Source of the DNA: Candidatus Helarchaeota archaeon
GTDB taxonomy: Archaea > Asgardarchaeota > Lokiarchaeia > Helarchaeales > RDOG01
Length of the DNA: 64,000 bases
Reading direction: 5' to 3'
Assembly (NCBI GenBank): GCA_019058315.1
Contig: JAHPZH010000004.1
Coordinates: 248,001-312,000 of the forward strand
Below, piece by piece: positions 1-64,000 of this stretch. Numbering within the stretch: position 1 is the first letter of the stretch; each line of letters opens with the position of its first letter. The position numbers and the translations under genes are program-made. The notes under the pieces are model-generated. The model did no database searches. It worked only from the letters and a program-made list of their open reading frames with translations, and was not told the origin of the DNA.

Positions 1-1
1 A

Positions 2-766
2 AAAAAAGCCACATCAAAGTATTACGCACCTCAAATGGAATTTGAAGTGTTTATTAAACATGATAATGAATGGTTAGAAATTGGGGATGGCGGTTTTTAT
101 AGTCCTGTAAGTTTGGCTAAATTCAACATAGAATATCCCGTTTTTAACTTAGGTTTAGGAATTGAAAGGTTATGTATGATTGAAACAGGAATAACCGATA
201 TTCGAGAATTAGTCTATCCTTACTTTTACAAAAAAGCTGATTTTTCAGACGAGGAAATCGCTGAAAAAATTAGCTTTGAAAAAGAACCTAGAACAAAGCA
301 AGGAAAAGAAATTATGAATTCCATAATTTTAACGGCATTAAAAAATAAAGATAAATCAGCGCCAATAGAAATCCTTGTCTGGAAAGGGGAAATTCAAGGT
401 AAAAATATTGAAATTACTATTTGGGAATTCGATAAGGGTGCAAAATTAATAGGACCGGCTTCCTTAAATGAGATAATTGTTAGAGAAGGTTCCATTCTTG
501 GAATATTGCCAGAAAAAAATACTAAAGGTGGCGTTTCGACAAAAATTAGATATCTAGATTCTTTAGCGGCTCATGCTGCGAGAAAAATAGAGGAATTAAT
601 TAATTCGGATAAGGATGAAATTAAATTAAGATATCGGATTTCAAAACTAGCTTCTGATGTTAATATAAATATTCCACAAGACGTTCGCTATTTCATCACT
701 TCAAAAAATAAGAAAATTGACCTTCGTGGACCAGTATTTATTGGAATAACAGGAAAGATTGTTTAA
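2..766 (+). CDS. sepS: O-phosphoseryl-tRNA(Cys) synthetase, C-terminal part
   Basis: SepRS charges tRNA-Cys with O-phosphoserine, which SepCysS then converts to Cys-tRNA, the indirect archaeal cysteine route. The reading frame is open from base 2, so the gene is cut by the window edge; an internal ATG at 35 is not the start. About 254 residues of a protein usually near 540 are present. The class II motif 3 signature GLGIERL is visible near residue 53 of the visible part, followed by the C-terminal extension typical of the family. It ends with TAA at 764-766. Related class II synthetases (PheRS alpha) are the alternative, but the C-terminal half fits SepRS. The matching tRNA-Cys and SepCysS genes are not in the window. 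Confidence 0.85.
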   Translation, partial: KKATSKYYAPQMEFEVFIKHDNEWLEIGDGGFYSPVSLAKFNIEYPVFNLGLGIERLCMIETGITDIRELVYPYFYKKADFSDEEIAEKISFEKEPRTKQGKEIMNSIILTALKNKDKSAPIEILVWKGEIQGKNIEITIWEFDKGAKLIGPASLNEIIVREGSILGILPEKNTKGGVSTKIRYLDSLAAHAARKIEELINSDKDEIKLRYRISKLASDVNINIPQDVRYFITSKNKKIDLRGPVFIGITGKIV

Positions 767-792
767 TTTTATCTTAATTTTAGGAAGTGTAG

Positions 793-2379
793 TCTTTTCT
801 AATTACTGGAAAGCTTAGTAATAATCGTGAATTTACGCAAAATATCAATCCAGATATTTCAATCCTCAATTTAAGAGAAAAAGAGATCTCTGAAATTGAT
901 TTAAGAATTCTTCAAAATTGTAAAAATCTTAGAGGTCTATTTTTATCAGATAATAAAATAAAGGAATTAAATCTTGAGCCACTCCAAAAATGTCCAAAAT
1001 TTTCGGATCTTGATATATCTAATAATTTATTTAATTCTGTAAATCTCAATCCCCTACAAAATTGTAAAAATCTCAAGTCATTATTTTTAGATCATAATTT
1101 TTTGACTAGTATTAATCTTAAACCACTCAGAAATTGCACGAAACTTATCGATATTACACTATCTTATAATAAATTTGAAGAAGTGGATTTAAGCCCTTTG
1201 AAAAGTTGTAAAAACCTTGAAACACTCAATTTACAAGATAATGAATTAAAAGAACTTGATTTATCACATTTTAATAACTTCCCAAAGCTTAAATCAATAA
1301 TATTACCAACAAATCAATTGAAAGAGCTTAAATTATATAATTTTCCCAATCTTCACGATTTGGATTTGAGAAATAATAGGCTACCAGATTTGGATATTAA
1401 TCCATTGAAAAACTCTATTAAATTAATGAGGATAAATTTAAATTCTAACCATCTGACCTCTTTTGACTTTCAACCTCTTCAAAATTGTACTAATCTTGAA
1501 TATATTTATTTAGTTGATAATAAAATTAAAAAATTAAATTTGATTTCACTTCCAAATCTTCAAAATCTTAATTCAGGAAGCAATCAACTAAATGAGTTAG
1601 ATTTAACTCCAATCAAATATTCTAAAAAATTATATTCTATTATTTTGAGTAAGAACCAACTACAAGATATAAAATTAGTTGAATTACCTAATCTTGAAAC
1701 ACTTTATCTAAATGAAAATCAACTAAATTCAATAGATTTAACTCCTATTCAAGGTTGTTCGAAATTAAGCCAAATAGATCTATCATTTAATAATTTGAAA
1801 ATAATTGATCTTTCTCCTTTAAAAAAATGTAAAGACTTTCAATACTTAAATTTAAACGATAATCCCTTGGAAAAATTAAATTTAATACCACTAATGTATT
1901 GTTCTAAATTGAGGATTCTAAATTTATTTAGAACCTCTTTAAGCTCTCTGAATTTAACTCCATTGAAGCATACCACAATACAATATCTAGATTTAAGTGA
2001 ATGTAAATTGAAGAGCGTAACCCTATGTCCAATGAAAAATCTAAGTAGTCTTGATTTAAGAATTAATCAAATTTCTTCTTTAGATCTATCTCCACTCAAG
2101 CAAAGTCCTAAACTAAACACTCTATATTTGTTTAATAATCAGTTAAAAAATTTAGATCTCTCTCCTCTACAGTCTTGTATAGAATTACGAGACCTTAGAT
2201 TGACAGATAATCCAATAACATCTTTGGATATTACTCCGCTTCTCGGTTTAAAAAATCTAACATATATTGTAATTAATAATGATACCAAACTTCAAATCCA
2301 AAAATCTAAAAAAAAGAAAAAAATCAGTTCTAAAGTAGTTAGAGATTTAATTAAAAATCGATCTATTGAATGGATTTAA
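793..2379 (+). CDS. Leucine-rich-repeat protein without a recognisable start codon
   Basis: About 20 leucine-rich repeats of roughly 21-24 residues run through the whole protein, with consensus LDLSPL..C.KL..L.L..N.L. The C-terminus ends in a lysine-rich stretch. The first ATG/GTG/TTG codon is the TTG at 1102, but the same frame is open back to the TAG at 790-792 and already encodes repeats from about base 850 (for example NCKNLRGLFLSDNKIKEL). The N-terminal repeats are therefore real coding sequence and the usable start is missing, non-canonical (ATT at 802 is a candidate), or lost by a mutation or sequencing error. Such proteins act as protein-binding scaffolds; no partner is evident. No signal peptide or membrane segment is visible. 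Confidence 0.75.
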   Translation, partial: SFLITGKLSNNREFTQNINPDISILNLREKEISEIDLRILQNCKNLRGLFLSDNKIKELNLEPLQKCPKFSDLDISNNLFNSVNLNPLQNCKNLKSLFLDHNFLTSINLKPLRNCTKLIDITLSYNKFEEVDLSPLKSCKNLETLNLQDNELKELDLSHFNNFPKLKSIILPTNQLKELKLYNFPNLHDLDLRNNRLPDLDINPLKNSIKLMRINLNSNHLTSFDFQPLQNCTNLEYIYLVDNKIKKLNLISLPNLQNLNSGSNQLNELDLTPIKYSKKLYSIILSKNQLQDIKLVELPNLETLYLNENQLNSIDLTPIQGCSKLSQIDLSFNNLKIIDLSPLKKCKDFQYLNLNDNPLEKLNLIPLMYCSKLRILNLFRTSLSSLNLTPLKHTTIQYLDLSECKLKSVTLCPMKNLSSLDLRINQISSLDLSPLKQSPKLNTLYLFNNQLKNLDLSPLQSCIELRDLRLTDNPITSLDITPLLGLKNLTYIVINNDTKLQIQKSKKKKKISSKVVRDLIKNRSIEWI

Positions 2380-2450
2380 TAAAAATAGGAATTAAATTAG
2401 CAAAAATAATTATTATTTATATATTATTAATATTATAGAGGATAACCAAA

Positions 2451-3116
2451 ATGCCGAATGAAGTTGAGAAAAAAAAGCGAAGTTCTGCTTGGAAACGGTT
2501 CATTTATGAGTTTTTTGAACGATCAGCTTATGAACAATGGCATGACGGGGTAAATCCTTATGTAGTTCTCGATTTAGTGGGAGAAGAGCGCGAAGAAGCG
2601 GAAAATATACTAATTGAAAGTGTACAAAAGGGTGAAATGTGGCCTACAGAAGGTCTAGCAGCATTAAAATCTCAAAAAGCATTACCCATATTGAAAAAAA
2701 AATTAACAAATGCCCCTCCACCAACAAACATTCGGATTGCTTTAGCAATTGAAGAGATCGAGGGATCTGGAGAATATGTTTCAGTAATAATTGACGAGCT
2801 TCTTACAGGTTACTCCCCCTACAATAGATTGGAAGCTGCAATGAAGCTTAGGAAATTTCCTACTCAGGAGGTTATTAATGCACTCTTTAAAGGAGTTTTG
2901 GATCCTGATTATCTCGTTAGAAATCACTCATCTGAGAGCCTCCTTGAAATTCATGGTTTTGAACCCGAAATATCCGAACATCGAGAGATTTTTAAGCTTA
3001 TTTGTGCTGATAAAGAAAATTCTGGAGGACAAAATCTGCCTGAGTTATATGAAAAAGCAGCAGAAATGTTGAAAAAATTATTTAAAAATAAAAAAGGTTT
3101 AAAAAAAGGGTCATAA
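2451..3116 (+). CDS. HEAT-repeat protein
   Basis: A 221-residue soluble protein. From about residue 45 it consists of helical repeats with the HEAT/PBS-lyase pattern, such as ALKSQKALPILKKKL, AMKLRKFPTQEVINALFKG and DPDYLVRNHSSESLLEI. These form an alpha solenoid used for protein-protein contacts. The N- and C-termini are lysine-rich. The ATG at 2451 follows an AGAGGAT ribosome-binding sequence. The neighbours (LRR gene upstream, endonuclease V downstream) do not suggest a pathway. Only the fold is supported. Confidence 0.7.
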   Translation: MPNEVEKKKRSSAWKRFIYEFFERSAYEQWHDGVNPYVVLDLVGEEREEAENILIESVQKGEMWPTEGLAALKSQKALPILKKKLTNAPPPTNIRIALAIEEIEGSGEYVSVIIDELLTGYSPYNRLEAAMKLRKFPTQEVINALFKGVLDPDYLVRNHSSESLLEIHGFEPEISEHREIFKLICADKENSGGQNLPELYEKAAEMLKKLFKNKKGLKKGS

Positions 3117-3164
3117 ATACGATATTTTTATTAAACAAAGTAAATAATTAAGAGAAATAATAGA

Positions 3165-3857
3165 TTGAATAACAATATTAGAAATTTTTTATTATATCTA
3201 CAAAAATTTGGTAGTAATGAGCAAAAACTCAGAGAAATTCAAATTATAGATGCCAAAAAGATAGTTTTAGAAGATGGTTTTTCTTATCCACCTTCGACAA
3301 TTGCTGGAATTGACGCTGCTTATATTAATAATACTGCTTATACTGCTTGTGTCACTCTTAATTTTAAAAATTTGAAAATTTTAGAGGAAAAAGTCATAAA
3401 AACCGAATTACAATTCCCTTATAAATCTGGTTTTTTTATTTTTAGAGAAGGTCCCCCAATATTAGATGTTCTTTCTAAATTAAGAATTATTCCAGATGTC
3501 ATTTTAATCAATTCACATGGGATTAGCCACCCTCTAGGAATTGGTGCTGCATCTCATATTGGGATTTTAATTGAAAAATCGACAATAGGGGTTGCACAGA
3601 ATCTATTATGTGGGAATGTTGAAACTCCTAAGATAAAAGGTAATTATAATCCTATTAATTTTAAAAATAAAATTGTTGGGTTTGCATATTTGTCTCAAAT
3701 AAATACAAAACCAATTTATATCTCTCCAGGACATCTAATTACCCTAGAAACTTCAATAAAAATCATTAAAAATACAATACAAACTCATAAATTACCAGAA
3801 CCATTAAGATTGGCTCACGAATTAGCAAATTTAGCTAAATCCCAACAATTAATTTAA
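3165..3857 (+). CDS. nfi: Endonuclease V
   Basis: Endonuclease V nicks DNA (or RNA) one nucleotide 3' of deoxyinosine to start repair of deaminated adenine. The family motifs are in order: AGIDAAY near residue 47 (first catalytic Asp), PYKSGFFIFREGPPIL near 85 (the conserved FRE), DVILINSHGISHPLGIGAASHIG near 107-130 (second Asp and HP), and IGVAQN near 145. Length 230 is normal. The start is TTG at 3165, 48 bases after the HEAT gene; no ATG lies in a better place. The gene is followed by ribK on the same strand. Confidence 0.9.
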   Translation: MNNNIRNFLLYLQKFGSNEQKLREIQIIDAKKIVLEDGFSYPPSTIAGIDAAYINNTAYTACVTLNFKNLKILEEKVIKTELQFPYKSGFFIFREGPPILDVLSKLRIIPDVILINSHGISHPLGIGAASHIGILIEKSTIGVAQNLLCGNVETPKIKGNYNPINFKNKIVGFAYLSQINTKPIYISPGHLITLETSIKIIKNTIQTHKLPEPLRLAHELANLAKSQQLI

Positions 3858-3913
3858 TAAATCAATTTTTAATGTTATTATAAAAAGAAAAAATAGTTTG
3901 AAGATGGGCTATT

Positions 3914-4600
3914 TTGAGTAGTGAGCTTTGGTTTTCTCTTTTTATTTTAGCGAAATTAGGTGCAATAAATAAAAAAATCGAGATCTCTTCAACAAAATTT
4001 TCTAAAGAAATATCCGCTAGTCAACAAACTGCTTCAAGGCGGATAATTGAACTTGAAAAACTCGGTTGGATCTCTCGTGAACCTCATGGTACTGGACATT
4101 ACCTTCAAATTACAAAATCAGGGAATAATCAGCTTAAGGATGTTTATAATATTCTAGGAAGTATTTTTGAACCAAAACAAAAATCCATAGAAATTGAAGG
4201 AGAATTATTTACAGGAATGGAAGAGGGAGGATATTATGTTAGCCGTGAAGGCTATAAAAAACAATTCATAAAAAAATTGGGTTTTAAAGATATTTATCCA
4301 GGAACTTTAAACTTAGAATTGACAACAGAAGAAGATATAAAAAATCGGAAAATTCTTCTAGATAGAAAAGATTTAGGGATTGTCATTGAGGGATTTAAAA
4401 ACAAAGATCGGACGTATGGCAATGTGATTTGTTTTAAATGTAAAGTTAATGAAAAAATTGATGGAGCACTATTGGAAATTGAAAGAACTCATCATAAAGA
4501 AACCGTAATCGAAATAATTGCGCCGTTCCATATCAGAACTGCTCTAAATATTAAGGATGGGGATAAAGTCAAAATTAGAGTATTTTTAAATAACTTTTAA
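3914..4600 (+). CDS. ribK: CTP-dependent riboflavin kinase with N-terminal winged helix
   Basis: The archaeal RibK phosphorylates riboflavin to FMN using CTP rather than ATP. Residues about 1-85 form a winged-helix domain (SASQQTASRRIIELEKLGWI, then a wing). Residues about 95-228 are the kinase domain, with GGYYVSREGYKKQF, YPGTLNLEL and the C-terminal beta barrel ending in DGDKVKIRVF. The two-domain layout is the usual archaeal form; the helix-turn-helix suggests FMN-responsive self-regulation, which is an inference. The start is TTG at 3914. The 3' end overlaps the convergent ribL gene by 4 bases, so the two successive flavin cofactor steps lie tail to tail. Confidence 0.9.
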   Translation: MSSELWFSLFILAKLGAINKKIEISSTKFSKEISASQQTASRRIIELEKLGWISREPHGTGHYLQITKSGNNQLKDVYNILGSIFEPKQKSIEIEGELFTGMEEGGYYVSREGYKKQFIKKLGFKDIYPGTLNLELTTEEDIKNRKILLDRKDLGIVIEGFKNKDRTYGNVICFKCKVNEKIDGALLEIERTHHKETVIEIIAPFHIRTALNIKDGDKVKIRVFLNNF

Positions 4601-5070
4601 GAATAAAATCTTAATAATCTTTGTATTCTATCTTCTAATTTATCTAAAATTTTAGAAGAACTGTTTAATCCTGGTGTTCCGTATTTTTTCAATCTATAAA
4701 TTTTAATATTTGTTAGACCTCGTTTTTCTAATTCTCTCCTTAAGTGGTCACTATCAATTTTCTGATCATATCCCAGAGCAATAATATCAGGTTTGCATTT
4801 TTCCACTATCTTTAAATGATCCGGACCTTCTGAACCAAGGTATACAGCATCGACAACTTTTAACGACTGTATTAAAGCTAATCTCTCTTCTTCTGGAAAA
4901 ATTGGATCATGTCCCTTCTCCTTTATAACTGTAGAATCTCTTGCAATTACAACAATTAATTCTACATTATCGCCTCCTAATGCCCTTGCTTGTTCTAATA
5001 ATCTAACATGCCCAAAATGAAGAATATCAAAAGTACCAAATGCCATTACTTTGATTTTTTTTGAGGGCAT
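4597..5070 (-). CDS. ribL: FAD synthetase (archaeal RibL)
   Basis: This nucleotidyltransferase adenylates FMN to FAD. The cytidylyltransferase-like motif GTFDILHFGHVRLLEQAR (residues about 12-29) carries the HxGH signature, and a later lysine/arginine-rich segment follows near the C-terminus in place of the ISSS(T)xxR motif (LNSSSKILDKLEDR). At 157 residues it matches archaeal RibL in length. It converges on ribK with a 4-base overlap, which supports the flavin assignment over glycerol-3-phosphate or phosphopantetheine nucleotidyltransferases of the same fold. Confidence 0.85.
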   Translation of the reverse strand: MPSKKIKVMAFGTFDILHFGHVRLLEQARALGGDNVELIVVIARDSTVIKEKGHDPIFPEEERLALIQSLKVVDAVYLGSEGPDHLKIVEKCKPDIIALGYDQKIDSDHLRRELEKRGLTNIKIYRLKKYGTPGLNSSSKILDKLEDRIQRLLRFYS

Positions 5071-5282
5071 TGTTTTTCGGTCTCAAAAAGTATTTTTTCT
5101 CAAATTTAATGTTGAGGAATCTAATTTATCTGCTATTTTTAATTTTCAAAATTGAATTAAAAAGATTATTTCTTAAGGCTCAATCAATTAGAGCAATTTC
5201 GTAAATCTTTTTAAATATAGATTAATTTATTTTTCTTAAGCAAATTTATTGCTTATTAATTAAAAATTAACTAGGATAAGTT

Positions 5283-5388
5283 GGGCTCGTAGCTCAGTTT
5301 GGTAGAGCACCGGGCTCTTAACCCGATGGTCGCGGGTTCAAAAAACTCTCATAAATTGAGGTTTGAACTAACCCCGTCGAGCCCGCCA
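5283..5388 (+). tRNA. tRNA-Lys (CUU) with a T-loop intron
   Basis: Acceptor stem GGGCTCG/CGAGCCC, D arm GCTC/GAGC and anticodon loop CTCTTAA (anticodon CTT) are clear, and CCA is encoded. The T stem GCGGG/CCCGT is split by a T loop 36 bases long instead of 7. Removing 29 bases (about 5341-5369) gives TTCAAAC for any of the possible junctions. The insert can pair CAAA with TTTG and CTC with GAG, as expected of a bulge-helix-bulge substrate for the archaeal splicing endonuclease. C27-A43 at the base of the anticodon stem is mismatched. A TATA-like TTTTTAAATATAG lies about 70 bases upstream. Confidence 0.9.
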
Positions 5389-5399
5389 TTTTCCTTTTT

Positions 5400-5530
5400 G
5401 CCCTAGTGGCTTAGTGGTATAGCAACATAGTATCTAAAGTACTAGATTCTATGTAAAAGCCTCGTAAGCTGTAGGTCGAGGGTTCAAAATCAAAGGAAAA
5501 ATTCATTTGATGAAAATCCCTCCTAGGGCT
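5400..5530 (+). tRNA. tRNA-Thr (CGU) with two introns
   Basis: Acceptor GCCCTAG/CTAGGGC, D arm GCT/AGC, anticodon loop CTCGTAA at 5461-5467 (anticodon CGT) and T stem GAGGG/CCCTC. No CCA is encoded; the discriminator is T. The anticodon stem ACAGC/GCTGT is only complete after removing about 31 bases (about 5428-5458), an insert that folds ACATAG against CTATGT and TCTA against TAGA. The T loop is 35 bases long and becomes TTCAAAT after removing 28 bases, which hold the hairpin ATCAAA/TTTGAT. Both inserts are at non-canonical positions (anticodon stem and T loop). Confidence 0.88.
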
Positions 5531-5684
5531 CCTTTCATAAGGAAGCAAAGATAAGCCAAATAACCTTTGAAAAAATAATAAAATAGAAAATTAGTTAGGA
5601 AAATATATTAAAAATTTAACTTCAAAATAAATAAAAAGAATAAAATAATCGAATATTAATTAATTAAGAAAGTATAAAATTACC

Positions 5685-5808
5685 GCAGAGGTGTCCGAGT
5701 CTGGTCAAAGAAACAGCTTTCAGTATGCTGATTAATTTAACTAAAGGAGCAGGACTGAGGCTCCTGTGGCGAAGGCCTGCGTGGGTTCGAAGCCCATCCT
5801 CTGCACCA
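5685..5808 (+). tRNA. tRNA-Leu (GAG) with a D-arm intron
   Basis: Acceptor GCAGAGG/CCTCTGC, anticodon stem CAGGA/TCCTG around CTGAGGC (anticodon GAG), a 14-base variable arm as in class II tRNAs, T stem GTGGG/CCCAT and an encoded CCA. The 5' D stem TCC finds its partner GGA only after skipping about 36 bases from around 5726 to 5761. The insert contains CAGC/GCTG as an internal stem. The mature tRNA would be 88 bases. Confidence 0.88.
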
Positions 5809-5841
5809 TCTAAAAAAACTAATTAATTTATAATGATTTAA

Positions 5842-6396
5842 ATGCAAGATATTATTAAAAACACTAAAAATATAATGAAACAGCGAGGCTACAAGATAAA
5901 AGAGCAGGAAAAAGTAGATAAGAACAAAGTTTTTTTAATATGTGAAAAGGCGACAGGAAAGACCACAGAATCTGCTCAAGTACTGATCTTAGGAGAGGTT
6001 GAAACACTCGGAGTAGCGATGGTAAGAGATATCGTAAAAGAAATGAATAAGAAAAAAATTAAAAATAAATTGATAATAGGTTCTGGCAAAGTCACAAGAA
6101 GTGCAAAAAATGAAATGATTGCAAATAAAATTGATTTTATTCCAACACAATTAGTCTTAATGAATATCCTAGAACATGAATTTGTTCCAAAACATGAAAT
6201 AATTCCACATGAAGAGATACAAACAATATTGGAAAAATATAGAATTACTGAAGATTTGCTTCCACAAATCTTAGATACAGATCCCGTCTCTAAAATTATA
6301 GGCGCTAAGCCCGGCGACGTTGTTAAAATAACTCGTAAAAGTCTTACAGCTGGTGAAAGCATAATCTACCGTCTATGTGTAAAAGGTGAAGAATGA
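5842..6396 (+). CDS. rpo5: RNA polymerase subunit Rpo5/RPB5 with an N-terminal domain
   Basis: Residues about 107-184 are the RpoH/RPB5 assembly domain: ILEHEFVPKHEII, LLPQILDTDPVSKIIGAKPGDVVKITRKS and TAGESIIYRL. It joins the polymerase near the downstream DNA. Canonical archaeal Rpo5 is only about 80 residues. Here about 105 residues precede it, and they align by eye with the eukaryotic RPB5 jaw domain: KNTKNIMKQRGYKI against the first RPB5 helix, then the GVAMVRDIVKEM, KLIIGSGKVTRSAK and FIPTQLVLMNILEHE segments in the same order. The gene stands alone after a tRNA rather than ahead of rpoB. The ATG at 5842 is the only sensible start. Confidence 0.9.
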   Translation: MQDIIKNTKNIMKQRGYKIKEQEKVDKNKVFLICEKATGKTTESAQVLILGEVETLGVAMVRDIVKEMNKKKIKNKLIIGSGKVTRSAKNEMIANKIDFIPTQLVLMNILEHEFVPKHEIIPHEEIQTILEKYRITEDLLPQILDTDPVSKIIGAKPGDVVKITRKSLTAGESIIYRLCVKGEE

Positions 6397-6440
6397 AATT
6401 TTTTAATTAATTACTTTCTAATCTTCTCTTCTTATCTATT

Positions 6441-6677
6441 CTATAATTCTTTTGCATATCTATTTGCAAGATAACAAGTTTTTATTATTATATCCACTAA
6501 TTCCTTACTGGTAAATATTATTATTTCTTCATTTGTATCAAAGTATAATTTGAAACATTCATAAACTTTCTTACTTTCATTCCATCTAATGCTCAATTTG
6601 AATTCCCGCTTTTTGTCCTCCCAAATTCCAAAATTTTTTACATTTCCGTGTTGAAAATCTAAAATATCTATCTTCAT
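6441..6677 (-). CDS. Hypothetical 78-residue protein
   Basis: A short soluble protein (MKIDILDFQHGNVKNFGIWEDK at the N-terminus, then a region of alternating hydrophobic residues and a C-terminal helix) with no recognised domain. The pattern suggests a small beta-sheet followed by a helix. It converges on rpo5 and diverges from the radical SAM gene. No function can be named. Confidence 0.5.
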   Translation of the reverse strand: MKIDILDFQHGNVKNFGIWEDKKREFKLSIRWNESKKVYECFKLYFDTNEEIIIFTSKELVDIIIKTCYLANRYAKEL

Positions 6678-6754
6678 TTTTCTATATTATTTAATTTTAA
6701 TCCTTAGTATATTATTGATATGGGATGAATGATTGTAAACCTGGATGTGTAAAA

Positions 6755-8065
6755 ATGAAGGTTTTATTAATATATCCACCATATTTTTTAAATACGGGTT
6801 TGGGAGCTATGATGAAATCTCCACCTCTTCCTTTATTACAGTTAGCAGCAATGATTCCAAACCATGAAGTTGAAATTATTGATTTAAATGTTATACCTGA
6901 ATTAGATTACGATATTATTGAGGAGAAAATTTCTAAATTTGATATGGTAGGTATAACTTGCATGTCAAATATGCTTAATAATGCACTAAAACTCTGTGAA
7001 TTAGCCAAACAGCATGATGTTACTACAGTTCTTGGTGGATTCCACCCTACACTAAAGCCAGACGTAATTAAATACCCAAATATTGATTATATTGTTAGAG
7101 GAGAAGGTGAGTACACATTTAAAGAATTAGTAGATGGTCTAAATCCAGTAAAGATTCTAGGACTAAGTTACAAAAAAAATGGAGAATGTCATCATAATAA
7201 ACCAAGACCATTTATTCCAGATTTGGATATATTGCCTTACCCAAGAAAAGATTTGGTGGATTATAAGCCATATATTACTTTTGGGATGCCTGGTGACGTG
7301 GTTGAAACTTCTCGAGGATGTCCATTCGATTGTCATTTTTGTTGTGTTTCAAAATTTTATGGTCGAACTTATCGAAAAAAATCCCCTCTTCGAGTTATTA
7401 AGGAATTAGAATTAGTGCCCAAAACACAAATAAGTGTATTTTTCACAGATGATAACTTTACACTAGATCATAAACGAGTAGAGGAAATTTGCAATTTAAT
7501 TCACGAACGTAAACTTCATAGGAAATTAATGTTTTCTTGCCAAGCGCGAGTAGATGATATTGCACAGAATCTTGGATTAGTTAAAAAGATGGCTGAAAGT
7601 AAATTCTTTGTTTTTTTTATGGGATTTGAAAGTCTTAAGCAAGAGAGTCTCGATATAATAAAAAAGCAAGTGAAATTACCATTATTCAAAAAAGCAATAA
7701 AAAATTGTCATGATAATAAGATTCTAGTGTTTGGATCTTTTATTATTGGAAATATCGATGAAACAAGAGAAGATATGCTGCAATTACCCAAATTAGTAAA
7801 AGAGTTAAAAATTGATTTAGCATATGCAACTTCTCTCATTCCATTCCCTGGAACAAGATTATGGGATCAAGCCGTTGCTAATGGATGGATTGATAAAGAT
7901 TTTGACTGGACTAAATTTGATCTTAGTGAACCTATAATGAGAACACCTGATCTATCAAAAAAAGAAATACATGAATTACTTGAGAATTTCTATAAATCAT
8001 TTTACAAAGTTAATTTCCCTACTGGCATGTTTAAGAACTTATTAATAAATCCTCAAGACCAATAA
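6755..8065 (+). CDS. B12-binding domain radical SAM protein
   Basis: Residues about 1-130 form a Rossmann-like cobalamin-binding domain starting MKVLLIYPPYF, with VLGGFHPTLKPD in the base-off B12 region. The radical SAM domain follows, with the cluster motif CPFDCHFCC (CxxxCxxC), then a GFES segment and a C-terminal extension. Members catalyse methylations or rearrangements in lipid, cofactor or natural-product pathways; the substrate cannot be told. The frame also has an ATG at 6725 that adds ten residues, but the ATG at 6755 fits the family N-terminus. It stands alone; no pathway neighbours are visible. Confidence 0.82.
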   Translation: MKVLLIYPPYFLNTGLGAMMKSPPLPLLQLAAMIPNHEVEIIDLNVIPELDYDIIEEKISKFDMVGITCMSNMLNNALKLCELAKQHDVTTVLGGFHPTLKPDVIKYPNIDYIVRGEGEYTFKELVDGLNPVKILGLSYKKNGECHHNKPRPFIPDLDILPYPRKDLVDYKPYITFGMPGDVVETSRGCPFDCHFCCVSKFYGRTYRKKSPLRVIKELELVPKTQISVFFTDDNFTLDHKRVEEICNLIHERKLHRKLMFSCQARVDDIAQNLGLVKKMAESKFFVFFMGFESLKQESLDIIKKQVKLPLFKKAIKNCHDNKILVFGSFIIGNIDETREDMLQLPKLVKELKIDLAYATSLIPFPGTRLWDQAVANGWIDKDFDWTKFDLSEPIMRTPDLSKKEIHELLENFYKSFYKVNFPTGMFKNLLINPQDQ

Positions 8066-8547
8066 ATTTGAATATTCCTTATTTGGGGATAATAGAGACG
8101 GGATTATATAGTTAAAAAACTAAATTTGAAAGTTTTATTAAAAATATTCTTCTATTAATACCTTTATTAATCTCTTTTTATACAATTATTATCCATTTTA
8201 CAAAATCATTCAATTAATTACATGAAATAATTATAAGATAGGGATGAATTGTAACAAAACATTAGTGTGAATATTTATATGAGGGATATAATCTGAAATG
8301 AGGAGAAATCTAATATAAAAATAAATTTTTAAAGATTATTTGGAAACTAACATTGAATTTTTGATCAAATTTTGAAGCAAATTTATATATAACTTAATTT
8401 ATTATTTAAATCAGAAAGATCTTGAGATTTTTATTAATTTTATATATCTTTCTACTTTTAAAATATAGTTTGTCTAAAAATCGAATTGGGAAATTCTTTT
8501 TTTAAATGATAAATTAAAACATAGTTTATTTAACAGTTGATTTAAAT
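8066..8547. other. Intergenic region, nothing recognised
   Basis: Very AT-rich stretch of 482 bases between the radical SAM gene and the OB-fold gene. No RNA gene, repeat or credible small coding region is visible. A TATA-like ATTTATATATAACT near 8380-8395 could be a promoter, but it lies about 160 bases from the next start. Confidence 0.5.
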
Positions 8548-9039
8548 ATGACTGAAAGCGTTGAAGAATTTAAAATTGTTGATGAATTAAAACCTGATTT
8601 AAGGGGCATCAATATAAAAGTAAAATGTAGTTCAATAAATGATGAAAAAGAAATAGTTTCTAGAAAAACTGGAGAAAAATTAAGAGTTACCGAAGCATTA
8701 GTCGGTGATGAGACAGGAAGTATATATTTATCCCTATGGAACGACGATATTGATAAAATTGAAATGGGCCATGTTTATCAATTAACGAATGTTTATACTA
8801 AAGTATTTAAAGGCTCTTTAAGACTAAATATTGGAAGATATGGAAGTTTTGAAGAAATAAATGGAGAAGAAAATATAGAAATAAACATTGAAAATAATCT
8901 TTCGGATAAATATTATGAAGAACCTCGAAGATATCGCTCAAGTGGATATAATAGGGGATATGGCAATAGTAGATTTAGTGGCGGGCGAAAATCTTATAAA
9001 AACAATAGAAGAAGTTCCTATCGAAAATGGAATTATTAG
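8548..9039 (+). CDS. SOSS-B/RPA-like single OB-fold ssDNA-binding protein
   Basis: Residues about 8-110 form one OB fold of the RPA/hSSB1 (SOSS-B) type: LKPDLRGINIKVKC, then ALVGDETGSIYLSLWNDD, then GHVYQLTNVYTKVFKGSLRLNIGR. This is the usual layout of archaeal and eukaryotic small SSBs. The tail from about 125 is rich in Arg, Tyr, Gly and Ser (RRYRSSGYNRGYGNSRFSGG), like RGG tails that add nucleic-acid affinity. It likely protects single-stranded DNA in repair. Single gene, ATG start. Confidence 0.8.
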   Translation: MTESVEEFKIVDELKPDLRGINIKVKCSSINDEKEIVSRKTGEKLRVTEALVGDETGSIYLSLWNDDIDKIEMGHVYQLTNVYTKVFKGSLRLNIGRYGSFEEINGEENIEINIENNLSDKYYEEPRRYRSSGYNRGYGNSRFSGGRKSYKNNRRSSYRKWNY

Positions 9040-9231
9040 AATAAAGATAAATAATAAGCAAATTAATTATAGAAGTATTTTTTAAATAAAACCAAAAAAT
9101 ATCTTCTGCTTTTTTTTTAAATTTAAATAAAACATCCTATTATTTAATTTACGTTTTTTTGGGTACTGTTAGAGTTTGGATAAAATTTGATAGTTTGAGG
9201 ATTTATATAAATAAAAAAAAGAAAAGGTAGC

Positions 9232-10476
9232 TTACTCTTCATGGACCCTAAACAGGTCTATGTCACCAGGGGCTTTTGGAGCTTTCTCAGCTAATAATCT
9301 GACAAATTCCCTTGTAGAACGTTCTATATCACGAGATTGTGTTATATATCTACCTACTATTATTATATCTGCTCCACTACGAAGTGCTTCAGGCGCAGAA
9401 TCGGGACGAATGCCTCCAGCAACTGCAATAAGCATTCTCTCTTTTGGAAACTCTTGTTTTATCATCGCCACCATCTCAGCACGGCTTGTAATCTTGTCCA
9501 TACCACTGCCTTCTCCAGCTTCCGTATCTATAGCCTTGTGTAAAATGACTACATCGGGTAATTCTTTCATAGATTTCAATTTACTTATCGGATCGGGAAC
9601 ATTCATCATATCTACAATTGCATATATACCCACACGTTTTGCTTCGTAAATGAATTTATCCAAAGATTCCTTGTTTGCAAGTGCAGATGCTACTACTCCA
9701 TCTGCTGTTTCTTCATAAGCCATATCAACTTCTACTTTACCCACATCTAGAGTTTTTAAATCTGCTATAAAGAAAACATCTTTAGCTCCATCCACCTGAC
9801 GTAGCTCGTTAATGATAGAAACACCATACCGTTTAATCAATGGCGTTCCGGCTTCTAAAATAATCCTGTCACTCTTTGCCATTTCTTGTATGACTCTTTT
9901 CGCCATTTTAATTGAGGGATTATCCAAAGCAATTTGAAGGTAGGGTGGACGCCATAGACGTGGAACTTTAAAGCCCATGATAGGATGGCGGGCACGGTCC
10001 TTATCATACAATATCTTCTGTAAATCTGGATATCTCGTTAAAGCTCGTTTAAGTGCTAATTTAGTCGCCCCATAATTATAATGATATATCTTTCGCATAT
10101 CTTTTGCTTGAGGGCTGATAAATACACTAACGACGATTACCCACTCATCTAATTTATCAGAAGGAATAATCCCTTCTTCTACTGCATCCGCAATGGATTT
10201 TGCTACACTAGCCTGAGCAGGACCAAAGATTTTAGAGATATCTTCTCCAGTTTTGACTGTAACCTTCGGAATTATTGCAGTGAATGGTTTAGGTGGAAGA
10301 TTAGGACGAATAACTGCAAGTAGTGGGGTATGTCCCATAGAAAGCTGAGATAACGCATTTGCAAATGCTATACCAACGGGACCACTTTTATCACCTATCA
10401 TCAAGTCAATGTGTGCAACTTCTGCTCCAGAACCTAATAATGCTTCTCCTATTTCAAATACTTGTTTCATTACCAA
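9232..10476 (-). CDS. fae-hps: Bifunctional formaldehyde-activating enzyme / hexulose-6-phosphate synthase
   Basis: Residues about 1-160 are Fae (GEALLGSGAEVAHIDLMIGDK, GPVGIAFANALSQLSMGHTP), which condenses formaldehyde with tetrahydromethanopterin. Residues about 170-414 are hexulose-6-phosphate synthase of the OMP-decarboxylase fold (DRIILEAGTPLIKRYG, FFIADLKTLDVGKVE, AVAGGIRPD). In archaea this fusion runs the ribulose monophosphate pathway in reverse to make ribulose 5-phosphate, with Fae trapping the released formaldehyde. RpiA at 41.1k is the next pentose step. The gene follows a winged-helix gene by 10 bases in one operon. M3 is an alternative start. Confidence 0.92.
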   Translation of the reverse strand: MVMKQVFEIGEALLGSGAEVAHIDLMIGDKSGPVGIAFANALSQLSMGHTPLLAVIRPNLPPKPFTAIIPKVTVKTGEDISKIFGPAQASVAKSIADAVEEGIIPSDKLDEWVIVVSVFISPQAKDMRKIYHYNYGATKLALKRALTRYPDLQKILYDKDRARHPIMGFKVPRLWRPPYLQIALDNPSIKMAKRVIQEMAKSDRIILEAGTPLIKRYGVSIINELRQVDGAKDVFFIADLKTLDVGKVEVDMAYEETADGVVASALANKESLDKFIYEAKRVGIYAIVDMMNVPDPISKLKSMKELPDVVILHKAIDTEAGEGSGMDKITSRAEMVAMIKQEFPKERMLIAVAGGIRPDSAPEALRSGADIIIVGRYITQSRDIERSTREFVRLLAEKAPKAPGDIDLFRVHEE

Positions 10477-10486
10477 GTTAAATACC

Positions 10487-10903
10487 TCATTTAATTATTT
10501 CTCTTCCTTTTTTATCTAATTGATACAATCCTTTTTCGATTTTTTTAATAAATCCTTTATCAAGTAGGCTTTTGATTAGTTTACTTATCCAAGATCGGGA
10601 TATTGTAGGAAGTTCTTTTACCATCAATTTAGGACTAGCAACGCTAAATTTTTCAATAATTTTTAATATTTTATATTCCGATAATGACCCTTCATACTCT
10701 AGGAGCTTCTCAATCTCATCAGACTGAGATAAATACTGTTCTATCAATTTGCCCACTTCTAAAAAATATAAATTATAATCTTGTAACAAGGGATTTACTT
10801 TATTTTCTATTTTAAGCAGCCCTTTTTTATTCAATTTCTGGATCATGTCTTCTGTTAGTTCAAGATTCCTTTCTAAAATTTCTAAAGTCGGCAATTGATA
10901 CAC
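10487..10903 (-). CDS. Winged-helix protein upstream of fae-hps
   Basis: 138 residues. The N-terminal half is helical; residues about 75-138 form a winged helix (YKILKIIEKF, SRSWISKLIKSLLDKGFIKKI, then a YQL wing and DKKGREIIK). It is read just ahead of fae-hps with a 10-base gap, so it is probably co-transcribed and may regulate formaldehyde/pentose metabolism; that role is inferred from position only. No effector domain is recognised. Confidence 0.65.
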   Translation of the reverse strand: MYQLPTLEILERNLELTEDMIQKLNKKGLLKIENKVNPLLQDYNLYFLEVGKLIEQYLSQSDEIEKLLEYEGSLSEYKILKIIEKFSVASPKLMVKELPTISRSWISKLIKSLLDKGFIKKIEKGLYQLDKKGREIIK

Positions 10904-10955
10904 CCAGCTTGAAAAGGACTATACATTAAAATAAAATTAGCATACATATATAAAG

Positions 10956-10972
10956 ATTTTGATCACCAAAAT
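10956..10972. promoter_or_regulatory. Palindrome between divergent wHTH and apgM promoters
   Basis: ATTTTG-ATCAC-CAAAAT has perfect 6-base arms and sits beside the TATA-like CATATATAAAG on the divergent promoter stretch, about 55 bases before the winged-helix gene start. It could be that regulator's own operator. Only position and symmetry support this. Confidence 0.35.
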
Positions 10973-11072
10973 ACACGACAAAAACATATTTGTATATAAC
11001 ACTATTTTATTTTATAAAAATTATTTATTAATAATACTAAAAGATTATTTTCACCGATAATGAGGAAAAAAA

Positions 11073-12311
11073 ATGAAGGCAATTTTAATTGTATGTGATG
11101 GAATGGGCGACCGACCTTCAAAATCATTAAATAATAAAACCCCATTAGCTTTTGCAAATACTCCAAACCTTGATAAATTATCAGAGCTTGGTATTAATGG
11201 AATAATGGATCCTATAAAACCAGGCGTTCCTCCTGGCTCAGATACTAGCCATTTAAGTATTTTTGGATACGATCCTTATAAATATTATACAGGAAGGGGT
11301 GGATTTGAGGCTTTAGGAATTGGAATGGATCTAAAGCAAGGTGAAATTGCACTTAGAGGAAATTTTGCAACCGTTAATGAAGATCTCATAGTGTTAGATC
11401 GAAGGGCAGGTCGTTATGTCCCAGAAGCAAAAGAATTCGATGCTTTAATAGATAATTATGTCCCTAAATGTGCAAATGATGTTAAAATCATAACCGAACC
11501 TTCAGTTGAACATAGAATTTCTATTAAAATAGTAGGACCCAATCTATCTCCTTATGTTTCTGATGTTGACCCTGAAGATTGTATTAAGATCCATCAATGT
11601 CACCCACTAAACAATAGCCCCGAAGCAAAACGAACAGCAGAAATTATTAATGAATTTACATATTTTACAAATAAAGTCTTAAAAGAAAGTCCAATAAATG
11701 AAAAAAGGAAGAAAGAAAATAGATTACCAGTAAATATTGTAATTTTACGAGGTGCAGGGACAATACCTAATGTGGAATCCATAGAAAAGAGGTTCGACAT
11801 AAGAGCTTCCTATATTGCTGGAGGAGCTTTATATAAAGGCGTCGCACATGCCGTAGGAATGCATCCTATTAATGTTCCTGGTGCTACAGGTGGAATTGAT
11901 ACTGATGTTATGGCAAAAGGAAAAACTGCATTAGACAATTTAGAGAAAAATGATTTTATATTCCTTCATGTAAAGGGCACAGATTCGGCGTCTCATGATG
12001 GAAGTGCAGAAAATAAAATTATGATGATCGAAAAAATAGATAAAATGGTAGGGTTAATTCTAGATAATGTTAATCTTAAGGAAACATTAATCTGTCTAAC
12101 CGCGGATCACACAACTCCGTTTGAAGTCGTCCGTGACCATACAGGAGATCCCGTCCCCCTTGTAATTTGTGCTGAAAATGTGTTAACCGATAATGTAAAA
12201 TCTTATTCCGAATTAACTTGTGCCAAAGGAGGATTGGGGAGAATCCGAGGAGTAAACTTAATTCACATTATAATGGATTTAATAGGTAAAACCAAGAAAT
12301 TTGGAGCTTAA
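11073..12311 (+). CDS. apgM: 2,3-bisphosphoglycerate-independent phosphoglycerate mutase, archaeal type
   Basis: Interconverts 3- and 2-phosphoglycerate in glycolysis and gluconeogenesis. It belongs to the alkaline-phosphatase superfamily: metal and nucleophile region [19 protein letters not shown] at the N-terminus, [18 protein letters not shown] with the catalytic Ser region near residue 60, a middle insert, and the metal motifs [12 protein letters not shown] and TADHTTPF near the C-terminus. Length 412 matches archaeal ApgM. ATG start with GAGGAAAA before it. Confidence 0.92.
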
Positions 12312-12330
12312 GTTATTTTAAAACTAAATT

Positions 12331-13728
12331 TTAACTTTTTAATACTGAAATTACTTGCTCTTTAGCCTTCTGTTCTTCAGATTTTTCTTCTAAGTATTCT
12401 CTTTTTCTGATTTTATAATAGGATTTCTTAAAAAATTTTCTAATTCTTACTATAAAATTTCTAGTCCTTTGTAGAAGTAAAAGAAGGATTCTATATTGAT
12501 GTCCTCCTCCCCAAAATACGAGCTGTTTAATTTTAGTTCGTGCCGTGCCTCTTTCTGGATATGCGATATCATCTAAAGTCTTTCCAAATATCTTTTCTAT
12601 TGCGACAGGTATACTCTCACTTGCAATTTTACTTAATCCATTTATATTTGTCAACTCAAATCTTTTAGCATATTTTTTCGAACTAGAGAAACTCTGCCAA
12701 TTTAAGAATTGACATTGCTGGGATAAGTCCTCAATAGCATAAATTAATTTTTGAATTACAGGCTCTAGATTGATAAGGATTTTTCGATTTTCATATCCTT
12801 CCTTAAAGATTTTTCTTAATATTTTAAGATATTTCACTTGTTCCTTTATAGGGACTCTCCATAATACATGATAAAGATCAAATAGATAATCAGAGTGTGT
12901 TTTTTCAATTTTTTTAAATCGAATTTTAGTCCCTAAATCTTTAAAAAATCGTTTTATATGCTCTTTAAGTGGAATTGAGCTCCATTTCATACGAATTAAA
13001 TTATCTATCTCTACAACTAATTTAGTATATTCATACAAATCTAATTTAAGAATATTCTCTAAATGTTCGTGATCTAGGCATGGTATGTCTATTAAAATAT
13101 TCTCCCGAGTATCGAGATATCTTCGAATAATAAAATAATTATCAGGAACAAAAAATCCTTTAACTTTAACCCTTAATTTTGGTCTATCAACATAAATTGA
13201 ATGGTCTCCTGGATCAAATTTAAAATTAATTTTAGGATCACTTAAAACATCATTTATATTATCATACCTTCCAATTCTTTCCCATAAAAAGTCTGGGACA
13301 CCATGAATGATAGTGGATAAAGCATTAAATTCATTATTTTCATTTTTTTCGAAAATAACCCGTTCCAGATCTCCTAAATGGTCAAATCTCTCAACCGGAG
13401 CTTTACTAAAGGACATTATTCCCCAAAAACAGTAGCGTTCTTTATTTAGATCCAAACCTGCCATTCTCATATTTACACAAACAAAATCATAAGGTTTTGA
13501 ATCCATTAACCATCTGTGAGTTCTCTCCTCCCATTCGAAATCATCGCCAAGACTAGTAATTAATTCTCTTAATTCAGTTAAATCCCCAACTTCCAGTAAT
13601 TTCGACCCAACTTCTTTCGCCTTTAGAAGTTTTAGTTTCTCTTGACGTCTAGCGGATTTTGATATCGCTTTTTGGGAAGCTAATTCCTTCAAATAATCTA
13701 ATTTCGTTAATTTTACCTTGACATTCAT
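12331..13728 (-). CDS. Hypothetical 465-residue protein
   Basis: No family recognised. The protein is soluble, with a basic helical N-terminus (residues 1-45), a central beta-rich part containing WRVPIKEQ and FVPDNYFIIRR segments, and a basic coiled C-terminus (RTRNFIVRIRKFFKKSYYKIRKREYLEEK). The many basic residues at both ends suggest nucleic-acid or ribosome contact, but this is a guess. It converges on apgM with a 19-base gap. Confidence 0.55.
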   Translation of the reverse strand: MNVKVKLTKLDYLKELASQKAISKSARRQEKLKLLKAKEVGSKLLEVGDLTELRELITSLGDDFEWEERTHRWLMDSKPYDFVCVNMRMAGLDLNKERYCFWGIMSFSKAPVERFDHLGDLERVIFEKNENNEFNALSTIIHGVPDFLWERIGRYDNINDVLSDPKINFKFDPGDHSIYVDRPKLRVKVKGFFVPDNYFIIRRYLDTRENILIDIPCLDHEHLENILKLDLYEYTKLVVEIDNLIRMKWSSIPLKEHIKRFFKDLGTKIRFKKIEKTHSDYLFDLYHVLWRVPIKEQVKYLKILRKIFKEGYENRKILINLEPVIQKLIYAIEDLSQQCQFLNWQSFSSSKKYAKRFELTNINGLSKIASESIPVAIEKIFGKTLDDIAYPERGTARTKIKQLVFWGGGHQYRILLLLLQRTRNFIVRIRKFFKKSYYKIRKREYLEEKSEEQKAKEQVISVLKS

Positions 13729-14065
13729 AAATTTTCATCTGATTATGGAGAACCTTATTTGAGATTACTGTAAAGATACTATTCCTTTCAAATAGAATAG
13801 AAACTTGAACAATAACTACAAATAAATAAATAATTTAACCTAAAAAAATGTAATGTTATCAGCATATATAGGGGGATAAGAGTCACTTCATTTTGTTTTA
13901 GTTCATTTGATTACATTTGATTTCATCGCTTTCTTTCTTTATTTTAATGTTAATAAATTATTTTAAATCTAAGAATGAGTTAAAATTTATAAACAGATCT
14001 AACCTAATTCTTCCAACCAATTTAAAAAAAACTTAAATTGGTCTAAAAATTAAATGGGGATATAG
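13729..14065. other. Intergenic region with promoter-like signals
   Basis: Divergent spacer of 337 bases. It contains TATA-like AAAATTTATAAACAG near 13983 and the palindrome at 14017-14041; otherwise nothing is recognised. Confidence 0.5.
14017..14041. promoter_or_regulatory. Palindrome at the predicted transcription start of the 14066 gene
   Basis: CCAATTTAA and TTAAATTGG are perfect 9-base arms with a 7-base spacer. The site begins about 25-30 bases after a TATA-like box and ends 24 bases before the TTG start, so a protein bound here would block transcription; a 5' UTR hairpin is the alternative. Confidence 0.4.
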
Positions 14066-14470
14066 TTGGCTGAAATAGCAAAAACTTTGAAAATAATATG
14101 GCTTATCAACATAATTCCGTGTATTCTCTGGGGCATTTTTTACGTTTTTTTAACTGAATCTGTATATATGACAGATATGACAATCCAATTTAACTCGGTT
14201 GCTGCTACTACAGCGCGATCTGTCGGTATCCTTCTTTTCCTTTTTGCAGCATTTTTAATCAGAATGTATCTACTAGATGACTGGGCTAAAATTCAATTTT
14301 ATGTTGAGTTTTGTCTATGTTGGATCGCATATACTATTGTATTAGATATTTGGAACTTAATTTTCCTTTCTGCATCTCCAATTGGATTTTTATTAACTTT
14401 AATTGGGACGATAGTTCTCATTGTGCTCGAAATTCCTTATATCTACTACTGGCTACAACTAAAAGAATAA
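14066..14470 (+). CDS. Four-helix membrane protein, unknown
   Basis: 134 residues with four hydrophobic segments (about 12-30, 48-67, 77-95, 105-127). No family recognised. The start is TTG (TTGGCTGAAATA) after a GGGGATAT sequence. A palindrome lies just upstream. An Lrp-type regulator follows on the same strand after a repeat-containing gap. Confidence 0.6.
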   Translation: MAEIAKTLKIIWLINIIPCILWGIFYVFLTESVYMTDMTIQFNSVAATTARSVGILLFLFAAFLIRMYLLDDWAKIQFYVEFCLCWIAYTIVLDIWNLIFLSASPIGFLLTLIGTIVLIVLEIPYIYYWLQLKE

Positions 14471-14524
14471 TTTAACTATTCTAACTCTTTTTTTTTTAAA
14501 CAAGAAAGAACACAAATAAATTTT

Positions 14525-14623
14525 ATAATTTTATGAAAATTTCCACAGTAGAGATCATACCAAGTGGGATAAGATTAAAGAATTTCATAATTTTATAAAA
14601 AATTCCACAGTAGATACCATGCC
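14525..14623 (+). repeat. Two-copy 37-bp direct repeat overlapping the Lrp gene start
   Basis: Copies at 14525-14561 and 14587-14623 match at about 32 of 37 positions and share TTCCACAGTAGA and ATAATTTTAT. Their start-to-start distance is 62 bases. The second copy covers the first ATG (14619), which argues that the repeat is upstream control sequence and translation starts later, or that a segmental duplication created it. Confidence 0.6.
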
Positions 14624-14666
14624 TGATGAACAATCTTATATCCCAGTTTATTATCTATCATATCTC

Positions 14667-15143
14667 ATGATAACTCTTTCTAATTCTTCTAATAATAAAC
14701 TTGATGACCTTGATATTAAAATTCTAAGTTATCTAATTGAGGATGGTCGACAGTCTTTTATTACAATTGGAAAGGAAATAGGTGTAACTTCTGTTACAGT
14801 AAAGAATCGATTGAATAATATGCAAGCTGATGGAACTGTAAAAGAAATTAGTGCTAAGGTTAACCCAAAGAGCCTTGGATATCATATCTGTACTTTTCTT
14901 AATATAACTTTACATAGCAATAAATACATTCCAAAGGTAGTTAGAATGCTGGAAGAATTAGAAGGAGTAACTCAAGTATTTGTTCTCGCGGGAATTGTCC
15001 AGATTAAGGCGATATTATATACTAAAAATATGGATGATTTTTCATTAATTTTCGCTAAAATATCACAAATCGATGAGATAAAAGAAGTTCATAGTGAAAC
15101 AGTTTTAAACGATTCCATGATGGGTAAATTTATAGTTTCCTAA
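14667..15143 (+). CDS. Lrp/AsnC-family transcription regulator
   Basis: An N-terminal helix-turn-helix (LDDLDIKILSYLIEDGRQS, then IGKEIGVTSVTVKNRLNNMQ) is followed by the RAM effector-binding domain (about 75-158), the normal two-domain layout. An ATG at 14619 would add 16 residues, but it lies in the second copy of an upstream direct repeat and the extra residues have no counterpart in the family, so the ATG at 14667 is preferred. Lrp proteins usually bind amino acids and control their own genes; the direct repeats are candidate binding sites. Confidence 0.85.
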   Translation: MITLSNSSNNKLDDLDIKILSYLIEDGRQSFITIGKEIGVTSVTVKNRLNNMQADGTVKEISAKVNPKSLGYHICTFLNITLHSNKYIPKVVRMLEELEGVTQVFVLAGIVQIKAILYTKNMDDFSLIFAKISQIDEIKEVHSETVLNDSMMGKFIVS

Positions 15144-15188
15144 ACCAGAAATTTCCAATTTTATTTTAATCAGTCTAAATAAAATATT

Positions 15189-16094
15189 TCAAATTTCTTT
15201 TATACCTGCATCATCCATCATTTGCTTGAAAATCTTACGTACAGCTATGATTTGAGGGTCGGATTTTTCTGGTTGAATTACACGATTTAAAAATGAGAAT
15301 CCATTAATGATACGCTCCTTAAAAGAATCTCCGACATGATCTGCGCCATAAACAAGTCTAAATTCATGTTTAATATTATTATCAAATAAAATCCGGTGTA
15401 ATAATTCTGCACCACGATATAGACCTAGCATATCATCTGTGCCGACTTCTAAATATATTTTAATTCCAGATTCTCTAATTTTCATAGCATATTCCTTAAC
15501 AATGAATGCGGGATTATTGACTTTCCAATATTCTTCATCAATAGGGGATCCGAAAATCTTTTCCATAAAATCTTGTGTTCGATAAAACTTATCCTCTAAC
15601 TTAATATCTTTCCATTCGAGTACAGGTTCTATCCCCGGTTCAAAGGCTAATATTGCAGCGAATTTATCACAATATTTGAAACCCATGCGAAGTGAACCAA
15701 GTCCTCCCATAGACACACCTCCAATAAATGTTTTACTTGGATCATCATAAATACGATATTTTTTGCGTACATAAGGTAATAATTCGCTAATTATAAAGGT
15801 CTCCCATTTCTGTGAACCATCTCTATAGTCCATATATAGACCTCGTTTACAGTGAGGCATAACGAATACCATATCAGGTGTTAATTTCTTCTCCCACATT
15901 TCCTGAATAACCGGACCAATGATATTTTTAAAAAATCCTTGATGACCTCCCCCTCCATGAAGAGTTAACATTAATGGATATGTTTTTTTAGAGGTTTCAT
16001 AATCTTCTGGAAGCATTGCTTCACATTTAATAGGACTTGGAACTAGTTCGGTTTCAATTTTAAATTTCTGAATTTCAAACATACGAAAAACCAA
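15189..16094 (-). CDS. Esterase D-like alpha/beta hydrolase
   Basis: 301 residues with the esterase family pattern: oxyanion-region LTLHGGGGHQGFF, nucleophile elbow GGVSMGGLGSLR (GxSxGG), an acid region near EVGTDDMLG and a C-terminal His in YGADHVGDSF. Members include S-formylglutathione hydrolase and feruloyl/tributyrin esterases; the substrate is unknown. No signal peptide, so likely cytoplasmic. A second hydrolase lies 32 bases upstream in the same orientation, suggesting an operon. Confidence 0.8.
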   Translation of the reverse strand: MVFRMFEIQKFKIETELVPSPIKCEAMLPEDYETSKKTYPLMLTLHGGGGHQGFFKNIIGPVIQEMWEKKLTPDMVFVMPHCKRGLYMDYRDGSQKWETFIISELLPYVRKKYRIYDDPSKTFIGGVSMGGLGSLRMGFKYCDKFAAILAFEPGIEPVLEWKDIKLEDKFYRTQDFMEKIFGSPIDEEYWKVNNPAFIVKEYAMKIRESGIKIYLEVGTDDMLGLYRGAELLHRILFDNNIKHEFRLVYGADHVGDSFKERIINGFSFLNRVIQPEKSDPQIIAVRKIFKQMMDDAGIKEI

Positions 16095-16126
16095 GTTTCA
16101 TTTATCATATTTTGTTTAAAAACTAT

Positions 16127-16975
16127 CTAAAAACCATTTTTCTTTAAGAAATTAACAATAATTGGATTAATTTCATCCGAATGGGTTATGAGAACCATAT
16201 GTCCCGCTCCATTTATTAAATGTAACTCTGAATTTGGCATTAATTCATTCATGGTTTTTTGATCTTGAACCGGAGTGATTAAATCATTCTTACCTGCTAA
16301 TATTAATGTTGGTATTTTTATATTACATAAATCATCTTTGAGATTAAATTTCAGAATTTCTTTTAGCTCCCTGGTCATTGTATCACGGTCTAATAGTAAT
16401 AAGTCATGTAGCCACATTGAAACATTATCCTTTGGCTTCTTCCAATAAATTGCTAAAAGAGGAGCTACCCTTCGTATTAATCTTTTCTTTCCAAAAATTA
16501 GTAATGGAGAAAAACCTAGATTTATCGGTAACATTAAGGAACTCCAAAGGGTTTTAGATATTGGATTGTGAATAACCGAATAATTGCCTCCGATTAATAT
16601 TAAACATTTAATAAAAGGTTGGAATTCAGGGTCAAGATACAATTGCTGAATAATTCCTGCTCCAGCAGACCAACCCAATAACCCAATTGGCTTATTTTTC
16701 AAATTTAGATTCTTGAGGACGTCATCAAAATCTAATCTAATTTGTTCATAAGTGTATCCTATGTTTCTTTTCTCAGAATATCTACCATGGCCTGGAAAGT
16801 CGAAAATTGTTATTCTATAGCCATGATCTTTAATATAAGGTATACTTTCTGAAAACCAGACGGAACTAACACCCCATCCATGAATAAAAATTAAATTAAA
16901 ACCCTCTTCTGGTCCATATTGTTCATAAAATACTTTAATTCCATCTTTTAAATTAAAAAACGGCATTACTATCAT
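16127..16975 (-). CDS. Alpha/beta hydrolase
   Basis: 282 residues. HGWGVSSVWF marks the oxyanion loop, LLGWSAGAG the nucleophile elbow (GxSxG, Ser near 105), LAGKNDLITP the acid, and GAGHMVLITH the catalytic His. The cap region near 140-200 is basic. Substrate unknown. It is probably transcribed before the esterase that follows. Confidence 0.8.
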   Translation of the reverse strand: MIVMPFFNLKDGIKVFYEQYGPEEGFNLIFIHGWGVSSVWFSESIPYIKDHGYRITIFDFPGHGRYSEKRNIGYTYEQIRLDFDDVLKNLNLKNKPIGLLGWSAGAGIIQQLYLDPEFQPFIKCLILIGGNYSVIHNPISKTLWSSLMLPINLGFSPLLIFGKKRLIRRVAPLLAIYWKKPKDNVSMWLHDLLLLDRDTMTRELKEILKFNLKDDLCNIKIPTLILAGKNDLITPVQDQKTMNELMPNSELHLINGAGHMVLITHSDEINPIIVNFLKKNGF

Positions 16976-17013
16976 TATTGACGAGAATATCTAGGTAATA
17001 CTAATGTATAACT

Positions 17014-17340
17014 ATGGTTTTATTCTGCATAATATCGATTAAAATGTTTAGGAAAATAATAAGATTTTTCGAAAAAACGGATTGGTATGGTATAGTTAAA
17101 GAATTAGAAAGTATTATCTTTAATACGAAAGCTACTAGACCAGCTAAAATATCTGATCCACACGCTTACCTAAAAAATTATAGTTTAGAAGTAATCAAGG
17201 GCATAGGTCCTAAAACTAAGACGAAATTAGAAAGTTTCGGGATAAATAATGCATACGATCTGATTAATTGTCAATCAATTCAAGGATTTTCTGAATCTAA
17301 AGTAAATACATGGAAGCAATGTGCATTAACTCTTGATTAA
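17014..17340 (+). CDS. Small helix-hairpin-helix protein
   Basis: 108 residues. Residues about 55-105 hold a helix-hairpin-helix pair (LEVIKGIGPKTKTKLESFGI, then ISSI-like IQGFSESKVNTW), a non-specific DNA-binding fold found in repair factors and polymerase accessory proteins. The first 45 residues are helical and basic with no recognised domain. An alternative ATG lies at 17044. Confidence 0.65.
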   Translation: MVLFCIISIKMFRKIIRFFEKTDWYGIVKELESIIFNTKATRPAKISDPHAYLKNYSLEVIKGIGPKTKTKLESFGINNAYDLINCQSIQGFSESKVNTWKQCALTLD

Positions 17341-17494
17341 AAACTCTTTCTACATATTTTTGAGAGATCCAAAATTCATACTAAATTTTTTCCTTATAAT
17401 TTCCCAAAAACTTTTTTTATATTATTAAAAAAATAAGTAATTACTCCGTTTATTTAATTTAAATAATATTTACTCCATAAATGAGGATAAGAGA

Positions 17495-19420
17495 ATGTAT
17501 CAAAAATATTTACTTGGAGGAATTGGAAGTTTAATTTTTACGGCTACTTTTTTATTGGCGGGTACCATTGGCATGCTAGTTGGATCATTACCTGCTTTAG
17601 CGATTATAAATTTTATTATTGCTTCTATTAGTTTAATTTTTATAAGTCTTGGGTTTCGCGAATCTTATCAAATACACCAAATAAAAGATTTAGATACCCT
17701 TTACAAGTTTTTTTTGGTATTTGGAATTCTTTTTGGTCTTAATGCTTTTGCATCTTATATACCAATCATTGTTACTGGCATAATCTTAATAAAATTAAAA
17801 AAAATCATGAGATATCAAAATTTAAGTATAGCTACTGGATTGATAGCTTTAATTTGTGGATTTTTTAGTGCAATTGTTTTAATAGTCTTATCAGCTCTCC
17901 TTCCAAGTCATCATGGATTTACTTGTATTCAATTCCATTGGATAATTTGTGGATTCTCAGGAATTTTGATTGCAATCTTATTTTTTAAAGGATATGGAGA
18001 AGATTTTATCATAAAAGAAGGGGAAGAACTTCTCATTCATAAGGAAGAAATTGAAGAACCGCTAATTGAAGAATCGGGAATTTCATTCACCTATAAAGGC
18101 CAGCAAATTGTCTATATAATAATTATTTTGATCTTAATAGTTTTAGATATTGCTTTTATTATAGATATACTTAACCCAATCTATAGGAATAGTGTTGAAT
18201 GGAGAAATTTCTGGGGTGTATGTATTGTAATTTTTTCATTAACTATAATTTTTACAATTTTACTCATTAGAGCTTCAAAGAAATTAAGGGAGGAAGGATC
18301 GGTTCGGGATTACCTTATAGCAGCAAGTAGAAGAAAGAAGGGTGCTATAGAGGCAAATAAAAAAGGAAAAACTGAAAGAGCGATTATAAGGTTGAATAAA
18401 TCAATCGAATTCTTAGAAAAAGGGAAGATCGAAGCAAATAAATATAATCCATCGTTAATTCCGAAAATTGATGATGAAATTGAGATAATACAATCTTATA
18501 TATCCAATTTTTCTACAGAAACTATAATTTCTACCGAAATAAGGACTCCTACTGAAAAAATAACTCCCCCTATTGAAGCAGATTCAAGAAGGTATGTTGT
18601 GAAAAAAGATATTATTCTTAAACGTGGAGGCGAAATTCAAGGAGGAAAATATATTTTTAAAATAAAAGTCGAAAATAATTCCAGTTTTAACATCACAGAT
18701 TTAAATTTTCAAATTATTTCTTATCCTAGAGATAGTATTAATCTAATTGGGGACAAATTTCGCGAGATTTCAAAATTAAATGCCGGAGGGCTTGTTAGTC
18801 CGACTTTTGAGTTTCAACCTACAAGTGATTGTATTGTAGGAACTATTCATTCTACCGTTTCCTATATAGATCATTCAAATAATTTACATACTGAAAAAGT
18901 TCAGCCTCATGAGATTTCCATAGTCTGTGGTCTATTACAACCACGAAAAATTGATGTTAATGAATTCATAAAAGTTTGTCAGGAATTATTAGATTATGAA
19001 AAAGTAGGAGAGGAGATAAAAATACCCTATAATTCAAAATTGATATTTGAAAAATTGAAAGTGCTTTTACCTGACCAAAACTTCATGTTCGTTACAAATC
19101 CTGAATCAAAATTAATAGGAGATACATTTTTTGGAGAAATTAATGGATTTGCGGAAGGTAAATTCAATAAAAAGTGTGTAGGTTTAAAAATAACCATTAC
19201 AGGAAATACAAATCAAAATTCTAGCATAGGAATGATTGAAGTTTTTGCTCAAGATAGATCAATGCTCCCTTCACTAATTTCAGAATTGAGTGAAAGAATA
19301 ATATATTGGTACTGTAAACGATGTAAGGGGCCTTTAGAAATGGAAGATGTTGAAAAATTATTAAGAAATGAATTAATTAAATGTAGATATTGTGATCATG
19401 TGATGAGTAAATTATTATAA
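17495..19420 (+). CDS. Multi-pass membrane protein with Ig-like/platform-like soluble part and zinc ribbon
   Basis: Residues about 1-170 contain five to six membrane helices, and two more lie near 205-255. A helical stretch resembling a MIT or TPR hairpin follows (KKGAIEANKKGKTERAIIRLNKSIEFLEKGK). Residues about 365-485 look like an Ig-type beta sandwich (IFKIKVENNSSFNITDLNFQI), then an alpha/beta part about 490-605, and last a zinc ribbon (WYCKRCKGPLEM ... CRYCDHV). The Ig plus alpha/beta order recalls adaptin/coatomer appendage domains, but sequence support is weak. The C-terminal soluble part is probably cytoplasmic. It converges on the alcohol dehydrogenase with 3 bases between. Confidence 0.55.
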   Translation: MYQKYLLGGIGSLIFTATFLLAGTIGMLVGSLPALAIINFIIASISLIFISLGFRESYQIHQIKDLDTLYKFFLVFGILFGLNAFASYIPIIVTGIILIKLKKIMRYQNLSIATGLIALICGFFSAIVLIVLSALLPSHHGFTCIQFHWIICGFSGILIAILFFKGYGEDFIIKEGEELLIHKEEIEEPLIEESGISFTYKGQQIVYIIIILILIVLDIAFIIDILNPIYRNSVEWRNFWGVCIVIFSLTIIFTILLIRASKKLREEGSVRDYLIAASRRKKGAIEANKKGKTERAIIRLNKSIEFLEKGKIEANKYNPSLIPKIDDEIEIIQSYISNFSTETIISTEIRTPTEKITPPIEADSRRYVVKKDIILKRGGEIQGGKYIFKIKVENNSSFNITDLNFQIISYPRDSINLIGDKFREISKLNAGGLVSPTFEFQPTSDCIVGTIHSTVSYIDHSNNLHTEKVQPHEISIVCGLLQPRKIDVNEFIKVCQELLDYEKVGEEIKIPYNSKLIFEKLKVLLPDQNFMFVTNPESKLIGDTFFGEINGFAEGKFNKKCVGLKITITGNTNQNSSIGMIEVFAQDRSMLPSLISELSERIIYWYCKRCKGPLEMEDVEKLLRNELIKCRYCDHVMSKLL

Positions 19421-19423
19421 ATG

Positions 19424-20725
19424 TTAAAAATCAATTTTTTTTCCATCATATGTATATTCAAATATTTTTTTACAAGCTTCTAAATCATAATCTGGTCTTG
19501 GAGAAAACCAGCTTGCACCATCGTTGAATGCGGTTTCAGCCAATAACTCTAATTTTTCTTTAAATTCTTTTTCATCAATTCCCCAATCTTTTATTGTAAG
19601 TGGAGTGTCTAACTTTCTCATTAATTCTTGATATTTCTTAACTAGTTTATCAAGATATTCTTCATTACTTGAAGCTTGAATACCCAAATCTTTAGCTAAA
19701 TCAAGATATCGGTCCGATGTTTTAGCTACATATTGTAAACAATAGGGGATAAAAATCCCACAACCAAGTCCGTGATGTGTTTTAAATATTAATTCCATTG
19801 TATGGGCAAAAGCATGATCAAGCGCAGGAGCTGAATTTGACGTTGCAAACGCAGCCATATTTGATGCAATATGCATATAATATTTAGCATCCAAATCTTC
19901 AGGATCTATATATGATCTTTCGAAATATTCAAATATTAATTTTATAGCTTTTAAAGCAAATGCTTCCGTATAAGGAGTGCACCAATGCGAAATATATGCA
20001 TTAGTGGCGTGACTTAATGCGTCAAAACCACTACCTTTAACCAATTTTGGTGGCATTGTTTGAACCATGCTTGTTTCCAAAATTGTGACATGTGGTATGG
20101 TTTCCATTGATATAATAGATACCTTTCTAGGTGGGGTGAACGATGTATCTGTAAGCACAGTTGCAGTTGTTGCTTCTGAGCCCGAACCGGACGAAGTTGG
20201 AATTGCAACAAACTTAACCTTGTGTAAATTTATAGGTACTAAAGGTTGTACATCATAAAGATCAAGATCTGGTCTCTCAAATAAAATCCAAATTCCTTTT
20301 GCTATATCTAAAACTGAGCCCCCACCAACAGCTATGATTAAATCCGCATCAAATTCGTTTAAAGCTTCAACACCTTTTTTGATGTTTTCTATTGGTAGAA
20401 CTGGTTCGATATTATTCCAAATTTTATATTCAAATTTAGCTCTTTTAAGCACCTTTTCTACTGGACCGCATAACGTTATTGTATGCTTTCCTGTTACTAT
20501 AAATGCTCTCTTCTTATTTGATAATACATTTAATAAGGTCCTAAATTGATCTTTTATTATTTTATCACCGAAAAAAGTCATGTTTCCTATGAAATAACTC
20601 ATGTTTCTTCTCGCTTTTTTAGTGCCCAAGGATTGTATAAGACCTCTTGCTACGGGATCTTCAAAATAGTACTTTTTTTTAGCCAATTTTTTCACTATCC
20701 CATTATTAATATAAAAAATAATCAA
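19424..20725 (-). CDS. Iron-containing alcohol dehydrogenase
   Basis: Group III alcohol dehydrogenase that interconverts aldehydes or ketones and alcohols with NAD(P)H. The nucleotide motif VGGGSVLDIAKG lies near residue 135; metal ligands are in GSGFDALSHATNAY and the paired His region HTMELIFKTHHGLGCG. The first 10 residues overlap a TATA-like stretch, so the GTG at codon 11 or TTG at codon 14 may be the true start. Substrate unknown. BDH-like members are the closest match by eye. Confidence 0.87.
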   Translation of the reverse strand: MIIFYINNGIVKKLAKKKYYFEDPVARGLIQSLGTKKARRNMSYFIGNMTFFGDKIIKDQFRTLLNVLSNKKRAFIVTGKHTITLCGPVEKVLKRAKFEYKIWNNIEPVLPIENIKKGVEALNEFDADLIIAVGGGSVLDIAKGIWILFERPDLDLYDVQPLVPINLHKVKFVAIPTSSGSGSEATTATVLTDTSFTPPRKVSIISMETIPHVTILETSMVQTMPPKLVKGSGFDALSHATNAYISHWCTPYTEAFALKAIKLIFEYFERSYIDPEDLDAKYYMHIASNMAAFATSNSAPALDHAFAHTMELIFKTHHGLGCGIFIPYCLQYVAKTSDRYLDLAKDLGIQASSNEEYLDKLVKKYQELMRKLDTPLTIKDWGIDEKEFKEKLELLAETAFNDGASWFSPRPDYDLEACKKIFEYTYDGKKIDF

Positions 20726-20772
20726 ATAAAACGGAATTTAAAGTTTAGTCAAGTTATGATTAAACCAAAGTT

Positions 20773-21690
20773 TTAATCTTCAAAATAAAATCCCATAAGA
20801 ATTTCAAATACCCTATTCGCAAGTTCGGGTAATTTCTCTAAAATTAATTTTTCAGTTCTGGAATTTCTAGAATATGCCATGATATAGTATTCTTCATCTT
20901 CGTAATTGAATTTTTGAAAATACCCTCTTCCCCCTTTTAATTCAATTTGTAGTTTTTCTGGTGGATTTCCTTGAGCAGCTTGTTTAGCCCAAGTACCAAC
21001 GAATTGTTGAAATCCTTCATCAGTAATTTTAAGATTTTCTTCGTTGCTAGCGTGTATATCAAGAATTAAAAAATTTGTATCAACGAGAATAACCCCAGAA
21101 GAGAAGGTGGCTCTTGCAAACTCTTTTAATATTTTATTAAGCACATCTTCTATCTTTCTAATCTTTCTAAAAGCTCCTGAAAATGAGAATATAATTGACC
21201 AATAATCATTAATAGAAGTTTCAAAATATTGAGCTTTTTTTATCGCATCAAAATTTTCTTTAATCTTTTTTACCCTAGAACGAATTCTGGGATCACTTTT
21301 AATCTCTGGATCCATTTTATGAATAAAAATAAAAATTTTATCTGGATCTATAGATTGAATTTCGGGTAAATTAAATAAATTCTTATAATATTCAATAGAA
21401 CTATCCAAATTCTCCATATCTTGAGCATCAACGAAATATAACATTAAGTCTATTTGGCTCAAATATCTATCTGGGTTTTTAAGATAATCCTCTCGATAAA
21501 TTTGTTGTCCACCATAATCGTAAATATAAAGATCAGAACCTAAAATTCTAATCTTGTTTCTATCAACTCCAACAGTGGCTCTAATATCATAAAGAGCCCT
21601 AAATTCTTGTTGTAAGGCTTCTAAATACGAAGTTTTTCCAGCTGCAGCTAGACCCAGCAGAGCGATTTTGCTTGCTTCTTTTGTGGACAT
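20773..21690 (-). CDS. Rag/Gtr-like small GTPase with C-terminal roadblock/longin-like extension
   Basis: All GTPase motifs are present: P-loop GLAAAGKTS (13-21), switch I Thr39, switch II DYGGQ (58-62) and HKMD (124-127) in place of NKxD, as in Rag/Gtr proteins. Residues about 200-305 form an alpha/beta domain (FSSGVILVDTNFLILDIHAS ... GGRGYFQKFNYEDEEYYIMAYSRNS) resembling the roadblock/longin fold attached to Rag GTPases. In eukaryotes Rag heterodimers sit on lysosomes and signal nutrient state; Asgard genomes carry many homologues. It diverges from the membrane-protein pair at 21.8k. Confidence 0.8.
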   Translation of the reverse strand: MSTKEASKIALLGLAAAGKTSYLEALQQEFRALYDIRATVGVDRNKIRILGSDLYIYDYGGQQIYREDYLKNPDRYLSQIDLMLYFVDAQDMENLDSSIEYYKNLFNLPEIQSIDPDKIFIFIHKMDPEIKSDPRIRSRVKKIKENFDAIKKAQYFETSINDYWSIIFSFSGAFRKIRKIEDVLNKILKEFARATFSSGVILVDTNFLILDIHASNEENLKITDEGFQQFVGTWAKQAAQGNPPEKLQIELKGGRGYFQKFNYEDEEYYIMAYSRNSRTEKLILEKLPELANRVFEILMGFYFED

Positions 21691-21840
21691 TATAAAAATC
21701 TCATAAAAATTATGTTAAGATTAATATTATTTCATTTGAAAAAAAGTTGATGGAACTAAGGATAAATATAAAAATCGATAAAAATACAATAATTTATATT
21801 AAATTTAATAAAAAACAATTATTAATGAGTTAGAACGAAA

Positions 21841-22608
21841 ATGGGATTAATTTATTCAATTGAATTTGCTCTAAACCAATTAACGGGGTACTATTCCACT
21901 AAAGATCCATCAGGATTACTTACTCCCATTCTAGCATTTTCAATTTTAGGAGTAACCGCTTTAAGTATAGTAAATTTATTTAAAAAATATAAAGAAACTC
22001 ATGAACAATCAACATTGTCATGGGCATTATCATTATTGTTTGTAGAATTAGCTTTAACATTTATAATCATGGAAAATATTAGCTATACTATTTTAGGTCA
22101 ACCTGATTTTGGCAGAATAATGTCAGTATCGGCAATTAGTTGTATTATTTGTGGAGTTATTACTCTTGATAACTTTGCATTAAGTATGACATACCCAAAG
22201 TATAAGAATAAATTAATATTAATTGTGGCAATTTTAGGAATAATATCCATTCTATTAATAATTTATGCAAATATATTAGGACCTCCTTACGCAGAAGTTC
22301 GGGGTTTTGTATTAATATATGACCTTAATATTAGCTATTTTATTCTTGCATATGTTATACCTAATTTTTTCGTTGGTCCAATAATTTTCTTCTATTTCGC
22401 TTCAAAGATCCGTGAAGAAAATAGACCAAAATCCAATCTATCTTTATGGATGGGAACAGGATTAACTTGCTTTGGATTAGGTTATGTTTTAACATTTATT
22501 CCAATTATAGCGATATCTTTATCATTTTTCTTAGCAACTACTATAATAATGTACATCTGCTTTTCTATGCCTGAATGGTTCAAAAATAAGATCGGTTGGG
22601 TTACTTAA
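21841..22608 (+). CDS. Seven-helix membrane protein, copy 1 of a tandem pair
   Basis: 255 residues with about seven membrane segments and short loops; no family recognised. Motifs shared with the neighbour include FGRIMS, LDNFALSMTYPK, GPPYAEV and REENRPKSNLSLWMG. The helix count recalls histidine-kinase-type 7TM sensor domains, but no cytoplasmic module is attached. Upstream TATTAAATTTAATAA is also found before copy 2, so the duplication included control sequence. Divergent from the GTPase gene. Confidence 0.7.
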   Translation: MGLIYSIEFALNQLTGYYSTKDPSGLLTPILAFSILGVTALSIVNLFKKYKETHEQSTLSWALSLLFVELALTFIIMENISYTILGQPDFGRIMSVSAISCIICGVITLDNFALSMTYPKYKNKLILIVAILGIISILLIIYANILGPPYAEVRGFVLIYDLNISYFILAYVIPNFFVGPIIFFYFASKIREENRPKSNLSLWMGTGLTCFGLGYVLTFIPIIAISLSFFLATTIIMYICFSMPEWFKNKIGWVT

Positions 22609-22788
22609 ATCGGAGCTTTAAAATAAAATTCATTCTTTGACAATTTTATTCAACAAAATTATGATAAATCTAATATTTCATTTAAAAAAAGTCGATTTTA
22701 ATAAAAGTATATATAATAAAATCGATATCTATAAGATATTCCATATTAAATTTAATAAGAAATAATCTAGTAATGGACAAGATAGATA

Positions 22789-23556
22789 ATGGGAATAATT
22801 TATTCTATAGAATTTTTTTTCAACCAACTAACGGGGTATGTTTACAATCGTGATCCGTCATTTTTCTTAGTTCCTTATCTTGCTTTAGCAATATTAGGAG
22901 TAACCGCTTTAAGTATAGTAAAACTATTTAAAAAATATCAAGTAACTCATGAACAATCAACTCTATCATGGGCATTTTCGTTATTATTTATAGAATTTAC
23001 TCTAATATTTTTAATTTTAGAAAATATTAGCTATACTACTCTAGGTCAACCCGATTTTGGCAGATTAATGTCAACAATGGCATTTACTTGTGTTATTTGT
23101 GGAATTATTACTCTTGATAACTTTGCATTAAGTATGACCTACCCAAAACAAAAGAATAAATTATTAATAATAGTGGCGATTTTAGGAATAATATCCCTCC
23201 TATTAGTAATTTTTGCAAATATATCAGGACCTCCATATGCAGAAGTTCAAGGATTTGTATTAAAACTTGATATTTATATTACTATTTTTGTTTTTGCATT
23301 TATTATACCGAACTTTTTCGTTGGTCCAATAATCTTCTACTATTTCGCTTTAATGATTCGAGAAGAAAATAGACCAAAATCCAATCTATCTTTATGGATG
23401 GGAATAGGATTAACTTGCTTTGGATTAGGCTACGTTTTAACATATATTCCAATCTTAGCAATAGCTTTTTCATTTTTCTTAGCAACTACTATAATAATGT
23501 ATATCTGCTTTAATATACCTGGATGGTTCAAAAATAGGATCGGTTGGGATTCCTAG
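22789..23556 (+). CDS. Seven-helix membrane protein, copy 2 of a tandem pair
   Basis: 255 residues, clearly homologous to the gene at 21841 over its full length and of the same length, separated by 180 bases. The most different stretches are the first extracellular-side loop (YNRDPSFFLVP against STKDPSGLLTP) and the segment near residue 165, which suggests divergence in ligand or partner contacts. Function unknown. Confidence 0.7.
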   Translation: MGIIYSIEFFFNQLTGYVYNRDPSFFLVPYLALAILGVTALSIVKLFKKYQVTHEQSTLSWAFSLLFIEFTLIFLILENISYTTLGQPDFGRLMSTMAFTCVICGIITLDNFALSMTYPKQKNKLLIIVAILGIISLLLVIFANISGPPYAEVQGFVLKLDIYITIFVFAFIIPNFFVGPIIFYYFALMIREENRPKSNLSLWMGIGLTCFGLGYVLTYIPILAIAFSFFLATTIIMYICFNIPGWFKNRIGWDS

Positions 23557-23568
23557 TTAGCGGGGGAC

Positions 23569-24804
23569 TTAACTTAATTTCTCTATTTTTTTATAAATAT
23601 CATCAATTTCTTTTTTTATTAGCTGGTAATCACCTAATTTAAGCCCTTTAATGTTTAATTTTACTTTTAATAATTCGATTTTTTTAATATATCCCTCAAT
23701 TTTTCGTTTTTTACGAAGTTGGATGAATTCTTTTATTCCTTTTTCCCCTTTTTTGATTAATTCCCGCTCTTCATCATTTAAAATATGTTGGTCTATATAT
23801 AAATTCTTTAATTTAGTGAGATTCTCCAAACCCTCTATCTCTTTAATTGGGTTACCATAAAGAATTAATTCTTCTAATTGGTGAAGATTTTCTAAACCTT
23901 CAATTTTTGAAATCTTATTCTGATAGATAGACAAAAACTTCAATTTGGAAAGGTGTGCTAAACCTTCAATTTTTGAAATTTGGTTGCTATAAAGTGCTAA
24001 CCATTCCAATTGTAAGAGATTTTCTAATCCTTCTATTTTTTTAATTTTATTTTGGCCAATACTTAAATCTATTAAATGTGAAATTGCATCCAAATTCTCA
24101 AGTTTCGAGATTTTACAAAAAGAGAGCTCTAATTGTAGCAATTTTTTAAGATCCTCTAATCCTTCTATCTTTGTTATATTGTGTGTTCCTAAGTATAGCA
24201 CCTCTAATTGTGGAATAATATCAAATCCCTCTATTTTTTTAAATTGATTTGCGACTAGATATAAATTTTTTAATTTAGATAGTCCCTCCAACCCTTCTGT
24301 AGTTTTGATTTCATTATGGCTAATCTCAATTTGCATTAATTCTGATAAATTTTCAAATCCCTCAAATTTTTTTATTTGATTATTATAAAGAGCTATTTTT
24401 TTTAGTGTAGTAAGATTGTTTAAACCTTCTATCTTGGAGATGTTGTTTTCATGTAACCTTAATTCTTCTAATTTTGATAGATTGTCCAACCCTTCTATTT
24501 TCTTTATTTGATTATAACCAAGGTTTAATATACGTAATTTTGATAAAGAGTTTAAATTATCTATTTTTAAAATTTTATTACGATGAAATTCTAATTTTTC
24601 TACTTGTACAAATTTTTTTATTTCCGTAGGGATTTTGTTTAACCCTCTATCATTTAATTTTAATTTAATTACATGCCCCTCTTTATTAACCTCAAAATCT
24701 GAACTATATAATTTAAATTTGCTATCTAAATTCTTTATAGCGTCTCTTTCCTCCATACTTTTAATGATTCCAATATCATTCATTAAAAATACCAATAATT
24801 GCAA
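23569..24804 (-). CDS. SDS22-type leucine-rich-repeat protein
   Basis: 411 residues. About 13 repeats of 22 residues with the SDS22 pattern (NLSKLEELRLHENNISKIEGL) span residues about 60-350, followed by a lysine-rich coiled C-terminus. SDS22-type LRRs form curved binding scaffolds; in eukaryotes the namesake regulates protein phosphatase 1. No phosphatase is nearby. No signal peptide or membrane helix, so probably cytoplasmic. The consensus differs from the LRR gene at 0.8-2.4k. Confidence 0.8.
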   Translation of the reverse strand: MQLLVFLMNDIGIIKSMEERDAIKNLDSKFKLYSSDFEVNKEGHVIKLKLNDRGLNKIPTEIKKFVQVEKLEFHRNKILKIDNLNSLSKLRILNLGYNQIKKIEGLDNLSKLEELRLHENNISKIEGLNNLTTLKKIALYNNQIKKFEGFENLSELMQIEISHNEIKTTEGLEGLSKLKNLYLVANQFKKIEGFDIIPQLEVLYLGTHNITKIEGLEDLKKLLQLELSFCKISKLENLDAISHLIDLSIGQNKIKKIEGLENLLQLEWLALYSNQISKIEGLAHLSKLKFLSIYQNKISKIEGLENLHQLEELILYGNPIKEIEGLENLTKLKNLYIDQHILNDEERELIKKGEKGIKEFIQLRKKRKIEGYIKKIELLKVKLNIKGLKLGDYQLIKKEIDDIYKKIEKLS

Positions 24805-25181
24805 TTATTTTATACTTTTTTATTTGGACATTAATGATATAGTAAATAATATTTATAATAAATTCAATTGATTGGGATAAATGGAGTAATAAAGTGGATA
24901 TCAATGAGATATAATTTAAATTTTTCATAGACTCGCAAAAAAATCAGAAAATTGTCACGAATTTCGTATAGAAATCCTTTTATATAGCTCAAGACATAAA
25001 TTTTTAACGATATACAACCTTAATAGGGAAATTTAATGAAAAAATAGATCTAATCAAATTGGACCTAATTAGGGAAATCGGAGCTAAAATTGTGAGCCTT
25101 ACCCTCGTTTCTCATAATTTAACCCCCCCTCTCCCTATATTCCCTATTTTTTCCGAGGGTGGGGCTCATCAAAATTATAAT
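24805..25181. other. Intergenic region containing a long inverted repeat
   Basis: 377 bases between two minus-strand genes. It contains the stem described at 25093-25168 and two copies of ATAATTTAACC (near 25114 and 25178). No small coding region is credible. Confidence 0.5.
25093..25168 (-). other. Long stem-loop, possible terminator or structured RNA
   Basis: TGAGCCTTACCCTCG (25093-25107) pairs with CGAGGGTGGGGCTCA (25154-25168) in 13 of 15 positions, leaving a 46-base loop. The arms are far more GC-rich than the surroundings. It lies 14 bases past the stop of the DUF1963 gene on the same strand, so it may end that transcript; a processed RNA is an alternative. Confidence 0.4.
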
Positions 25182-26114
25182 TTAACCTTGATAAATAGCA
25201 TAAGTTGTAGAAAAATCCCTTTTTTTTAATGCATCCCTTTGAATGAAGACGAAAATTCGCCCCACATCGCCCCATTCCATTTGAGTTTTGTGATCTGAAT
25301 CAATTTGAAACAACTGTCTCCACTTAATACTCTCCTTGTCTATTCTTGCTTTTTCTGATTCATCTAGATTGGTGTATTTTTCACCACTATGTATCTCTTT
25401 CCAAGGAGTTCCCTCAAGACGTAATTGGCAATCTATCTCCATATTATTATCTATTCCATCAGAATATCCAAGCAATCTATGCGTTATAAACATAGGGAGC
25501 CTTCTCATTTTATCTTCTTTTCGATTGTAAAATTTCGAAATTTCACTATATAAACTAATATATAAGTCTTCTTCTTTATCTTTTAGTTCGAGATCTTTTA
25601 AAATTATTGAACGATATCTAGGAAGATCCTTTTCTTTTGAAAATTTGACTGCACATGCTTTGAAAATACCCGCATCCCAAAGATCCTCACGAATATCAAC
25701 TAGTTGTTTGGGAGGTGAGATGCGAGAGAGCTGGGAAGAATCCCCATCAAAATATAAAACCTCTGAGACTTCATTATAATTTTCGTCATAAACACAATCA
25801 TGAACAATGAATCTAATAGTGTCATAAAAAAAATAAAGCATACCAGAAGGTGGAAAGACTTTTTCTTCATCATACTTGGAAAGCTCATATAAATTAAATT
25901 GAGCGATAAAGGAAAGAGGGAGATCCTCATTTTTTGGCCAATCCAAGTCCTTGGGTAGATCAGGAGATCCTCCTATTTTTGATGCACCGATTCTAATTTT
26001 CTCTTCAGGAACTATTTCTGTCCTAACTCTTATAGAATCTCCTAATAAAGGTAGAATCCTATCCTTTATACTTGAAAATTTTCCAGAGTTAATTAATTTA
26101 ATAATTTCGGACAT
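25182..26114 (-). CDS. DUF1963 (YwqG-like) family protein
   Basis: 310 residues with the DUF1963 pattern: IRIGASKIGGSPDLPKDLDWP near residue 42, LSFIAQFNLYEL, FPPSGMLYFFYD, HRLLGYSDGID and a C-terminal GDVGRIFVFIQRDAL. These proteins are soluble and widespread; their biochemical role is unknown. The neighbours give no hint. Confidence 0.75.
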   Translation of the reverse strand: MSEIIKLINSGKFSSIKDRILPLLGDSIRVRTEIVPEEKIRIGASKIGGSPDLPKDLDWPKNEDLPLSFIAQFNLYELSKYDEEKVFPPSGMLYFFYDTIRFIVHDCVYDENYNEVSEVLYFDGDSSQLSRISPPKQLVDIREDLWDAGIFKACAVKFSKEKDLPRYRSIILKDLELKDKEEDLYISLYSEISKFYNRKEDKMRRLPMFITHRLLGYSDGIDNNMEIDCQLRLEGTPWKEIHSGEKYTNLDESEKARIDKESIKWRQLFQIDSDHKTQMEWGDVGRIFVFIQRDALKKRDFSTTYAIYQG

Positions 26115-26266
26115 TTATGCAATCTTCTTTGGCCATTTCTTTCTATAATCTATAAAAATTGAAAATTTTTATTTCAGATTAAAATGAGCATATTGACAAT
26201 ATTAATATGTTTTTTATTGATAACAGCATTAATAAGAACAAAATGAGAGATTAATGAAAATTAGAG

Positions 26267-27109
26267 GTGATTGGGATATCACAATCAGAGGACTTCTATA
26301 AATTTCTAGCAATTTTTTTACAGCGATATTTTTACCAAATGACATCAGATATAATTTCTATTATAATGTTTGTTCTCGTTGGATTAGTTGTTGTTTCAAT
26401 TCCTGTTGTTTATTATGCATTTAAATTACAAGGGTTTGTTAAATATTCCAAAATGTGGAAACCGTGGAAAAAATTAGCATTTGGTTGGGCTTTAACAACC
26501 GTTGCAGGGATAGTAGGTCTGACAATTATTTTTATTATTTTTTATTTTACAGATTTAATTAAACAAGTTATTGTTCCATTAACAATTCTGGGAATAATTC
26601 TTTCCCCTCTAGTCATCATTATTTTGGTAATAATTATTATGACTATTGATGGAATACGTTCTTTTTATAAAAAAGCACAAGTTTCAGTTAATCCAGAACA
26701 GGAAATAAAGAAATTACGTTATATATTTTCAATTCATAATGAAGTTGGTGTGACTATATATCAAAGAAAATTGGGAGAGTGGGAATTGGAAACGGATTTG
26801 ATAGGAGGATTTTTAACTGCAATACAAAGTTTCAGTTCCGAAATCAAAAAAAAGAGGACTTCCATGCGAAAAATGGAATATAAGGATTTTGAAATTATTA
26901 TAGAACGTGGAAAATATGCATTTTTTGCTATTTTTATTGATGGAACCGAATCTTACTGGATACGGGATAAACTCAGTCTGTTTTCAAAGGAATTTGAAAA
27001 TCTATTCGAAGAATATTTAAAAGTTTGGACTGGTGAATTAACTGTGTTCGAACAATCTGAAAAAAACGAATTTTTAATTAATAGAATCTTTGAATTATAT
27101 AGAATATGA
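26267..27109 (+). CDS. Membrane-anchored longin/roadblock-like protein
   Basis: 280 residues. Three hydrophobic segments (about 25-50, 68-92, 98-122) anchor it. Residues about 140-265 match the pattern of Asgard longin-like domains: IFSIHNEVGVTIYQR, GGFLTAIQSFSSEI, YKDFEIIIERGKYAFFAIFIDG and a final helix. Longin and roadblock domains are the partners and scaffolds of small GTPases, so this could recruit a GTPase (one is encoded at 20.8k) to the membrane; that pairing is an inference. The chosen start, TTG at 26267, is uncertain; ATG at 26340 would remove the first 24 residues. Confidence 0.55.
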   Translation: MIGISQSEDFYKFLAIFLQRYFYQMTSDIISIIMFVLVGLVVVSIPVVYYAFKLQGFVKYSKMWKPWKKLAFGWALTTVAGIVGLTIIFIIFYFTDLIKQVIVPLTILGIILSPLVIIILVIIIMTIDGIRSFYKKAQVSVNPEQEIKKLRYIFSIHNEVGVTIYQRKLGEWELETDLIGGFLTAIQSFSSEIKKKRTSMRKMEYKDFEIIIERGKYAFFAIFIDGTESYWIRDKLSLFSKEFENLFEEYLKVWTGELTVFEQSEKNEFLINRIFELYRI

Positions 27110-27456
27110 GTTTAATGAATTAATTAAAAGAAAATATGGAACGAAATTGTATATAAAAGATCTTATTAGCTTGATTAATTTTAACGTATTTATTATCTTT
27201 TTCACTCCGTTTTAATAATCATTTTTTGAAGAACATTATAGTATTCAAAATTTTCAATAATATCATTTGAAATTTACTTATTATCAAAAATGAGAAAAAC
27301 AAACAATTAAAATTAAATTAGAACCCTTATCACTAAATCTTAAAACTTTTTTACAGAAAAGATGAAATTTTTCCTTTACAAGAATAAGTAAAATTCATTT
27401 TACTTAAGATTTTTTAAATTCCGATGAATTATATAAATACAATATGAATTAATATA
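27110..27456. other. Intergenic region ending in a promoter/operator
   Basis: 347 AT-rich bases before the next membrane-protein gene. Only the palindrome at 27386-27405 and the TATA-like AATTATATAAATAC at about 27427 are notable. Confidence 0.5.
27386..27405. promoter_or_regulatory. Operator-like palindrome, copy 1
   Basis: AAGTAAAATTCATTTTACTT is a near-perfect 20-bp palindrome (arms AAGTAAAA/TTTTACTT), about 80-98 bases before the start of the 27484 gene and just before its TATA-like box. The same palindrome precedes the paralogue at 28474. Confidence 0.6.
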
Positions 27457-27483
27457 TTGATTTTATATCAATCGGTGAATCAA

Positions 27484-28260
27484 ATGATCTCATTTGGAGA
27501 TAAAGTTTATTCATTTATCCTTACCGAAACTGGTTATATTGCTTCAGTTTATGGTCCTGAATTTTTTATTTTGGGATATATTGCGGATATAATTTGGGCT
27601 TCTTTATTTATTGCTTTAATTATTTTAATATTGAAAACTAAATTAACCTATGTTGAAGGATTTAGGAACAATTTTCTTATTGGAATTATATTATTATTGT
27701 TAGAATCCCTAGTATGGATTTTAAACTTAAGAATTTTTTTTGTTTCGTTTGCTGAAAATCAAGGTCCTGCAAGTCTAATTATGGCTTCTCTTTATATATC
27801 TGCTGGTTATTTTCTGATTCGTGGTTTATTAAAGCTAAATAATTATCTTGATACAATCATTGGAACTAAAGAACAAAGAAACAATTTAAATGCACTAATT
27901 TTTGCAATTATAATAACAGCTACTTATCAAGTTTCTGATACACTGGTTCATGGTGTTAATCCCCTTGGAATACCAAGTATAATATTAACTTCGACTATAT
28001 TCATTTCTCAATTGTATATTTCTATATACTCATTTTATTTGCACCGTGATATGAAAGATCTTAAAATAAATATGATGTTATATTTCGGAATCGGTTTTCT
28101 CTTTCTAGTTCTCATAATAGCATTTGGAAGTATTTTTGAATTTGATACATCTCTTTATCTTACAAGTATCGGTTATACCTATTTAGGTTTTCAGGTATTT
28201 TTAATTCTTGGATATCTTGACTTTAAAAATCGAATTTCAAAAATTAAAACTGAAATTTAA
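27484..28260 (+). CDS. Seven-helix membrane protein, copy 1 of a second tandem pair
   Basis: About 258 residues with seven hydrophobic segments, unrelated by eye to the pair at 21.8-23.6k. The frame can start at TTG 27457, but alignment with the paralogue (MISFGDKVYSF against MIIGFGDTVYAVD) favours the ATG at 27484. Conserved blocks between the copies are IIWASLFIAL, LIRGLLKLNNYLD, IIGTKE and KDLKINMMLYFGIGFLFLVL. Function unknown. Controlled probably through the shared palindrome upstream. Confidence 0.7.
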   Translation: MISFGDKVYSFILTETGYIASVYGPEFFILGYIADIIWASLFIALIILILKTKLTYVEGFRNNFLIGIILLLLESLVWILNLRIFFVSFAENQGPASLIMASLYISAGYFLIRGLLKLNNYLDTIIGTKEQRNNLNALIFAIIITATYQVSDTLVHGVNPLGIPSIILTSTIFISQLYISIYSFYLHRDMKDLKINMMLYFGIGFLFLVLIIAFGSIFEFDTSLYLTSIGYTYLGFQVFLILGYLDFKNRISKIKTEI

Positions 28261-28376
28261 GAAGTTTACAAATGAAATATTCGAGAAGAAAAATAGTACA
28301 GTATATTCTGAAGAGCTTTAATATAATCTATTTTCAATAATATCATTTAATTTTTTCCCATAATTCCACAATTTTT

Positions 28377-28396
28377 AAGTAAAATTCTTTTTACTT
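28377..28396. promoter_or_regulatory. Operator-like palindrome, copy 2
   Basis: AAGTAAAATTCTTTTTACTT has the same perfect 8-base arms as the site at 27386 and lies at a similar distance (about 80 bases) from its gene. The following TAAGATTTT is also shared. Confidence 0.6.
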
Positions 28397-28473
28397 AAGA
28401 TTTTAAAAATCGATGAAATATAATAATAAAATGAATTTAAATTGATAATTCTACATTAATCAGGTAGTATTAA

Positions 28474-29253
28474 ATGATAATTGGATTTGGTGATACTGTT
28501 TATGCAGTTGATCTTCTAGACACAGGCCTTGCTATTTATAGTTATAGTCCTTTATATTATATTTTGAGAGATATTTCGCATATAATCTGGGCTTGTTTAT
28601 TTATTGCTTTATTTATTATAATAATTAAGACTAAATTAACTCATGTTGAAGGATTTAGGAAAAATTTCCTTATTGGAGTCATATTATTATTGCTAGCATC
28701 CTCAGTATGGGTCATTTTTTTAAGATTTTTTTTTCATTTGTACTATCAATTGATAAATCTTGTTAATCTAATTATGGCTGTATTTTTTATTACTTCTGCA
28801 TATTTCCTCATTCGTGGTTTATTAAAGCTAAATAATTATCTTGATTCAATAATTGGGACTAAAGAAAAAAGAAATAATTTAAGAGCATTAATTATTTCAA
28901 TTATAATCGCCGCTATTTATCAAGTTTATTATGTACTAGTGAGTGGTCTTACTTTCGCTATATTTACAAATATAATATTAATGTTAGCTATATTTACTTC
29001 TCAATTGTATATTTCTATATACTCGTTTTATTTACATCCAAATTTTAAAGATCTCAAAATAAATATGATGTTATACTTCGGAATCGGATTTCTCTTTCTA
29101 GTTCTCATATTAACATTTGGACAAATTTTTGCACTTAACGTGTCTTTAAATTTTACAAGTATCAATTTTTCCTTTTTGGCCTTTCAGTCATTTTTAATTC
29201 TTGGATATGTTGACTTTAAAAATCGAATTTCAAAAATCAAAGCTGAAATTTAA
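28474..29253 (+). CDS. Seven-helix membrane protein, copy 2 of a second tandem pair
   Basis: 259 residues, homologous to the 27484 gene along its whole length and ending in the same DFKNRISKIKAEI tail. The middle (residues about 85-100 and 150-175) has diverged most. No enzymatic or receptor signature is visible. ATG start. Confidence 0.7.
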   Translation: MIIGFGDTVYAVDLLDTGLAIYSYSPLYYILRDISHIIWACLFIALFIIIIKTKLTHVEGFRKNFLIGVILLLLASSVWVIFLRFFFHLYYQLINLVNLIMAVFFITSAYFLIRGLLKLNNYLDSIIGTKEKRNNLRALIISIIIAAIYQVYYVLVSGLTFAIFTNIILMLAIFTSQLYISIYSFYLHPNFKDLKINMMLYFGIGFLFLVLILTFGQIFALNVSLNFTSINFSFLAFQSFLILGYVDFKNRISKIKAEI

Positions 29254-29296
29254 GAAGTTTTCAAAGAAAATTTGAGAAAAGAAAAATACTCCCTCT

Positions 29297-31528
29297 TTAA
29301 TTCATCTCTTTTTCAAAATAATTCATCATTTTTTGATAAATTTGGGTTTTTTCGGGATTAGAGCTAGAATTCTGTAATTTTTTTATGATATAATATGGCA
29401 TAGATTTAGCCAGATAATTAAATTTTGGATTTCTATCGACAATTAATCTACCCTCGGCGTCTATACCATTAGCTTCGATACCATCCACTCTTATATTAGT
29501 TTTAATCACCTTTAGAACTTGAGAAGCTAAATGTGAGACTAAGACCGTACACGAATTATTTGATTCTCCTAACATTTCTAATATACTGCCAATAACTTTG
29601 GCAGCTGCGCCAGGCTCAGTTATTGCTTCTAACTCATCCACTAGAACTAATTTCTCCTTTTTAGAAATAATTATATCAGTAAAATTCTTTACGCTGGATT
29701 CAAACGCACCCGAGGAATTACTACCCTGGCTTTTTGAAAAGAAAAATAATTCGTTGAAGAGGCCAATATTAACAGCCTGTGCAGCAACAGGCAGTCCCAT
29801 CTGTGCCATGATAGTAATTTGTGCAATAGTCTGAAGAAGCGTAGTTTTTCCACCAGAATTGGCCCCGGTTAAAATGATTAAGTTATTTTTTATATCAATT
29901 CTATTTTCAAAGATAACTGGAATATTACCGACATGATAATTAATTTGTTTAATTTCAATATTTTGTTCATGCTTAAGAAATAGATTAATTCCTCCTTCAA
30001 AACTCAATCCTAGTTTATCCTCAACAAAATTTGGATAAGTTAAATTATAATCTTTCATTATTGATGAAATTGCCAATAATTCATCTAATTCGAATAAAAT
30101 ATTCAAAAGTTTTGCTACTAATGGCTTTACTGCACTCAAGTTTTTAGCAAGTTGAGTTAGAATTTCAAATTTTAGGATTTTTTCTCGTCTTATTAGGTTA
30201 TTCTTTAGCTTTTCAAGGATGAAATTGTCAGCTTCAATAGGAAAATTCATATCATTAGGATATAGTTCAAAAACAATCGAACTTTCCGGTGCTTCAAGGT
30301 TTAATCTTTCAATTAATTTTTCTCGAGCTTCCATTAGTATTTCCTCAATAATCCCCGCAATATCTAAAGGTAAAAACTCCATTAACGCATTTAAAGAGAT
30401 TGAATTCGAGTCGTCAACTGATTTTAATAAATTAAAAATTTGACCTCCTTCTAAAACTGCTTTAGATTTTTTTATCTCATTTTCTATCGATTCATTAATT
30501 TCTATTTCTTGATCTGCAATAATTCCATCAAAACTATTCACAATTTTTAAAGCTTCATCATATTCTGGGTAATTTTCCTCTTTAATTTCACCATCTTTAT
30601 CAATTTTTGCTAGGTTTAGTATAAGACCTTTTAATAATTCCATACTAATATCTTTAAATCCCTCCAAGGTTTCCTCGTCTTGCTTTAATTCTTGTTTTAA
30701 AATCTTAAATAGCTTATAACCTGCAATCAGAATATTATAATTGACTCCTAAAAAATCACAAATAACCGATTCAGGCAATAAATCAGTAACTGAAAATTCA
30801 TTAATATCTAAAAAAATAGCATTTTTAATTTGATCAGTAAAAGAATTATTATTATAATCATTCGATATAAAAATTACAAGATCAAATGAATTTAAATAAT
30901 CTAGAACTTTCTCACTTAGCGATTCTATTAATAATAATTTACAATATTTTTCAATATCGAGCTCTATTAATTCATTATACTGCTTTTTATTATCAGTTAC
31001 GATAATTCGATGTAGTAAGAGTTTATCTTTAAAAGTCTGAGGTTTAAATGGTTTAATTTTTTTTAGTAAAATTTTGATTTTTTCTATTGTTTCTTCATTA
31101 ATTTTATTCAGTTTTGAAAGTCTATTTCGATAATTTTCTAATCTAGATTTAATTATGTTTAATTTGGTAGCGGGTAATGGATACATAAGTGAAAATTTAT
31201 CTTTAATATATTGGGTTTGGGCATAAGATTTTAAAATTTCAATAATTCTATCATAGACTTTTAAAATGTCATCAGTCATCAAAATCTGGTTTGTGTAATT
31301 TGTATAAACTCCAGATTCATCATCTGAATGAAATTCTTGAATAATCTTAAGAGCCATTTTTTGCCCAATACCTTTTATCGATGAAATTTCACTAATTCTC
31401 GCTTCAGAAATCGCATTGATAACATTTTCTTCAGTTAAAAAATGATTAATTAATTTTTCAGAAATCTTGGGTCCTAATCCTTGTATTGATTGTATGATCC
31501 TTTGTTTTTGTATTACACCATTTTTCAA
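29297..31528 (-). CDS. MutS-family ATPase with N-terminal helix-hairpin-helix
   Basis: 743 residues. The N-terminus has two helix-hairpin-helix elements (SIQGLGPKISEKLINHF and SSIKGIGQKMALKIIQEF). The MutS core and clamp helices follow, with the ATPase at the C-terminus: Walker A TGANSGGKTTLL near residue 555, a Q-loop/signature region, Walker B LVLVDELEA and a conserved His switch. The mismatch-recognition domain I of MutS1 is absent and there is no Smr domain, so it belongs with archaeal MutS-like proteins rather than MutS1 or MutS2. It probably binds branched or recombining DNA. Confidence 0.8.
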   Translation of the reverse strand: MKNGVIQKQRIIQSIQGLGPKISEKLINHFLTEENVINAISEARISEISSIKGIGQKMALKIIQEFHSDDESGVYTNYTNQILMTDDILKVYDRIIEILKSYAQTQYIKDKFSLMYPLPATKLNIIKSRLENYRNRLSKLNKINEETIEKIKILLKKIKPFKPQTFKDKLLLHRIIVTDNKKQYNELIELDIEKYCKLLLIESLSEKVLDYLNSFDLVIFISNDYNNNSFTDQIKNAIFLDINEFSVTDLLPESVICDFLGVNYNILIAGYKLFKILKQELKQDEETLEGFKDISMELLKGLILNLAKIDKDGEIKEENYPEYDEALKIVNSFDGIIADQEIEINESIENEIKKSKAVLEGGQIFNLLKSVDDSNSISLNALMEFLPLDIAGIIEEILMEAREKLIERLNLEAPESSIVFELYPNDMNFPIEADNFILEKLKNNLIRREKILKFEILTQLAKNLSAVKPLVAKLLNILFELDELLAISSIMKDYNLTYPNFVEDKLGLSFEGGINLFLKHEQNIEIKQINYHVGNIPVIFENRIDIKNNLIILTGANSGGKTTLLQTIAQITIMAQMGLPVAAQAVNIGLFNELFFFSKSQGSNSSGAFESSVKNFTDIIISKKEKLVLVDELEAITEPGAAAKVIGSILEMLGESNNSCTVLVSHLASQVLKVIKTNIRVDGIEANGIDAEGRLIVDRNPKFNYLAKSMPYYIIKKLQNSSSNPEKTQIYQKMMNYFEKEMN

Positions 31529-31843
31529 GCTATTTCACACTACAAAAATTATTTTAGGGAATAATGAGAATTATGTCGGAATATAACCTTTTGAATTTAA
31601 ACAGAAATCAATTAAAATACATAAATTATTGAAGAAATAAAAAAAGATTAAGGGTGTGTTTTAAAAATGAAAAAAGTAGCTTGATCTTTAATAAAAATCG
31701 TTAAATGATTGATTTGAATAGAATATATTAGAATCTTCTAATCCTAATTATAAAAACTTAAAAATAAACATTACACTAATTGATTGAATGGGATTATAAA
31801 AATTATTGAAAATGATTTAAGTTGTAATAAAAAGGGACAAAAA

Positions 31844-32017
31844 ATGAGCTACACTATCCAGGATGTTAAATTTAAATGCCAAAAATGTGATTTTGAATTT
31901 AGAGAAAAGAAAAAATTAATTTTCTCAAATTCAGCAGTTCGAAAAAGACCTATATTTAAAGCAAATTGTCCAAAATGTGGGAATATTTGTGTTAATAGCA
32001 GTTATCCTTCTAGTTGA
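31844..32017 (+). CDS. Small zinc-ribbon protein
   Basis: 57 residues from the ATG at 31844 (MSYTIQDVKFKCQKCDFEF). CQKC and CPKC form a four-cysteine zinc ribbon with about 27 residues between the pairs. The frame extends up to a TTG at 31784, but those 20 residues lack the fold and AAAGGGAC sits just before the ATG as a ribosome-binding site. Likely a nucleic-acid or protein adaptor. Confidence 0.65.
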   Translation: MSYTIQDVKFKCQKCDFEFREKKKLIFSNSAVRKRPIFKANCPKCGNICVNSSYPSS

Positions 32018-32052
32018 TTGAAATGTCTTTTTTATAGATTAAAGTGAGTTTT

Positions 32053-32421
32053 TCATAAATCTAATTTCATTAATTTCTGATATTCCTCAATATGGAGACT
32101 GTTGAAATCATCAAAATAATAGCCATCCTCCTCTTTGGACAGCACTATTACATGAACCTGATTACCAATTTGACTCACTTTAGCAATTACAGAATCCCAT
32201 TGGATATAAAATGGAGGTTTTCGGATTTCTTCAACTTCGGTTACATCAGCGATTTTTTTTAGCTCATTTTGGCGAAGTCTCGATAATGTCTTTATTTTTT
32301 CTTCTGTAAGTGGTAAAAAAATTCTCCTATTTGCATTATTAAATACACTCGCCATTAGATCAAAGTCATTATTTCTAATTGCTTTTATTACAATATTTGC
32401 TACTTCTCGTGGGCTTTTCAT
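32053..32421 (-). CDS. Hypothetical 122-residue protein
   Basis: A small alpha+beta protein: N-terminal helices (SPREVANIVIKAIRNNDFDLMASVF), then beta strands (FYIQWDSVIAKVSQIGNQVHVIVLSKEEDGYYF). The pattern of a helical cone followed by a curved sheet resembles the NTF2/SnoaL-like fold, but no catalytic residues can be assigned. Single gene. Confidence 0.55.
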   Translation of the reverse strand: MKSPREVANIVIKAIRNNDFDLMASVFNNANRRIFLPLTEEKIKTLSRLRQNELKKIADVTEVEEIRKPPFYIQWDSVIAKVSQIGNQVHVIVLSKEEDGYYFDDFNSLHIEEYQKLMKLDL

Positions 32422-32531
32422 ATGTATTTCCTCTGATAGAGTTAATATAAAAAAATAACAATAAGTTCCTATTTATAAAAACTTAAAAGTAAATCTTAAA
32501 CTTAGTTATAACGAAAAATGAGAGGATTATT

Positions 32532-32849
32532 TTGAGAAAAATATTATTTAAAGGTATTTTAAGAGGTACAGCAACTTCAAATAAGATTGGATCAATCTTT
32601 GTTATTAAATTAGATGAAAAAATAGAAGGTTTACCCAAAGAATTTGTGGTTTTTAATACTTATATGGGATCTGATTCTAGGAGTCCAATGGGTACTTTAA
32701 AGAATGCTATGGCTACACCTATAAGAATAGGCGATAAAATAATTGTAGAAGGTGAAATTATTCAAGAATTTAAAGGAAAAGAAGCATTAGAATATATAAG
32801 AATGGATGCTAAGCATGTCTATAATGAAACATTAAAATATGGATTTTAA
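32532..32849 (+). CDS. Hypothetical 105-residue OB-like protein
   Basis: A beta-rich small protein (ILRGTATSNKIGSIFVIKL ... RIGDKIIVEGEIIQEFKGKEALEYIRM) that looks like an OB barrel, possibly nucleic-acid binding. The start is TTG at 32532 after GAGAGGATTAT. No close family recognised. Converges on the winged-helix gene at 32.9k. Confidence 0.5.
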   Translation: MRKILFKGILRGTATSNKIGSIFVIKLDEKIEGLPKEFVVFNTYMGSDSRSPMGTLKNAMATPIRIGDKIIVEGEIIQEFKGKEALEYIRMDAKHVYNETLKYGF

Positions 32850-32873
32850 GAAAAAAAATTGATTCTATTAAGT

Positions 32874-33158
32874 CTATTCTTCTTCTTTAATTGGGGCAAG
32901 GGTGAGTTTAAATTTTGCAGGGTCAAATTTCTTTCCCAAATCTTTTAAAGAAATTGTTTTGCTGTTTGTAACTTTAATATCACATAAATCAAATGCTACA
33001 CAAGCATTAACAAATGCAGATACGAAATTTCTATTCTTATCTAATTCTTTTGATATCTCATCTATTGTAAGATCTCCCTTCGTTTTCAAAATAGCAAAAA
33101 GTTCTTCTAAAAATAATTTTGCTTCTCTAATGTAATTATCTGTTTTTCTAGAACCCAT
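32874..33158 (-). CDS. Small winged-helix protein
   Basis: 94 residues: a helix, then a helix-turn-helix (LTIDEISKELDKNRNFVSAFVNACVAFDLCD) and a short wing (IKVTNSKTISLKDLGKKF). Probably a DNA-binding regulator. It is divergent from the 33283 gene, and the perfect palindrome at 33247-33262 in the shared spacer is a natural candidate target. Confidence 0.6.
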   Translation of the reverse strand: MGSRKTDNYIREAKLFLEELFAILKTKGDLTIDEISKELDKNRNFVSAFVNACVAFDLCDIKVTNSKTISLKDLGKKFDPAKFKLTLAPIKEEE

Positions 33159-33246
33159 TTTAAAACCTCTTTTTTAATGATAAAACTTCGAAAGGAAGCA
33201 AAGTCACATAAACATTTATAAGTAACTGACTATATAAATATATTTA

Positions 33247-33262
33247 CACGCATGCATGCGTG
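33247..33262. promoter_or_regulatory. Perfect 16-bp palindrome at a promoter
   Basis: CACGCATGCATGCGTG is a perfect palindrome and much more GC-rich than its surroundings. It begins 7 bases after the TATA-like TATATAAATA (33231-33240) of the 33283 gene and so covers the expected transcription start, the classical place for a repressor. The divergent winged-helix gene starts 88 bases away. Confidence 0.6.
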
Positions 33263-33282
33263 CGTAAAATAAACATGAAAAT

Positions 33283-33918
33283 GTGAAAAATATAGTTATT
33301 GAAAAAAAGAGATCGGGAGTAATTATGATGTTTAATGTGATGACATTGAATGACAAGTATATTAGAAAGATTATTTATGAGGCTAATCATTTATATAACA
33401 AATATGATTTAGATAAGAATATAATTCCAGTTGCATTAGATATTTCAATTAGATATATTAAAAATTCGATTCCATCAGAACCAAGAGAAAAAGATGTACT
33501 ATATTGTGCGGCATATTTTATTGCAATTAGACATCCATTCTCACATCCTTCTAATGTAACAAGAGATGGCTTTGCAGATCAATTTAATATAAAGACAACG
33601 AGCTTAGATTGGTATATAAATAGAATATTGACCGAATTAAATTTCATTCGCATTCATGATCTTCAGACAATCCCTTATTTCATTGATCCGACCTCATTAA
33701 TTTATACAGTGACAATATCAATAATTCATTCTAATTTAAGTGAAAATCTGATAAATGCTATAATATACAAAAAGCTGCCTGATGTCAATATACTAGTAGA
33801 TAAAATTACAGGGATTCTTGTAGATAGACTTAAGATCTTGCCAGAAATCTTTAAAAGAAGCCTAAGAGGTTTAGTCCTTGATATTATAAGAGGTGAAATA
33901 AAGAATCTAAGGTTATAA
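33283..33918 (+). CDS. Possible cyclin/TFB-core-like protein
   Basis: 211 residues, helical. Residues about 60-125 (EKDVLYCAAYFIAIRHPFSHP ... FNIKTTSLDWYINRIL) resemble a cyclin-box repeat as in TFB/TFIIB: a helix with small residues, then a recognition-like helix. A second repeat is not obvious, and there is no zinc ribbon. It may be a degenerate TFB or another helical regulator. The start is GTG at 33283; ATG at 33325 is possible. It is followed after 18 bases by a 95-residue gene, probably in one operon. Confidence 0.5.
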   Translation: MKNIVIEKKRSGVIMMFNVMTLNDKYIRKIIYEANHLYNKYDLDKNIIPVALDISIRYIKNSIPSEPREKDVLYCAAYFIAIRHPFSHPSNVTRDGFADQFNIKTTSLDWYINRILTELNFIRIHDLQTIPYFIDPTSLIYTVTISIIHSNLSENLINAIIYKKLPDVNILVDKITGILVDRLKILPEIFKRSLRGLVLDIIRGEIKNLRL

Positions 33919-33936
33919 TATAATCGGAGGAATTAT

Positions 33937-34224
33937 TTGGAGTATTTCGGAAAGAAATTTTTATTTAAAGTAATTGTAGAAACATTAAACGATTTAAAAT
34001 TGAGAAATCAAGCATTTATAAATGCTAGAAAAATCCGAAATATTATTGAAAGAAAATTAAATCGCACTATCTCATCGAATTTATTAAGTCGTTTTATTTC
34101 AATAAGTTTAGATTGGTTAGTTGCTTCTGAATACTTAGTTTTAATAAAAAAAACCAGTCCAAAAAAATATAAGATCCCAGATCAGTTCCTTATTAACTCT
34201 AAAAATATAAAAATATATTTTTAA
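33937..34224 (+). CDS. Hypothetical 95-residue basic protein
   Basis: The TTG start at 33937 is supported by CGGAGGAAT just upstream. The protein is basic and helical (IRNIIERKLNRTISSNLLSRF, then SEYLVLIKKTSPKKYKI), compatible with a small winged helix in which the last strands form the wing. It follows the 33283 gene by 18 bases. No family recognised. Confidence 0.5.
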   Translation: MEYFGKKFLFKVIVETLNDLKLRNQAFINARKIRNIIERKLNRTISSNLLSRFISISLDWLVASEYLVLIKKTSPKKYKIPDQFLINSKNIKIYF

Positions 34225-34570
34225 AACCCATATTCTTAAGTAAATTCTCTAATCTCTATATTTTTTTAAATTTTTTTTATTGAAAAATACAAATTTATTT
34301 TCCACTAGTTTCAATTTTTTTAGTTTTTTTGGAAAGGGCGCTATTTTGAGATCAATTCGATAAAAGCGTGCATTTGGGTATTATCTGGATGATGCTAAGG
34401 TATATTATATAATTATGAAATTCAAAAAAATAAGAAAAAAAATTGCGATTTTAACTATTACCGATACAATAATGAATTTAAATAAAGTGGACCAATTTTA
34501 TATATTAGGAAATTTTTAATTTCTTTACCAAAAAATTGTATTTTTTACAATTGAAAGGTGTAAATTTTTG
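34225..34570. other. Intergenic region upstream of a small Cys-rich gene
   Basis: 346 bases, AT-rich apart from GGAAAGGGCGC near 34332. TATA-like TTTTATATATTA near 34496 precedes the small gene at 34571. No RNA gene or repeat recognised. Confidence 0.5.
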
Positions 34571-34738
34571 GTGACCGCAAAAGAAAATCCAACAATAGAC
34601 GACGTGAATAGGCCCCAGCCAATTGGAGTAACCGCCCCTCCGGCTTGTTTCCAAGATGGGACCACTTTTAGAAAAACTAACATGGATTGTATTTTGTGTG
34701 ATTATTTCGAAGATTGTAAAAAGGTAAAATATACTTAA
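34571..34738 (+). CDS. Small four-cysteine protein (55 residues)
   Basis: GTG (34571), or TTG immediately before it, opens a frame to TAA at 34736-34738. The product starts VTAKENPTIDDVNRPQP and ends with cysteines in PACFQDG, MDCILCDYFEDC. The first half of the gene is distinctly more GC-rich than the region, as expected of coding sequence here. The Cys spacing (C, then CxxC, then C six residues later) suits a metal site. It converges on rpl4. Function unknown. Confidence 0.55.
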   Translation: MTAKENPTIDDVNRPQPIGVTAPPACFQDGTTFRKTNMDCILCDYFEDCKKVKYT

Positions 34739-34790
34739 TTAACTAATTTTTCAAAAATAGTTCCGATTTTTTGAGAATACAAGCCATTTA

Positions 34791-35564
34791 TTATTCTATT
34801 TGTTTAATTGCTGATTCTGTCCAAATTGTTAATCTACCTGGGTGTCCACCTGGAGCTAATTTTTCTGCATTTAAATATTCCACATAAGAAATATCTACCC
34901 CTTGGATATTTCTAGCACCTTTCAGTATATCCTTATTTAAGCTTGAAATTACAATCAGTATACTTTTCTTTCTTTTATATTTACGCCCTCTCATTTTTCC
35001 CTTTCCAGCACGAATTTTCTTAGTAGATGCTCTTACGATATCAGGGTAAATTTTCAAATTTTTAAATATTTCAATAATTTCTTTAGTTTTTGAAACATCT
35101 TCTAGCTCATCAGAAACTACAATAGGCAATTTTAAGCCTTCTTCAAATTGATGTCCCCTAAGTCGGACCAACGTTTCATTTGCTGTTGCGGCAATTGCCG
35201 ATTTAATAGCTAATTTTCGTTCTTTTTTATTAATTTTTTCTTTTATATTTTTCCAAACTTTAGGTGGGAAAGCTGCACGACCGCCTACAACCATAGGAAC
35301 AAAGGCACCTTGATCAACTTTCCTTGTTCCACCGCCTCTAATTCTCGGAACTCGTGCCCTTCCAAAACCAGATCCTCTCGAAACAGCTGTATTTCTAGTT
35401 CCAGCTAGAGGATCCCGTCCTTGGGGTTGTTTCCTATTCGCACTAGATGCTATTACTGCTCTACGGATGAGATCTGGACGATAGACGGTTTGAAAAGTTG
35501 AGGGTAAGGAAATATCTCTTATTTTTTTTCCATCTAATCCCAAAACATCAACTTTGGTTTCCAT
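34791..35564 (-). CDS. rpl4: Large ribosomal subunit protein L4 (uL4)
   Basis: Archaeal/eukaryotic-type uL4, lining the exit tunnel. The internal loop is clear: RKQPQGRDPLAGTRNTAVSRG, GFGRARVPRIRGGG, FVPMVVGGRAAFPPK. The C-terminal Rossmann-like part ends with GGHPGRLTIWTESAI. It lies 17 bases after rpl3 in the same operon. Downstream there is no L23 or L2; the transcript meets a small convergent gene. Confidence 0.96.
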   Translation of the reverse strand: METKVDVLGLDGKKIRDISLPSTFQTVYRPDLIRRAVIASSANRKQPQGRDPLAGTRNTAVSRGSGFGRARVPRIRGGGTRKVDQGAFVPMVVGGRAAFPPKVWKNIKEKINKKERKLAIKSAIAATANETLVRLRGHQFEEGLKLPIVVSDELEDVSKTKEIIEIFKNLKIYPDIVRASTKKIRAGKGKMRGRKYKRKKSILIVISSLNKDILKGARNIQGVDISYVEYLNAEKLAPGGHPGRLTIWTESAIKQIE

Positions 35565-35581
35565 AATTTTGCACTTTTTCT

Positions 35582-36607
35582 TTATTTTCCTTGCTTAGAT
35601 TGTGTGGAAATGTATGAAATATCTGGAACTGCTTCAAGATGTGGTTTAGGTCGTAGTGCATAACGCATTTTAATTAAACGTTTGCAAGGACCGGGAACAG
35701 ATCCCTCTAAAAGGATATAATCTCCTTTAATTAAGCCGTATCTTACAAATCCGCCTTCGGGGTTGATTTCCTTCGGATCTGAACCAATTTTTAAAATTCG
35801 TTTATTATATTCGACTCGTTGGTGAAATCCCATTTGTCCAGCACGAGCAACTGTGTAGGGCACACGAGAAGGTTTCCATGCGCCAATTGCTCCCACAGCT
35901 CTTCGTGCTTTCCGAGATTTTCGCGGTAAGATTTTAATTCCAAACCGTTTCACAGGACCTTGGAAGCCTTTTCCCTTTGAAACGGCTGCAGTATCAATAA
36001 ATTGCCCTTCTTTAAATACATCAAATGCTCTAATTTCATTTCCAAGCATATCTTTAGAATATTTTATAAGTTCTTCATAGTTTCCCGCAATAGCTTTAAT
36101 TTCCATTAAATCTGGTTTCTTTTTTGGAATTGCAGCCAAACGGGGTTGTGTATATGCTAATAATCGTAATTGTAATAACTTAGAATCCTTATAAGGTTCT
36201 AATTTCTCCTCAAATTCTAATAATGATTTATCAGTATCATATTCTTTTGGTAGAGAAAAATTTCTGGATAAATCTTCATTTAATTCTCCAGCCCAAGCCT
36301 CCCCAATGGCTTTTAACCCATATTCGGTTAATTTATACGCTTTTATTGCACATATGGAAATAGGAGGTGTGTCAATAACAGTAACCGCCCTTGAAACTTC
36401 TTGTCCAAAATTTGGGTCTGTTTTTCTGTTTTCTACATATATTAAATGTGTCATGCCAGCTTTATATCCCATAAATCCTAAAATAGTCGGTGTTGTACTT
36501 TCAATTTTTGACCAAGATTTAACTCTGGCATTTGGATTACGAGCTCTTTTTCTAGGTCTGTAAGATAATGACCCATGTCTTGGTGCATGTTGCTTTCTAT
36601 GTCCCAT
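35582..36607 (-). CDS. rpl3: Large ribosomal subunit protein L3 (uL3)
   Basis: Archaeal-type uL3, 341 residues, near the peptidyl-transferase centre. Signature segments: MGHRKQHAPRHGSLSYRPRKR at the N-terminus, AVSKGKGFQGPVKRFG, GAIGAWKPSRVPYTVARAGQMGFHQR and GPCKRLIKMRYA. First gene of the rpl3-rpl4 pair, with an AT-rich promoter region upstream. Confidence 0.97.
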   Translation of the reverse strand: MGHRKQHAPRHGSLSYRPRKRARNPNARVKSWSKIESTTPTILGFMGYKAGMTHLIYVENRKTDPNFGQEVSRAVTVIDTPPISICAIKAYKLTEYGLKAIGEAWAGELNEDLSRNFSLPKEYDTDKSLLEFEEKLEPYKDSKLLQLRLLAYTQPRLAAIPKKKPDLMEIKAIAGNYEELIKYSKDMLGNEIRAFDVFKEGQFIDTAAVSKGKGFQGPVKRFGIKILPRKSRKARRAVGAIGAWKPSRVPYTVARAGQMGFHQRVEYNKRILKIGSDPKEINPEGGFVRYGLIKGDYILLEGSVPGPCKRLIKMRYALRPKPHLEAVPDISYISTQSKQGK

Positions 36608-36787
36608 TTGTTACATATCCTACTTTAATCATTAATTTTTTATGTTTCATTGGTTTCCTAGTATGAAGGTTTGATAATATTTCATTTAAATAATAGATTC
36701 TAATAAATAAGAATAAATTGTTTAATGTATAATGAATGATTTACTTTTTAAAAATTTAACTTAATAAAAAAAGAAAGAAATTTGGAT

Positions 36788-38095
36788 TTATTTTCTCTTT
36801 CTCTTTATTACTACGACCATTATTACTACTATAATGACTGTTACACCTATTCCCAAAATGATCCATATGGTATTTGATTCTGGCTGTTGTAAAGCTAAGA
36901 GTAGAATTAAGGGATTTGGAGGTTCTTCTGAAGTTTTCATGGAATAAAAGAAAACCCTTTGAGCTGCTCCGGCAGCAAAGTATGAACCATTCTTATTAAT
37001 TGCAACAGATAATACATCTTGTCCTGCCATTGTTGAAGTTTTAAATATTGGACTTGAACTGGAATTTTTGAATACATAAACATCTCCATTATCATTTCCA
37101 GTTACTATATACTGACCATCTGCTGAAATATCTACTGAACGGATAGGAGCTCCTGTAGAATAAGACCATCCTAGCCCTGTCTTATTACGTAGTTGGATTT
37201 GTCCACTTGCATATCCAAAAACAATATTTTCTCCATCTGCTGAAATTGCTACTGAAACGGCATCAAAAGCGGTTCCATAATCCCATACGGGAGTCGAACT
37301 AGTATTTTCAAAAAAATAAATCCTCACGTTATCAGTACTCGCAGCTATATATCTACCATCTGCTGACATTGCTACCGAAAGAACATCACCATTAGTCGTA
37401 TAATTCCAAATTGGTGTCGAACTGTCTTTATCAAAGAGTGTAACATTATTATTGTCATCTCCAGTAACAAAATATTTTCCATTCTCAGAAATATCTACAT
37501 CCTGAACTCGATCATCTGCATCATAGCTCCAAATAAAATTCTCATTAAGAATTTCATATAACATAATTTGCCCATTAGTGTCTCCTGCAACAACATAGTT
37601 TCCATCTTCTGAAATCTTAATTGAATAGCCATCATATGTTGTATTTCGCCACATCTCTTGATCGGTTCTATTAAGAAGTACTACATCTGATGTATCATCT
37701 GCTGCTGCAATATATACACCGTCTGCTGAAATATCCACATCATTGATATACCCTAGAGTTCCTCCAACATCGTAACTCCATAAAAAATTATGAGTGCTGT
37801 TAAATAGAAAAACATCTCTAGATGCAAAGCCACTATAGCCACCAGCAGCTATATAGGTGCCATTTGCCGAAATTGCCACCGAATAAGGGGCCTCACTCAT
37901 AAGATAAACCCATAAATTCTCATAGCTTGCAGAAGTTGAAAGTTTATTTTTTAAACTAGAACTAATTATTGGTATATTCCAAACTGGCTTGCAATTATTT
38001 AATGAGGATAGAGAGACTACAGAAGTCATTGCTAGAATTGTGAATAAAGAGACTAAAAGTAGAGTTTTTAATTTAAATTTCATTAATTTAAACAC
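36788..38095 (-). CDS. Exported WD40/PQQ-like propeller with C-terminal membrane anchor
   Basis: A signal peptide (basic N-terminus, hydrophobic about 10-29) is followed by seven repeats of roughly 42 residues. Each carries VAISANGTYIAAGG-like and WxY segments, giving a complete beta-propeller (about 55-370). The C-terminal helix (WIILGIGVTVIIVVIMVVVI) and KRKRK end anchor it in the membrane with the propeller outside. The repeats are so similar that they probably arose by recent internal duplication. Likely a surface binding protein; ligand unknown. Confidence 0.8.
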   Translation of the reverse strand: MFKLMKFKLKTLLLVSLFTILAMTSVVSLSSLNNCKPVWNIPIISSSLKNKLSTSASYENLWVYLMSEAPYSVAISANGTYIAAGGYSGFASRDVFLFNSTHNFLWSYDVGGTLGYINDVDISADGVYIAAADDTSDVVLLNRTDQEMWRNTTYDGYSIKISEDGNYVVAGDTNGQIMLYEILNENFIWSYDADDRVQDVDISENGKYFVTGDDNNNVTLFDKDSSTPIWNYTTNGDVLSVAMSADGRYIAASTDNVRIYFFENTSSTPVWDYGTAFDAVSVAISADGENIVFGYASGQIQLRNKTGLGWSYSTGAPIRSVDISADGQYIVTGNDNGDVYVFKNSSSSPIFKTSTMAGQDVLSVAINKNGSYFAAGAAQRVFFYSMKTSEEPPNPLILLLALQQPESNTIWIILGIGVTVIIVVIMVVVIKRKRK

Positions 38096-38296
38096 CTTTG
38101 CAATGAAAAAATATCTTCTTTTTGTATTAAAGTAGGTTACTAATATTTATTGTATATTTAAATCTTTTTATCCCCTTTTTCTTCATATTATATACATTAA
38201 TACCTTTGATTCTTTAGTAAAAAGAATTAATATGGTTGTTTTACATATTAAAATACTAATATGAAACCATAATTACTAGATTTTTGACTAAATATA

Positions 38297-38704
38297 TTAA
38301 CTTAAAATTTGCACTAAAACGTTCCTTGATCTTGGTCCATCGAATTCAGCAAAAAATATAGATTGCCACGTTCCAAGTTTTAAATTTCCTTTTAATAAAG
38401 GTATAGTTTCGGAGGGTCCTATAAAAGAAGCTTTAATATGACTATGTGCATTGCCGCCATGTCTATATCCGGCACTTATTGGAATCCATTTTTTTAAAGA
38501 ATTTATCATATCTGTCATCAATCTACTTTCGGCTTCATTGATAATAATAGCAGCAGTCGTGTGGCGTGTGTAAATAAGAACAATTCCATCCGAAATTTTC
38601 GACTTGTTAATCACTTTTTGTACTTCCGATGTAATGTCAACTAATTCAATTTGATCATTACTCCTAATTTTTATCTCATCATAAAATACATTCATATCAA
38701 TCAA
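38297..38704 (-). CDS. YjbQ/UPF0047 family protein
   Basis: 135 residues with the family pattern: VLIYTRHTTAAIIINEAE, the conserved His in GYRHGGNAHSHIKASFIG and GTWQSIFFAEFDGPRSR. Bacterial YjbQ is linked to thiamine phosphate synthase-like activity in vitro; the physiological role is open. It lies 36 bases after a second member of the same family, so this is a tandem pair of distant paralogues. Confidence 0.85.
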   Translation of the reverse strand: MIDMNVFYDEIKIRSNDQIELVDITSEVQKVINKSKISDGIVLIYTRHTTAAIIINEAESRLMTDMINSLKKWIPISAGYRHGGNAHSHIKASFIGPSETIPLLKGNLKLGTWQSIFFAEFDGPRSRNVLVQILS

Positions 38705-38740
38705 TATCCTTCTTATAGCAATTTTTCAATTCTATTTGTT

Positions 38741-39163
38741 TTATTCACCCATTATTGTTAATGTTATTTTGCGATTCCTTGGTTTTTCGTCAAATTCGCA
38801 AAAAATTATTTGTTCCCACGTTCCTAAGAGTAGTTTCTGATTTTTAAATGGGAAGGTTTGACTTGTCTTAACGAGAAAGCTTCTTACATGTCCAGCTCCA
38901 TTATGATCTCCCCAAGTTCTGTGATGTTTATAATCTCTATCATAAGGAATTATTTTTTCAAGAAATTCTTCAATATCACTTTTAACTAGACCTGGTTCGT
39001 ATTCTAAAGTAGAAATTGCTCCTGTAGAACCCCCAACATGCACATTTACGATACCATCGTTAATTCCGCTTTTTTTAATAGCCTTTCCTATATCTGAAGT
39101 AATATCAATTAGATCACAATATGCTTTTGTCTTTAAATTAATAATATCAAAAATTACCGTCAT
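38741..39163 (-). CDS. YjbQ/UPF0047 family protein, second member
   Basis: 140 residues, same fold and motifs as the neighbour but differing in detail: VNVHVGGSTGAISTLEYEPG replaces the THTTAAI segment and DHNGAGHVRSFLVKTS the second. The HTT residues are replaced by GST, so the two paralogues probably have different substrates or only one is active. Same strand as the cupin and ArsA genes upstream. Confidence 0.83.
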   Translation of the reverse strand: MTVIFDIINLKTKAYCDLIDITSDIGKAIKKSGINDGIVNVHVGGSTGAISTLEYEPGLVKSDIEEFLEKIIPYDRDYKHHRTWGDHNGAGHVRSFLVKTSQTFPFKNQKLLLGTWEQIIFCEFDEKPRNRKITLTIMGE

Positions 39164-39224
39164 AATTTCTTTTTAGATATTGAGTTTTATTTAATTTTTG
39201 TAAAAATTACTAGATGAAATAGCT

Positions 39225-39536
39225 TTATTCTCTTATCATAGTTAAAAGCATTTTATATTTTTTTAGCGCTTTTAAGGCATGAGGTTCATTAGCTGGCATT
39301 ATAATCATTTCACCCTCCTTCAAGTGAATAGGTCTGCCAGAGATAGTAATTTCTACCTCACCTTCAAGTACTTGGACCATAGCATCATAAGGTGCTGTAT
39401 GCTCGCTTAAACCTTGTCCTTCATCAAATGCAAAAAGAGTAACAGTGCCAACTTTTTTATCAATAAGAGCTCGACTAACAACAGAACCTTTTTGATAATC
39501 TATAAGATCCATTAATTTTACTTTTTCTTGTGTCAT
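39225..39536 (-). CDS. Cupin-domain protein
   Basis: 103 residues forming a single cupin barrel: EGQGLSEHTAPYDAMVQVLEGEVEI (motif 1, with one His and one Glu) and GEMIIMPANEPHALKA (motif 2). Motif 1 has fewer of the usual metal ligands. The start codon overlaps the stop of the ArsA gene (TAATG), so translation is coupled. Ligand unknown. Confidence 0.85.
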   Translation of the reverse strand: MTQEKVKLMDLIDYQKGSVVSRALIDKKVGTVTLFAFDEGQGLSEHTAPYDAMVQVLEGEVEITISGRPIHLKEGEMIIMPANEPHALKALKKYKMLLTMIRE

Positions 39537-40501
39537 TATTCAATCAACAACTTACCCAATTCTCTTAATTTATCAAGACCCCTAATTTCTGTGGGAAATA
39601 GAGGTATATTTACTAAGGTGAAATCCTCTGCATAAATGTCTTTAATTTCAACTAAATTTCTTTGTTGCATTTCACGTCTTGAGGAACAAAAACTGCAATC
39701 CAGATTTTCGGGAAATAATTGATTTATAATTATTGCAGAGCTTGGAATCTCTACTTCATATAAATTTGATAATAGTCTTTCAGTTTCATAAATTGCCATC
39801 ATTTCAGATATCATTACAATAACAAAAGAAGTTTTTTTAGGATCTGTCAATTCTTTATTAGCATTCTCGATTACTTCTTTTAATTTTTTCATTTGATCTA
39901 ATCCATCTTCTTTATAATCCTCTCTTTTTAAAAATGCTTTCATTTTACCCCAAATCTGCCCCATTTTTAGGCGGAATGTAATCAATTTCCCAAAAAAACT
40001 ATCTAATAAGGTAGGTAAATGAAGCAGTCTTAGTGTATGACCCGTAGGAGCTGTATCAAAGACTATTTTATCATATTCAGGTGTAGTTTCTATGAATTCA
40101 AGAACTTTGGAAAAAGCAAGCGTTTCATCTGTGCCAGGTGGAGTCATCGATTGTAAATCATCGAGTCCTTCCATCATAAATCCAACTTCTTTAGGGATTT
40201 CCACATCAGATTCTTGCATTGTCTTCTGATATTTTGAATATTCTTTCTTTGGATCCATTTCAAAGCCATATAACCCCTTCACTCCTTTTATTGGAACGAT
40301 CTCGCCACCGCTTAAATCTTGATCAAAACTATCACTTAATGAATGTGCGGGGTCTGTGGATAAAATAAGAACTTCTTTTTTAAGATTTTCAGCCATCCAG
40401 ACCGATGTCGCAGCAGAACAGCTAGTTTTACCAACTCCGCCTTTACCTCCAAATAATAGGAAGCGTAAACTTTTCTGTTTCACTAAATTTTTAAGGGACA
40501 T
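39536..40501 (-). CDS. ArsA/Get3-family ATPase
   Basis: 321 residues. The deviant Walker A GGKGGVGKTSCSAAT is at 18-32, switch I STDPAHSLSDSFDQ follows, and VFDTAPTGHTLRLL is switch II. CSFCSSRR near 272 is the CxxC that forms the zinc-bridged Get3 dimer. Single ATPase half, as in Get3 and archaeal homologues, rather than double as in bacterial ArsA. Roles: delivery of tail-anchored proteins or metalloid efflux; no arsenite pump or ars regulator is present, so the Get3-like role is preferred. First gene of a cluster with cupin and two YjbQ genes. Confidence 0.88.
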   Translation of the reverse strand: MSLKNLVKQKSLRFLLFGGKGGVGKTSCSAATSVWMAENLKKEVLILSTDPAHSLSDSFDQDLSGGEIVPIKGVKGLYGFEMDPKKEYSKYQKTMQESDVEIPKEVGFMMEGLDDLQSMTPPGTDETLAFSKVLEFIETTPEYDKIVFDTAPTGHTLRLLHLPTLLDSFFGKLITFRLKMGQIWGKMKAFLKREDYKEDGLDQMKKLKEVIENANKELTDPKKTSFVIVMISEMMAIYETERLLSNLYEVEIPSSAIIINQLFPENLDCSFCSSRREMQQRNLVEIKDIYAEDFTLVNIPLFPTEIRGLDKLRELGKLLIE

Positions 40502-40581
40502 TTTCTTTTACCTACTAAATAAATAAATTAGATTTACATTTTGGTATAATATTATATGTTAATTTTAATAAAAATATGATT

Positions 40582-41022
40582 TTATTGATAAAAGAACATA
40601 AAAAAAATCATTGTTCCTAGAATAGCTATTAGAATAATCAGCCAATATTCATATTTATAACGCCATAACCCGATTAATAAACACCCAAAACCGGCAGCAT
40701 AAAGAATATAGAAAGCTAATCTATCATATATTGTCACATTATATCCAACGAGAGACCCAAAGATGTTATAAGAAGCGACTGGAACAAAAGGATAAGTACC
40801 TTGCCAGAAAGAGATTAATAGAAAAAATACGACACATATAAAAACTAAAAAGCCAAAAAAACCTATGCCATCTACTCTGGGCTCCCCTTCCTTCAGCTCG
40901 ACTTCCTCTTCTTCTTCTTCCTCCTCCTCCTCATCTAATTCTTCATCTTCTTCCTCTTCATCAATATCTTCTTCTTCAGAAAGTTCCGATTCCTCATCTT
41001 TTGAGTCTTTAGGCTCATTCAA
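40582..41022 (-). CDS. Membrane protein with polyglutamate N-terminus
   Basis: 146 residues. The first 48 residues are nearly all Glu and Asp, encoded by GAA/GAG-rich trinucleotide runs, followed by four hydrophobic segments from about residue 53 to the end. The acidic arm is probably cytoplasmic and may bind basic proteins or cations. No family recognised. The run of repeats on the other strand reads as polyserine, a by-product. Confidence 0.65.
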   Translation of the reverse strand: MNEPKDSKDEESELSEEEDIDEEEEDEELDEEEEEEEEEEVELKEGEPRVDGIGFFGFLVFICVVFFLLISFWQGTYPFVPVASYNIFGSLVGYNVTIYDRLAFYILYAAGFGCLLIGLWRYKYEYWLIILIAILGTMIFFMFFYQ

Positions 41023-41139
41023 AGTTAAATTTCATCCTTTCAAAATGTAAAAATATTTTATAATGTTAATATGGAGAAATTATTTTAACTGTTTTCTCTC
41101 ATGTTGAAAAAGATAAAATAATTTAATTGAGGGCTAATT

Positions 41140-41832
41140 TTGGTCAATAAAGAAAAATGTAAATTGACAGCTGCGAGAGCTGCTGTTGAATATATTAAAG
41201 ATAATCAAATTGTTGGTATCGGGTCGGGTTCTACTATAGCTCATGCAATCCATTGTTTAGGAGAAAAAATCCAAAGTACAGGAATAAAAATTATGGCAGT
41301 TCCCACCTCATATCAATCTGCTATGCTATTAACAGAATATAACATTCCAATTACTACTTTAAATGAGCATCCAGTTCTAGATATCGCGATCGATGGAACT
41401 GATGAGGTGGACCCAAATTTTAATCTTATAAAAGGTGGAGGTGCGGCGTTAACTCAAGAAAAAATAATTGATTCTGCTGCCAAGAAATTAATAATAATTG
41501 CTGATGAATCTAAAAAAGTCAAATTTTTGGGGGAAAAGACCGCTTTACCGATAGAAGTTATTCCCATGGCACTTAAAACAGTAACAAATAAGATAAAAGA
41601 ATTGACTACTGAGATAAAACTACGGATGGCGGTTAAGAAATTAGGACCTGTAGTAACTGATAATGGTAATTTCATTATAGACGCTCGTTTTTCAAAAATT
41701 AAAGATCCAGAATCACTTGAGAAAGAATTAAACGTTATTCCAGGTGTTGTTGAGAACGGATTATTCGTAAATATGACAGATATTGTAATAATTGGTCAAG
41801 AAGATAAAGTGGAAATTTTAGAGAAAAAATAA
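41140..41832 (+). CDS. rpiA: Ribose-5-phosphate isomerase A
   Basis: Converts ribose 5-phosphate and ribulose 5-phosphate. 230 residues with the family signatures GIGSGSTIAHAI (phosphate loop), TSYQSAMLL, AIDGTDEVDPNFNLIKGGGAALTQEK (catalytic Asp and Glu region) and DESKKV. It completes the pentose route with Fae-HPS at 9.2k. The start is TTG at 41140. The 3' end faces the tRNA-Arg gene. Confidence 0.95.
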   Translation: MVNKEKCKLTAARAAVEYIKDNQIVGIGSGSTIAHAIHCLGEKIQSTGIKIMAVPTSYQSAMLLTEYNIPITTLNEHPVLDIAIDGTDEVDPNFNLIKGGGAALTQEKIIDSAAKKLIIIADESKKVKFLGEKTALPIEVIPMALKTVTNKIKELTTEIKLRMAVKKLGPVVTDNGNFIIDARFSKIKDPESLEKELNVIPGVVENGLFVNMTDIVIIGQEDKVEILEKK

Positions 41833-41840
41833 GTTGAAAA

Positions 41841-41951
41841 TGGCGGACTCGCTGGGATTTGAACCCAGGATTCCAAACTTAGGAGGCTTGTGCCTTATCC
41901 ATACTAGGATCAGAGTTTTCTACTCACTGGATCTTGCTAGGCTACGAGTCC
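41841..41951 (-). tRNA. tRNA-Arg (CCU) with a D-loop intron
   Basis: Read on the minus strand: acceptor GGACTCG/CGAGTCC, anticodon stem CAAGC/GTTTG with loop CTCCTAA (anticodon CCT), T arm CTGGG-TTCAAAT-CCCAG and encoded CCA. The D stem GCCT/AGGC encloses 43 bases. Removing 33 leaves AGTATGGATA, a normal D loop with the conserved GG. CCTAG is repeated at both borders of the insert, whose interior pairs GAGT with ACTC. It lies 9 bases from the rpiA stop. Confidence 0.88.
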
Positions 41952-42026
41952 TTCTTTTCTATTATTTGTAATAATATTAATCAAGATTTAAAAATTTTTT
42001 ATAAGGTATATTCTTATTGAATATAA

Positions 42027-42560
42027 ATGCAATCAAAAATTAAAATAATTCTAGCTACTGAAAAACATCTCGAATCAATAGATGAGATGTATAAGGCATG
42101 TATAAATGATTTAAATGATAAAGGGTTACTCCAATGGGATGAAACATACCCCAATAGAGAATTCTTTCTAAAATGGATAAATAATAAAGAATTATATATT
42201 TTAATGACCGAATCAAAAATAATTGGAGCTGTTGCATTAAATGAAGAACAAGCTCCTGAATGGAACTCAGTAAAATGGAAAAATAAGAAGGGCAGAGATC
42301 TTGTAATTCATGCCCTTGCAATACATCCTGACTTTCAAAATAATGGATATGGAAAAATAATTTATAATTTCTGTGAAGATTTTGCAATTAAAAATACTTA
42401 TAATGGAATACGTTTAGATGCCTTTTCTGAGAATAAAAATGCATTAGAATTTTATAAGAGAAAGGGATTTGAGAAAACAGGAGAAGTTTATTTTACATTT
42501 AAACCTAAAGGGCACCAATGTTATTTTTGTTTTGAAAAAATTTTTGATAATAAAGAATAA
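42027..42560 (+). CDS. GNAT-family N-acetyltransferase
   Basis: 177 residues. Acetyl-CoA binding motif A is clear: IHALAIHPDFQNNGYGKIIYNFCEDFA (with Q-x-x-G-x-G), followed by IRLDAFSENKNALEFYKRKGFEKTGEV. The N-terminal acceptor part (ILATEKHLESIDEMYKACINDL) is variable. Substrate unknown. It separates tRNA-Arg from the accessory island. Confidence 0.85.
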   Translation: MQSKIKIILATEKHLESIDEMYKACINDLNDKGLLQWDETYPNREFFLKWINNKELYILMTESKIIGAVALNEEQAPEWNSVKWKNKKGRDLVIHALAIHPDFQNNGYGKIIYNFCEDFAIKNTYNGIRLDAFSENKNALEFYKRKGFEKTGEVYFTFKPKGHQCYFCFEKIFDNKE

Positions 42561-42851
42561 AAACTCTAGAATCTTATTAATTTAAAATTATCTAATTAAT
42601 TTTGATTTTTGATAAGAGCATAGAACCATGTTACATTCATTATTTATTTTAAGGGATAACGGCGTTTGGGTTTACTACAACCATTATTTTTTGAAAAGAG
42701 TTTAGCCCCAAAATCAAGGAAATCCAAAAAAGCATAAAAAAAGTTTCCCAAACCACAATACCAAAAAATCAAAAATCGTTCACACTTTAAAAATTTTGAG
42801 ATTTTCATAAAACGAATTAGAAAAAAAGAGATAAAAGAAAAGTAAAAAAAT

Positions 42852-44981
42852 TTAGAATTTCAAAAATAGATATTCAACAAGTAGCAATAATTTCATAATT
42901 TGTCGGTATTTAACAACAGTCCTTCTACTACATTTATGTTTCTTCACTAAAGCACTAGCTTTAACATTCTTATTATTCTTTATTATGTCATGACAATCCT
43001 TCATTAATTCCAAAACATTTGACTTTTTTCCCATTCTTCCGTTTAAAGTGTTAAACTTTATTTTGAAATCATCCTTCAAAATCTTGTGCAAATAGCCATA
43101 ACTTACATCATGTTTTTCAGCAAACTTAACCCAATGTTTTTTCTCATTTGGAATTTCCTTCAATTTATGCTGTTTATTTACTTTTGTATTTAACTTTATT
43201 TCTATATCGTTAAAAAGTTCTTTTCTTTGTTCCTTTGATAACCTTTTCGACTTAGAATAATTTAGACCTCTAAATTTCTTTTTAGGAAAATAATTCTTTC
43301 GAATTGTTGAAATGTATGCTTCTGAAGTTTCAAATTGCTCTGCAAATTCTTTTTGATTTAGTTCTAAGCCATTATCTAAAATCCTTTGTAGTTCTTTGAT
43401 TATTTCCTCATTTTTATTATCCTCAGTAAATTGATTATGATATCTCTTTTTGATATAATTGTTGTAATGGTTTATATAATCGAAATTATGCTCATTTAGA
43501 AAATAATGTGTTATTGCCTTAGTTCTCCTATCCTTGAATAAAACTTTGGTTTGCCATTTCCAAGAAGCATAAATCTGTTTTGTATTTTGTAACTTATCAT
43601 AACTCTTTCGCATAGTCCTACTAACCTCTTTGTAAGTTGTATGCCCCATTAAAGCTATTGCCTCATCTGGATTCAAATGATGTTTGTGAAAATCTGAACC
43701 AATAACATACCTAATGTCATGATAATTCACCCATTTCTTTGATTGTTTAATTAATTCCTTTGGTTTAAAATTGAAATATCTCAAAAATTCATCTAATTCC
43801 TCAGATATTGCGTAATCTGTTAAGTAATATTTCTTTGAAACCTCCCGTAAATACACGTTTAAACTGTTTTCATACATTGCTTGTTCTAACTTAAATGGAG
43901 AAAATATTACATGCCTTATCTGAATCTTTGGGTTTAATTTTCCATTGATATACCTAATTCTATTTCTTGTTTTCATGGTAACAAAGCCCAATAATTTCAA
44001 TAACAAGATTAATTTGTATTCAAAGCCCTGAGGTTTAAATTCCTGAAACCTAGCCCTCGATTTACATTGAATGTTGCCATTTTTCAAAGAATCAATGTAA
44101 TATCTAATTTCCTTAAGAATGTTTCTTATAACCGGATGAATGTAAGAAAATTTCAATCCTCTTGGTTTTTTCTTATAAGAGATTACCCAATCATCTTTTT
44201 TCAAAAACCATAATTCTTTCTCATCAAATCTTAATTCGTTTATCAATTGTTCCTTAGTGTAAATATTCTCCCATTTTAACCGGCAAATTTCAATCCTTCT
44301 ACTACAAAAAGCCAAATTCATCATGAATGAAGCTAAATGTAACAAAGTTTTCAAATGAATCCCGCGTACAGTTTTTTGATCCTTGCTTTTCTTTAGTTCA
44401 ATTTCCGATTTATGAGCTAAATAGTCATCAAAGATACAATTTAGAGTTTTCATCAATAAATTTAGATTGTGATATTCTCTTTGTTTTCCAGATTCATCAA
44501 TGTCATAAGGTAATTCAAAACCCTTCATTACAAATTTCTGTAAATCCTCACTTTCAAAGAAACCTAATAGCAAAGAATAAGCCCTTGTTAAATAAGTTCT
44601 AATGGTTGTAATGTTCAATAGCCCTACTTTATTTTTAGCCATTAACCAATTATAATATTGATTAATTACTTGTTTATCAATTTCATGAACATAGTTTAAA
44701 CCTAAGTGTTTTTTTGCAAAAGTACAAATCCCATTTTTATGGTAAATTTGTTTTAATGCTTTTAATGAACTTGGTTTTCGTTTATTTTTGTAAATTCTCT
44801 TATATTCTGTTAATGCTTCATCTAATCGGATTTGTCTATAATCAGTTTTAAATCCCATTTCTTGAAAAGATTCTTTGAATGTATCTTTGAGAAAATCTTT
44901 GAATAACATAGCTTTCTCATCTTTGGATAAATCTTGTAAAACATCAGCAGTTTTTTTCTTTGGAATAATTGCATTAGCCAT
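42852..44981 (-). CDS. Large tyrosine recombinase with C-terminal helix-turn-helix repeats
   Basis: 709 residues. An N-terminal SAM-like arm-binding domain (about 50-160) precedes the catalytic domain with all key residues visible: Arg in CSRRIEICRLKW (about 228), HDIR (421-424), GHTT His447 and the nucleophile in KSYDK (Tyr461). Beyond it about 240 extra residues hold at least three helix-turn-helix-like units (NQKEFAEQFETSEAYISTI, WVKFAEKHDVSYGYLHKIL, ASALVKKHKCSRRTVVKY), unusual for an integrase. It should integrate or excise the element; attachment sites are not identified. It follows a 67-residue gene by 1 base. Confidence 0.82.
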   Translation of the reverse strand: MANAIIPKKKTADVLQDLSKDEKAMLFKDFLKDTFKESFQEMGFKTDYRQIRLDEALTEYKRIYKNKRKPSSLKALKQIYHKNGICTFAKKHLGLNYVHEIDKQVINQYYNWLMAKNKVGLLNITTIRTYLTRAYSLLLGFFESEDLQKFVMKGFELPYDIDESGKQREYHNLNLLMKTLNCIFDDYLAHKSEIELKKSKDQKTVRGIHLKTLLHLASFMMNLAFCSRRIEICRLKWENIYTKEQLINELRFDEKELWFLKKDDWVISYKKKPRGLKFSYIHPVIRNILKEIRYYIDSLKNGNIQCKSRARFQEFKPQGFEYKLILLLKLLGFVTMKTRNRIRYINGKLNPKIQIRHVIFSPFKLEQAMYENSLNVYLREVSKKYYLTDYAISEELDEFLRYFNFKPKELIKQSKKWVNYHDIRYVIGSDFHKHHLNPDEAIALMGHTTYKEVSRTMRKSYDKLQNTKQIYASWKWQTKVLFKDRRTKAITHYFLNEHNFDYINHYNNYIKKRYHNQFTEDNKNEEIIKELQRILDNGLELNQKEFAEQFETSEAYISTIRKNYFPKKKFRGLNYSKSKRLSKEQRKELFNDIEIKLNTKVNKQHKLKEIPNEKKHWVKFAEKHDVSYGYLHKILKDDFKIKFNTLNGRMGKKSNVLELMKDCHDIIKNNKNVKASALVKKHKCSRRTVVKYRQIMKLLLLVEYLFLKF

Positions 44982-44982
44982 T

Positions 44983-45186
44983 TTATTTAACCTCCATATT
45001 AATCTTTTTTAATATATCATTCAAATTCAACTTATTTTCTTGGTATAGCTTAATCTCATTATTGGATAACCTATACAGAATTTTGTCTTTCGACCTCTTA
45101 CGGATTCTATCATACTTATCCACAATGAGATAGCCATAAACCTTTTCTTTCCAATACACAAGTTTAATTCTTACCGAAATAGCCAC
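44983..45186 (-). CDS. Small protein co-transcribed with the recombinase
   Basis: 67 residues, basic, with a beta-rich first half (ISVRIKLVYWKEKVYGYLIVDKYDRIRKRS) and a helical end. No family recognised. GAAGGTGG precedes the ATG. It sits 1 base before the recombinase start and 33 bases after the TTTCCGTATAT box, so it is the first gene of that operon; a regulatory or directionality role is possible. Confidence 0.55.
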   Translation of the reverse strand: MAISVRIKLVYWKEKVYGYLIVDKYDRIRKRSKDKILYRLSNNEIKLYQENKLNLNDILKKINMEVK

Positions 45187-45219
45187 CTTCTTAAAATTTT
45201 TTTATTAACCATTTTGTAA

Positions 45220-45293
45220 ATATACGGAAATTATATTTTATAAATATTTCCGCATATCATCAGAAAACCGATTAAATTAACGATATACGGAAA
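45220..45293 (-). promoter_or_regulatory. Island promoter boxes TTTCCGTATAT upstream of the recombinase operon
   Basis: Read on the minus strand, TTTCCGTATAT occurs at 45220-45230 and 45283-45293, with an inverted variant (ATATGCGGAAA) at 45247-45257. The proximal copy is 34 bases from the start at 45186. The TTTCC plus GTATATTTA arrangement fits a BRE/TATA pair; the multiple copies also suit a binding site. Confidence 0.5.
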
Positions 45294-45430
45294 ACCTCCT
45301 ATCTCATTCAAAATCAAAAAATGGGAATTTCTAATCAAAATGGACACTTTTCGATTAATCGAAAAGTTTTTGTTTCAAGCTTACAAGATATATAGTTAGT
45401 TAGATTCAGGATCTGCTATCTTTGGTATTG

Positions 45431-45958
45431 ATGATTTATTATAGAGATAAAAAAACAGGCATGGTTTCGGCTTTAAAGAAATATGCTGGAGAAAAGTTGA
45501 TCAATAAGCAACCGGAAGGTGAAGGACTTATCATTATCTATTGGCTTGGAGGTAAAAGGAAATATCCAAAGATTAAGGGGAAAGGAAAGGCAAAGTCAAG
45601 AATAACCTATATCGGAGAATGGGAATATTTCAAACCAATTCCATACAATTTAGCCAAAAAAATTAATTATAAAATCATAAATGATGAGATTATAATGAAA
45701 AAAATAACTGATAAAAAAGATATTCTAACAAACTTTGCTTTAAACTGCATTGATTTATATTCCGGTAAAAAACTATCAGATGAGTTGAAAGAGGGGATAA
45801 AAGAAGAATTCATTGACTTATATAACGAATTGAGGAAATTGATAATCGAACCTGCTGACTCTCCAAAAATTTATGATTCAAAAATACTAAAAAAGCAGGA
45901 TATTACTAAAAAAATTAAGGCACAAGATAAATGGGATGAATATATTCACGGTACTTGA
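45431..45958 (+). CDS. Hypothetical 175-residue protein
   Basis: Basic, with a beta-rich N-terminal half (IIIYWLGGKRKYPKIKGKGKAKSRITYIGEWEYF) and a helical C-terminal half. No family recognised. ATG at 45431 is chosen; TTG at 45422 would add three residues. It is followed directly by a small coiled-coil gene. Both are within the accessory island, divergent from the recombinase operon. Confidence 0.5.
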   Translation: MIYYRDKKTGMVSALKKYAGEKLINKQPEGEGLIIIYWLGGKRKYPKIKGKGKAKSRITYIGEWEYFKPIPYNLAKKINYKIINDEIIMKKITDKKDILTNFALNCIDLYSGKKLSDELKEGIKEEFIDLYNELRKLIIEPADSPKIYDSKILKKQDITKKIKAQDKWDEYIHGT

Positions 45959-45959
45959 A

Positions 45960-46148
45960 ATGACTGAAAGTAAAAAAGATATTTTGGTAAGATTAATAGA
46001 TATCGAATTCGAATTAAACGCTACTAAAAAAATAGTTAAGAACTTAGAAAAAAAGATTGATGGATTAGTCGAATTATTGAAAAAATTCATAATAGTTAGT
46101 GAATCATTCCAAGCTTGTAAGGAATCTCTAGCAGAATTCGAATTTTGA
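45960..46148 (+). CDS. Small coiled-coil protein
   Basis: 62 residues from ATG 45960, which follows the preceding stop codon (TGA 45956-45958) by one base; an earlier in-frame ATG at 45936 would overlap that gene. Heptad-like hydrophobic spacing (ILVRLIDIEFELNATKKIVKNLEKKIDGLVELLKKF) predicts one long coiled coil. Probably an oligomerising partner of the upstream protein. Confidence 0.5.
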   Translation: MTESKKDILVRLIDIEFELNATKKIVKNLEKKIDGLVELLKKFIIVSESFQACKESLAEFEF

Positions 46149-46326
46149 AATGATTTAATTTCTTTTATCAGATTTCAATTGTCCAGGATTATTTATTTTA
46201 AAAATAGGTAATAATAATTATTAACTCACACAAAATCTAGAGAGATTTTGAATTAAAATATAGGAGATAGAAAAGATTAAACCTTCAAATACATATCTAT
46301 TAGATATAAAAGAATACTTAAACGAT

Positions 46327-47007
46327 ATGGTAATAATTTTTCCTAATAATAAACTTCATAATGCCAATCTAAAAATTTTAAATTCATTTTTAGAAGTGAA
46401 AAATCGTAAGAAACCCTTTAATTGTCAAAAATGTGGATTTTGTTGTTATTTTGATCCAAAAAGGGAATCAAAAGCCGGAATTACACTTCTTAAGGATGAA
46501 TATAAATTCTTTAGGAAATTAGCTGAAAAAGAGCAAATTGATATAAGATTAGATCATCGTGAGAGAGGATTCTTTTCATATTCATCTATTGATGAACCTC
46601 AATATTGTTTTTTATTTGATAAACAAAATAAGCTTTGTAAAATTTATGATAAGCGACCATTATATTGTAAACATTATCCATTATATCTTATGGATTCAAA
46701 TCCAATATTTGATAAAATTAGGATAAATCAGTCTATAATTTTTTCTTATATTCTTATTAATACAGTTTATTCTTGTAGAGAAATTAATCGTTTGTATGGA
46801 AAAAGCACAAAAATGAATTTATTTGAACTATATCTAACTTTAGATTTCTATTTCCCATCAACACTTCTAAATGATTTAAGAAAATTAGCAAAAATATATG
46901 AAAATGAATATTCAGATTTAAATGTAAAAGTAATTCTAAATTTTGAAGACTATATTGAGATTATATATAAAAATTACGTTGGAAATAAACCAGAATGGGA
47001 AATTTGA
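46327..47007 (+). CDS. YkgJ-family cysteine-cluster protein
   Basis: 226 residues. The family cluster is complete: FNCQKCGFCCYFDP near residue 35 and CKIYDKRPLYCKHYPLY near 100, with a further Cys near 150. These proteins chelate zinc or an iron-sulfur cluster and have unknown catalytic roles. No neighbours explain it, and its place in the island may mean it was acquired or left behind by insertion. Confidence 0.75.
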   Translation: MVIIFPNNKLHNANLKILNSFLEVKNRKKPFNCQKCGFCCYFDPKRESKAGITLLKDEYKFFRKLAEKEQIDIRLDHRERGFFSYSSIDEPQYCFLFDKQNKLCKIYDKRPLYCKHYPLYLMDSNPIFDKIRINQSIIFSYILINTVYSCREINRLYGKSTKMNLFELYLTLDFYFPSTLLNDLRKLAKIYENEYSDLNVKVILNFEDYIEIIYKNYVGNKPEWEI

Positions 47008-47035
47008 ATAAATTTTTTCCCTCATTCAATATCAT

Positions 47036-47248
47036 TTATTTCTTCTCCCAAAAATAAAACTCGATAGCATCTCCCAGACTTTTAATCTTATTCTCAATCA
47101 AATCCTTTAACTCGGTAAGAAAATTTCTTAATTCAAAATTCTCATCAGTAATTTTTTTGCAAAAATCAACAATCTGATTATTTTTAACCCTTCTCCTGAC
47201 AAACTCTTCAAACGATAATTTCTTTTCATTTTCATCCATGTCGAACAA
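47036..47248 (-). CDS. Small helical protein, unknown
   Basis: 70 residues, charged, predicted helical throughout (FEEFVRRRVKNNQIVDFCKK, then a second helix to the C-terminus). No family recognised. M4 is an alternative start. It lies upstream-facing toward the repeat-containing gap at 47.25-47.85k. Confidence 0.4.
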   Translation of the reverse strand: MFDMDENEKKLSFEEFVRRRVKNNQIVDFCKKITDENFELRNFLTELKDLIENKIKSLGDAIEFYFWEKK

Positions 47249-47849
47249 CTCTTAATTATTGAGGGAAATCAAAAGTTTGACCAAATCGGGAACACTAAAG
47301 TTCTTGATAGACAAATTTACTTAACAAATGAAAATATTAAGCAACCTAATAAAGTTTGTGGAGTATCTGATAAGTAATAAGTGGAGAATCAGAGTATCTC
47401 AAAAGTATCAGAGAGTTAGAGTATTGTGAAAGTAAAACGGTAAATTTTAAAAAGAAGATTTTCTTGTTTTCTAATATATTATCTGGTTTATATAAAAACC
47501 CGACAATATATTAGTAAATCCCCAAACCACCGTTGGATCCTCAGATATTGAATTATTGAATTTCCCCTGTCACTTTTCAAAGTTAAAATTTCAAAATATG
47601 TTTCAGGACATCACAAATTTTAATTCTCAAAAACCCTAATATCATCAGATTAATTGCAAAAATTGGATATACAAACTTAATTTCATTATTTTAATTTCTC
47701 GGTTTAATTAAATCATTTTTTTTAGTTATAATAAGTATTTAATTATTTAAATAAGAATAATATCAAACAATAAATAGGTAAAATCAAAATTTTTTTTTGT
47801 CATTAATGTAAATAATAACTATTGTAATTTTTGGGAATTTGGTGAGATT
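47249..47849. other. Gap between modules, with repeats
   Basis: 601 bases. Contains four short GAGTATC-like repeats at about 47361-47430 and the palindromic element at 47471-47514. Otherwise AT-rich with no credible gene. The TTG start of the TGT-like gene is at its right end. Confidence 0.5.
47471..47514. repeat. 44-bp palindromic element, copy 1
   Basis: CTAATATATTATCTGG and CCCGACAATATATTAG form arms complementary at 14 of 16 positions around a 12-base centre containing TATATAAA. A related sequence (34 of 44 identical, no gaps) lies at 62753-62796. It may be an operator, an origin iteron or an attachment-related site. Confidence 0.55.
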
Positions 47850-49187
47850 TTGTCGAAACGATTATCATTGGAAGTAAAATCGATTAATGATTTGAAAATT
47901 CTTGATAAATACCCTCAATACTGGAAGGATATTACATCATTTTTAGTAATTAGCTCAAAAACCCTATCAATAAAAGATAAACAAGGTCTAATAAAAAGAT
48001 TAAAACAAATTAACATACCAATTCATGTTGAATCTTATTCTTGGTGGTTCACACATCCAAGAACTAAACAGAAATTATCAGATCCCGATAATAACCCAAA
48101 TTTTGAAAAAAACCCAAATTTATTATTTGCTATTCAAAATATCTCTGAAGATTTAATCTTAGAAGGATGGGAATCAACAATTCTCCATGATAAAAATTTT
48201 GATTGTATTGATAATTGGATAGGATATCAACGAAACTTGAATAAAAATTTTAGAAAAAAACAACAATCCCTAAATAAAATAAAATCTTTACGCTCAAGAT
48301 TAGTTAAAAAAGATGATGCGTGTGCTGAACTTGAGTCATTTTCCCTTCCATATATTCCAATTATCGATATTTCAGGTCATAAAGAAGAAGTAACAAATGC
48401 TATAAATGCAAATATTGAAATTATTAAATATTTCAATAATAAAAATACTCAAACATTTAAGAAGCAAGTGTGCCCATCAATAGTAATTAATTTTAAAGCA
48501 ATTGAATGTAAAAGTCTAGAAAAATTGGTAAATTTGATTAAAGATAATTTTGAAATGTGCTGGATTTGGTTCGTTGATATAGACGATAGAAAACTTCCAG
48601 AAATTGATATAAGAAAATTATGGAAATATATCAGATATCTAAATAGAGGGAGTAAAAAAATCTTTAGACTAAGATTGGGAGGATTTTTATCCCATAGATT
48701 CTTAAAAAATGAATTTCCATCAATTTGTTCTTTCATAGATGGTTGGGGTGCTTATAATTTTACACCAAATTATTATCAAGATGAAGAAGATATAACTTAT
48801 TATGGAAGAAAGAGACATGTTTTCTCCCCACAATTAGGAAGATTTGTTTCAGGCAATACTTTAAGTAAAGAGTTAGAGCAGAAAAAATGTAATTTCAAAT
48901 GTGATTGTTTTGCTTGTAAAAAACTAATTGCGGAATCAAAATTAACAATTCCAGAGATGGAGTATAAAAGAAATGAAGCTAGAAAAGAAGAGAAAAGATT
49001 GAACATAGAGTCAGTTGGTGTATCCCAAAATAAGCAATCAGAATTTTTAAGACTTCATGGTATGATATGTTTTTATAATTTATTAAAAATTAGTGATAAA
49101 GAATTCAGTAATCTTGAAAAAAAGTGGGTCAATCCAGGATTAAAAAAATGGAAAATCATAGAAAAAGAAATGAGTAGAGGTGATTAG
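47850..49187 (+). CDS. TGT/DpdA-superfamily-like base-exchange protein (divergent)
   Basis: 445 residues. The C-terminal half follows tRNA-guanine transglycosylase order: FRLRLGGF (about 272-279), SFIDGWGAYNF (294-304, the place of the catalytic-Asp strand), GRKRHVFSPQLGRFVSG, and the zinc site CDCFAC (Cys 351, 353, 356) with His403 in RLHGMICFYNLL. TGT proteins swap guanine for 7-deazaguanine in tRNA; DpdA relatives do so in DNA. The Cys3-His spacing is longer than in TGT, and the aspartate pair cannot be assigned surely. The start is TTG. It overlaps the next gene by 8 bases, forming a three-gene operon with a PIN-like nuclease. Confidence 0.55.
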   Translation: MSKRLSLEVKSINDLKILDKYPQYWKDITSFLVISSKTLSIKDKQGLIKRLKQINIPIHVESYSWWFTHPRTKQKLSDPDNNPNFEKNPNLLFAIQNISEDLILEGWESTILHDKNFDCIDNWIGYQRNLNKNFRKKQQSLNKIKSLRSRLVKKDDACAELESFSLPYIPIIDISGHKEEVTNAINANIEIIKYFNNKNTQTFKKQVCPSIVINFKAIECKSLEKLVNLIKDNFEMCWIWFVDIDDRKLPEIDIRKLWKYIRYLNRGSKKIFRLRLGGFLSHRFLKNEFPSICSFIDGWGAYNFTPNYYQDEEDITYYGRKRHVFSPQLGRFVSGNTLSKELEQKKCNFKCDCFACKKLIAESKLTIPEMEYKRNEARKEEKRLNIESVGVSQNKQSEFLRLHGMICFYNLLKISDKEFSNLEKKWVNPGLKKWKIIEKEMSRGD

Positions 49188-50223
49188 AATTAATCAATTA
49201 ATAGAAGAAAGTGAAGAAGATTTTAACGAAGATAATTATGATTTATTATTGATATTATTAAATAGTCTTTATCCAAAAACTATTCTAAAGACTCGTTTAA
49301 TGAAATTAAGTTGGTTTTTTTTTGAACTTGGAAATCTACCAAAGATATTAAATTTAGAAAATTACTCAATGGACTTTGAACCTCATTTACTTGGTGGAAG
49401 CGATTATGCTATTGATAATAATCTATCTATTATGGAAAATGATGGATTAATAGAAACAACACAGAGAGTATCAAACCAAGCAAATGATTATGAAGTAATT
49501 TCAATTAGAAAAGATAAACATGATGAAATTTCAGAAAATATAAAACAATATTGGATTGATAAAGAAGCAGATAAATTTATTAATTTAAATGATTTTAAAA
49601 ATTCCCTTGATATTTTTAATTCATTATTTAAAGATGATAATAGCCTGATTGGATTTTTATATAGATTAGATCCTGAAAGAACCAAGAACTCAATTATTAT
49701 TTCAAAAGTAAAGAAAATCATGACACCTGAAAAATTTAAGGATTGCATTTACAATATATTTCAAAATTTACGACCAATTTTTTCATTAACTTTGTTTTAT
49801 TCAAGAAAACAAGCGAATTCAGTAGTAAGAATTTTAAATAACGAAGAAAAAATCATTGAAATTAATACAGAATGGTTATATAATTTATCTGAAGCTTTGG
49901 TAAACCATTATTTAAAGAATGAAAATGAAATAATGAATAGAATAATAAGTAAACTAGCTGGTCAGATATCATTAAAATGTCGAACAGGAGGGTACGAACA
50001 ACTTGAGAAATATTTTGTTATTATTGAAGGATTATGGAGGTATAATTTATCGTCAGATATCCCAGTTGAATTCTTAAGACAAATAACCGTTAATCTTTTG
50101 TTTAATATTGAAAATAAACAATTATTAGAAACAGAGATTATAAATTTACAACAATTATTCAAAAAGCATGATCTTGAAATTACACCAAAAATTGACCTCT
50201 TTAAAACTTATTTACAGGTTTAG
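49180..50223 (+). CDS. Protein with YwgA/Panacea-like N-terminal domain
   Basis: 347 residues, starting at GTG inside the preceding gene. Residues about 22-95 (LLNSLYPKTILKTRLMKLSWFFFELG, then YSMDFEPHLLGGSDYAIDNNLSIMENDGLIE) match the pattern of YwgA and SocA/Panacea domains: KTRLxKL, an aromatic run, then a glycine turn and a winged-helix-like end. The remaining 250 residues are helical with no assignment. Panacea domains neutralise toxins in toxin-antitoxin systems, so this may control the PIN-like protein encoded 3 bases downstream. Confidence 0.5.
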   Translation: MIRINQLIEESEEDFNEDNYDLLLILLNSLYPKTILKTRLMKLSWFFFELGNLPKILNLENYSMDFEPHLLGGSDYAIDNNLSIMENDGLIETTQRVSNQANDYEVISIRKDKHDEISENIKQYWIDKEADKFINLNDFKNSLDIFNSLFKDDNSLIGFLYRLDPERTKNSIIISKVKKIMTPEKFKDCIYNIFQNLRPIFSLTLFYSRKQANSVVRILNNEEKIIEINTEWLYNLSEALVNHYLKNENEIMNRIISKLAGQISLKCRTGGYEQLEKYFVIIEGLWRYNLSSDIPVEFLRQITVNLLFNIENKQLLETEIINLQQLFKKHDLEITPKIDLFKTYLQV

Positions 50224-50226
50224 AAT

Positions 50227-51102
50227 TTGGATGAACGCACAAAAAGTATAAATTCATTAATTATTGACTCAGACGCCATTATCAATCTTTTTTTTGGGAC
50301 AGAAAACGCACGAAAAGACATAAAAACCATCATTAAAGATAGTGAGAATGTTTTCATCACCACTTACACAATAGGTGAGTTAAAAAGAGTCATCTTAAGT
50401 ACTTTAATAAATATTCATTATACAATCCAAAATTGGATCATTAAGGAGAAATGGGAAGATTTTAATAAAAAATTATTAATCCAGAGAAGTAGAGATATTT
50501 TTCTAAAACTATATGGAGGAAGCGAACGGAAAACTTTACGATTAAAAGAATTTTATATGTCGATATTTCTCGATTTCTTATCAGATACTTTTGATTTACC
50601 AATAAGAGATTCTAGAACTGTATTTTTAAAAAGATTAGAGAACTATATCGAGAATTTTGATGTTCTATTTATTAATGATGATTTTGAAAAAAGGAATAGT
50701 TCAATGAATTGTAATTGGCTAAATTATAAAATTCAAATAGAAAATAAGGAATTAAAATTTTATAAAAAGGGCTTTGGATGTTTAAAATTAAAATGTAATA
50801 CATTAAATGAGATATTGAAGTATTTTACATCAAATAAGGAAAGATTGCTAAAGGTTTATAAAATAAAAAATTTTAAACCAATTCCGAATTGGTATCCTAA
50901 TTTCAAAATGTTATTTAATTTATTTTTAAACAAGATGTTGGATAAAAGCTATAAAAGATTATCTTATAAATGTAAATCGTTAGGAGACTTAATTCTAATT
51001 ATCGACACTAATGAAAATGAAACTATCCTTACTTCAAATAATCGAGATTTTCAAGCTACAACTCATATTCTTGGAATCAATTTAATAATTTTTAAAAGAT
51101 GA
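50227..51102 (+). CDS. PIN-like nuclease
   Basis: 291 residues from TTG 50227 (no ATG is in frame nearby). PIN acidic residues are visible: IIDSDAIINLF (Asp 14 and 16), YTIGELKRV (Glu about 54), and near the C-terminus DLILIIDTN then ILTSNNRDFQ, the usual TxNxxDF ending. A long insert (about 75-240) separates the halves. PIN domains cut RNA, often tRNA, as toxins or in RNA decay. Last gene of the TGT-like operon, 3 bases after the Panacea-like gene. Confidence 0.6.
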   Translation: MDERTKSINSLIIDSDAIINLFFGTENARKDIKTIIKDSENVFITTYTIGELKRVILSTLINIHYTIQNWIIKEKWEDFNKKLLIQRSRDIFLKLYGGSERKTLRLKEFYMSIFLDFLSDTFDLPIRDSRTVFLKRLENYIENFDVLFINDDFEKRNSSMNCNWLNYKIQIENKELKFYKKGFGCLKLKCNTLNEILKYFTSNKERLLKVYKIKNFKPIPNWYPNFKMLFNLFLNKMLDKSYKRLSYKCKSLGDLILIIDTNENETILTSNNRDFQATTHILGINLIIFKR

Positions 51103-51251
51103 TTGTTAATTTTAAAAATTAAATTTTATCGGCTTTTTCTAAACCCTAGATTCTCTAAAAGCTATTAGACTTGAAAAGGTATTAAGTTTAGCTCAGCTAA
51201 CCTGAAAGGTTCAAATTATTGTATGGTCGAATGTTTATAACCCAAAAATAA

Positions 51252-51686
51252 TTATTGTTGCTGGGGAATTGATTTCAAAAAAATAGCCAAATTTTCTAAA
51301 AAATTTCCAAGATAAGCAGGATTATAAAGCAATTCTTTAACTTCTTGTGCAATTTTGGGTTTATCTTTCTCTTTATCGGTAACTCCTATTGTAAAAAACT
51401 TTAAACCCCTTAAAGTATCAATCCCGACCTTTTTATAATCAAACCTTTCTTCTGCTGTAACTTCTGTTATCTTTCCCCTCTTAATCATTGCTTTGAATTT
51501 CTTTGGTTTCTCCTTTTTGACTTTCTTTATCGGTTTTTTCTTTGGTACAACTTCATCTTTTTTAATAACTTCCTCATAAGCTTTTATTTTAGTTTCAACA
51601 TGGGTTTCTACACTTTTTTTAATGTAATCTTCTGTTGATTCCGGTTCTTCTTCCTTATCCTCAAAAAAATCCCAATCATCAGGCAC
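51252..51686 (-). CDS. Hypothetical lysine-rich protein
   Basis: 144 residues. The first 45 residues are acidic and helical, residues 45-75 are a lysine/proline linker (VVPKKKPIKKVKKEKPKKF), and the end is helical and hydrophobic (LLYNPAYLGNFLENLAIFLKSI). No family recognised. It overlaps the preceding 105-residue gene by 8 bases, so the two are translationally coupled. Confidence 0.5.
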   Translation of the reverse strand: MPDDWDFFEDKEEEPESTEDYIKKSVETHVETKIKAYEEVIKKDEVVPKKKPIKKVKKEKPKKFKAMIKRGKITEVTAEERFDYKKVGIDTLRGLKFFTIGVTDKEKDKPKIAQEVKELLYNPAYLGNFLENLAIFLKSIPQQQ

Positions 51687-51996
51687 TTTTATAACGCCCC
51701 ACTATATCTTTAAAGAATTGTTTATCTTCCGTACTTAAAATTAAAGCCCCTTTATTCTTTTGAAAAAAATCCATGAAATATTTAATATCTTCTTTTTTCC
51801 ATTTCTCATTTTCTTTTGTTTTGGTTTCAATCTTTTTTATATCATTGCCTAGCCCTTCCAACTCCATAAGCAACGATTTGTCATTGATATCTGCTATCAT
51901 AGTAACTTTCTCAAAATCAATCCCATTCCTTTTTAGCAATCTACGGGTTTTATTCTTTAAGACTTTATTTTCGGGATATTTTATTACAACCTTCAA
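51679..51996 (-). CDS. Hypothetical 105-residue protein, first gene of a coupled pair
   Basis: Alpha/beta protein with basic N-terminus (VVIKYPENKVLKNKTRRLLKRNG) and charged helices. No family recognised. It is preceded by the TTTCCGTATAT box (69 bases upstream) and by three GATAC-type palindromes, so it is probably tightly repressed. It may encode the repressor, but no helix-turn-helix is obvious. Confidence 0.5.
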   Translation of the reverse strand: MKVVIKYPENKVLKNKTRRLLKRNGIDFEKVTMIADINDKSLLMELEGLGNDIKKIETKTKENEKWKKEDIKYFMDFFQKNKGALILSTEDKQFFKDIVGRYKSA

Positions 51997-52026
51997 ATTC
52001 TAACTTCCTAAAAGTTAATTAATTAT

Positions 52027-52144
52027 GATACTTAGTGTCAAATCAAGATTTAAAGCTTTCGGAAATATACGGAAACCCACAAATCCAACACTTCCCCAAT
52101 AAACTAATTGATACTAAGTGTCAAACCAAACGATACAAAGTATC
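52027..52144. promoter_or_regulatory. Three GATAC-N3-GTRTC operator-like palindromes
   Basis: GATACTTAGTGTC (52027-52039), GATACTAAGTGTC (52110-52122) and GATACAAAGTATC (52132-52144) are 13-base sites; the third is perfect apart from its 3-base centre. They lie between divergent genes at 51996 and 52253 and flank the minus-strand promoter box, the first covering its expected transcription start. Confidence 0.65.
52065..52075 (-). promoter_or_regulatory. Island promoter box TTTCCGTATAT, middle copy
   Basis: On the minus strand TTTCCGTATAT followed by TTCCG. Same box as at 45220 and 62723. It lies within the palindrome array and points at the 51996 gene. Confidence 0.5.
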
Positions 52145-52252
52145 AACACAAAATTACAAGTTCAAAAATTTGAATGATTTCTATATTAAGGTTTAAATCT
52201 AATTAAGATTTAAAATAAAATATTTAATCAATAAAATAAAAGAGGGTGTTAA

Positions 52253-53383
52253 ATGAATAAAACAGCACTTTTTAAAATTCTAGATAATTTAAAAACTAAA
52301 TTAGATAGCTTCTCCAAGAAGTATGATGAGACGCTTAAGAAAAACTATGAAAACTTAAGTAAACTCAGCGATATTCTTTGGGAGATCCACGAAGCTTCTA
52401 GCTATTCTTGGATTGGACATCAATCTGAAGCATACCACCTAATTGGTAATGAATTTACGATCCCTCCCCCTAGTGAGGGATTTGATATAATGTCTGGACA
52501 TCCAAGATCAGTAAATTGGAAAAGAATACCATATATTGGTATTCAACAATGGATTGAGAATAAAACAGGGTTAAATATCTCAACTATTAGAAAACAAATA
52601 ATCGAAATAATGAATGAAACCCAACAAATACAAGAAGAAATTATTACCGATTTATCTATTTTGAAAGAGTTAAACCAATATAAAACTGAAATAGCGACTT
52701 TAGACGAAATAAATAATATGAAATGGGGTGTTCCAGAATCTTATCTTGTTAAGCAAAAAAGACCAAGTAATTTTTTTACAAGAGATATGCAAGCACTTAA
52801 TCTAGGGATGAGAACTCCTCCACATATAGAATACCTAGTCAATGTGGAATCAAGTCAAACAAAAATTTATTCAATTCGAAATTTTATAAAATTAGCAAAT
52901 AGATTAATAACACAGATTAAAATTAGAGAGGATTTAGAAATCAAGGTTCAACCTACGGATTTAGAAACTTATTATAATCTTATCGAGGAGACTAAAGAAA
53001 ATTTCAGAGCCACAATCATAAAAGAACCAATTAATGAATCTGATGTTCAAGATTATTATGAAAGCTTTTTGAAATCCAATAAATTTGATTTTAACCGCGA
53101 AAAAGATCAAGTCCTTTTTTCTGAGAAATTATTTGTTCCCGACTTCACAAGTGATGAATTTAAAATGGCAATCGAAGTTAAGTTCGTAAAAGATAACAAA
53201 ACTAAATCTGTTGTTATTGAAGGAATGAGTGCAGACTTGAAACCTTACTCTAAAAAGTGGGACAAAATCCTATACATTGTATATGATAAGGGTGGTAATA
53301 TTAACGATGGTAGGAAATTTACAAAAGATTTTAACGAAGAAACAGACGAATTAAGGACAGTATGTTTAGTAATTAAACATTAA
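52253..53383 (+). CDS. PD-(D/E)XK nuclease-domain protein
   Basis: 376 residues. Residues 1-45 and 115-150 are coiled-coil-like; the middle (about 75-100) contains a conserved-looking PPPSEGFDIMSGHPRSVNW. The C-terminal nuclease core has YYESFLKSNKFDF, then VPDFTSDEF and AIEVKFVKDN (Asp 297, Glu 308, Lys 310), then WDKILYIVYD, a complete PD-(D/E)XK order. It resembles restriction or defence nucleases of unknown specificity. A small membrane protein gene follows after 16 bases. Divergent from the 51.7k gene, sharing the palindrome array. Confidence 0.68.
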   Translation: MNKTALFKILDNLKTKLDSFSKKYDETLKKNYENLSKLSDILWEIHEASSYSWIGHQSEAYHLIGNEFTIPPPSEGFDIMSGHPRSVNWKRIPYIGIQQWIENKTGLNISTIRKQIIEIMNETQQIQEEIITDLSILKELNQYKTEIATLDEINNMKWGVPESYLVKQKRPSNFFTRDMQALNLGMRTPPHIEYLVNVESSQTKIYSIRNFIKLANRLITQIKIREDLEIKVQPTDLETYYNLIEETKENFRATIIKEPINESDVQDYYESFLKSNKFDFNREKDQVLFSEKLFVPDFTSDEFKMAIEVKFVKDNKTKSVVIEGMSADLKPYSKKWDKILYIVYDKGGNINDGRKFTKDFNEETDELRTVCLVIKH

Positions 53384-53399
53384 ATAGGAGAAACTATAT

Positions 53400-53978
53400 T
53401 TGGAAACACATAGCAAATATCTGTTATCATTTATTATAGTTCTTATTACTATAATCATTATAATATCATTAACCTTCTTCTCAACTTTTATCCTAATATC
53501 TGATCGGGAATGTGGTGTTACTATAAATGGAATCTCAATAATTAACATTGACAAAAAAATATTCCTATTTAATATAATTTCTCCTATTTCATCGCTTTTA
53601 ATAGCAATCATTTTACCTTTCTTTATCTTAAAATATCAGACCGAAAGAGAAAATAATGATAAAAAACAACTTGCAAATTTCATTTTTAACCAAGAAAAAC
53701 AATCAATAAATAATATGATTAAAGAATTTCATCCTTTATATGAAAGACATATCTTAAAACATACACCTACAACTATTTCGGTTGAATCAAAATTCCAAGA
53801 AGCTAAATTTAGCATTTCTCGTTGGAATATTTTAATATCTAAAGGATTATTTATCTATTTATCAAAAAAAGATACGCTTTTCAACATATATCAAAAAATC
53901 GAGGATTTCAATGTATCCACACCATTGAAAAAACTGAATAAAATAAACGACATTAAGATTGAATTTGATAAATTATGA
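53400..53978 (+). CDS. Two-helix membrane protein paired with the nuclease gene
   Basis: 192 residues from TTG 53400, with AGGAGAAAC upstream as ribosome-binding site. Two membrane helices (about 8-33 and 57-77) precede a charged cytoplasmic helical region of 115 residues. No family recognised. Sixteen bases after the PD-(D/E)XK gene, so co-transcribed; a membrane effector or anchor for a defence unit is possible. Confidence 0.55.
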   Translation: METHSKYLLSFIIVLITIIIIISLTFFSTFILISDRECGVTINGISIINIDKKIFLFNIISPISSLLIAIILPFFILKYQTERENNDKKQLANFIFNQEKQSINNMIKEFHPLYERHILKHTPTTISVESKFQEAKFSISRWNILISKGLFIYLSKKDTLFNIYQKIEDFNVSTPLKKLNKINDIKIEFDKL

Positions 53979-54269
53979 AATTTATTCTATAACTTTTTTT
54001 GAATACTTTTGAATAATAGTATGGTAAAAAAGTCTGAAATAGTTGAAAATAAGCCAATTTCTCTAAAAAACTTATCTTCTTACTCGTAAGCTTCCAAATT
54101 TCGTATTTTGGCGATTTTTCCAATAGAAATAAGGGGGTTTTTGAGAAAATTTACTTAAAAAAAATAAACTAAATACAGGAAAGAAAAAGTAAAATCAAAA
54201 AAGAAAAAACTTAAAATTAGTGATAGGTTTATTCAAAATTCTTATCTTGAAAACAAGATTAACTCTAAA

Positions 54270-56105
54270 TTATTTAAACATTAACTGAAAATATTCACTT
54301 GTTTCATTTCCAAAAATGTCTACGACGGTTAAAACTACTGTATAACTTCCTGCATTCTCATATTTATGCCTTATTTTAGTTTTCGCTGTTTTTATTATTT
54401 TTCTTCCCGAACCAATTTGTCTAAATGAATAATCACTTGCTCTAAATAATTTTTCTTCGTTATAGTCCCAATCTATTGCCCAGAAATCTATTAAATCTAA
54501 TGATTCTTCATCTTTTAAATCCAGACCATAAAGAGTTGTATGATAATTCGAATGAAATCTTATAAATTCGATATCAATTGTTAGATTAATTGGATTGATA
54601 GACTGTCGAAATTCTAAGAATGGTAATTCAGAAAAATGATGTTCATTTTCTTCCTCATCATTAATTAAAGATTGAGGAATAATTCTCAGTTCTACTTCTA
54701 TTTTTTGATCTTCTTGGAATAATTTTTTAAAGAAACCAACTTCCATAAAATATTCCCAACCCAAAATTATCAATTTATTTTTATTTAAACTCTTGACTTC
54801 TTCAATTGCATTTTGAATTTCTTTTGGAGAAATTATTGTATCAATACCACCGATATGGATATATGCATCGTTTATTTCGCCATGTAAGTGATCGTAACCA
54901 TCCAAATAAGAACCTTTAAATTGTTTCAAGATATACTCATAATATTTTTTATGGGTTTCGCCAATGTATTCTTCTGATTTTAGTTTCAAAAAGAGAAGAT
55001 GCTTGTTATACATCTCTAAATTTAATAATTGAAATGGGAAACTCGTAGATTTCGAATTTAAGAGAATTCGTTTTCTAATTTCATTTATAGAATATCTACT
55101 AATATCAACTGCTATCCATTTTCGCCCTAATTCTTGACCTGTTGCAACAGTTGTTCCTGACCCGCAAAAAAAATCTGCAATGATGTCATTTTTATTAGAA
55201 CATTGACGAATGATTCTATCAAGTAAAGAAATAGAATTTTCTGTGGGGTAAAGAGTCTTTTTTGTTTTTTCATATCCTGGTATATCAATCCAAATATTAT
55301 CATCATCAGCTTCATATTCAATAGGATCTGCAGTTTTTCGTTTCTTTTTTTCAAATTTTTCAAAAAATTTTGCGTTATTGCTCTTTCGATATAAAAATAA
55401 ACTGTCAACTTGAATAATTAAATGTTTTTGTCGTTCTAATGCTTTATCTGATACTGGTTTATAAATTCTTCTTACAAGATATTCACAAATAAAGTTATTC
55501 TCACCAAAAATTTCATCTAAAATTACTTTAATATAATGCCCATAATGATAATCAAATCTTACAGCCATAAAACCAATATCTTTTAATAATTTATAGATGA
55601 GAAAAGCTCTTTCATAAAACCATTGACATAAATTTTGGATATGATTTGAACCAGTCCATATATTTTTGTATGCAATATCCTTTATTGGACTTGGAAATTG
55701 TTTAATCGTTTTTTTAGTGCCTAATCCAATAGGAATATCAATATATTCATTAGCTCCAGTATAAAAAGGAGGATCAATATATACGAATTGAATTTTATTG
55801 CGGAATTTTCCCTCTAAACTCTTTAATACATATAAATTATCTCCCCAAATGAGTAAATTTTTCCAATTTTTTAAATAATCTTCTTCTTTTTCTTCTTTTT
55901 TTTTCTCATCAGACTCGAAATACTGCATTAAAGTTCTTGGAACTATTTTTTTTATCTTCTTTTTCTTTGATCTCTTCTGTTTTTGTTTTTGCAATAGTGA
56001 ATCATCATCATTTTTAGAGAGATATGTTTCTAAAAATTGTAAGTTTAATTTTGGAATTTCTCGAATATTTTTTTTCCATTTTAATTTTAAAGGGAATTCA
56101 TTCAT
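54270..56105 (-). CDS. Type III DNA adenine methyltransferase Mod, active-looking subunit
   Basis: 611 residues. Beta-class amino-methyltransferase with DPPF (111-114, motif IV) before DFFCGSGTT (311-319, motif I), the order of type III Mod. It methylates adenine with SAM in the recognition site. The N-terminus is lysine-rich (KQKRSKKKKIKK). The C-terminal about 45 residues (HKYENAGSYTVVLTVVDIFGNETSEYF) look like a PKD-type beta sandwich, which is unexpected in a DNA methyltransferase. The start overlaps the res stop by 8 bases; third gene of the restriction operon. Confidence 0.85.
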   Translation of the reverse strand: MNEFPLKLKWKKNIREIPKLNLQFLETYLSKNDDDSLLQKQKQKRSKKKKIKKIVPRTLMQYFESDEKKKEEKEEDYLKNWKNLLIWGDNLYVLKSLEGKFRNKIQFVYIDPPFYTGANEYIDIPIGLGTKKTIKQFPSPIKDIAYKNIWTGSNHIQNLCQWFYERAFLIYKLLKDIGFMAVRFDYHYGHYIKVILDEIFGENNFICEYLVRRIYKPVSDKALERQKHLIIQVDSLFLYRKSNNAKFFEKFEKKKRKTADPIEYEADDDNIWIDIPGYEKTKKTLYPTENSISLLDRIIRQCSNKNDIIADFFCGSGTTVATGQELGRKWIAVDISRYSINEIRKRILLNSKSTSFPFQLLNLEMYNKHLLFLKLKSEEYIGETHKKYYEYILKQFKGSYLDGYDHLHGEINDAYIHIGGIDTIISPKEIQNAIEEVKSLNKNKLIILGWEYFMEVGFFKKLFQEDQKIEVELRIIPQSLINDEEENEHHFSELPFLEFRQSINPINLTIDIEFIRFHSNYHTTLYGLDLKDEESLDLIDFWAIDWDYNEEKLFRASDYSFRQIGSGRKIIKTAKTKIRHKYENAGSYTVVLTVVDIFGNETSEYFQLMFK

Positions 56106-58716
56106 TTTTATTCTCCAAAATGAACTTTGCCATTTCCAAAAATGGAATCTTTTGAAATGTATTGTAAAATAAATTCTCTTCTACAAACAGATAATTCCAG
56201 TTTTCACCCGCTTTTCTAACCCAATCTTCAGCAACTTTTCTCTTGAGTTTAGTACTTTGTTTATCAATGAATACCTCTCCTTTTGTTTCAATAATATAAT
56301 ATTGATTGTTTGTTGTTAAAACAAAAAAATCTGGTATATATCTTTTAAGAAAACCCTTTTCGTTATAATATAAATAAAATTTCATCTGCTTACTGACTTT
56401 ACAGAAACTTTTAACATCATTATCAGTATCTAAATATAATGCAAATTCTCTCTCTAACGCACTATCAAATGAGATATAATTAAAAATTGTCTTTTTAAAA
56501 CTCTCAACATTTTTACTCGTGAATTGGTGTCCACTTTCAGAAATTTTATAAATTTTTCCAGATTTTTTAAATTCGGTTTCTTTAATGTTTACATCAGAAA
56601 AAATCCTAGTCACTATGTCATAAATTTTCTTAATTACTAAAGGGTGATTTAATTTTAACATGATATTTTCATCTAAAAAGTCAATAGACCTTTCAAAGAA
56701 ATGATTTTTTAAATATTTTTTGAATTTAGGTAAGAAGGGTTGATAAGAATTTGAGATATGGAATTTTTTGAAAAAATGTTTTGTTAAATGGACTATATAA
56801 TCATTAATATCTTGAAAAAATGAAAAATCGATGTTTAATTCTCTTATAATTTCATCATTTCCATATTCCTTTTCATAGTATTTAGGCAGTTGAATTTTTA
56901 TTTCATCAATTTTCATTACTTGTTTTTCTAATTTCTCCCATGGAAAATCTTCTAAAGAGTTAATATGATAAAAAAAACCTCCTGACAATATTGGAATCTC
57001 AATGTCCAATTCTTTTTTTGAATGTAAAGGAAAAATTAATATTTCACTTGGTCTGAAGTCACCTATTTTACTAGTTTCAATATCAAAGAAGGTAAAATCA
57101 TCTTCACTTATACCTTCCTTCTTCAAAGCATTCACTATTAATGGTTCAAACCGTTCATGTTCAATTACCGTTAAATATTCATCTTGATCTTGAAATTGTT
57201 TCCTTAGTCCTCTTCCAAGAGTCTGTTCAACAAGAATATTCGATTCATAGGATCTTAATGGAACGATTACCTTAACACTTTTTACATCCCATCCTTCTTT
57301 CAACATCATAACACTTACAATAATTTTATAAGGATTAGTTGATTCATCGATAGTTTCAGCTGCATCCATAAGGTCGTCTATTTCCTCATCTAAGATTTCT
57401 CCTGCATTAACTCCTTTTTCTATCGTATGAATTAACAATACATTTCTTTTCGTATAGTTAGGATATTCTTCAACTATAAACTTCCAAACTTCATCAGCAT
57501 GTTTATTTTTATCTGTCATAATAAAAAGTATTGCTTTTTTATTTAAGGGCGTTAATAATTCTTCATATTCTTCGAGAATTCTAATACCTGCTTGAATCTG
57601 ATATTGGTTTATATATGCAAAATTATCAGATGATACTTCAGGAATATGAGTCAATTTTCCTATTTTAGGAATTTTCACAATTTTGTTATGAATAGCCTTA
57701 GAAAGAGGATAGTCTATAATGATATGTTCAAAGAATTTAGTCTGATCAGTCTGATATCTTGGCGTTGCAGTAAAATCTAATTGGAATTTAATATTATTTA
57801 AGTTATTACGGGTTTTTAGAGCTTTATTAATTTCTATAATGATTCTATTCCATGCTAAATATTCCGAATGGACATGATGAGCTTCATCATTAATAACCAT
57901 TATATTATCTCTAGTGCTTACACTTGAAAATAAAGGATTTTCAGTTGAAGATTTATTTATTAAATCATTTTTATCTATTGAATAATCCGAACTAGACATC
58001 AAACTAGCTTTCTTTAATATAGCAGGTATTGAATCTTGTTTTGAATATAGTTGATGAACATTAGTTAAGAAAATAACTCCTTTTTTATTTATTGGAGTAA
58101 TTTCAGAGCGATAGATAATTTGGATATCAAAGAACTTTTCCCAACCTTTTGGTATGAAAGGATACTTACGAAAAATAGAATTTGCACTGGAAATTGGTAA
58201 AAAATCTTTTTTTAATCTTTTATAAACAATCTTATTTGGAGCTATGACAAGAAAAGTATTAGCTAATCTATCACATATAGGTTCTTTATTTATAAAATTA
58301 AAATAACTCCAAATAATAGCAAGAACCATAATAAAAGTTTTCCCAGAGCCAGTTGCCATTTTAAAGCAATATTTAGGAAATTCGGATTGTTCGGCTTTTT
58401 TATCATATATTTGAGCTAAACTATCATCCCAAAATTTATTAAAAATATCTAGAATGTCTTTAGCTTCTAAAATTTCAACAATATAAATTAGAGTTTCTAT
58501 AGCTAATTGTTGAATTGGATAAAAAGAAAAAATATTTCCATCTGTTGTCTCATGATCAGTTTCAAACCAAAATCCTAAGAGTTGTTTAGTGGTTTTAGTT
58601 ACGCCTTTGTACCTTTCTTCCCAATTTGCATCGGAGTTTCTCCATTCAATTACTTTTTCTAATAATTGTTGAACTATTGGAAATTGGGAAGATGTCAAAT
58701 AATCATTACTATTCAA
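56098..58716 (-). CDS. Type III restriction helicase-nuclease Res
   Basis: 872 residues. SF2 helicase: Walker A MATGSGKTF (120-128), DEAH in VINDEAHHVH, motif III region DFTATPRY and motif VI EQTLGRGLRKQF. The C-terminal PD-(D/E)XK nuclease is RYIPDFFVL, then YIIETKGEV, about residues 810-830. The enzyme translocates or slides on DNA with ATP and cuts near pairs of unmethylated sites. Located between the two mod genes, 2 bases after one and overlapping the other. All catalytic motifs are intact. Confidence 0.92.
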   Translation of the reverse strand: MNSNDYLTSSQFPIVQQLLEKVIEWRNSDANWEERYKGVTKTTKQLLGFWFETDHETTDGNIFSFYPIQQLAIETLIYIVEILEAKDILDIFNKFWDDSLAQIYDKKAEQSEFPKYCFKMATGSGKTFIMVLAIIWSYFNFINKEPICDRLANTFLVIAPNKIVYKRLKKDFLPISSANSIFRKYPFIPKGWEKFFDIQIIYRSEITPINKKGVIFLTNVHQLYSKQDSIPAILKKASLMSSSDYSIDKNDLINKSSTENPLFSSVSTRDNIMVINDEAHHVHSEYLAWNRIIIEINKALKTRNNLNNIKFQLDFTATPRYQTDQTKFFEHIIIDYPLSKAIHNKIVKIPKIGKLTHIPEVSSDNFAYINQYQIQAGIRILEEYEELLTPLNKKAILFIMTDKNKHADEVWKFIVEEYPNYTKRNVLLIHTIEKGVNAGEILDEEIDDLMDAAETIDESTNPYKIIVSVMMLKEGWDVKSVKVIVPLRSYESNILVEQTLGRGLRKQFQDQDEYLTVIEHERFEPLIVNALKKEGISEDDFTFFDIETSKIGDFRPSEILIFPLHSKKELDIEIPILSGGFFYHINSLEDFPWEKLEKQVMKIDEIKIQLPKYYEKEYGNDEIIRELNIDFSFFQDINDYIVHLTKHFFKKFHISNSYQPFLPKFKKYLKNHFFERSIDFLDENIMLKLNHPLVIKKIYDIVTRIFSDVNIKETEFKKSGKIYKISESGHQFTSKNVESFKKTIFNYISFDSALEREFALYLDTDNDVKSFCKVSKQMKFYLYYNEKGFLKRYIPDFFVLTTNNQYYIIETKGEVFIDKQSTKLKRKVAEDWVRKAGENWNYLFVEENLFYNTFQKIPFLEMAKFILENKNE

Positions 58717-58718
58717 AT

Positions 58719-60518
58719 TTATGTCCCCTTTTCTAATTTATAACATGCACCACATATATCGTAAATCTCTAATTTAATTAATTTAATCTCTTTTTCTAAT
58801 GTTATTTTTATTAATTTTTCAAGATTTAGTACATCAATCTTACGATGAAATATTTTTGAAAAGACAATATTACCTCTATTATCTAATAGTTGTAAGATCC
58901 AATGGCTTAATCTTCCAAAAGTTAATTTAGTATGATCAAATTCTATTATCTTTAATGAAATGATTTGATCATTCAAGAAAAAAAAATCTTCAATTTCACA
59001 TTTAAATTCAGAATTAATTATATCCATATTCACTTCCACAACTGGAGCTTTTAAAAATATCCCATTAGTTTTCGACTTTTCCCATATTTGTTCGAGTTTC
59101 CAGAACTGAACTTTTTGTCTCTTATTAGATAGTTCGCTTTTTAACTGATCCCATTTCTCATCTTCAAGAAAATCAGGTGCAATAATGATAAAAGATTCAA
59201 ATATGTGTTTAAAATCTCCAAATTCGGAAATACATATTTCTAATTCATGAGCCGTAAACGTGTGGTGTGGCGGTGAAATATGTAGAAGAGAATTATTGTA
59301 AATTGCTGAAAATATTAATGAATTTGAGATTACTTTTGCATTTAAGAGTTTGCATATAAATTCTATGAATCCATTTTCAAAATACTCTTCTATATAATCA
59401 TATTGATATGAACCTATGGCAATTGACTCAATTGAAAATTTATTCGTTATAAAAAAGTTTTGACATAACGAAATGCCTAACATTCTGGGATCAATGCCTA
59501 CATAATTTCTATTTAACTCGGTAGTTACTTTTGCACAAGTTCCAGATCCTACGAAAATATGCAATAGAATTCCATTTTCTTCCGAAAAGCTTTGTATTAT
59601 TCGTTCATAAACTTTATCTTGTAATTCCCAACCCAAATGAGATAGGGCGAAAGCTTCTAAATCAAGCCAGTTATTATCAACAATATGACCTTGTTTTGGT
59701 TCAACCCAATAAACCGGTTTTCCTTCTGTATTTAACTTAATAGTCCCATTGGCACATCTTTTGTCTATGGTAGCTTGTTTGAATTTCCAATGACTGCCAA
59801 CAGGTGGTGCAATTTTATGTTCTTTTCCGTTAATTTTAAATATACGGGGAGGTCCTTGTCCTTTTGAATGCATTGTGTGCCAATATCCGCCAGATTCTTT
59901 TTCTTTATAACTTGGAATTATTTTGGGATTTTCACTTTTAGTATATATAAAAAAGCAAGAAGTAACTTCTTTTGTAAGAGAATTTGAATCATCAGAGTTT
60001 TTTTGGTAAAATGGAGATTGAATAAAAACCTCATTTAAAAACTTATCATAGCCCAAAGTGTTATCTAATAAAATTTTTAAGTAATGTCTGTACCTTCCAA
60101 TATATTTAATAATAAAGAAACCTTGTTCGCTTAAAAGATCCCAAGTTTCTTTTATTAAAGACTCCAAATTCGTGAAATATTCTTCTATCGAACCTTTAAA
60201 ATAAACTTCTGCTGGCAGACCTATTGGATTATAAAAATTATGAAATTTATTTGGGTCATATAGATTTGGTCTTTTTAAAATAGATGCTTTGTCCTCACTT
60301 TCCTCTTTATAAGGTAAATCAATAAGTATGATTTGATAATCTTTTGGTATTTTACATCGTTCATTAGAAAATTTTAATCCTTTAATAACAGTTATTAAAT
60401 TATGACCCCATAGGAGGAAATTTTGTTTTTTATCAAATTTCTTTGAAAATATTTTTATTAGTGGAGGTAAATTATTTAATCCTGCCAAATTTTGTTTATT
60501 TTTGTTCCAATTTAGCAT
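58719..60518 (-). CDS. Second Mod-like subunit with degenerate catalytic motifs
   Basis: 599 residues and same overall layout as type III Mod, but motif IV is DLPY (67-70) instead of DPPY and motif I is HIFVGSGTC (320-328), with His for the usual Asp. SAM binding through GSGT may remain, but methyl transfer is doubtful. A plausible role is DNA recognition or structural partner to the active Mod, as in the split work of the EcoP15I Mod dimer. First gene of the operon; the promoter lies in the 230-base gap to 60750. It shares low similarity with the other Mod outside the motifs. Confidence 0.75.
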   Translation of the reverse strand: MLNWNKNKQNLAGLNNLPPLIKIFSKKFDKKQNFLLWGHNLITVIKGLKFSNERCKIPKDYQIILIDLPYKEESEDKASILKRPNLYDPNKFHNFYNPIGLPAEVYFKGSIEEYFTNLESLIKETWDLLSEQGFFIIKYIGRYRHYLKILLDNTLGYDKFLNEVFIQSPFYQKNSDDSNSLTKEVTSCFFIYTKSENPKIIPSYKEKESGGYWHTMHSKGQGPPRIFKINGKEHKIAPPVGSHWKFKQATIDKRCANGTIKLNTEGKPVYWVEPKQGHIVDNNWLDLEAFALSHLGWELQDKVYERIIQSFSEENGILLHIFVGSGTCAKVTTELNRNYVGIDPRMLGISLCQNFFITNKFSIESIAIGSYQYDYIEEYFENGFIEFICKLLNAKVISNSLIFSAIYNNSLLHISPPHHTFTAHELEICISEFGDFKHIFESFIIIAPDFLEDEKWDQLKSELSNKRQKVQFWKLEQIWEKSKTNGIFLKAPVVEVNMDIINSEFKCEIEDFFFLNDQIISLKIIEFDHTKLTFGRLSHWILQLLDNRGNIVFSKIFHRKIDVLNLEKLIKITLEKEIKLIKLEIYDICGACYKLEKGT

Positions 60519-60749
60519 ATTTTGCCTCTTTTACGTTATTCCCTCAATATATATTAACTTTTATTTAACTTAAAAATCAAAATTTATTATGTTTCAATGA
60601 TTATGAAAATTAATTATTTAGATTTAACTATCAATTAAAATTATATGAAAAGATTTTACCAAATCCTTAAATTTGTTTTTAAATTACTTATAAATAATTC
60701 TTAACTCAATAAGTATAGAATTAACATTCTATTTAAAGGAGGAAATTAG

Positions 60750-61019
60750 TTGTCTGATAGAGGAATTGAAGTAATTAATCAATTAATTGAGACTGGAGAA
60801 AAATTAGCAAAAAAAGAAAAAGTAACCGAAACTGAATATGCTCACTGGTATTTTAACTGCAATTTTGTAGTGAAAGGTTTTTATGTATCTAAAAAAGAGC
60901 TAAATGTAATTATGACTGAATTTAATGAGCAATTCTCAATGGCAAATAATAATATGAAAATTAAAATGATAATTGGCTTATTATTATCATTGAAAGATCG
61001 GAAGGAAAAGAAACTTTAA
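60750..61019 (+). CDS. Hypothetical 89-residue helical protein
   Basis: The TTG start at 60750 is decided by AAAGGAGGAAAT at 60735-60746, a strong ribosome-binding sequence. The protein is helical and charged (VINQLIETGEKLAKKEKVTETEYAHWYFNCNFVVKGFYV). No family recognised. Divergent from the restriction operon with which it shares a promoter region; a controller role is possible but no helix-turn-helix is evident. Confidence 0.55.
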   Translation: MSDRGIEVINQLIETGEKLAKKEKVTETEYAHWYFNCNFVVKGFYVSKKELNVIMTEFNEQFSMANNNMKIKMIIGLLLSLKDRKEKKL

Positions 61020-61045
61020 ATCAGATTAATAAGTTAAACATTTAC

Positions 61046-62206
61046 TCACTTATTCAATAACTCTAATTCTAAATTATGAATTTTAACGTCTTTCTCTTTT
61101 ATTTGCTTTTCTAATTCATTAATTTTAGCTTCATCAGTCCGTACAAAAAGCATGACCGCATTTTCCCACTTTAAAAATTGTTCATAAAGCCAACTATCCG
61201 ATTTAATTAAGTCATTGTAATGATCGATTTGCTTATCATAGTGAAAGGTAATCAATTTTAAGTACCAATCATCTAATTTCGGTTTTACATATAATCTAAT
61301 GGAAGTTTCCATGTATCTACGAAAACAATTTGAAGAAAGGGATTCTCTCTTAATTAAATTTAATTTATTGTGAAAATAATTTAACGTATCATTGAAATTT
61401 TTTTCTGAAATTCGTTTCCCATGCCTAGTTAAAAATAATTGTTGTAAATCCAACTCTCTTAAATCCTCTAAATTAAAAAACAACTTCAATTTCTGCTCTA
61501 TTTCTTTTGTAATAAACAGTTTCTTTAACCCCACCATTCTTTTAGAACTCATGAACTCAACTTCCCCTTTTTTTGTCGTTATGTGGTATCTTTCTTGAAA
61601 TTTATTAAGAAAATAATTTCCATTAGTAATTTTATTTAAAATATCATCAATTCGTAACCCTGTTTGACTTAGAAATAAATGTAATAACGCATAATCTTTA
61701 GACCTAAAGCATAAATGGATTTTTCTGTTCAATTTTTTATCCACAAGAACAAAGTTCTTTTCTGAACCATATTTATTTGAATCAATATACCCTTCTATTC
61801 TTTTATTAATAGAAGAAAAATAACTCATTACCCTAGATTGTATCGTGTTCAATATGGTAGTTTCCCCAAACTTCCTCACACCTTTAATTTTAGAATCTCT
61901 AGAAATTTCTAATAAATGGTTAATAAAAGCAATGAAAATTTCACTCCTTTTAGTATCTTCTAATTCTGCAAATCTTTCAATATCCGAATTATGATTATTC
62001 TCTAAAAATTGATTAAACAAGTTCAAATAGTCTATATATTGCCGAAATTTGAATTTATGAATATTTTTTGTGAATTTGCTTCTTGAATGGTATTGACTTA
62101 CTCTTATTCTTAACCAAGAATTCACCTTTTCAGGAAACTTTTTATAAACTCCAAACCTTCTAGCCCAAGTATCCCTGTTATTTTCAATAATTTTATCAAT
62201 TGACAT
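61046..62206 (-). CDS. Tyrosine recombinase, second island integrase
   Basis: About 386 residues from the ATG at 62206, just past the stop of the 75-residue gene with GGGAG ahead; a longer frame from 62254 would overlap it by 43 bases. Catalytic domain: QTGLRIDDIL with the first Arg, SNCFRRYMETS (second Arg; the HxxR His is replaced by Asn), FHYD His and DHY as nucleophile Tyr. The C-terminus is a coiled coil (ELEKQIKEKDVKIHNLELELL). Similar in plan to archaeal virus and plasmid integrases. Confidence 0.75.
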   Translation of the reverse strand: MSIDKIIENNRDTWARRFGVYKKFPEKVNSWLRIRVSQYHSRSKFTKNIHKFKFRQYIDYLNLFNQFLENNHNSDIERFAELEDTKRSEIFIAFINHLLEISRDSKIKGVRKFGETTILNTIQSRVMSYFSSINKRIEGYIDSNKYGSEKNFVLVDKKLNRKIHLCFRSKDYALLHLFLSQTGLRIDDILNKITNGNYFLNKFQERYHITTKKGEVEFMSSKRMVGLKKLFITKEIEQKLKLFFNLEDLRELDLQQLFLTRHGKRISEKNFNDTLNYFHNKLNLIKRESLSSNCFRRYMETSIRLYVKPKLDDWYLKLITFHYDKQIDHYNDLIKSDSWLYEQFLKWENAVMLFVRTDEAKINELEKQIKEKDVKIHNLELELLNK

Positions 62207-62211
62207 TTTAG

Positions 62212-62439
62212 TTACTCCCTTTTTTTCATCAAAGGTATTATTTGAATTATACAACTTGGATTCAAATAAATTGGTTGTTTCTTATCCGGTGTACTGATTT
62301 CTACGAATTTTACATCCCCTATTACCCTAATTTTATCAAAAAAAGCATAGTAAGTCATTCCTTCTATTTGAAAAATGTATTGCATGTCTTTAATCAGACC
62401 GCCTTCTTGCTCATCTAATAACTTTAAATACTCACTCAT
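62212..62439 (-). CDS. Small beta-rich protein in the recombinase operon
   Basis: 75 residues (FQIEGMTYYAFFDKIRVIGDVKFVEISTP), beta-rich, unknown. The stop TAA at 62212-62214 is followed 5 bases later by the preferred recombinase start. The upstream zinc-ribbon-like gene ends 4 bases before it, so all three are one operon. Confidence 0.55.
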   Translation of the reverse strand: MSEYLKLLDEQEGGLIKDMQYIFQIEGMTYYAFFDKIRVIGDVKFVEISTPDKKQPIYLNPSCIIQIIPLMKKRE

Positions 62440-62443
62440 TAAA

Positions 62444-62689
62444 TCACCTCAAAAAATTAGTTATTTTGGATTGTTTCGAAACCGATTTTTTAAGTTTCGC
62501 TTGTTTTGGAACAAATGAAAATAAGGAGTCGAAGAATTGCGGATTTAAACAAACTGATAAATGATAAATGTTGTTTTTATATTGCTTACAATAACCTTTA
62601 TTTCCTTTATTATCAAAACAACGACACCCTTTACAAACTTTCAAGCTAGGTCTAAAACCCTCAGTTCCGTACCAATCGATCTTGCTCAT
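62444..62689 (-). CDS. Small cysteine-cluster protein, first gene of the second recombinase operon
   Basis: 81 residues. Cysteines in VCKGCRCFDNKGNKGYCKQY and HLSVCLNP suggest a metal site; the C-terminus is basic. Unknown function. It starts 34 bases after the TTTCCCGTATAT box at 62723, the same spacing as the first gene of the other recombinase operon. Confidence 0.55.
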   Translation of the reverse strand: MSKIDWYGTEGFRPSLKVCKGCRCFDNKGNKGYCKQYKNNIYHLSVCLNPQFFDSLFSFVPKQAKLKKSVSKQSKITNFLR

Positions 62690-62722
62690 GGGAAATTTTC
62701 TCCTTATTTCCGTCTACGACTA

Positions 62723-62734
62723 ATATACGGGAAA
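62723..62734 (-). promoter_or_regulatory. Island promoter box, third copy
   Basis: On the minus strand TTTCCCGTATAT (one extra C), 34 bases before the start at 62689. A further TTTCCGT lies on the plus strand at about 62707-62713. Confidence 0.5.
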
Positions 62735-62752
62735 TTTCAATTTATTAATTTT

Positions 62753-62796
62753 CTGAAATATTATCGGGTTTTCATGTAAATCCGATAATATGTTAG
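62753..62796. repeat. 44-bp palindromic element, copy 2
   Basis: ATATTATCGG (62758-62767) and CCGATAATAT (62782-62791) are perfect 10-base arms. The whole 44 bases align without gaps to 47471-47514 at 34 positions. Located 64 bases before the start of the 62689 gene. Confidence 0.55.
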
Positions 62797-63084
62797 CAAT
62801 CAAACAAATCCTTGCTCTTTTGTCAAAATACCCAAGATATCAAACTTCTAACCAACCTCCCAGGTTTTTTGAACGGTTATTCGGTGGTAGCGATAGAGGA
62901 GGAAATGGTCTATGAAAGGAGAAAAAGAGTGGAAAAGACCTTTACGACATTGAAATGAGCCATTGTTATTAACCTTTTCATTTATTTATTTAAAAATTAG
63001 AAATAAATTGATTTCAAAATTAAACTATAAGATTTAATAGTCAATTATTTCAAATATTAAATTTGTATATACTTGGTGGGATAA

Positions 63085-63393
63085 ATGTCGATTGAAGATG
63101 CAATTGAGGAAAGTATGGTTAAACAAAAGAAAAAGGAACAAGAAGAATTACCTTGGAAAATGTGTTTTTGTGTAATCAGCGTAATAATAGTAATAATTGT
63201 TTCTGTTTGGGCGGGAGTTTATTATGCTGATGACCAATCAAAATCTGATTTAGTCTGGTTATTAACATTCGCTGGTTTATCTGGATTCCTTGGAGATATT
63301 ACTGTTGGAGAATGGTTTATAATTGCTTATGCAATACATCCCCAAACTGCAATGACAGCATTATTCTTTGTTTTTGATTTATTTGGAGGTTAG
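63085..63393 (+). CDS. Small membrane protein
   Basis: 102 residues. A charged N-terminus of about 24 residues is followed by a strong membrane helix (about 27-45) and two further hydrophobic segments (57-72, 76-98). No family recognised. First of a run of small plus-strand genes with very short gaps (5 and 14 bases to the next two starts). Confidence 0.6.
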   Translation: MSIEDAIEESMVKQKKKEQEELPWKMCFCVISVIIVIIVSVWAGVYYADDQSKSDLVWLLTFAGLSGFLGDITVGEWFIIAYAIHPQTAMTALFFVFDLFGG

Positions 63394-63398
63394 ATAAT

Positions 63399-63590
63399 AT
63401 GGCAGAAGAATATAGAGTAATCGAAGTAAGTTTAGGCGGAATGAGAGGACCAGAAATAAATATTAAAAAGTGGGACGATTTTATAGCCGCAATTAAATTA
63501 AACAATATCAAAACAGTATTTAAAACAGGGAAAACTTTTTTCTTTCATTTAGGCGGTGCCGAAATAAAGTGCAAATATAAGAATGCGTAA
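63399..63590 (+). CDS. 63-residue protein, copy 1 of a tandem pair
   Basis: Shares the pattern WDDFI.AIKLNN.KTVFK.GK.FFF with the next gene and is exactly the same length. Beta-rich, soluble, unknown. Starts 5 bases after the membrane protein gene. Confidence 0.6.
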   Translation: MAEEYRVIEVSLGGMRGPEINIKKWDDFIAAIKLNNIKTVFKTGKTFFFHLGGAEIKCKYKNA

Positions 63591-63604
63591 GAAGGAAGAA
63601 AATT

Positions 63605-63796
63605 ATGAGTGAAGAATATAAAGTAGTTGAAATGAGTCATTCGACATCAATGGCAGGACATACATTTTATATTAAGAATTGGGATGATTTCATAAAAGCA
63701 ATAAAATTAAACAATGTTAAAACGGTATTTAAAAGCGGAAAGGAATTTTTCTTTCCTTTAGAAGGCGTAGTAATAAGGTGTAAATATAAAAAATAA
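63605..63796 (+). CDS. 63-residue protein, copy 2 of a tandem pair
   Basis: Homologous to the 63399 gene along its length, differing mostly in the first 20 residues. AAGGAAGAAAATT precedes the ATG. Unknown function. Confidence 0.6.
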   Translation: MSEEYKVVEMSHSTSMAGHTFYIKNWDDFIKAIKLNNVKTVFKSGKEFFFPLEGVVIRCKYKK

Positions 63797-63842
63797 ACAA
63801 TTTTTTTTATTTTTTACTGAAAAAAGGGAATGTGTAAAATAT

Positions 63843-63914
63843 ATGAGTGTTAAAAACAATAAAAAAGTTTTACTACTGATTTTTAGCTTCGTCATTATTA
63901 ATATTTTAAAGTGA
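63843..63914 (+). CDS. Possible 23-residue membrane peptide
   Basis: MSVKNNKKVLLLIFSFVIIN and three more residues: a lysine-rich start and one hydrophobic stretch, in line with the small-gene operon and 6 bases before the next start. There is no clear ribosome-binding site, so it may be chance. Confidence 0.3.
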   Translation: MSVKNNKKVLLLIFSFVIINILK

Positions 63915-63920
63915 TTAAAA

Positions 63921-64000
63921 ATGGTAAAACAAATTACTATAGAAGATAGGTTTAGAGAATGGGAAAGAATGCTTGGAATTGCAGAAAATCTGAAAAAGGA
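63921..64000 (+). CDS. Unknown protein, 5' end only
   Basis: ATG at 63921 opens a frame (MVKQITIEDRFREWERMLG) that runs off the window after 26 codons. No identification possible. Likely the next gene of the same operon. Confidence 0.5.
   Translation, partial: MVKQITIEDRFREWERMLGIAENLKK

Follow-up and report, generated by a model that had tools for sequence, protein, structure and literature searches.

The rpo5 gene of the window

The window, that is the whole stretch of 64,000 nucleotides analysed here, carries an open reading frame for 184 amino acids on the forward strand (5842-6396, +), with an ATG start and without an internal stop. In a Pfam scan its product matched Rpb5_C (Pfam: PF01191) at residues 107-179 with an E-value of 2.8e-30, over the full profile (1-73), and it scored 104.9 bits with the NCBIfam model PRK09570, RNA polymerase subunit H, for which the cut-off is 83. 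The protein is a genuine Rpo5/RPB5 with an assembly domain and, in the position of the eukaryotic jaw, a folded N-terminal domain. That an N-terminal part precedes the assembly domain had been proposed from the sequence, and the Pfam annotation agrees, with residues 1-106 lying before residues 107-184. The features are as follows.

5842..6396, +: rpo5 gene, full-length RPB5-type subunit of 184 amino acids with jaw and assembly domain (Pfam, phmmer, AlphaFold2, Foldseek)
5842..6159, +: jaw domain at the N-terminus (residues 1-106) with an Mrr-type REase-like fold that lacks the catalytic lysine (profile, hhalign, fold)
5884..5892, +: RGY motif, residues 15-17, equivalent to R26-G27-Y28 of yeast RPB5 (92-jaw alignment)
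6094..6105, +: loop of the T-x-x-A type (TRSA at residues 85-88), counterpart of TPSA 117-120 in yeast RPB5 (92-jaw alignment; DNA contact from PMC6690254)
6160..6393, +: assembly (C-terminal) domain, residues 107-184, common to all archaeal Rpo5, predicted to bind Rpo1 (Pfam, NCBIfam, phmmer)
L083:5775-6338: second jaw-bearing rpo5 of the same genome, convergent with the TFB gene at L083:6413-7369 (-)

Just 5' of rpo5, positions 5685-5808 (+) resemble an intron-containing tRNA with complementary 7-base ends and a T-arm (GGGTTCGAAGCCC); neither ARAGORN nor Rfam made a call for this tRNA-like element. A leucine-rich-repeat protein of 425 amino acids is encoded at 1102-2379 (+).

The genome of the window (5.79 Mb in 12 contigs) has two Rpb5_C genes, both of them jaw-bearing. 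The second one (G000:C1:150104), which adjoins the TFB gene, encodes 188 amino acids, is 74% identical to the window protein and has the same N-terminal domain. RGY and T-x-x-A are present in both copies, and with a dN of 0.18 against a dS of 1.74 (dN/dS about 0.10) purifying selection seems to act on both. Since there is no jaw-less Rpo5 in this genome, its RNA polymerase presumably uses the jaw-bearing copies. Plant and trypanosome RPB5 paralogues are specialised or regulatory variants, and it is possible, though in our view rather unlikely, that the two copies here are not both core subunits and that one of them, perhaps the window gene, has such a role. The presence of two intact copies at this identity would fit, as would the tandem rpo5 pairs of many genomes of one Asgard family (f28); the strength of the purifying selection between the copies and the retention of both motifs argue against it. 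A specialised copy would be compatible with the explanation we prefer below, in which the jaw-bearing Rpo5 is a working polymerase subunit.

Relation of the N-terminal domain to RPB5 and to Mrr-type nucleases

When the whole window protein was used as phmmer query, human, fly, plant and yeast RPB5 were aligned continuously from residue 42-55 to residue 178-180. As this alignment is unbroken from about residue 42-55 to the C-terminus, the RPB5 match extends into the jaw. The motifs of the N-terminal domain follow the order of the eukaryotic jaw, RGY, LGV, T-x-x-A and then the linker between jaw and assembly domain; the LGV at 56-58 corresponds to VGV 88-90 of yeast, and T-x-x-A to the TPSA loop. 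The original prediction was therefore right about the order of the eukaryotic jaw and not quite right about its length, as the window domain is slightly shorter and lacks the extra stretch that eukaryotes have after RGY. Jaw identity between the window protein and eukaryotes is only 15-19%.

The Pfam family RNA_pol_Rpb5_N (Pfam: PF03871) did not match the window protein. It matched six of 44 archaeal relatives at E <= 1 (best 1.8e-5) and was over its cut-off in one Asgard frame, with neighbours inside that frame. The model fits eukaryotes, and a match to it is a detection aid and not a biological feature. As a survey tool it was too weak and gave mostly noise on Asgard sequences, and our own N-domain profile was used instead. 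Single-sequence Pfam scans of the window N-domain returned matches to the REase-fold families NA-iREase1 (1.8e-5) and Mrr_cat (0.003), both sub-threshold, and none to Rpb5_N, so we built an alignment of 44 Asgard and Bathyarchaeial N-domains, trimmed before the assembly domain. Searched against all PDB sequences, this N-domain-only profile placed 13 eukaryotic RPB5 on top (E-values 1.1e-9 to 0.0075); the first unrelated match had an E-value of 0.4, and only eukaryotic RPB5 were found below 0.01. Comparison of the archaeal N-domains with five eukaryotic jaws by hhalign gave a probability of 97.1 and a score of 63.1, against a maximum of 16.4 in 100 column shuffles and 12.8 for the reversed profile. 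The yeast and Arabidopsis RPB5 sequences used were those of the PDB chains 1dzf_A and 7eu0_E (identical over the full length), and those of K. phaffii, S. pombe and human were taken from PDB alignments.

AlphaFold2 with the full-length alignment gave a model with a mean pLDDT of 93.6 and a pTM of 0.82. Its top 36 Foldseek matches in the PDB were eukaryotic RPB5 chains together with an RPB5 homologue encoded by a large DNA virus; most spanned about 200 aligned columns, and TMq reached 0.83. Jaw-less archaeal Rpo5 ranked after them with about 70-76 columns. The length of the RPB5 matches implies that both domains and their mutual arrangement match RPB5. The N-domain modelled alone (pLDDT 91.5) matched RPB5 with TMq 0.65-0.75, mostly at least 0.70, and the MspJI and AspBHI nucleases with 0.52-0.61, so that the predicted fold is nearer to the RPB5 jaw than to Mrr-type nucleases. 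Two outcomes had been named as refuting the jaw reading, a different fold of residues 1-106 and the lack of a significant profile match to RPB5. Neither occurred. The N-terminal jaw is homologous to the eukaryotic jaw and is joined directly before the assembly domain.

In a residue alignment of 92 jaws (65 Asgard, 22 Bathyarchaeial and five eukaryotic), T85, which is T117 of the yeast TPSA loop, is invariant (92/92), and A88 (yeast A120) is kept in 85. The arginine of RGY (R15, yeast R26) is found in 89 jaws, namely 62 of 65 Asgard, 22 of 22 Bathyarchaeial and 5 of 5 eukaryotic ones. Column 98 holds a glutamate in 80 of the 92 jaws and an aspartate in the window protein. In the TPSA-type loop of the window protein the threonine and the alanine are kept and Pro118 is replaced by Arg; elsewhere this position is Pro, His, Gln or others. 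In RPB5, Thr117, Pro118 and Ser119 are reported to contact the downstream DNA (PMC6690254).

The N-terminal domain of yeast RPB5 is already known to have a PD-(D/E)XK fold without the catalytic residues (PMC551604, PMC1185551). Aligned with archaeal Mrr-type proteins, none of the 92 jaws has the catalytic lysine of the QxK motif. Of the 65 Asgard jaws, 21 still have D in the column of the catalytic aspartate; none of the five eukaryotic jaws does. Judged by its catalytic residues, the window jaw does not appear to be an active Mrr-type restriction endonuclease. The Pfam family Mrr_cat matched all 44 archaeal jaws at E <= 1 (best 2.4e-12) and three of the five eukaryotic jaws weakly (best 0.0024). 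By these matches, the archaeal jaws tie the RPB5 jaw to the Mrr branch of the nuclease fold.

Among known proteins, the window protein is thus most like eukaryotic RPB5 (RPABC1; yeast 1dzf, human POLR2E), with which it has in common the order of jaw and assembly domain, the fold, the interdomain arrangement, RGY, the T-x-x-A loop and the absent catalytic lysine; it differs in the low jaw identity, in TRSA where eukaryotes have TPSA, and in the shorter region after RGY. Mrr-type REase-fold domains (Mrr_cat, Pfam: PF04471; NA-iREase1, Pfam: PF22722; MspJI and AspBHI) have the core fold and the VGV and T-x-x-A segments in common with the jaws, which differ in lacking the QxK lysine and in being fused to Rpo5.

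Distribution and gene position of long and short Rpo5

Rpb5_C was over its cut-off in 204 of 228 Asgard genomes, and the jaw was found at E <= 1e-9 in 124 of the 228, which represent 19 of 29 coded families and one doubtful genome of family f7. The listed Asgard jaw matches fall inside Rpo5 frames found with Rpb5_C. Only the short form was found in families f5, f6, most of f7, f8, f9, f10 and f25. In Bathyarchaeia, sampled as the class to which the named Bathyarchaeota locus L032 belongs, the jaw was detected at E <= 1e-15 in 162 of 251 genomes, and in a sample of 398 Thermoproteota genomes all 19 matched loci examined had both jaw and assembly domain. The N-domain profile found no jaw in three other archaeal samples, namely the class that includes a Thaumarchaeota genome (150 genomes), the phylum that includes a Nanoarchaeia genome (148) and the phylum that includes an Archaeoglobaceae genome (295); in the last of these, only four Mrr-type proteins of 353-370 amino acids matched. 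The jaw had been noticed as a feature of one archaeon; its presence there holds, but it is not peculiar to that archaeon and occurs in most Asgard families and most of the Bathyarchaeia sampled.

Contamination or misassembly as the source of the window gene is ruled out by the distribution of the jaw over 124 genomes. It seems to affect single genomes of the survey. The jaw gene of the doubtful f7 genome (G160) is nearly identical to that of family f20 and lies on a contig of 7.6 kb (G160:C416; L020, L078), which looks like contamination, and the short Rpo5 genes of G013 (L056) and G166 (L063, L084) are unlike those of their family and probably stem from contaminating contigs.

The canonical archaeal rpoH lies directly upstream of rpoB. 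Canonical Rpo5/RpoH (1hmj, 4qiw, 2waq) has about 80 amino acids and no jaw, and its assembly domain is 43-56% identical to that of the window protein, which has 184 amino acids and is not encoded next to rpoB. We detected rpoB with a profile from four rpoB proteins, one of them checked by Pfam. Downstream of jaw-less Rpo5, rpoB was found within about 250 bases in 33 of 33 loci (20 Asgard, 13 from other archaea), an outcome unchanged by the suspected contaminants G013 and G166, which are included. Downstream of jaw-bearing Rpo5 it was found in none of the 64 loci with enough sequence (61 Asgard, three Bathyarchaeota), nor in further Bathyarchaeial jaw-bearing loci. The association is strong by locus (Fisher p 1e-26) and, counted by Asgard family because the loci are related, also for 7 against 19 families (p 1.5e-6). 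That canonical archaeal Rpo5 lacks the jaw, as the original prediction stated, is correct for these short, rpoB-linked forms. No Asgard genome in the 228-genome survey was seen with both forms.

The two counts suggest that the short form is the original gene of the operon and that the long form was relocated and took its place. Truncation of a long gene followed by its return into the operon is unlikely, and replacement, or the sorting of two ancestral genes, is the more likely course. Simple secondary loss of the jaw in f5-f7, in the window's own class, was considered and is disfavoured because the short gene there retains the canonical rpoB position. The split into long and short forms with operon position is new here and provides a clean marker for archaeal polymerase evolution.

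Origin and proposed role of the archaeal jaw

The RPB5 jaw has been described as eukaryote-specific (PMC2675907, PMC3906176, PMC6690254), and on account of it Rpo5/Rpb5 shows the largest size difference of all subunits common to archaea and eukaryotes (PMC2675907). A search of the open-access literature turned up no archaeal Rpo5 described as having a jaw; an earlier report may exist in subscription papers or preprints. The parts seen of PMC13257274, which surveyed archaeal RNAP subunits in 2026, do not mention it. Its presence in most Asgard families and most Bathyarchaeia shifts the origin of the jaw into archaea, with an Mrr-type nuclease domain as its likely source.

In a tree of jaw and C-terminal domain (92 rows) Bathyarchaeia stand on one side (97/81) and the placement of eukaryotes is weak (37/71). 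A supported placement or rooting of eukaryotes was sought with 71 columns of the C-domain, 113 of the N-domain and 193 of the two combined, and none was found; the deep forks are without support. AU tests rejected neither eukaryotes inside nor eukaryotes outside the archaeal jaws, nor Bathyarchaeia outside Asgard, nor a single clade of all jaw-bearing C-domains (p 0.12) or of the window's class (p 0.37). An ancestral or a transferred jaw had both been envisaged. The trees choose neither; the greater diversity of the archaeal jaws and their closeness to the Mrr nuclease family make a eukaryotic donor look unlikely. The polymerase jaw is probably older than eukaryotes.

The explanation we prefer, and consider very likely, is that the window protein is a working RNA polymerase subunit of RPB5 architecture whose jaw arose by an Mrr-type fusion in archaea and was inherited by eukaryotes. 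The long gene would have left the rpoH-rpoB operon, or never occupied it, and would exclude the operonic short gene within each lineage. Homology, fold, domain order, loss of the catalytic lysine, distribution and the contrast in gene position are shown by the analysis; assembly into the polymerase, contact with DNA and the direction of descent are inferred from them. Independent fusions of an Mrr-type REase-fold domain to Rpo5 in eukaryotes and in archaea, which would make the two alike in fold only, are improbable. Mrr_cat does match all archaeal jaws and Rpb5_N only six of 44, and eukaryotic jaws could branch just outside the archaeal ones; against this, domain order and junction are the same, the alignment continues through the linker, and the archaeal N-domain fold is nearer to RPB5 than to nucleases. 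Moreover, in an N-domain tree with 23 Mrr-like domains the Asgard, Bathyarchaeial and eukaryotic jaws separate from the nucleases (99/97, in all bootstraps), and the R of RGY and E98 are common to jaws and atypical of the Mrr set. Gain of the archaeal jaw by transfer from eukaryotes or their viruses, compatible with the C-domain tree and with the proto-eukaryote/Heimdallarchaeia transfer argued for other genes (PMC12395588), is very improbable given how many Asgard and Bathyarchaeial genomes carry the jaw, a diversity far above that of the five eukaryotes, and the stronger traces of nuclease ancestry in archaeal jaws, both in Mrr_cat matches and in the catalytic aspartate column.

For the course of an archaeal fusion before eukaryotes, we lean slightly towards an archaeal ancestor of Asgards and Bathyarchaeia that had two alternative Rpo5 genes, or towards exchange of these genes between the two groups. 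One would have been short and fixed in the rpoH-rpoB operon, the other long and free-standing, its jaw a domesticated nuclease. Lineages would have kept either type, and eukaryotes the long one. On this view, a restriction-type nuclease gave rise, before eukaryotes, to the clamp on downstream DNA in Pol I, II and III.

In the proposed mechanism, the C-terminal domain would dock on Rpo1, the largest subunit, as throughout archaea, and the jaw, a nuclease-fold domain that lost its catalytic lysine, would lie in the outermost downstream part of the DNA cleft. From its fold and conserved loop, we infer that it may act as the Pol II jaw does and grip the duplex DNA ahead of the bubble via the T-x-x-A loop. 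In the Sulfolobus polymerase, Rpo13 partly fills the place of the jaw (PMC2675907), which suggests that archaea, too, use this site to handle DNA. We found no biochemistry on any Asgard polymerase in the literature. Pyrococcus RpoH with a yeast jaw fused to it proved unstable in vivo (PMC3906176), which makes natural archaeal jaws preferable for such tests, and full-length archaeal subunits are now available for direct tests that until now depended on artificial chimeras.

Several Asgard families have further variants of Rpo5. In f13 and f14 (L098, L100, L103, L105, L108, L111, L114) the protein has about 440-500 amino acids, with two or three jaw-like domains in tandem ahead of the assembly domain, at roughly 50-122 (weak), 160-260 and 276-393; L100 is a truncated copy. 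The tandem jaw-bearing pairs of f28 (L065, L066, L068, L069, L088) lie about 650 bases apart in many genomes. A long repetitive tail rich in Lys, Ala and Pro follows the assembly domain in f12 (L091, L093, L097, L102), and in f23 and f24 (L107, L109, L110, L112, L113) about 20 extra residues are inserted ahead of the last strands of the assembly domain. At one locus (L055:3788-4138, genome G008) a gene for an OapC-like (origin-associated) protein lies directly upstream of the jaw-bearing rpo5.

Follow-up and report, generated by a model that had tools for sequence, protein, structure and literature searches.

What could be the function of a TGT-like protein encoded in one operon with a Panacea-like protein and a PIN-like nuclease? 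This question is raised by a locus of a Candidatus Helarchaeota archaeon, situated in a stretch of 64,000 nucleotides (contig JAHPZH010000004.1, positions 248,001 to 312,000) that was analyzed as a whole and is called the window here. The archaeal host genome (G000) measures 5.79 Mb, with a stated completeness of 94% and contamination of 6.6%. We compared the locus with 228 Asgard genomes, mostly MAGs, and, outside Asgard archaea, with plasmid, phage, and viral collections. We found that a Panacea-domain protein, the TGT-like protein (gene 1), and one or two metal-dependent nucleases form a tightly packed, patchily distributed set. This cassette looks like an undescribed defense or toxin system and not like ordinary housekeeping genes.

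Three closely packed genes beside restriction genes

A preliminary description, made from the letters of the window, had reported three overlapping or nearly touching reading frames amid restriction genes. Both observations were reproduced. The three genes lie on the + strand at the same coordinates, with an 8-base overlap between gene 1 and gene 2 and a 3-base gap between gene 2 and gene 3, and two restriction genes are located downstream of the trio. The spacing suggests that the trio is co-transcribed. Gene starts were assigned mechanically. The genes are as follows.

47850..49187, + strand: gene 1, 445-aa TGT-like protein (ORF list; TTG start; homologues and profile comparison)
49180..50223, + strand: gene 2, protein of 347 aa with a Panacea-like domain at its N-terminus and a C-terminal extension (ORF list; GTG start; hhalign; alignment)
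50227..51102, + strand: gene 3, PIN-fold nuclease of 291 aa carrying an insertion that contains Cys (ORF list; TTG start; conserved residues, weak PF01850)
52253..53383, + strand: DpnII-MboI-like restriction nuclease, outside the conserved cassette (PF18742 E 1.8e-12)
54270..56105, − strand: type III-like DNA methyltransferase, outside the conserved cassette (PF01555 E 5.2e-33; PADLOC MTase_III E 6.5e-67)

The methyltransferase has a weak C-terminal match to a PKD domain (PF18911 E 5e-4), which is an unusual pairing. On the other side of the trio, a 709-aa protein (42852-44981, − strand) resembles a tyrosine recombinase by eye, with no support from Pfam; the resemblance suggests a mobile element close to the cassette.

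The trio recurs in Asgard archaea

The preliminary description had made its reading depend on the co-occurrence of the three genes in other archaeal genomes. Among the 228 Asgard genomes, the trio was found with its gene order kept at seven other loci from six further species (G003, G021, G036, G156, G053 twice, and G035), so the co-occurrence holds. Protein identity across these seven loci is only about 14-30% and the flanking genes differ, which argues that the arrangement is not due to chance. The relatives of the window genes come from Lokiarchaeota-type Asgard MAGs, and two of the homologous loci belong to Candidatus Prometheoarchaeum sp. CSMAG_2396 and Candidatus Lokiarchaeota archaeon Loki_b32.

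The loci were reached by different searches. A single-sequence search of 60 genomes with gene 1 returned one relative (31% identity), in G003, where relatives of gene 2 and gene 3 follow in the same order between unrelated flanks. A two-member gene 1 profile identified G021, again with gene 2 and gene 3 relatives following. The PIN frame of this locus is interrupted at a run of 13 A (L012 10240-10300), which represents either an assembly error, a decayed copy, or a contingency tract. The loci of G036 and G156 and the two of G053 were recovered with a PIN profile, and those of G035, G046, and G121 with a seven-member gene 1 profile. In G046, the ninth Asgard locus, a nuclease gene and gene 1 are followed by the contig end. 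G121, the tenth, carries four genes in a shuffled order (Panacea, PIN, PDDEXK, gene 1), all overlapping.

In total, ten loci were identified in 9 of the 228 genomes. The seven-member profile found gene 1 matches in only 11 of the 228, and 9 of those carry the cassette. Matches of gene 1 profiles in G152, G214, and G106 were weak. Several families are represented while most species have no cassette, a pattern expected for a mobile defense gene.

A further match, in G055, was rejected as a cassette gene 1 because it is an ordinary TGT/DpdA-like protein within a BREX-like locus of an Asgard archaeon. One stretch of this genome (G055:C5, L056 1701-10180) encodes PglZ (PF08665), BrxL (PF13337), the TGT/DpdA-like protein (PF01702 E 1.3e-17), DUF6884, and DNA methyltransferases.

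A small PDDEXK nuclease is a fourth part of the cassette

A gene for a PDDEXK nuclease of about 140 aa immediately precedes gene 1, in many cases with an overlap, in G021, G036, G156, both loci of G053, G035, and G046, and it has the same place in G121. The window and G003 are the only Asgard cassette loci without it. The residues E, D, ExK, and Q are invariant or nearly so in ten homologues, and the Pfam matches, although weak, are to PDDEXK nucleases in all but one case. This nuclease is a part of the cassette that the preliminary description had missed.

A copy lying near the window trio was ruled out: no homologue is adjacent, and a relative found elsewhere in the genome (G000:C3, L100 6221-9065) overlaps the gene of a 765-aa N6-type DNA methyltransferase. 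The two are a candidate restriction-modification pair, and sharing an operon with such an enzyme fits a restriction-type nuclease.

Plasmid-borne versions outside Asgard archaea

We searched plasmids by tblastn with the Panacea protein of G121 as the query. A Panacea-PDDEXK-gene 1 set lacking PIN was found on three plasmids from Haloarcula sinaiiensis, Haloarcula sp. JP-L23, and Haloarcula marismortui. Plasmid pSI-1 of Arthrobacter sp. AK-1 carries the same three genes, also with no PIN, together with a 200-aa protein that has hydrophobic, transmembrane-like stretches. The PDDEXK and gene 1 relatives on the plasmids are annotated as hypothetical proteins adjoining the Panacea gene. The Haloarcula gene 1 relatives include WP_004966467, and one of the Haloarcula cassettes lies on pHsi540. 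Queries of phages, plasmids, and viral contigs with the sequences of the Asgard gene 1 proteins gave no match. Comparison by hhalign of the Lokiarchaeal-type branch of gene 1 with the G121/Haloarcula/Arthrobacter branch gave a probability of 92.3% (E 5.5e-7), versus <1% for unrelated controls, confirming at the level of sequence profiles that the Asgard and plasmid sets are homologous. Outside Asgard archaea, Panacea, gene 1, and PDDEXK are more constant than PIN.

Genes of defense type also neighbor cassette loci, including SIR2 and N-6 methylase genes. In Haloarcula sinaiiensis, a SIR2-family protein (L089 6305-7792) is encoded about 100 bases 3' of the cassette and could be an alternative effector.

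Gene 2 is Panacea-related and gene 3 keeps a PIN active site

The Panacea-like N-terminus that had been proposed for gene 2 was borne out by profile comparison, which placed it as follows.

49276..49731, + strand: Panacea-like region of gene 2, residues 33-184 (hhalign)

The window protein alone had no match in Pfam. Against the Panacea proteins encoded at the sister loci, it gave a probability of 96.7% (E 3.4e-10, 135 columns), versus <1% for unrelated controls. The Panacea protein of G121 is unambiguous (PF13274 8e-8, 33.6 bits versus a cut-off of 25.7). The N-terminus of gene 2 is, on these profile matches, Panacea-related. Panacea neutralizes many toxins (PMC8832971), nucleases among them (PMC10440598).

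The acidic PIN residues previously read in gene 3 were confirmed by alignment: D14, E51, D254, and N271, together with C162, C185, and C249, are invariant across the first seven homologues aligned. Gene 3 keeps the PIN active site (D, E, D, D/N). In the homologue from G121, the most divergent one, E51 was not retained on alignment; this protein is itself an unambiguous PIN protein (PIN_3 1.7e-12). Matches to PF01850 were weak in four of seven homologues (best E 0.0016), the window protein scoring 15.8 bits, below the cut-off of 23.6, and the PDB returned a weak match to VapC. G062 also has a PIN relative of gene 3 that stands alone and shares its Cys pattern (G062:C221, L028 3781-4515); the neighbors are an HTH-like gene, genes resembling HerA/NurA, and a pair reading like csm4/csm5 of type III CRISPR.

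Gene 1 is probably TGT-derived

Gene 1 homologues were found in 9 Asgard genomes, on 3 Haloarcula plasmids, and on 1 Arthrobacter plasmid. The residues discussed below are as follows.

48900..48917, + strand: CxCxxC motif (CDCFAC, residues 351-356), TGT-type zinc site (alignment)
49056-49058, + strand: His403, candidate fourth zinc ligand (alignment)
48738..48740, + strand: Asp297, possibly equivalent to the TGT nucleophile or else to the Asp three positions ahead of it (alignment, profile alignment)
48030..48032, + strand: Glu61 in VESYSW, candidate counterpart of the Asp in TGT DSGGFQ (alignment; Asp in 6 other homologues)

The zinc motif is present in 12 of 13 full-length homologues, the sole exception being the Arthrobacter protein, which has no Cys cluster; HN or KH mostly follows the motif, as in TGTs. 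We compared gene 1 by hhalign with archaeal TGTs, bacterial-type TGTs, and TGT/DpdA-like proteins of the same organisms. The best probabilities were 64-80%, versus at most 6% for unrelated controls, and this moderate signal is centered on the zinc motif. Pfam was silent: neither PF01702 nor PF23859 matched seven gene 1 members at E<=10, nor the window or G121 proteins. The DpdA HMM gave no match across 31 Asgard genomes, including G000, G003, and G021, and no positive control matched it either. Phage DpdA proteins, which are without CxCxxC, gave no profile match with gene 1. The PDB gave no useful match, and two AlphaFold models built from few input sequences had a mean pLDDT of 36 and 47, with strands and helices alternating at residues 190-290 of the L030 homologue. 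Since the zinc motif and the profile signal are set against silent TGT and DpdA models in Pfam, unmatched phage DpdA, and uninformative structures, we grade gene 1 only as probably TGT-derived. The identification in the preliminary description of a TGT/DpdA-like protein with a CxCxxC-His site, to be checked by profiles, therefore stands for the zinc motif and for a probable kinship with the TGT superfamily but not for a Pfam TGT or DpdA assignment or a family-wide nucleophile.

Weighing alternative explanations

Gene 1 could instead be unrelated to TGTs, either a different TIM-barrel protein or a novel one whose zinc knuckle arose by convergence, the cassette still being a Panacea/nuclease toxin system. 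Such a protein would explain why the TGT signal lies mostly around CxCxxC, and a Foldseek search with the second low-confidence model returned mostly TIM barrels and no TGT among its top 50, at insignificant E-values (>= 0.019). Column shuffles that preserved the CxCxxC block scored about 33-41 versus 47 for the real profile, yet none of 50 reached the real score, which indicates that the motif is a part but not all of the signal. The best alignment also stays collinear for 108 columns, beginning in a late strand, crossing the zinc site, and ending at YHN, and we regard a non-TGT origin as unlikely. If gene 1 is a TGT, it could be catalytically active and label self tRNA or DNA with a 7-deazaguanine, the nucleases cleaving targets that are unmarked or under attack, essentially the mechanism proposed in the preliminary description. 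The zinc site is TGT-like. Of the 8 full-length Lokiarchaeal-type members, 7 retain Asp297, and 7 of the 13 homologues are acidic at the position of DSGG (Glu61 in the window). The host encodes ordinary TGTs and has a strong QueC match (E 8.5e-84), so the preQ0 supply that the preliminary description suggested looking for is probably available; the precursor does not discriminate between the readings. Against activity, Asp297 is absent from the G121/Haloarcula/Arthrobacter branch. In the best profile alignment it falls three residues before the nucleophile, which is Asp280 in Z. mobilis TGT (PMC3660597), and the nucleophile column holds the non-acidic P, S, G, or A. Reading the proteins for guanine-pocket motifs of the DSGGFQ, FDEC, and VQGG type revealed only a DSDSW/ESYSW-like trace in G003 and the window, and none in the others. 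No DpdB/DpdC-like or other base-modification partner was seen by eye among the ORFs of any operon. Marking of self by a modified base is thus unsupported, given also the missing Pfam match, the Arthrobacter member without even the Cys cluster, and the low-confidence models, and we consider it distinctly improbable. We lean toward a non-modifying recognition role, as may be judged from these residues, while Asp297 and Glu61, both present in the window protein, leave activity possible there. A precedent exists in the eukaryotic TGT, in which a catalytic subunit is paired with a partner that keeps the zinc but has no catalytic residues (PMC3660597). The host genome also encodes a third TGT-family protein (G000:C5, L003 955-1929; 324 aa, PF01702 E 9.4e-8) with HSGNWW in place of DSGGFQ, which resembles the ESYSWW of gene 1.

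The cassette could also be an ordinary Panacea:PIN toxin-antitoxin pair, as both proteins are classical parts of such systems (PMC10440598). Gene 1 and the PDDEXK nuclease would then be unrelated neighbors. To our knowledge, neither is known from toxin-antitoxin modules. Gene 1, however, stays beside its partners in overlapping or nearly touching frames at 14-30% identity, and outside Asgard archaea it is PIN that is missing. A simple pair is therefore very unlikely.

Comparison with known systems

The Dpd systems (DpdA-K), which restrict DNA by 7-deazaguanine modification, likewise encode a TGT-like protein beside nuclease genes. Their DNA-modification partners are DpdB, which is ParB-like, and DpdC (DUF328). 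Gene 1 differs in matching neither PF23859 nor PF01702, and its partners are Panacea, PIN, and small PDDEXK proteins. Panacea (SocA/PanA) toxin-antitoxin systems share with the cassette a Panacea gene directly beside a nuclease gene, overlapping frames, and mobile spread (PMC8832971, PMC10440598), but have two genes instead of three or four; the Asgard Panacea protein has an extended C-terminus and a constant TGT-like partner. VapBC and other PIN toxin systems have a PIN active site and an antitoxin-like neighbor in common with the cassette, whereas the Asgard PIN is about 290 aa with a Cys-containing insertion and the antitoxin is Panacea-like. The nearest published recruitment of a TGT homologue into a defense operon is in the HerA/FtsK BREX-related capture systems (PMC12839542). 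The cassette lacks their PglZ, BrxC, HerA, and GNAT components, and Panacea is unmentioned for those systems (PMC12839542).

Among the cassette proteins, PADLOC strongly matched the Panacea component alone, the proteins of the G121 and Haloarcula loci matching component A of the candidate PDC-M19 (PDC-M19A, E 3e-14 and 6e-12). Its components had no match in gene 1, PDDEXK, or the PIN protein of the window. We found no description of a Panacea/TGT/PIN combination in the openly licensed literature, in agreement with what had been noted beforehand. That the cassette, as a Panacea-containing conflict module, represents a class of its own is doubtful.

Proposed mechanism and significance

We tentatively propose, at somewhat less than even confidence, that the window operon is the Asgard version of a toxin-type, mobile anti-invader cassette in which Panacea restrains, gene 1 recognizes nucleic acid, and PIN, PDDEXK, or both cut. 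By analogy with known Panacea systems (PMC8832971, PMC10440598), the Panacea protein would hold the effectors in check by direct contact. Gene 1, a predicted barrel protein with its structural zinc site kept and no consistent catalytic center, would recognize tRNA or some feature of foreign DNA. Target engagement or a disturbed complex would free the nucleases; PIN would then cut RNA and PDDEXK, where present, DNA, and the infection would be stopped. The effector is not constant, because PIN is missing from the loci outside Asgard archaea and PDDEXK from the window and G003. A broader reading, a class of defense systems built on a repurposed TGT fold, where gene 1 would recognize a base feature of tRNA or DNA or exchange a base and so license destruction of the infected cell's RNA and DNA by a Panacea-gated PIN/PDDEXK pair, seems to us questionable.

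If the proposal is correct, a multi-gene conflict module would be common to Asgard archaea, haloarchaea, and an actinobacterial plasmid, a Panacea protein would be at work in a three- or four-part system, and a transglycosylase fold would have been recruited for recognition. The Haloarcula versions make the cassette testable in haloarchaea, and the cassette gives context to protein families annotated as hypothetical in the records examined.
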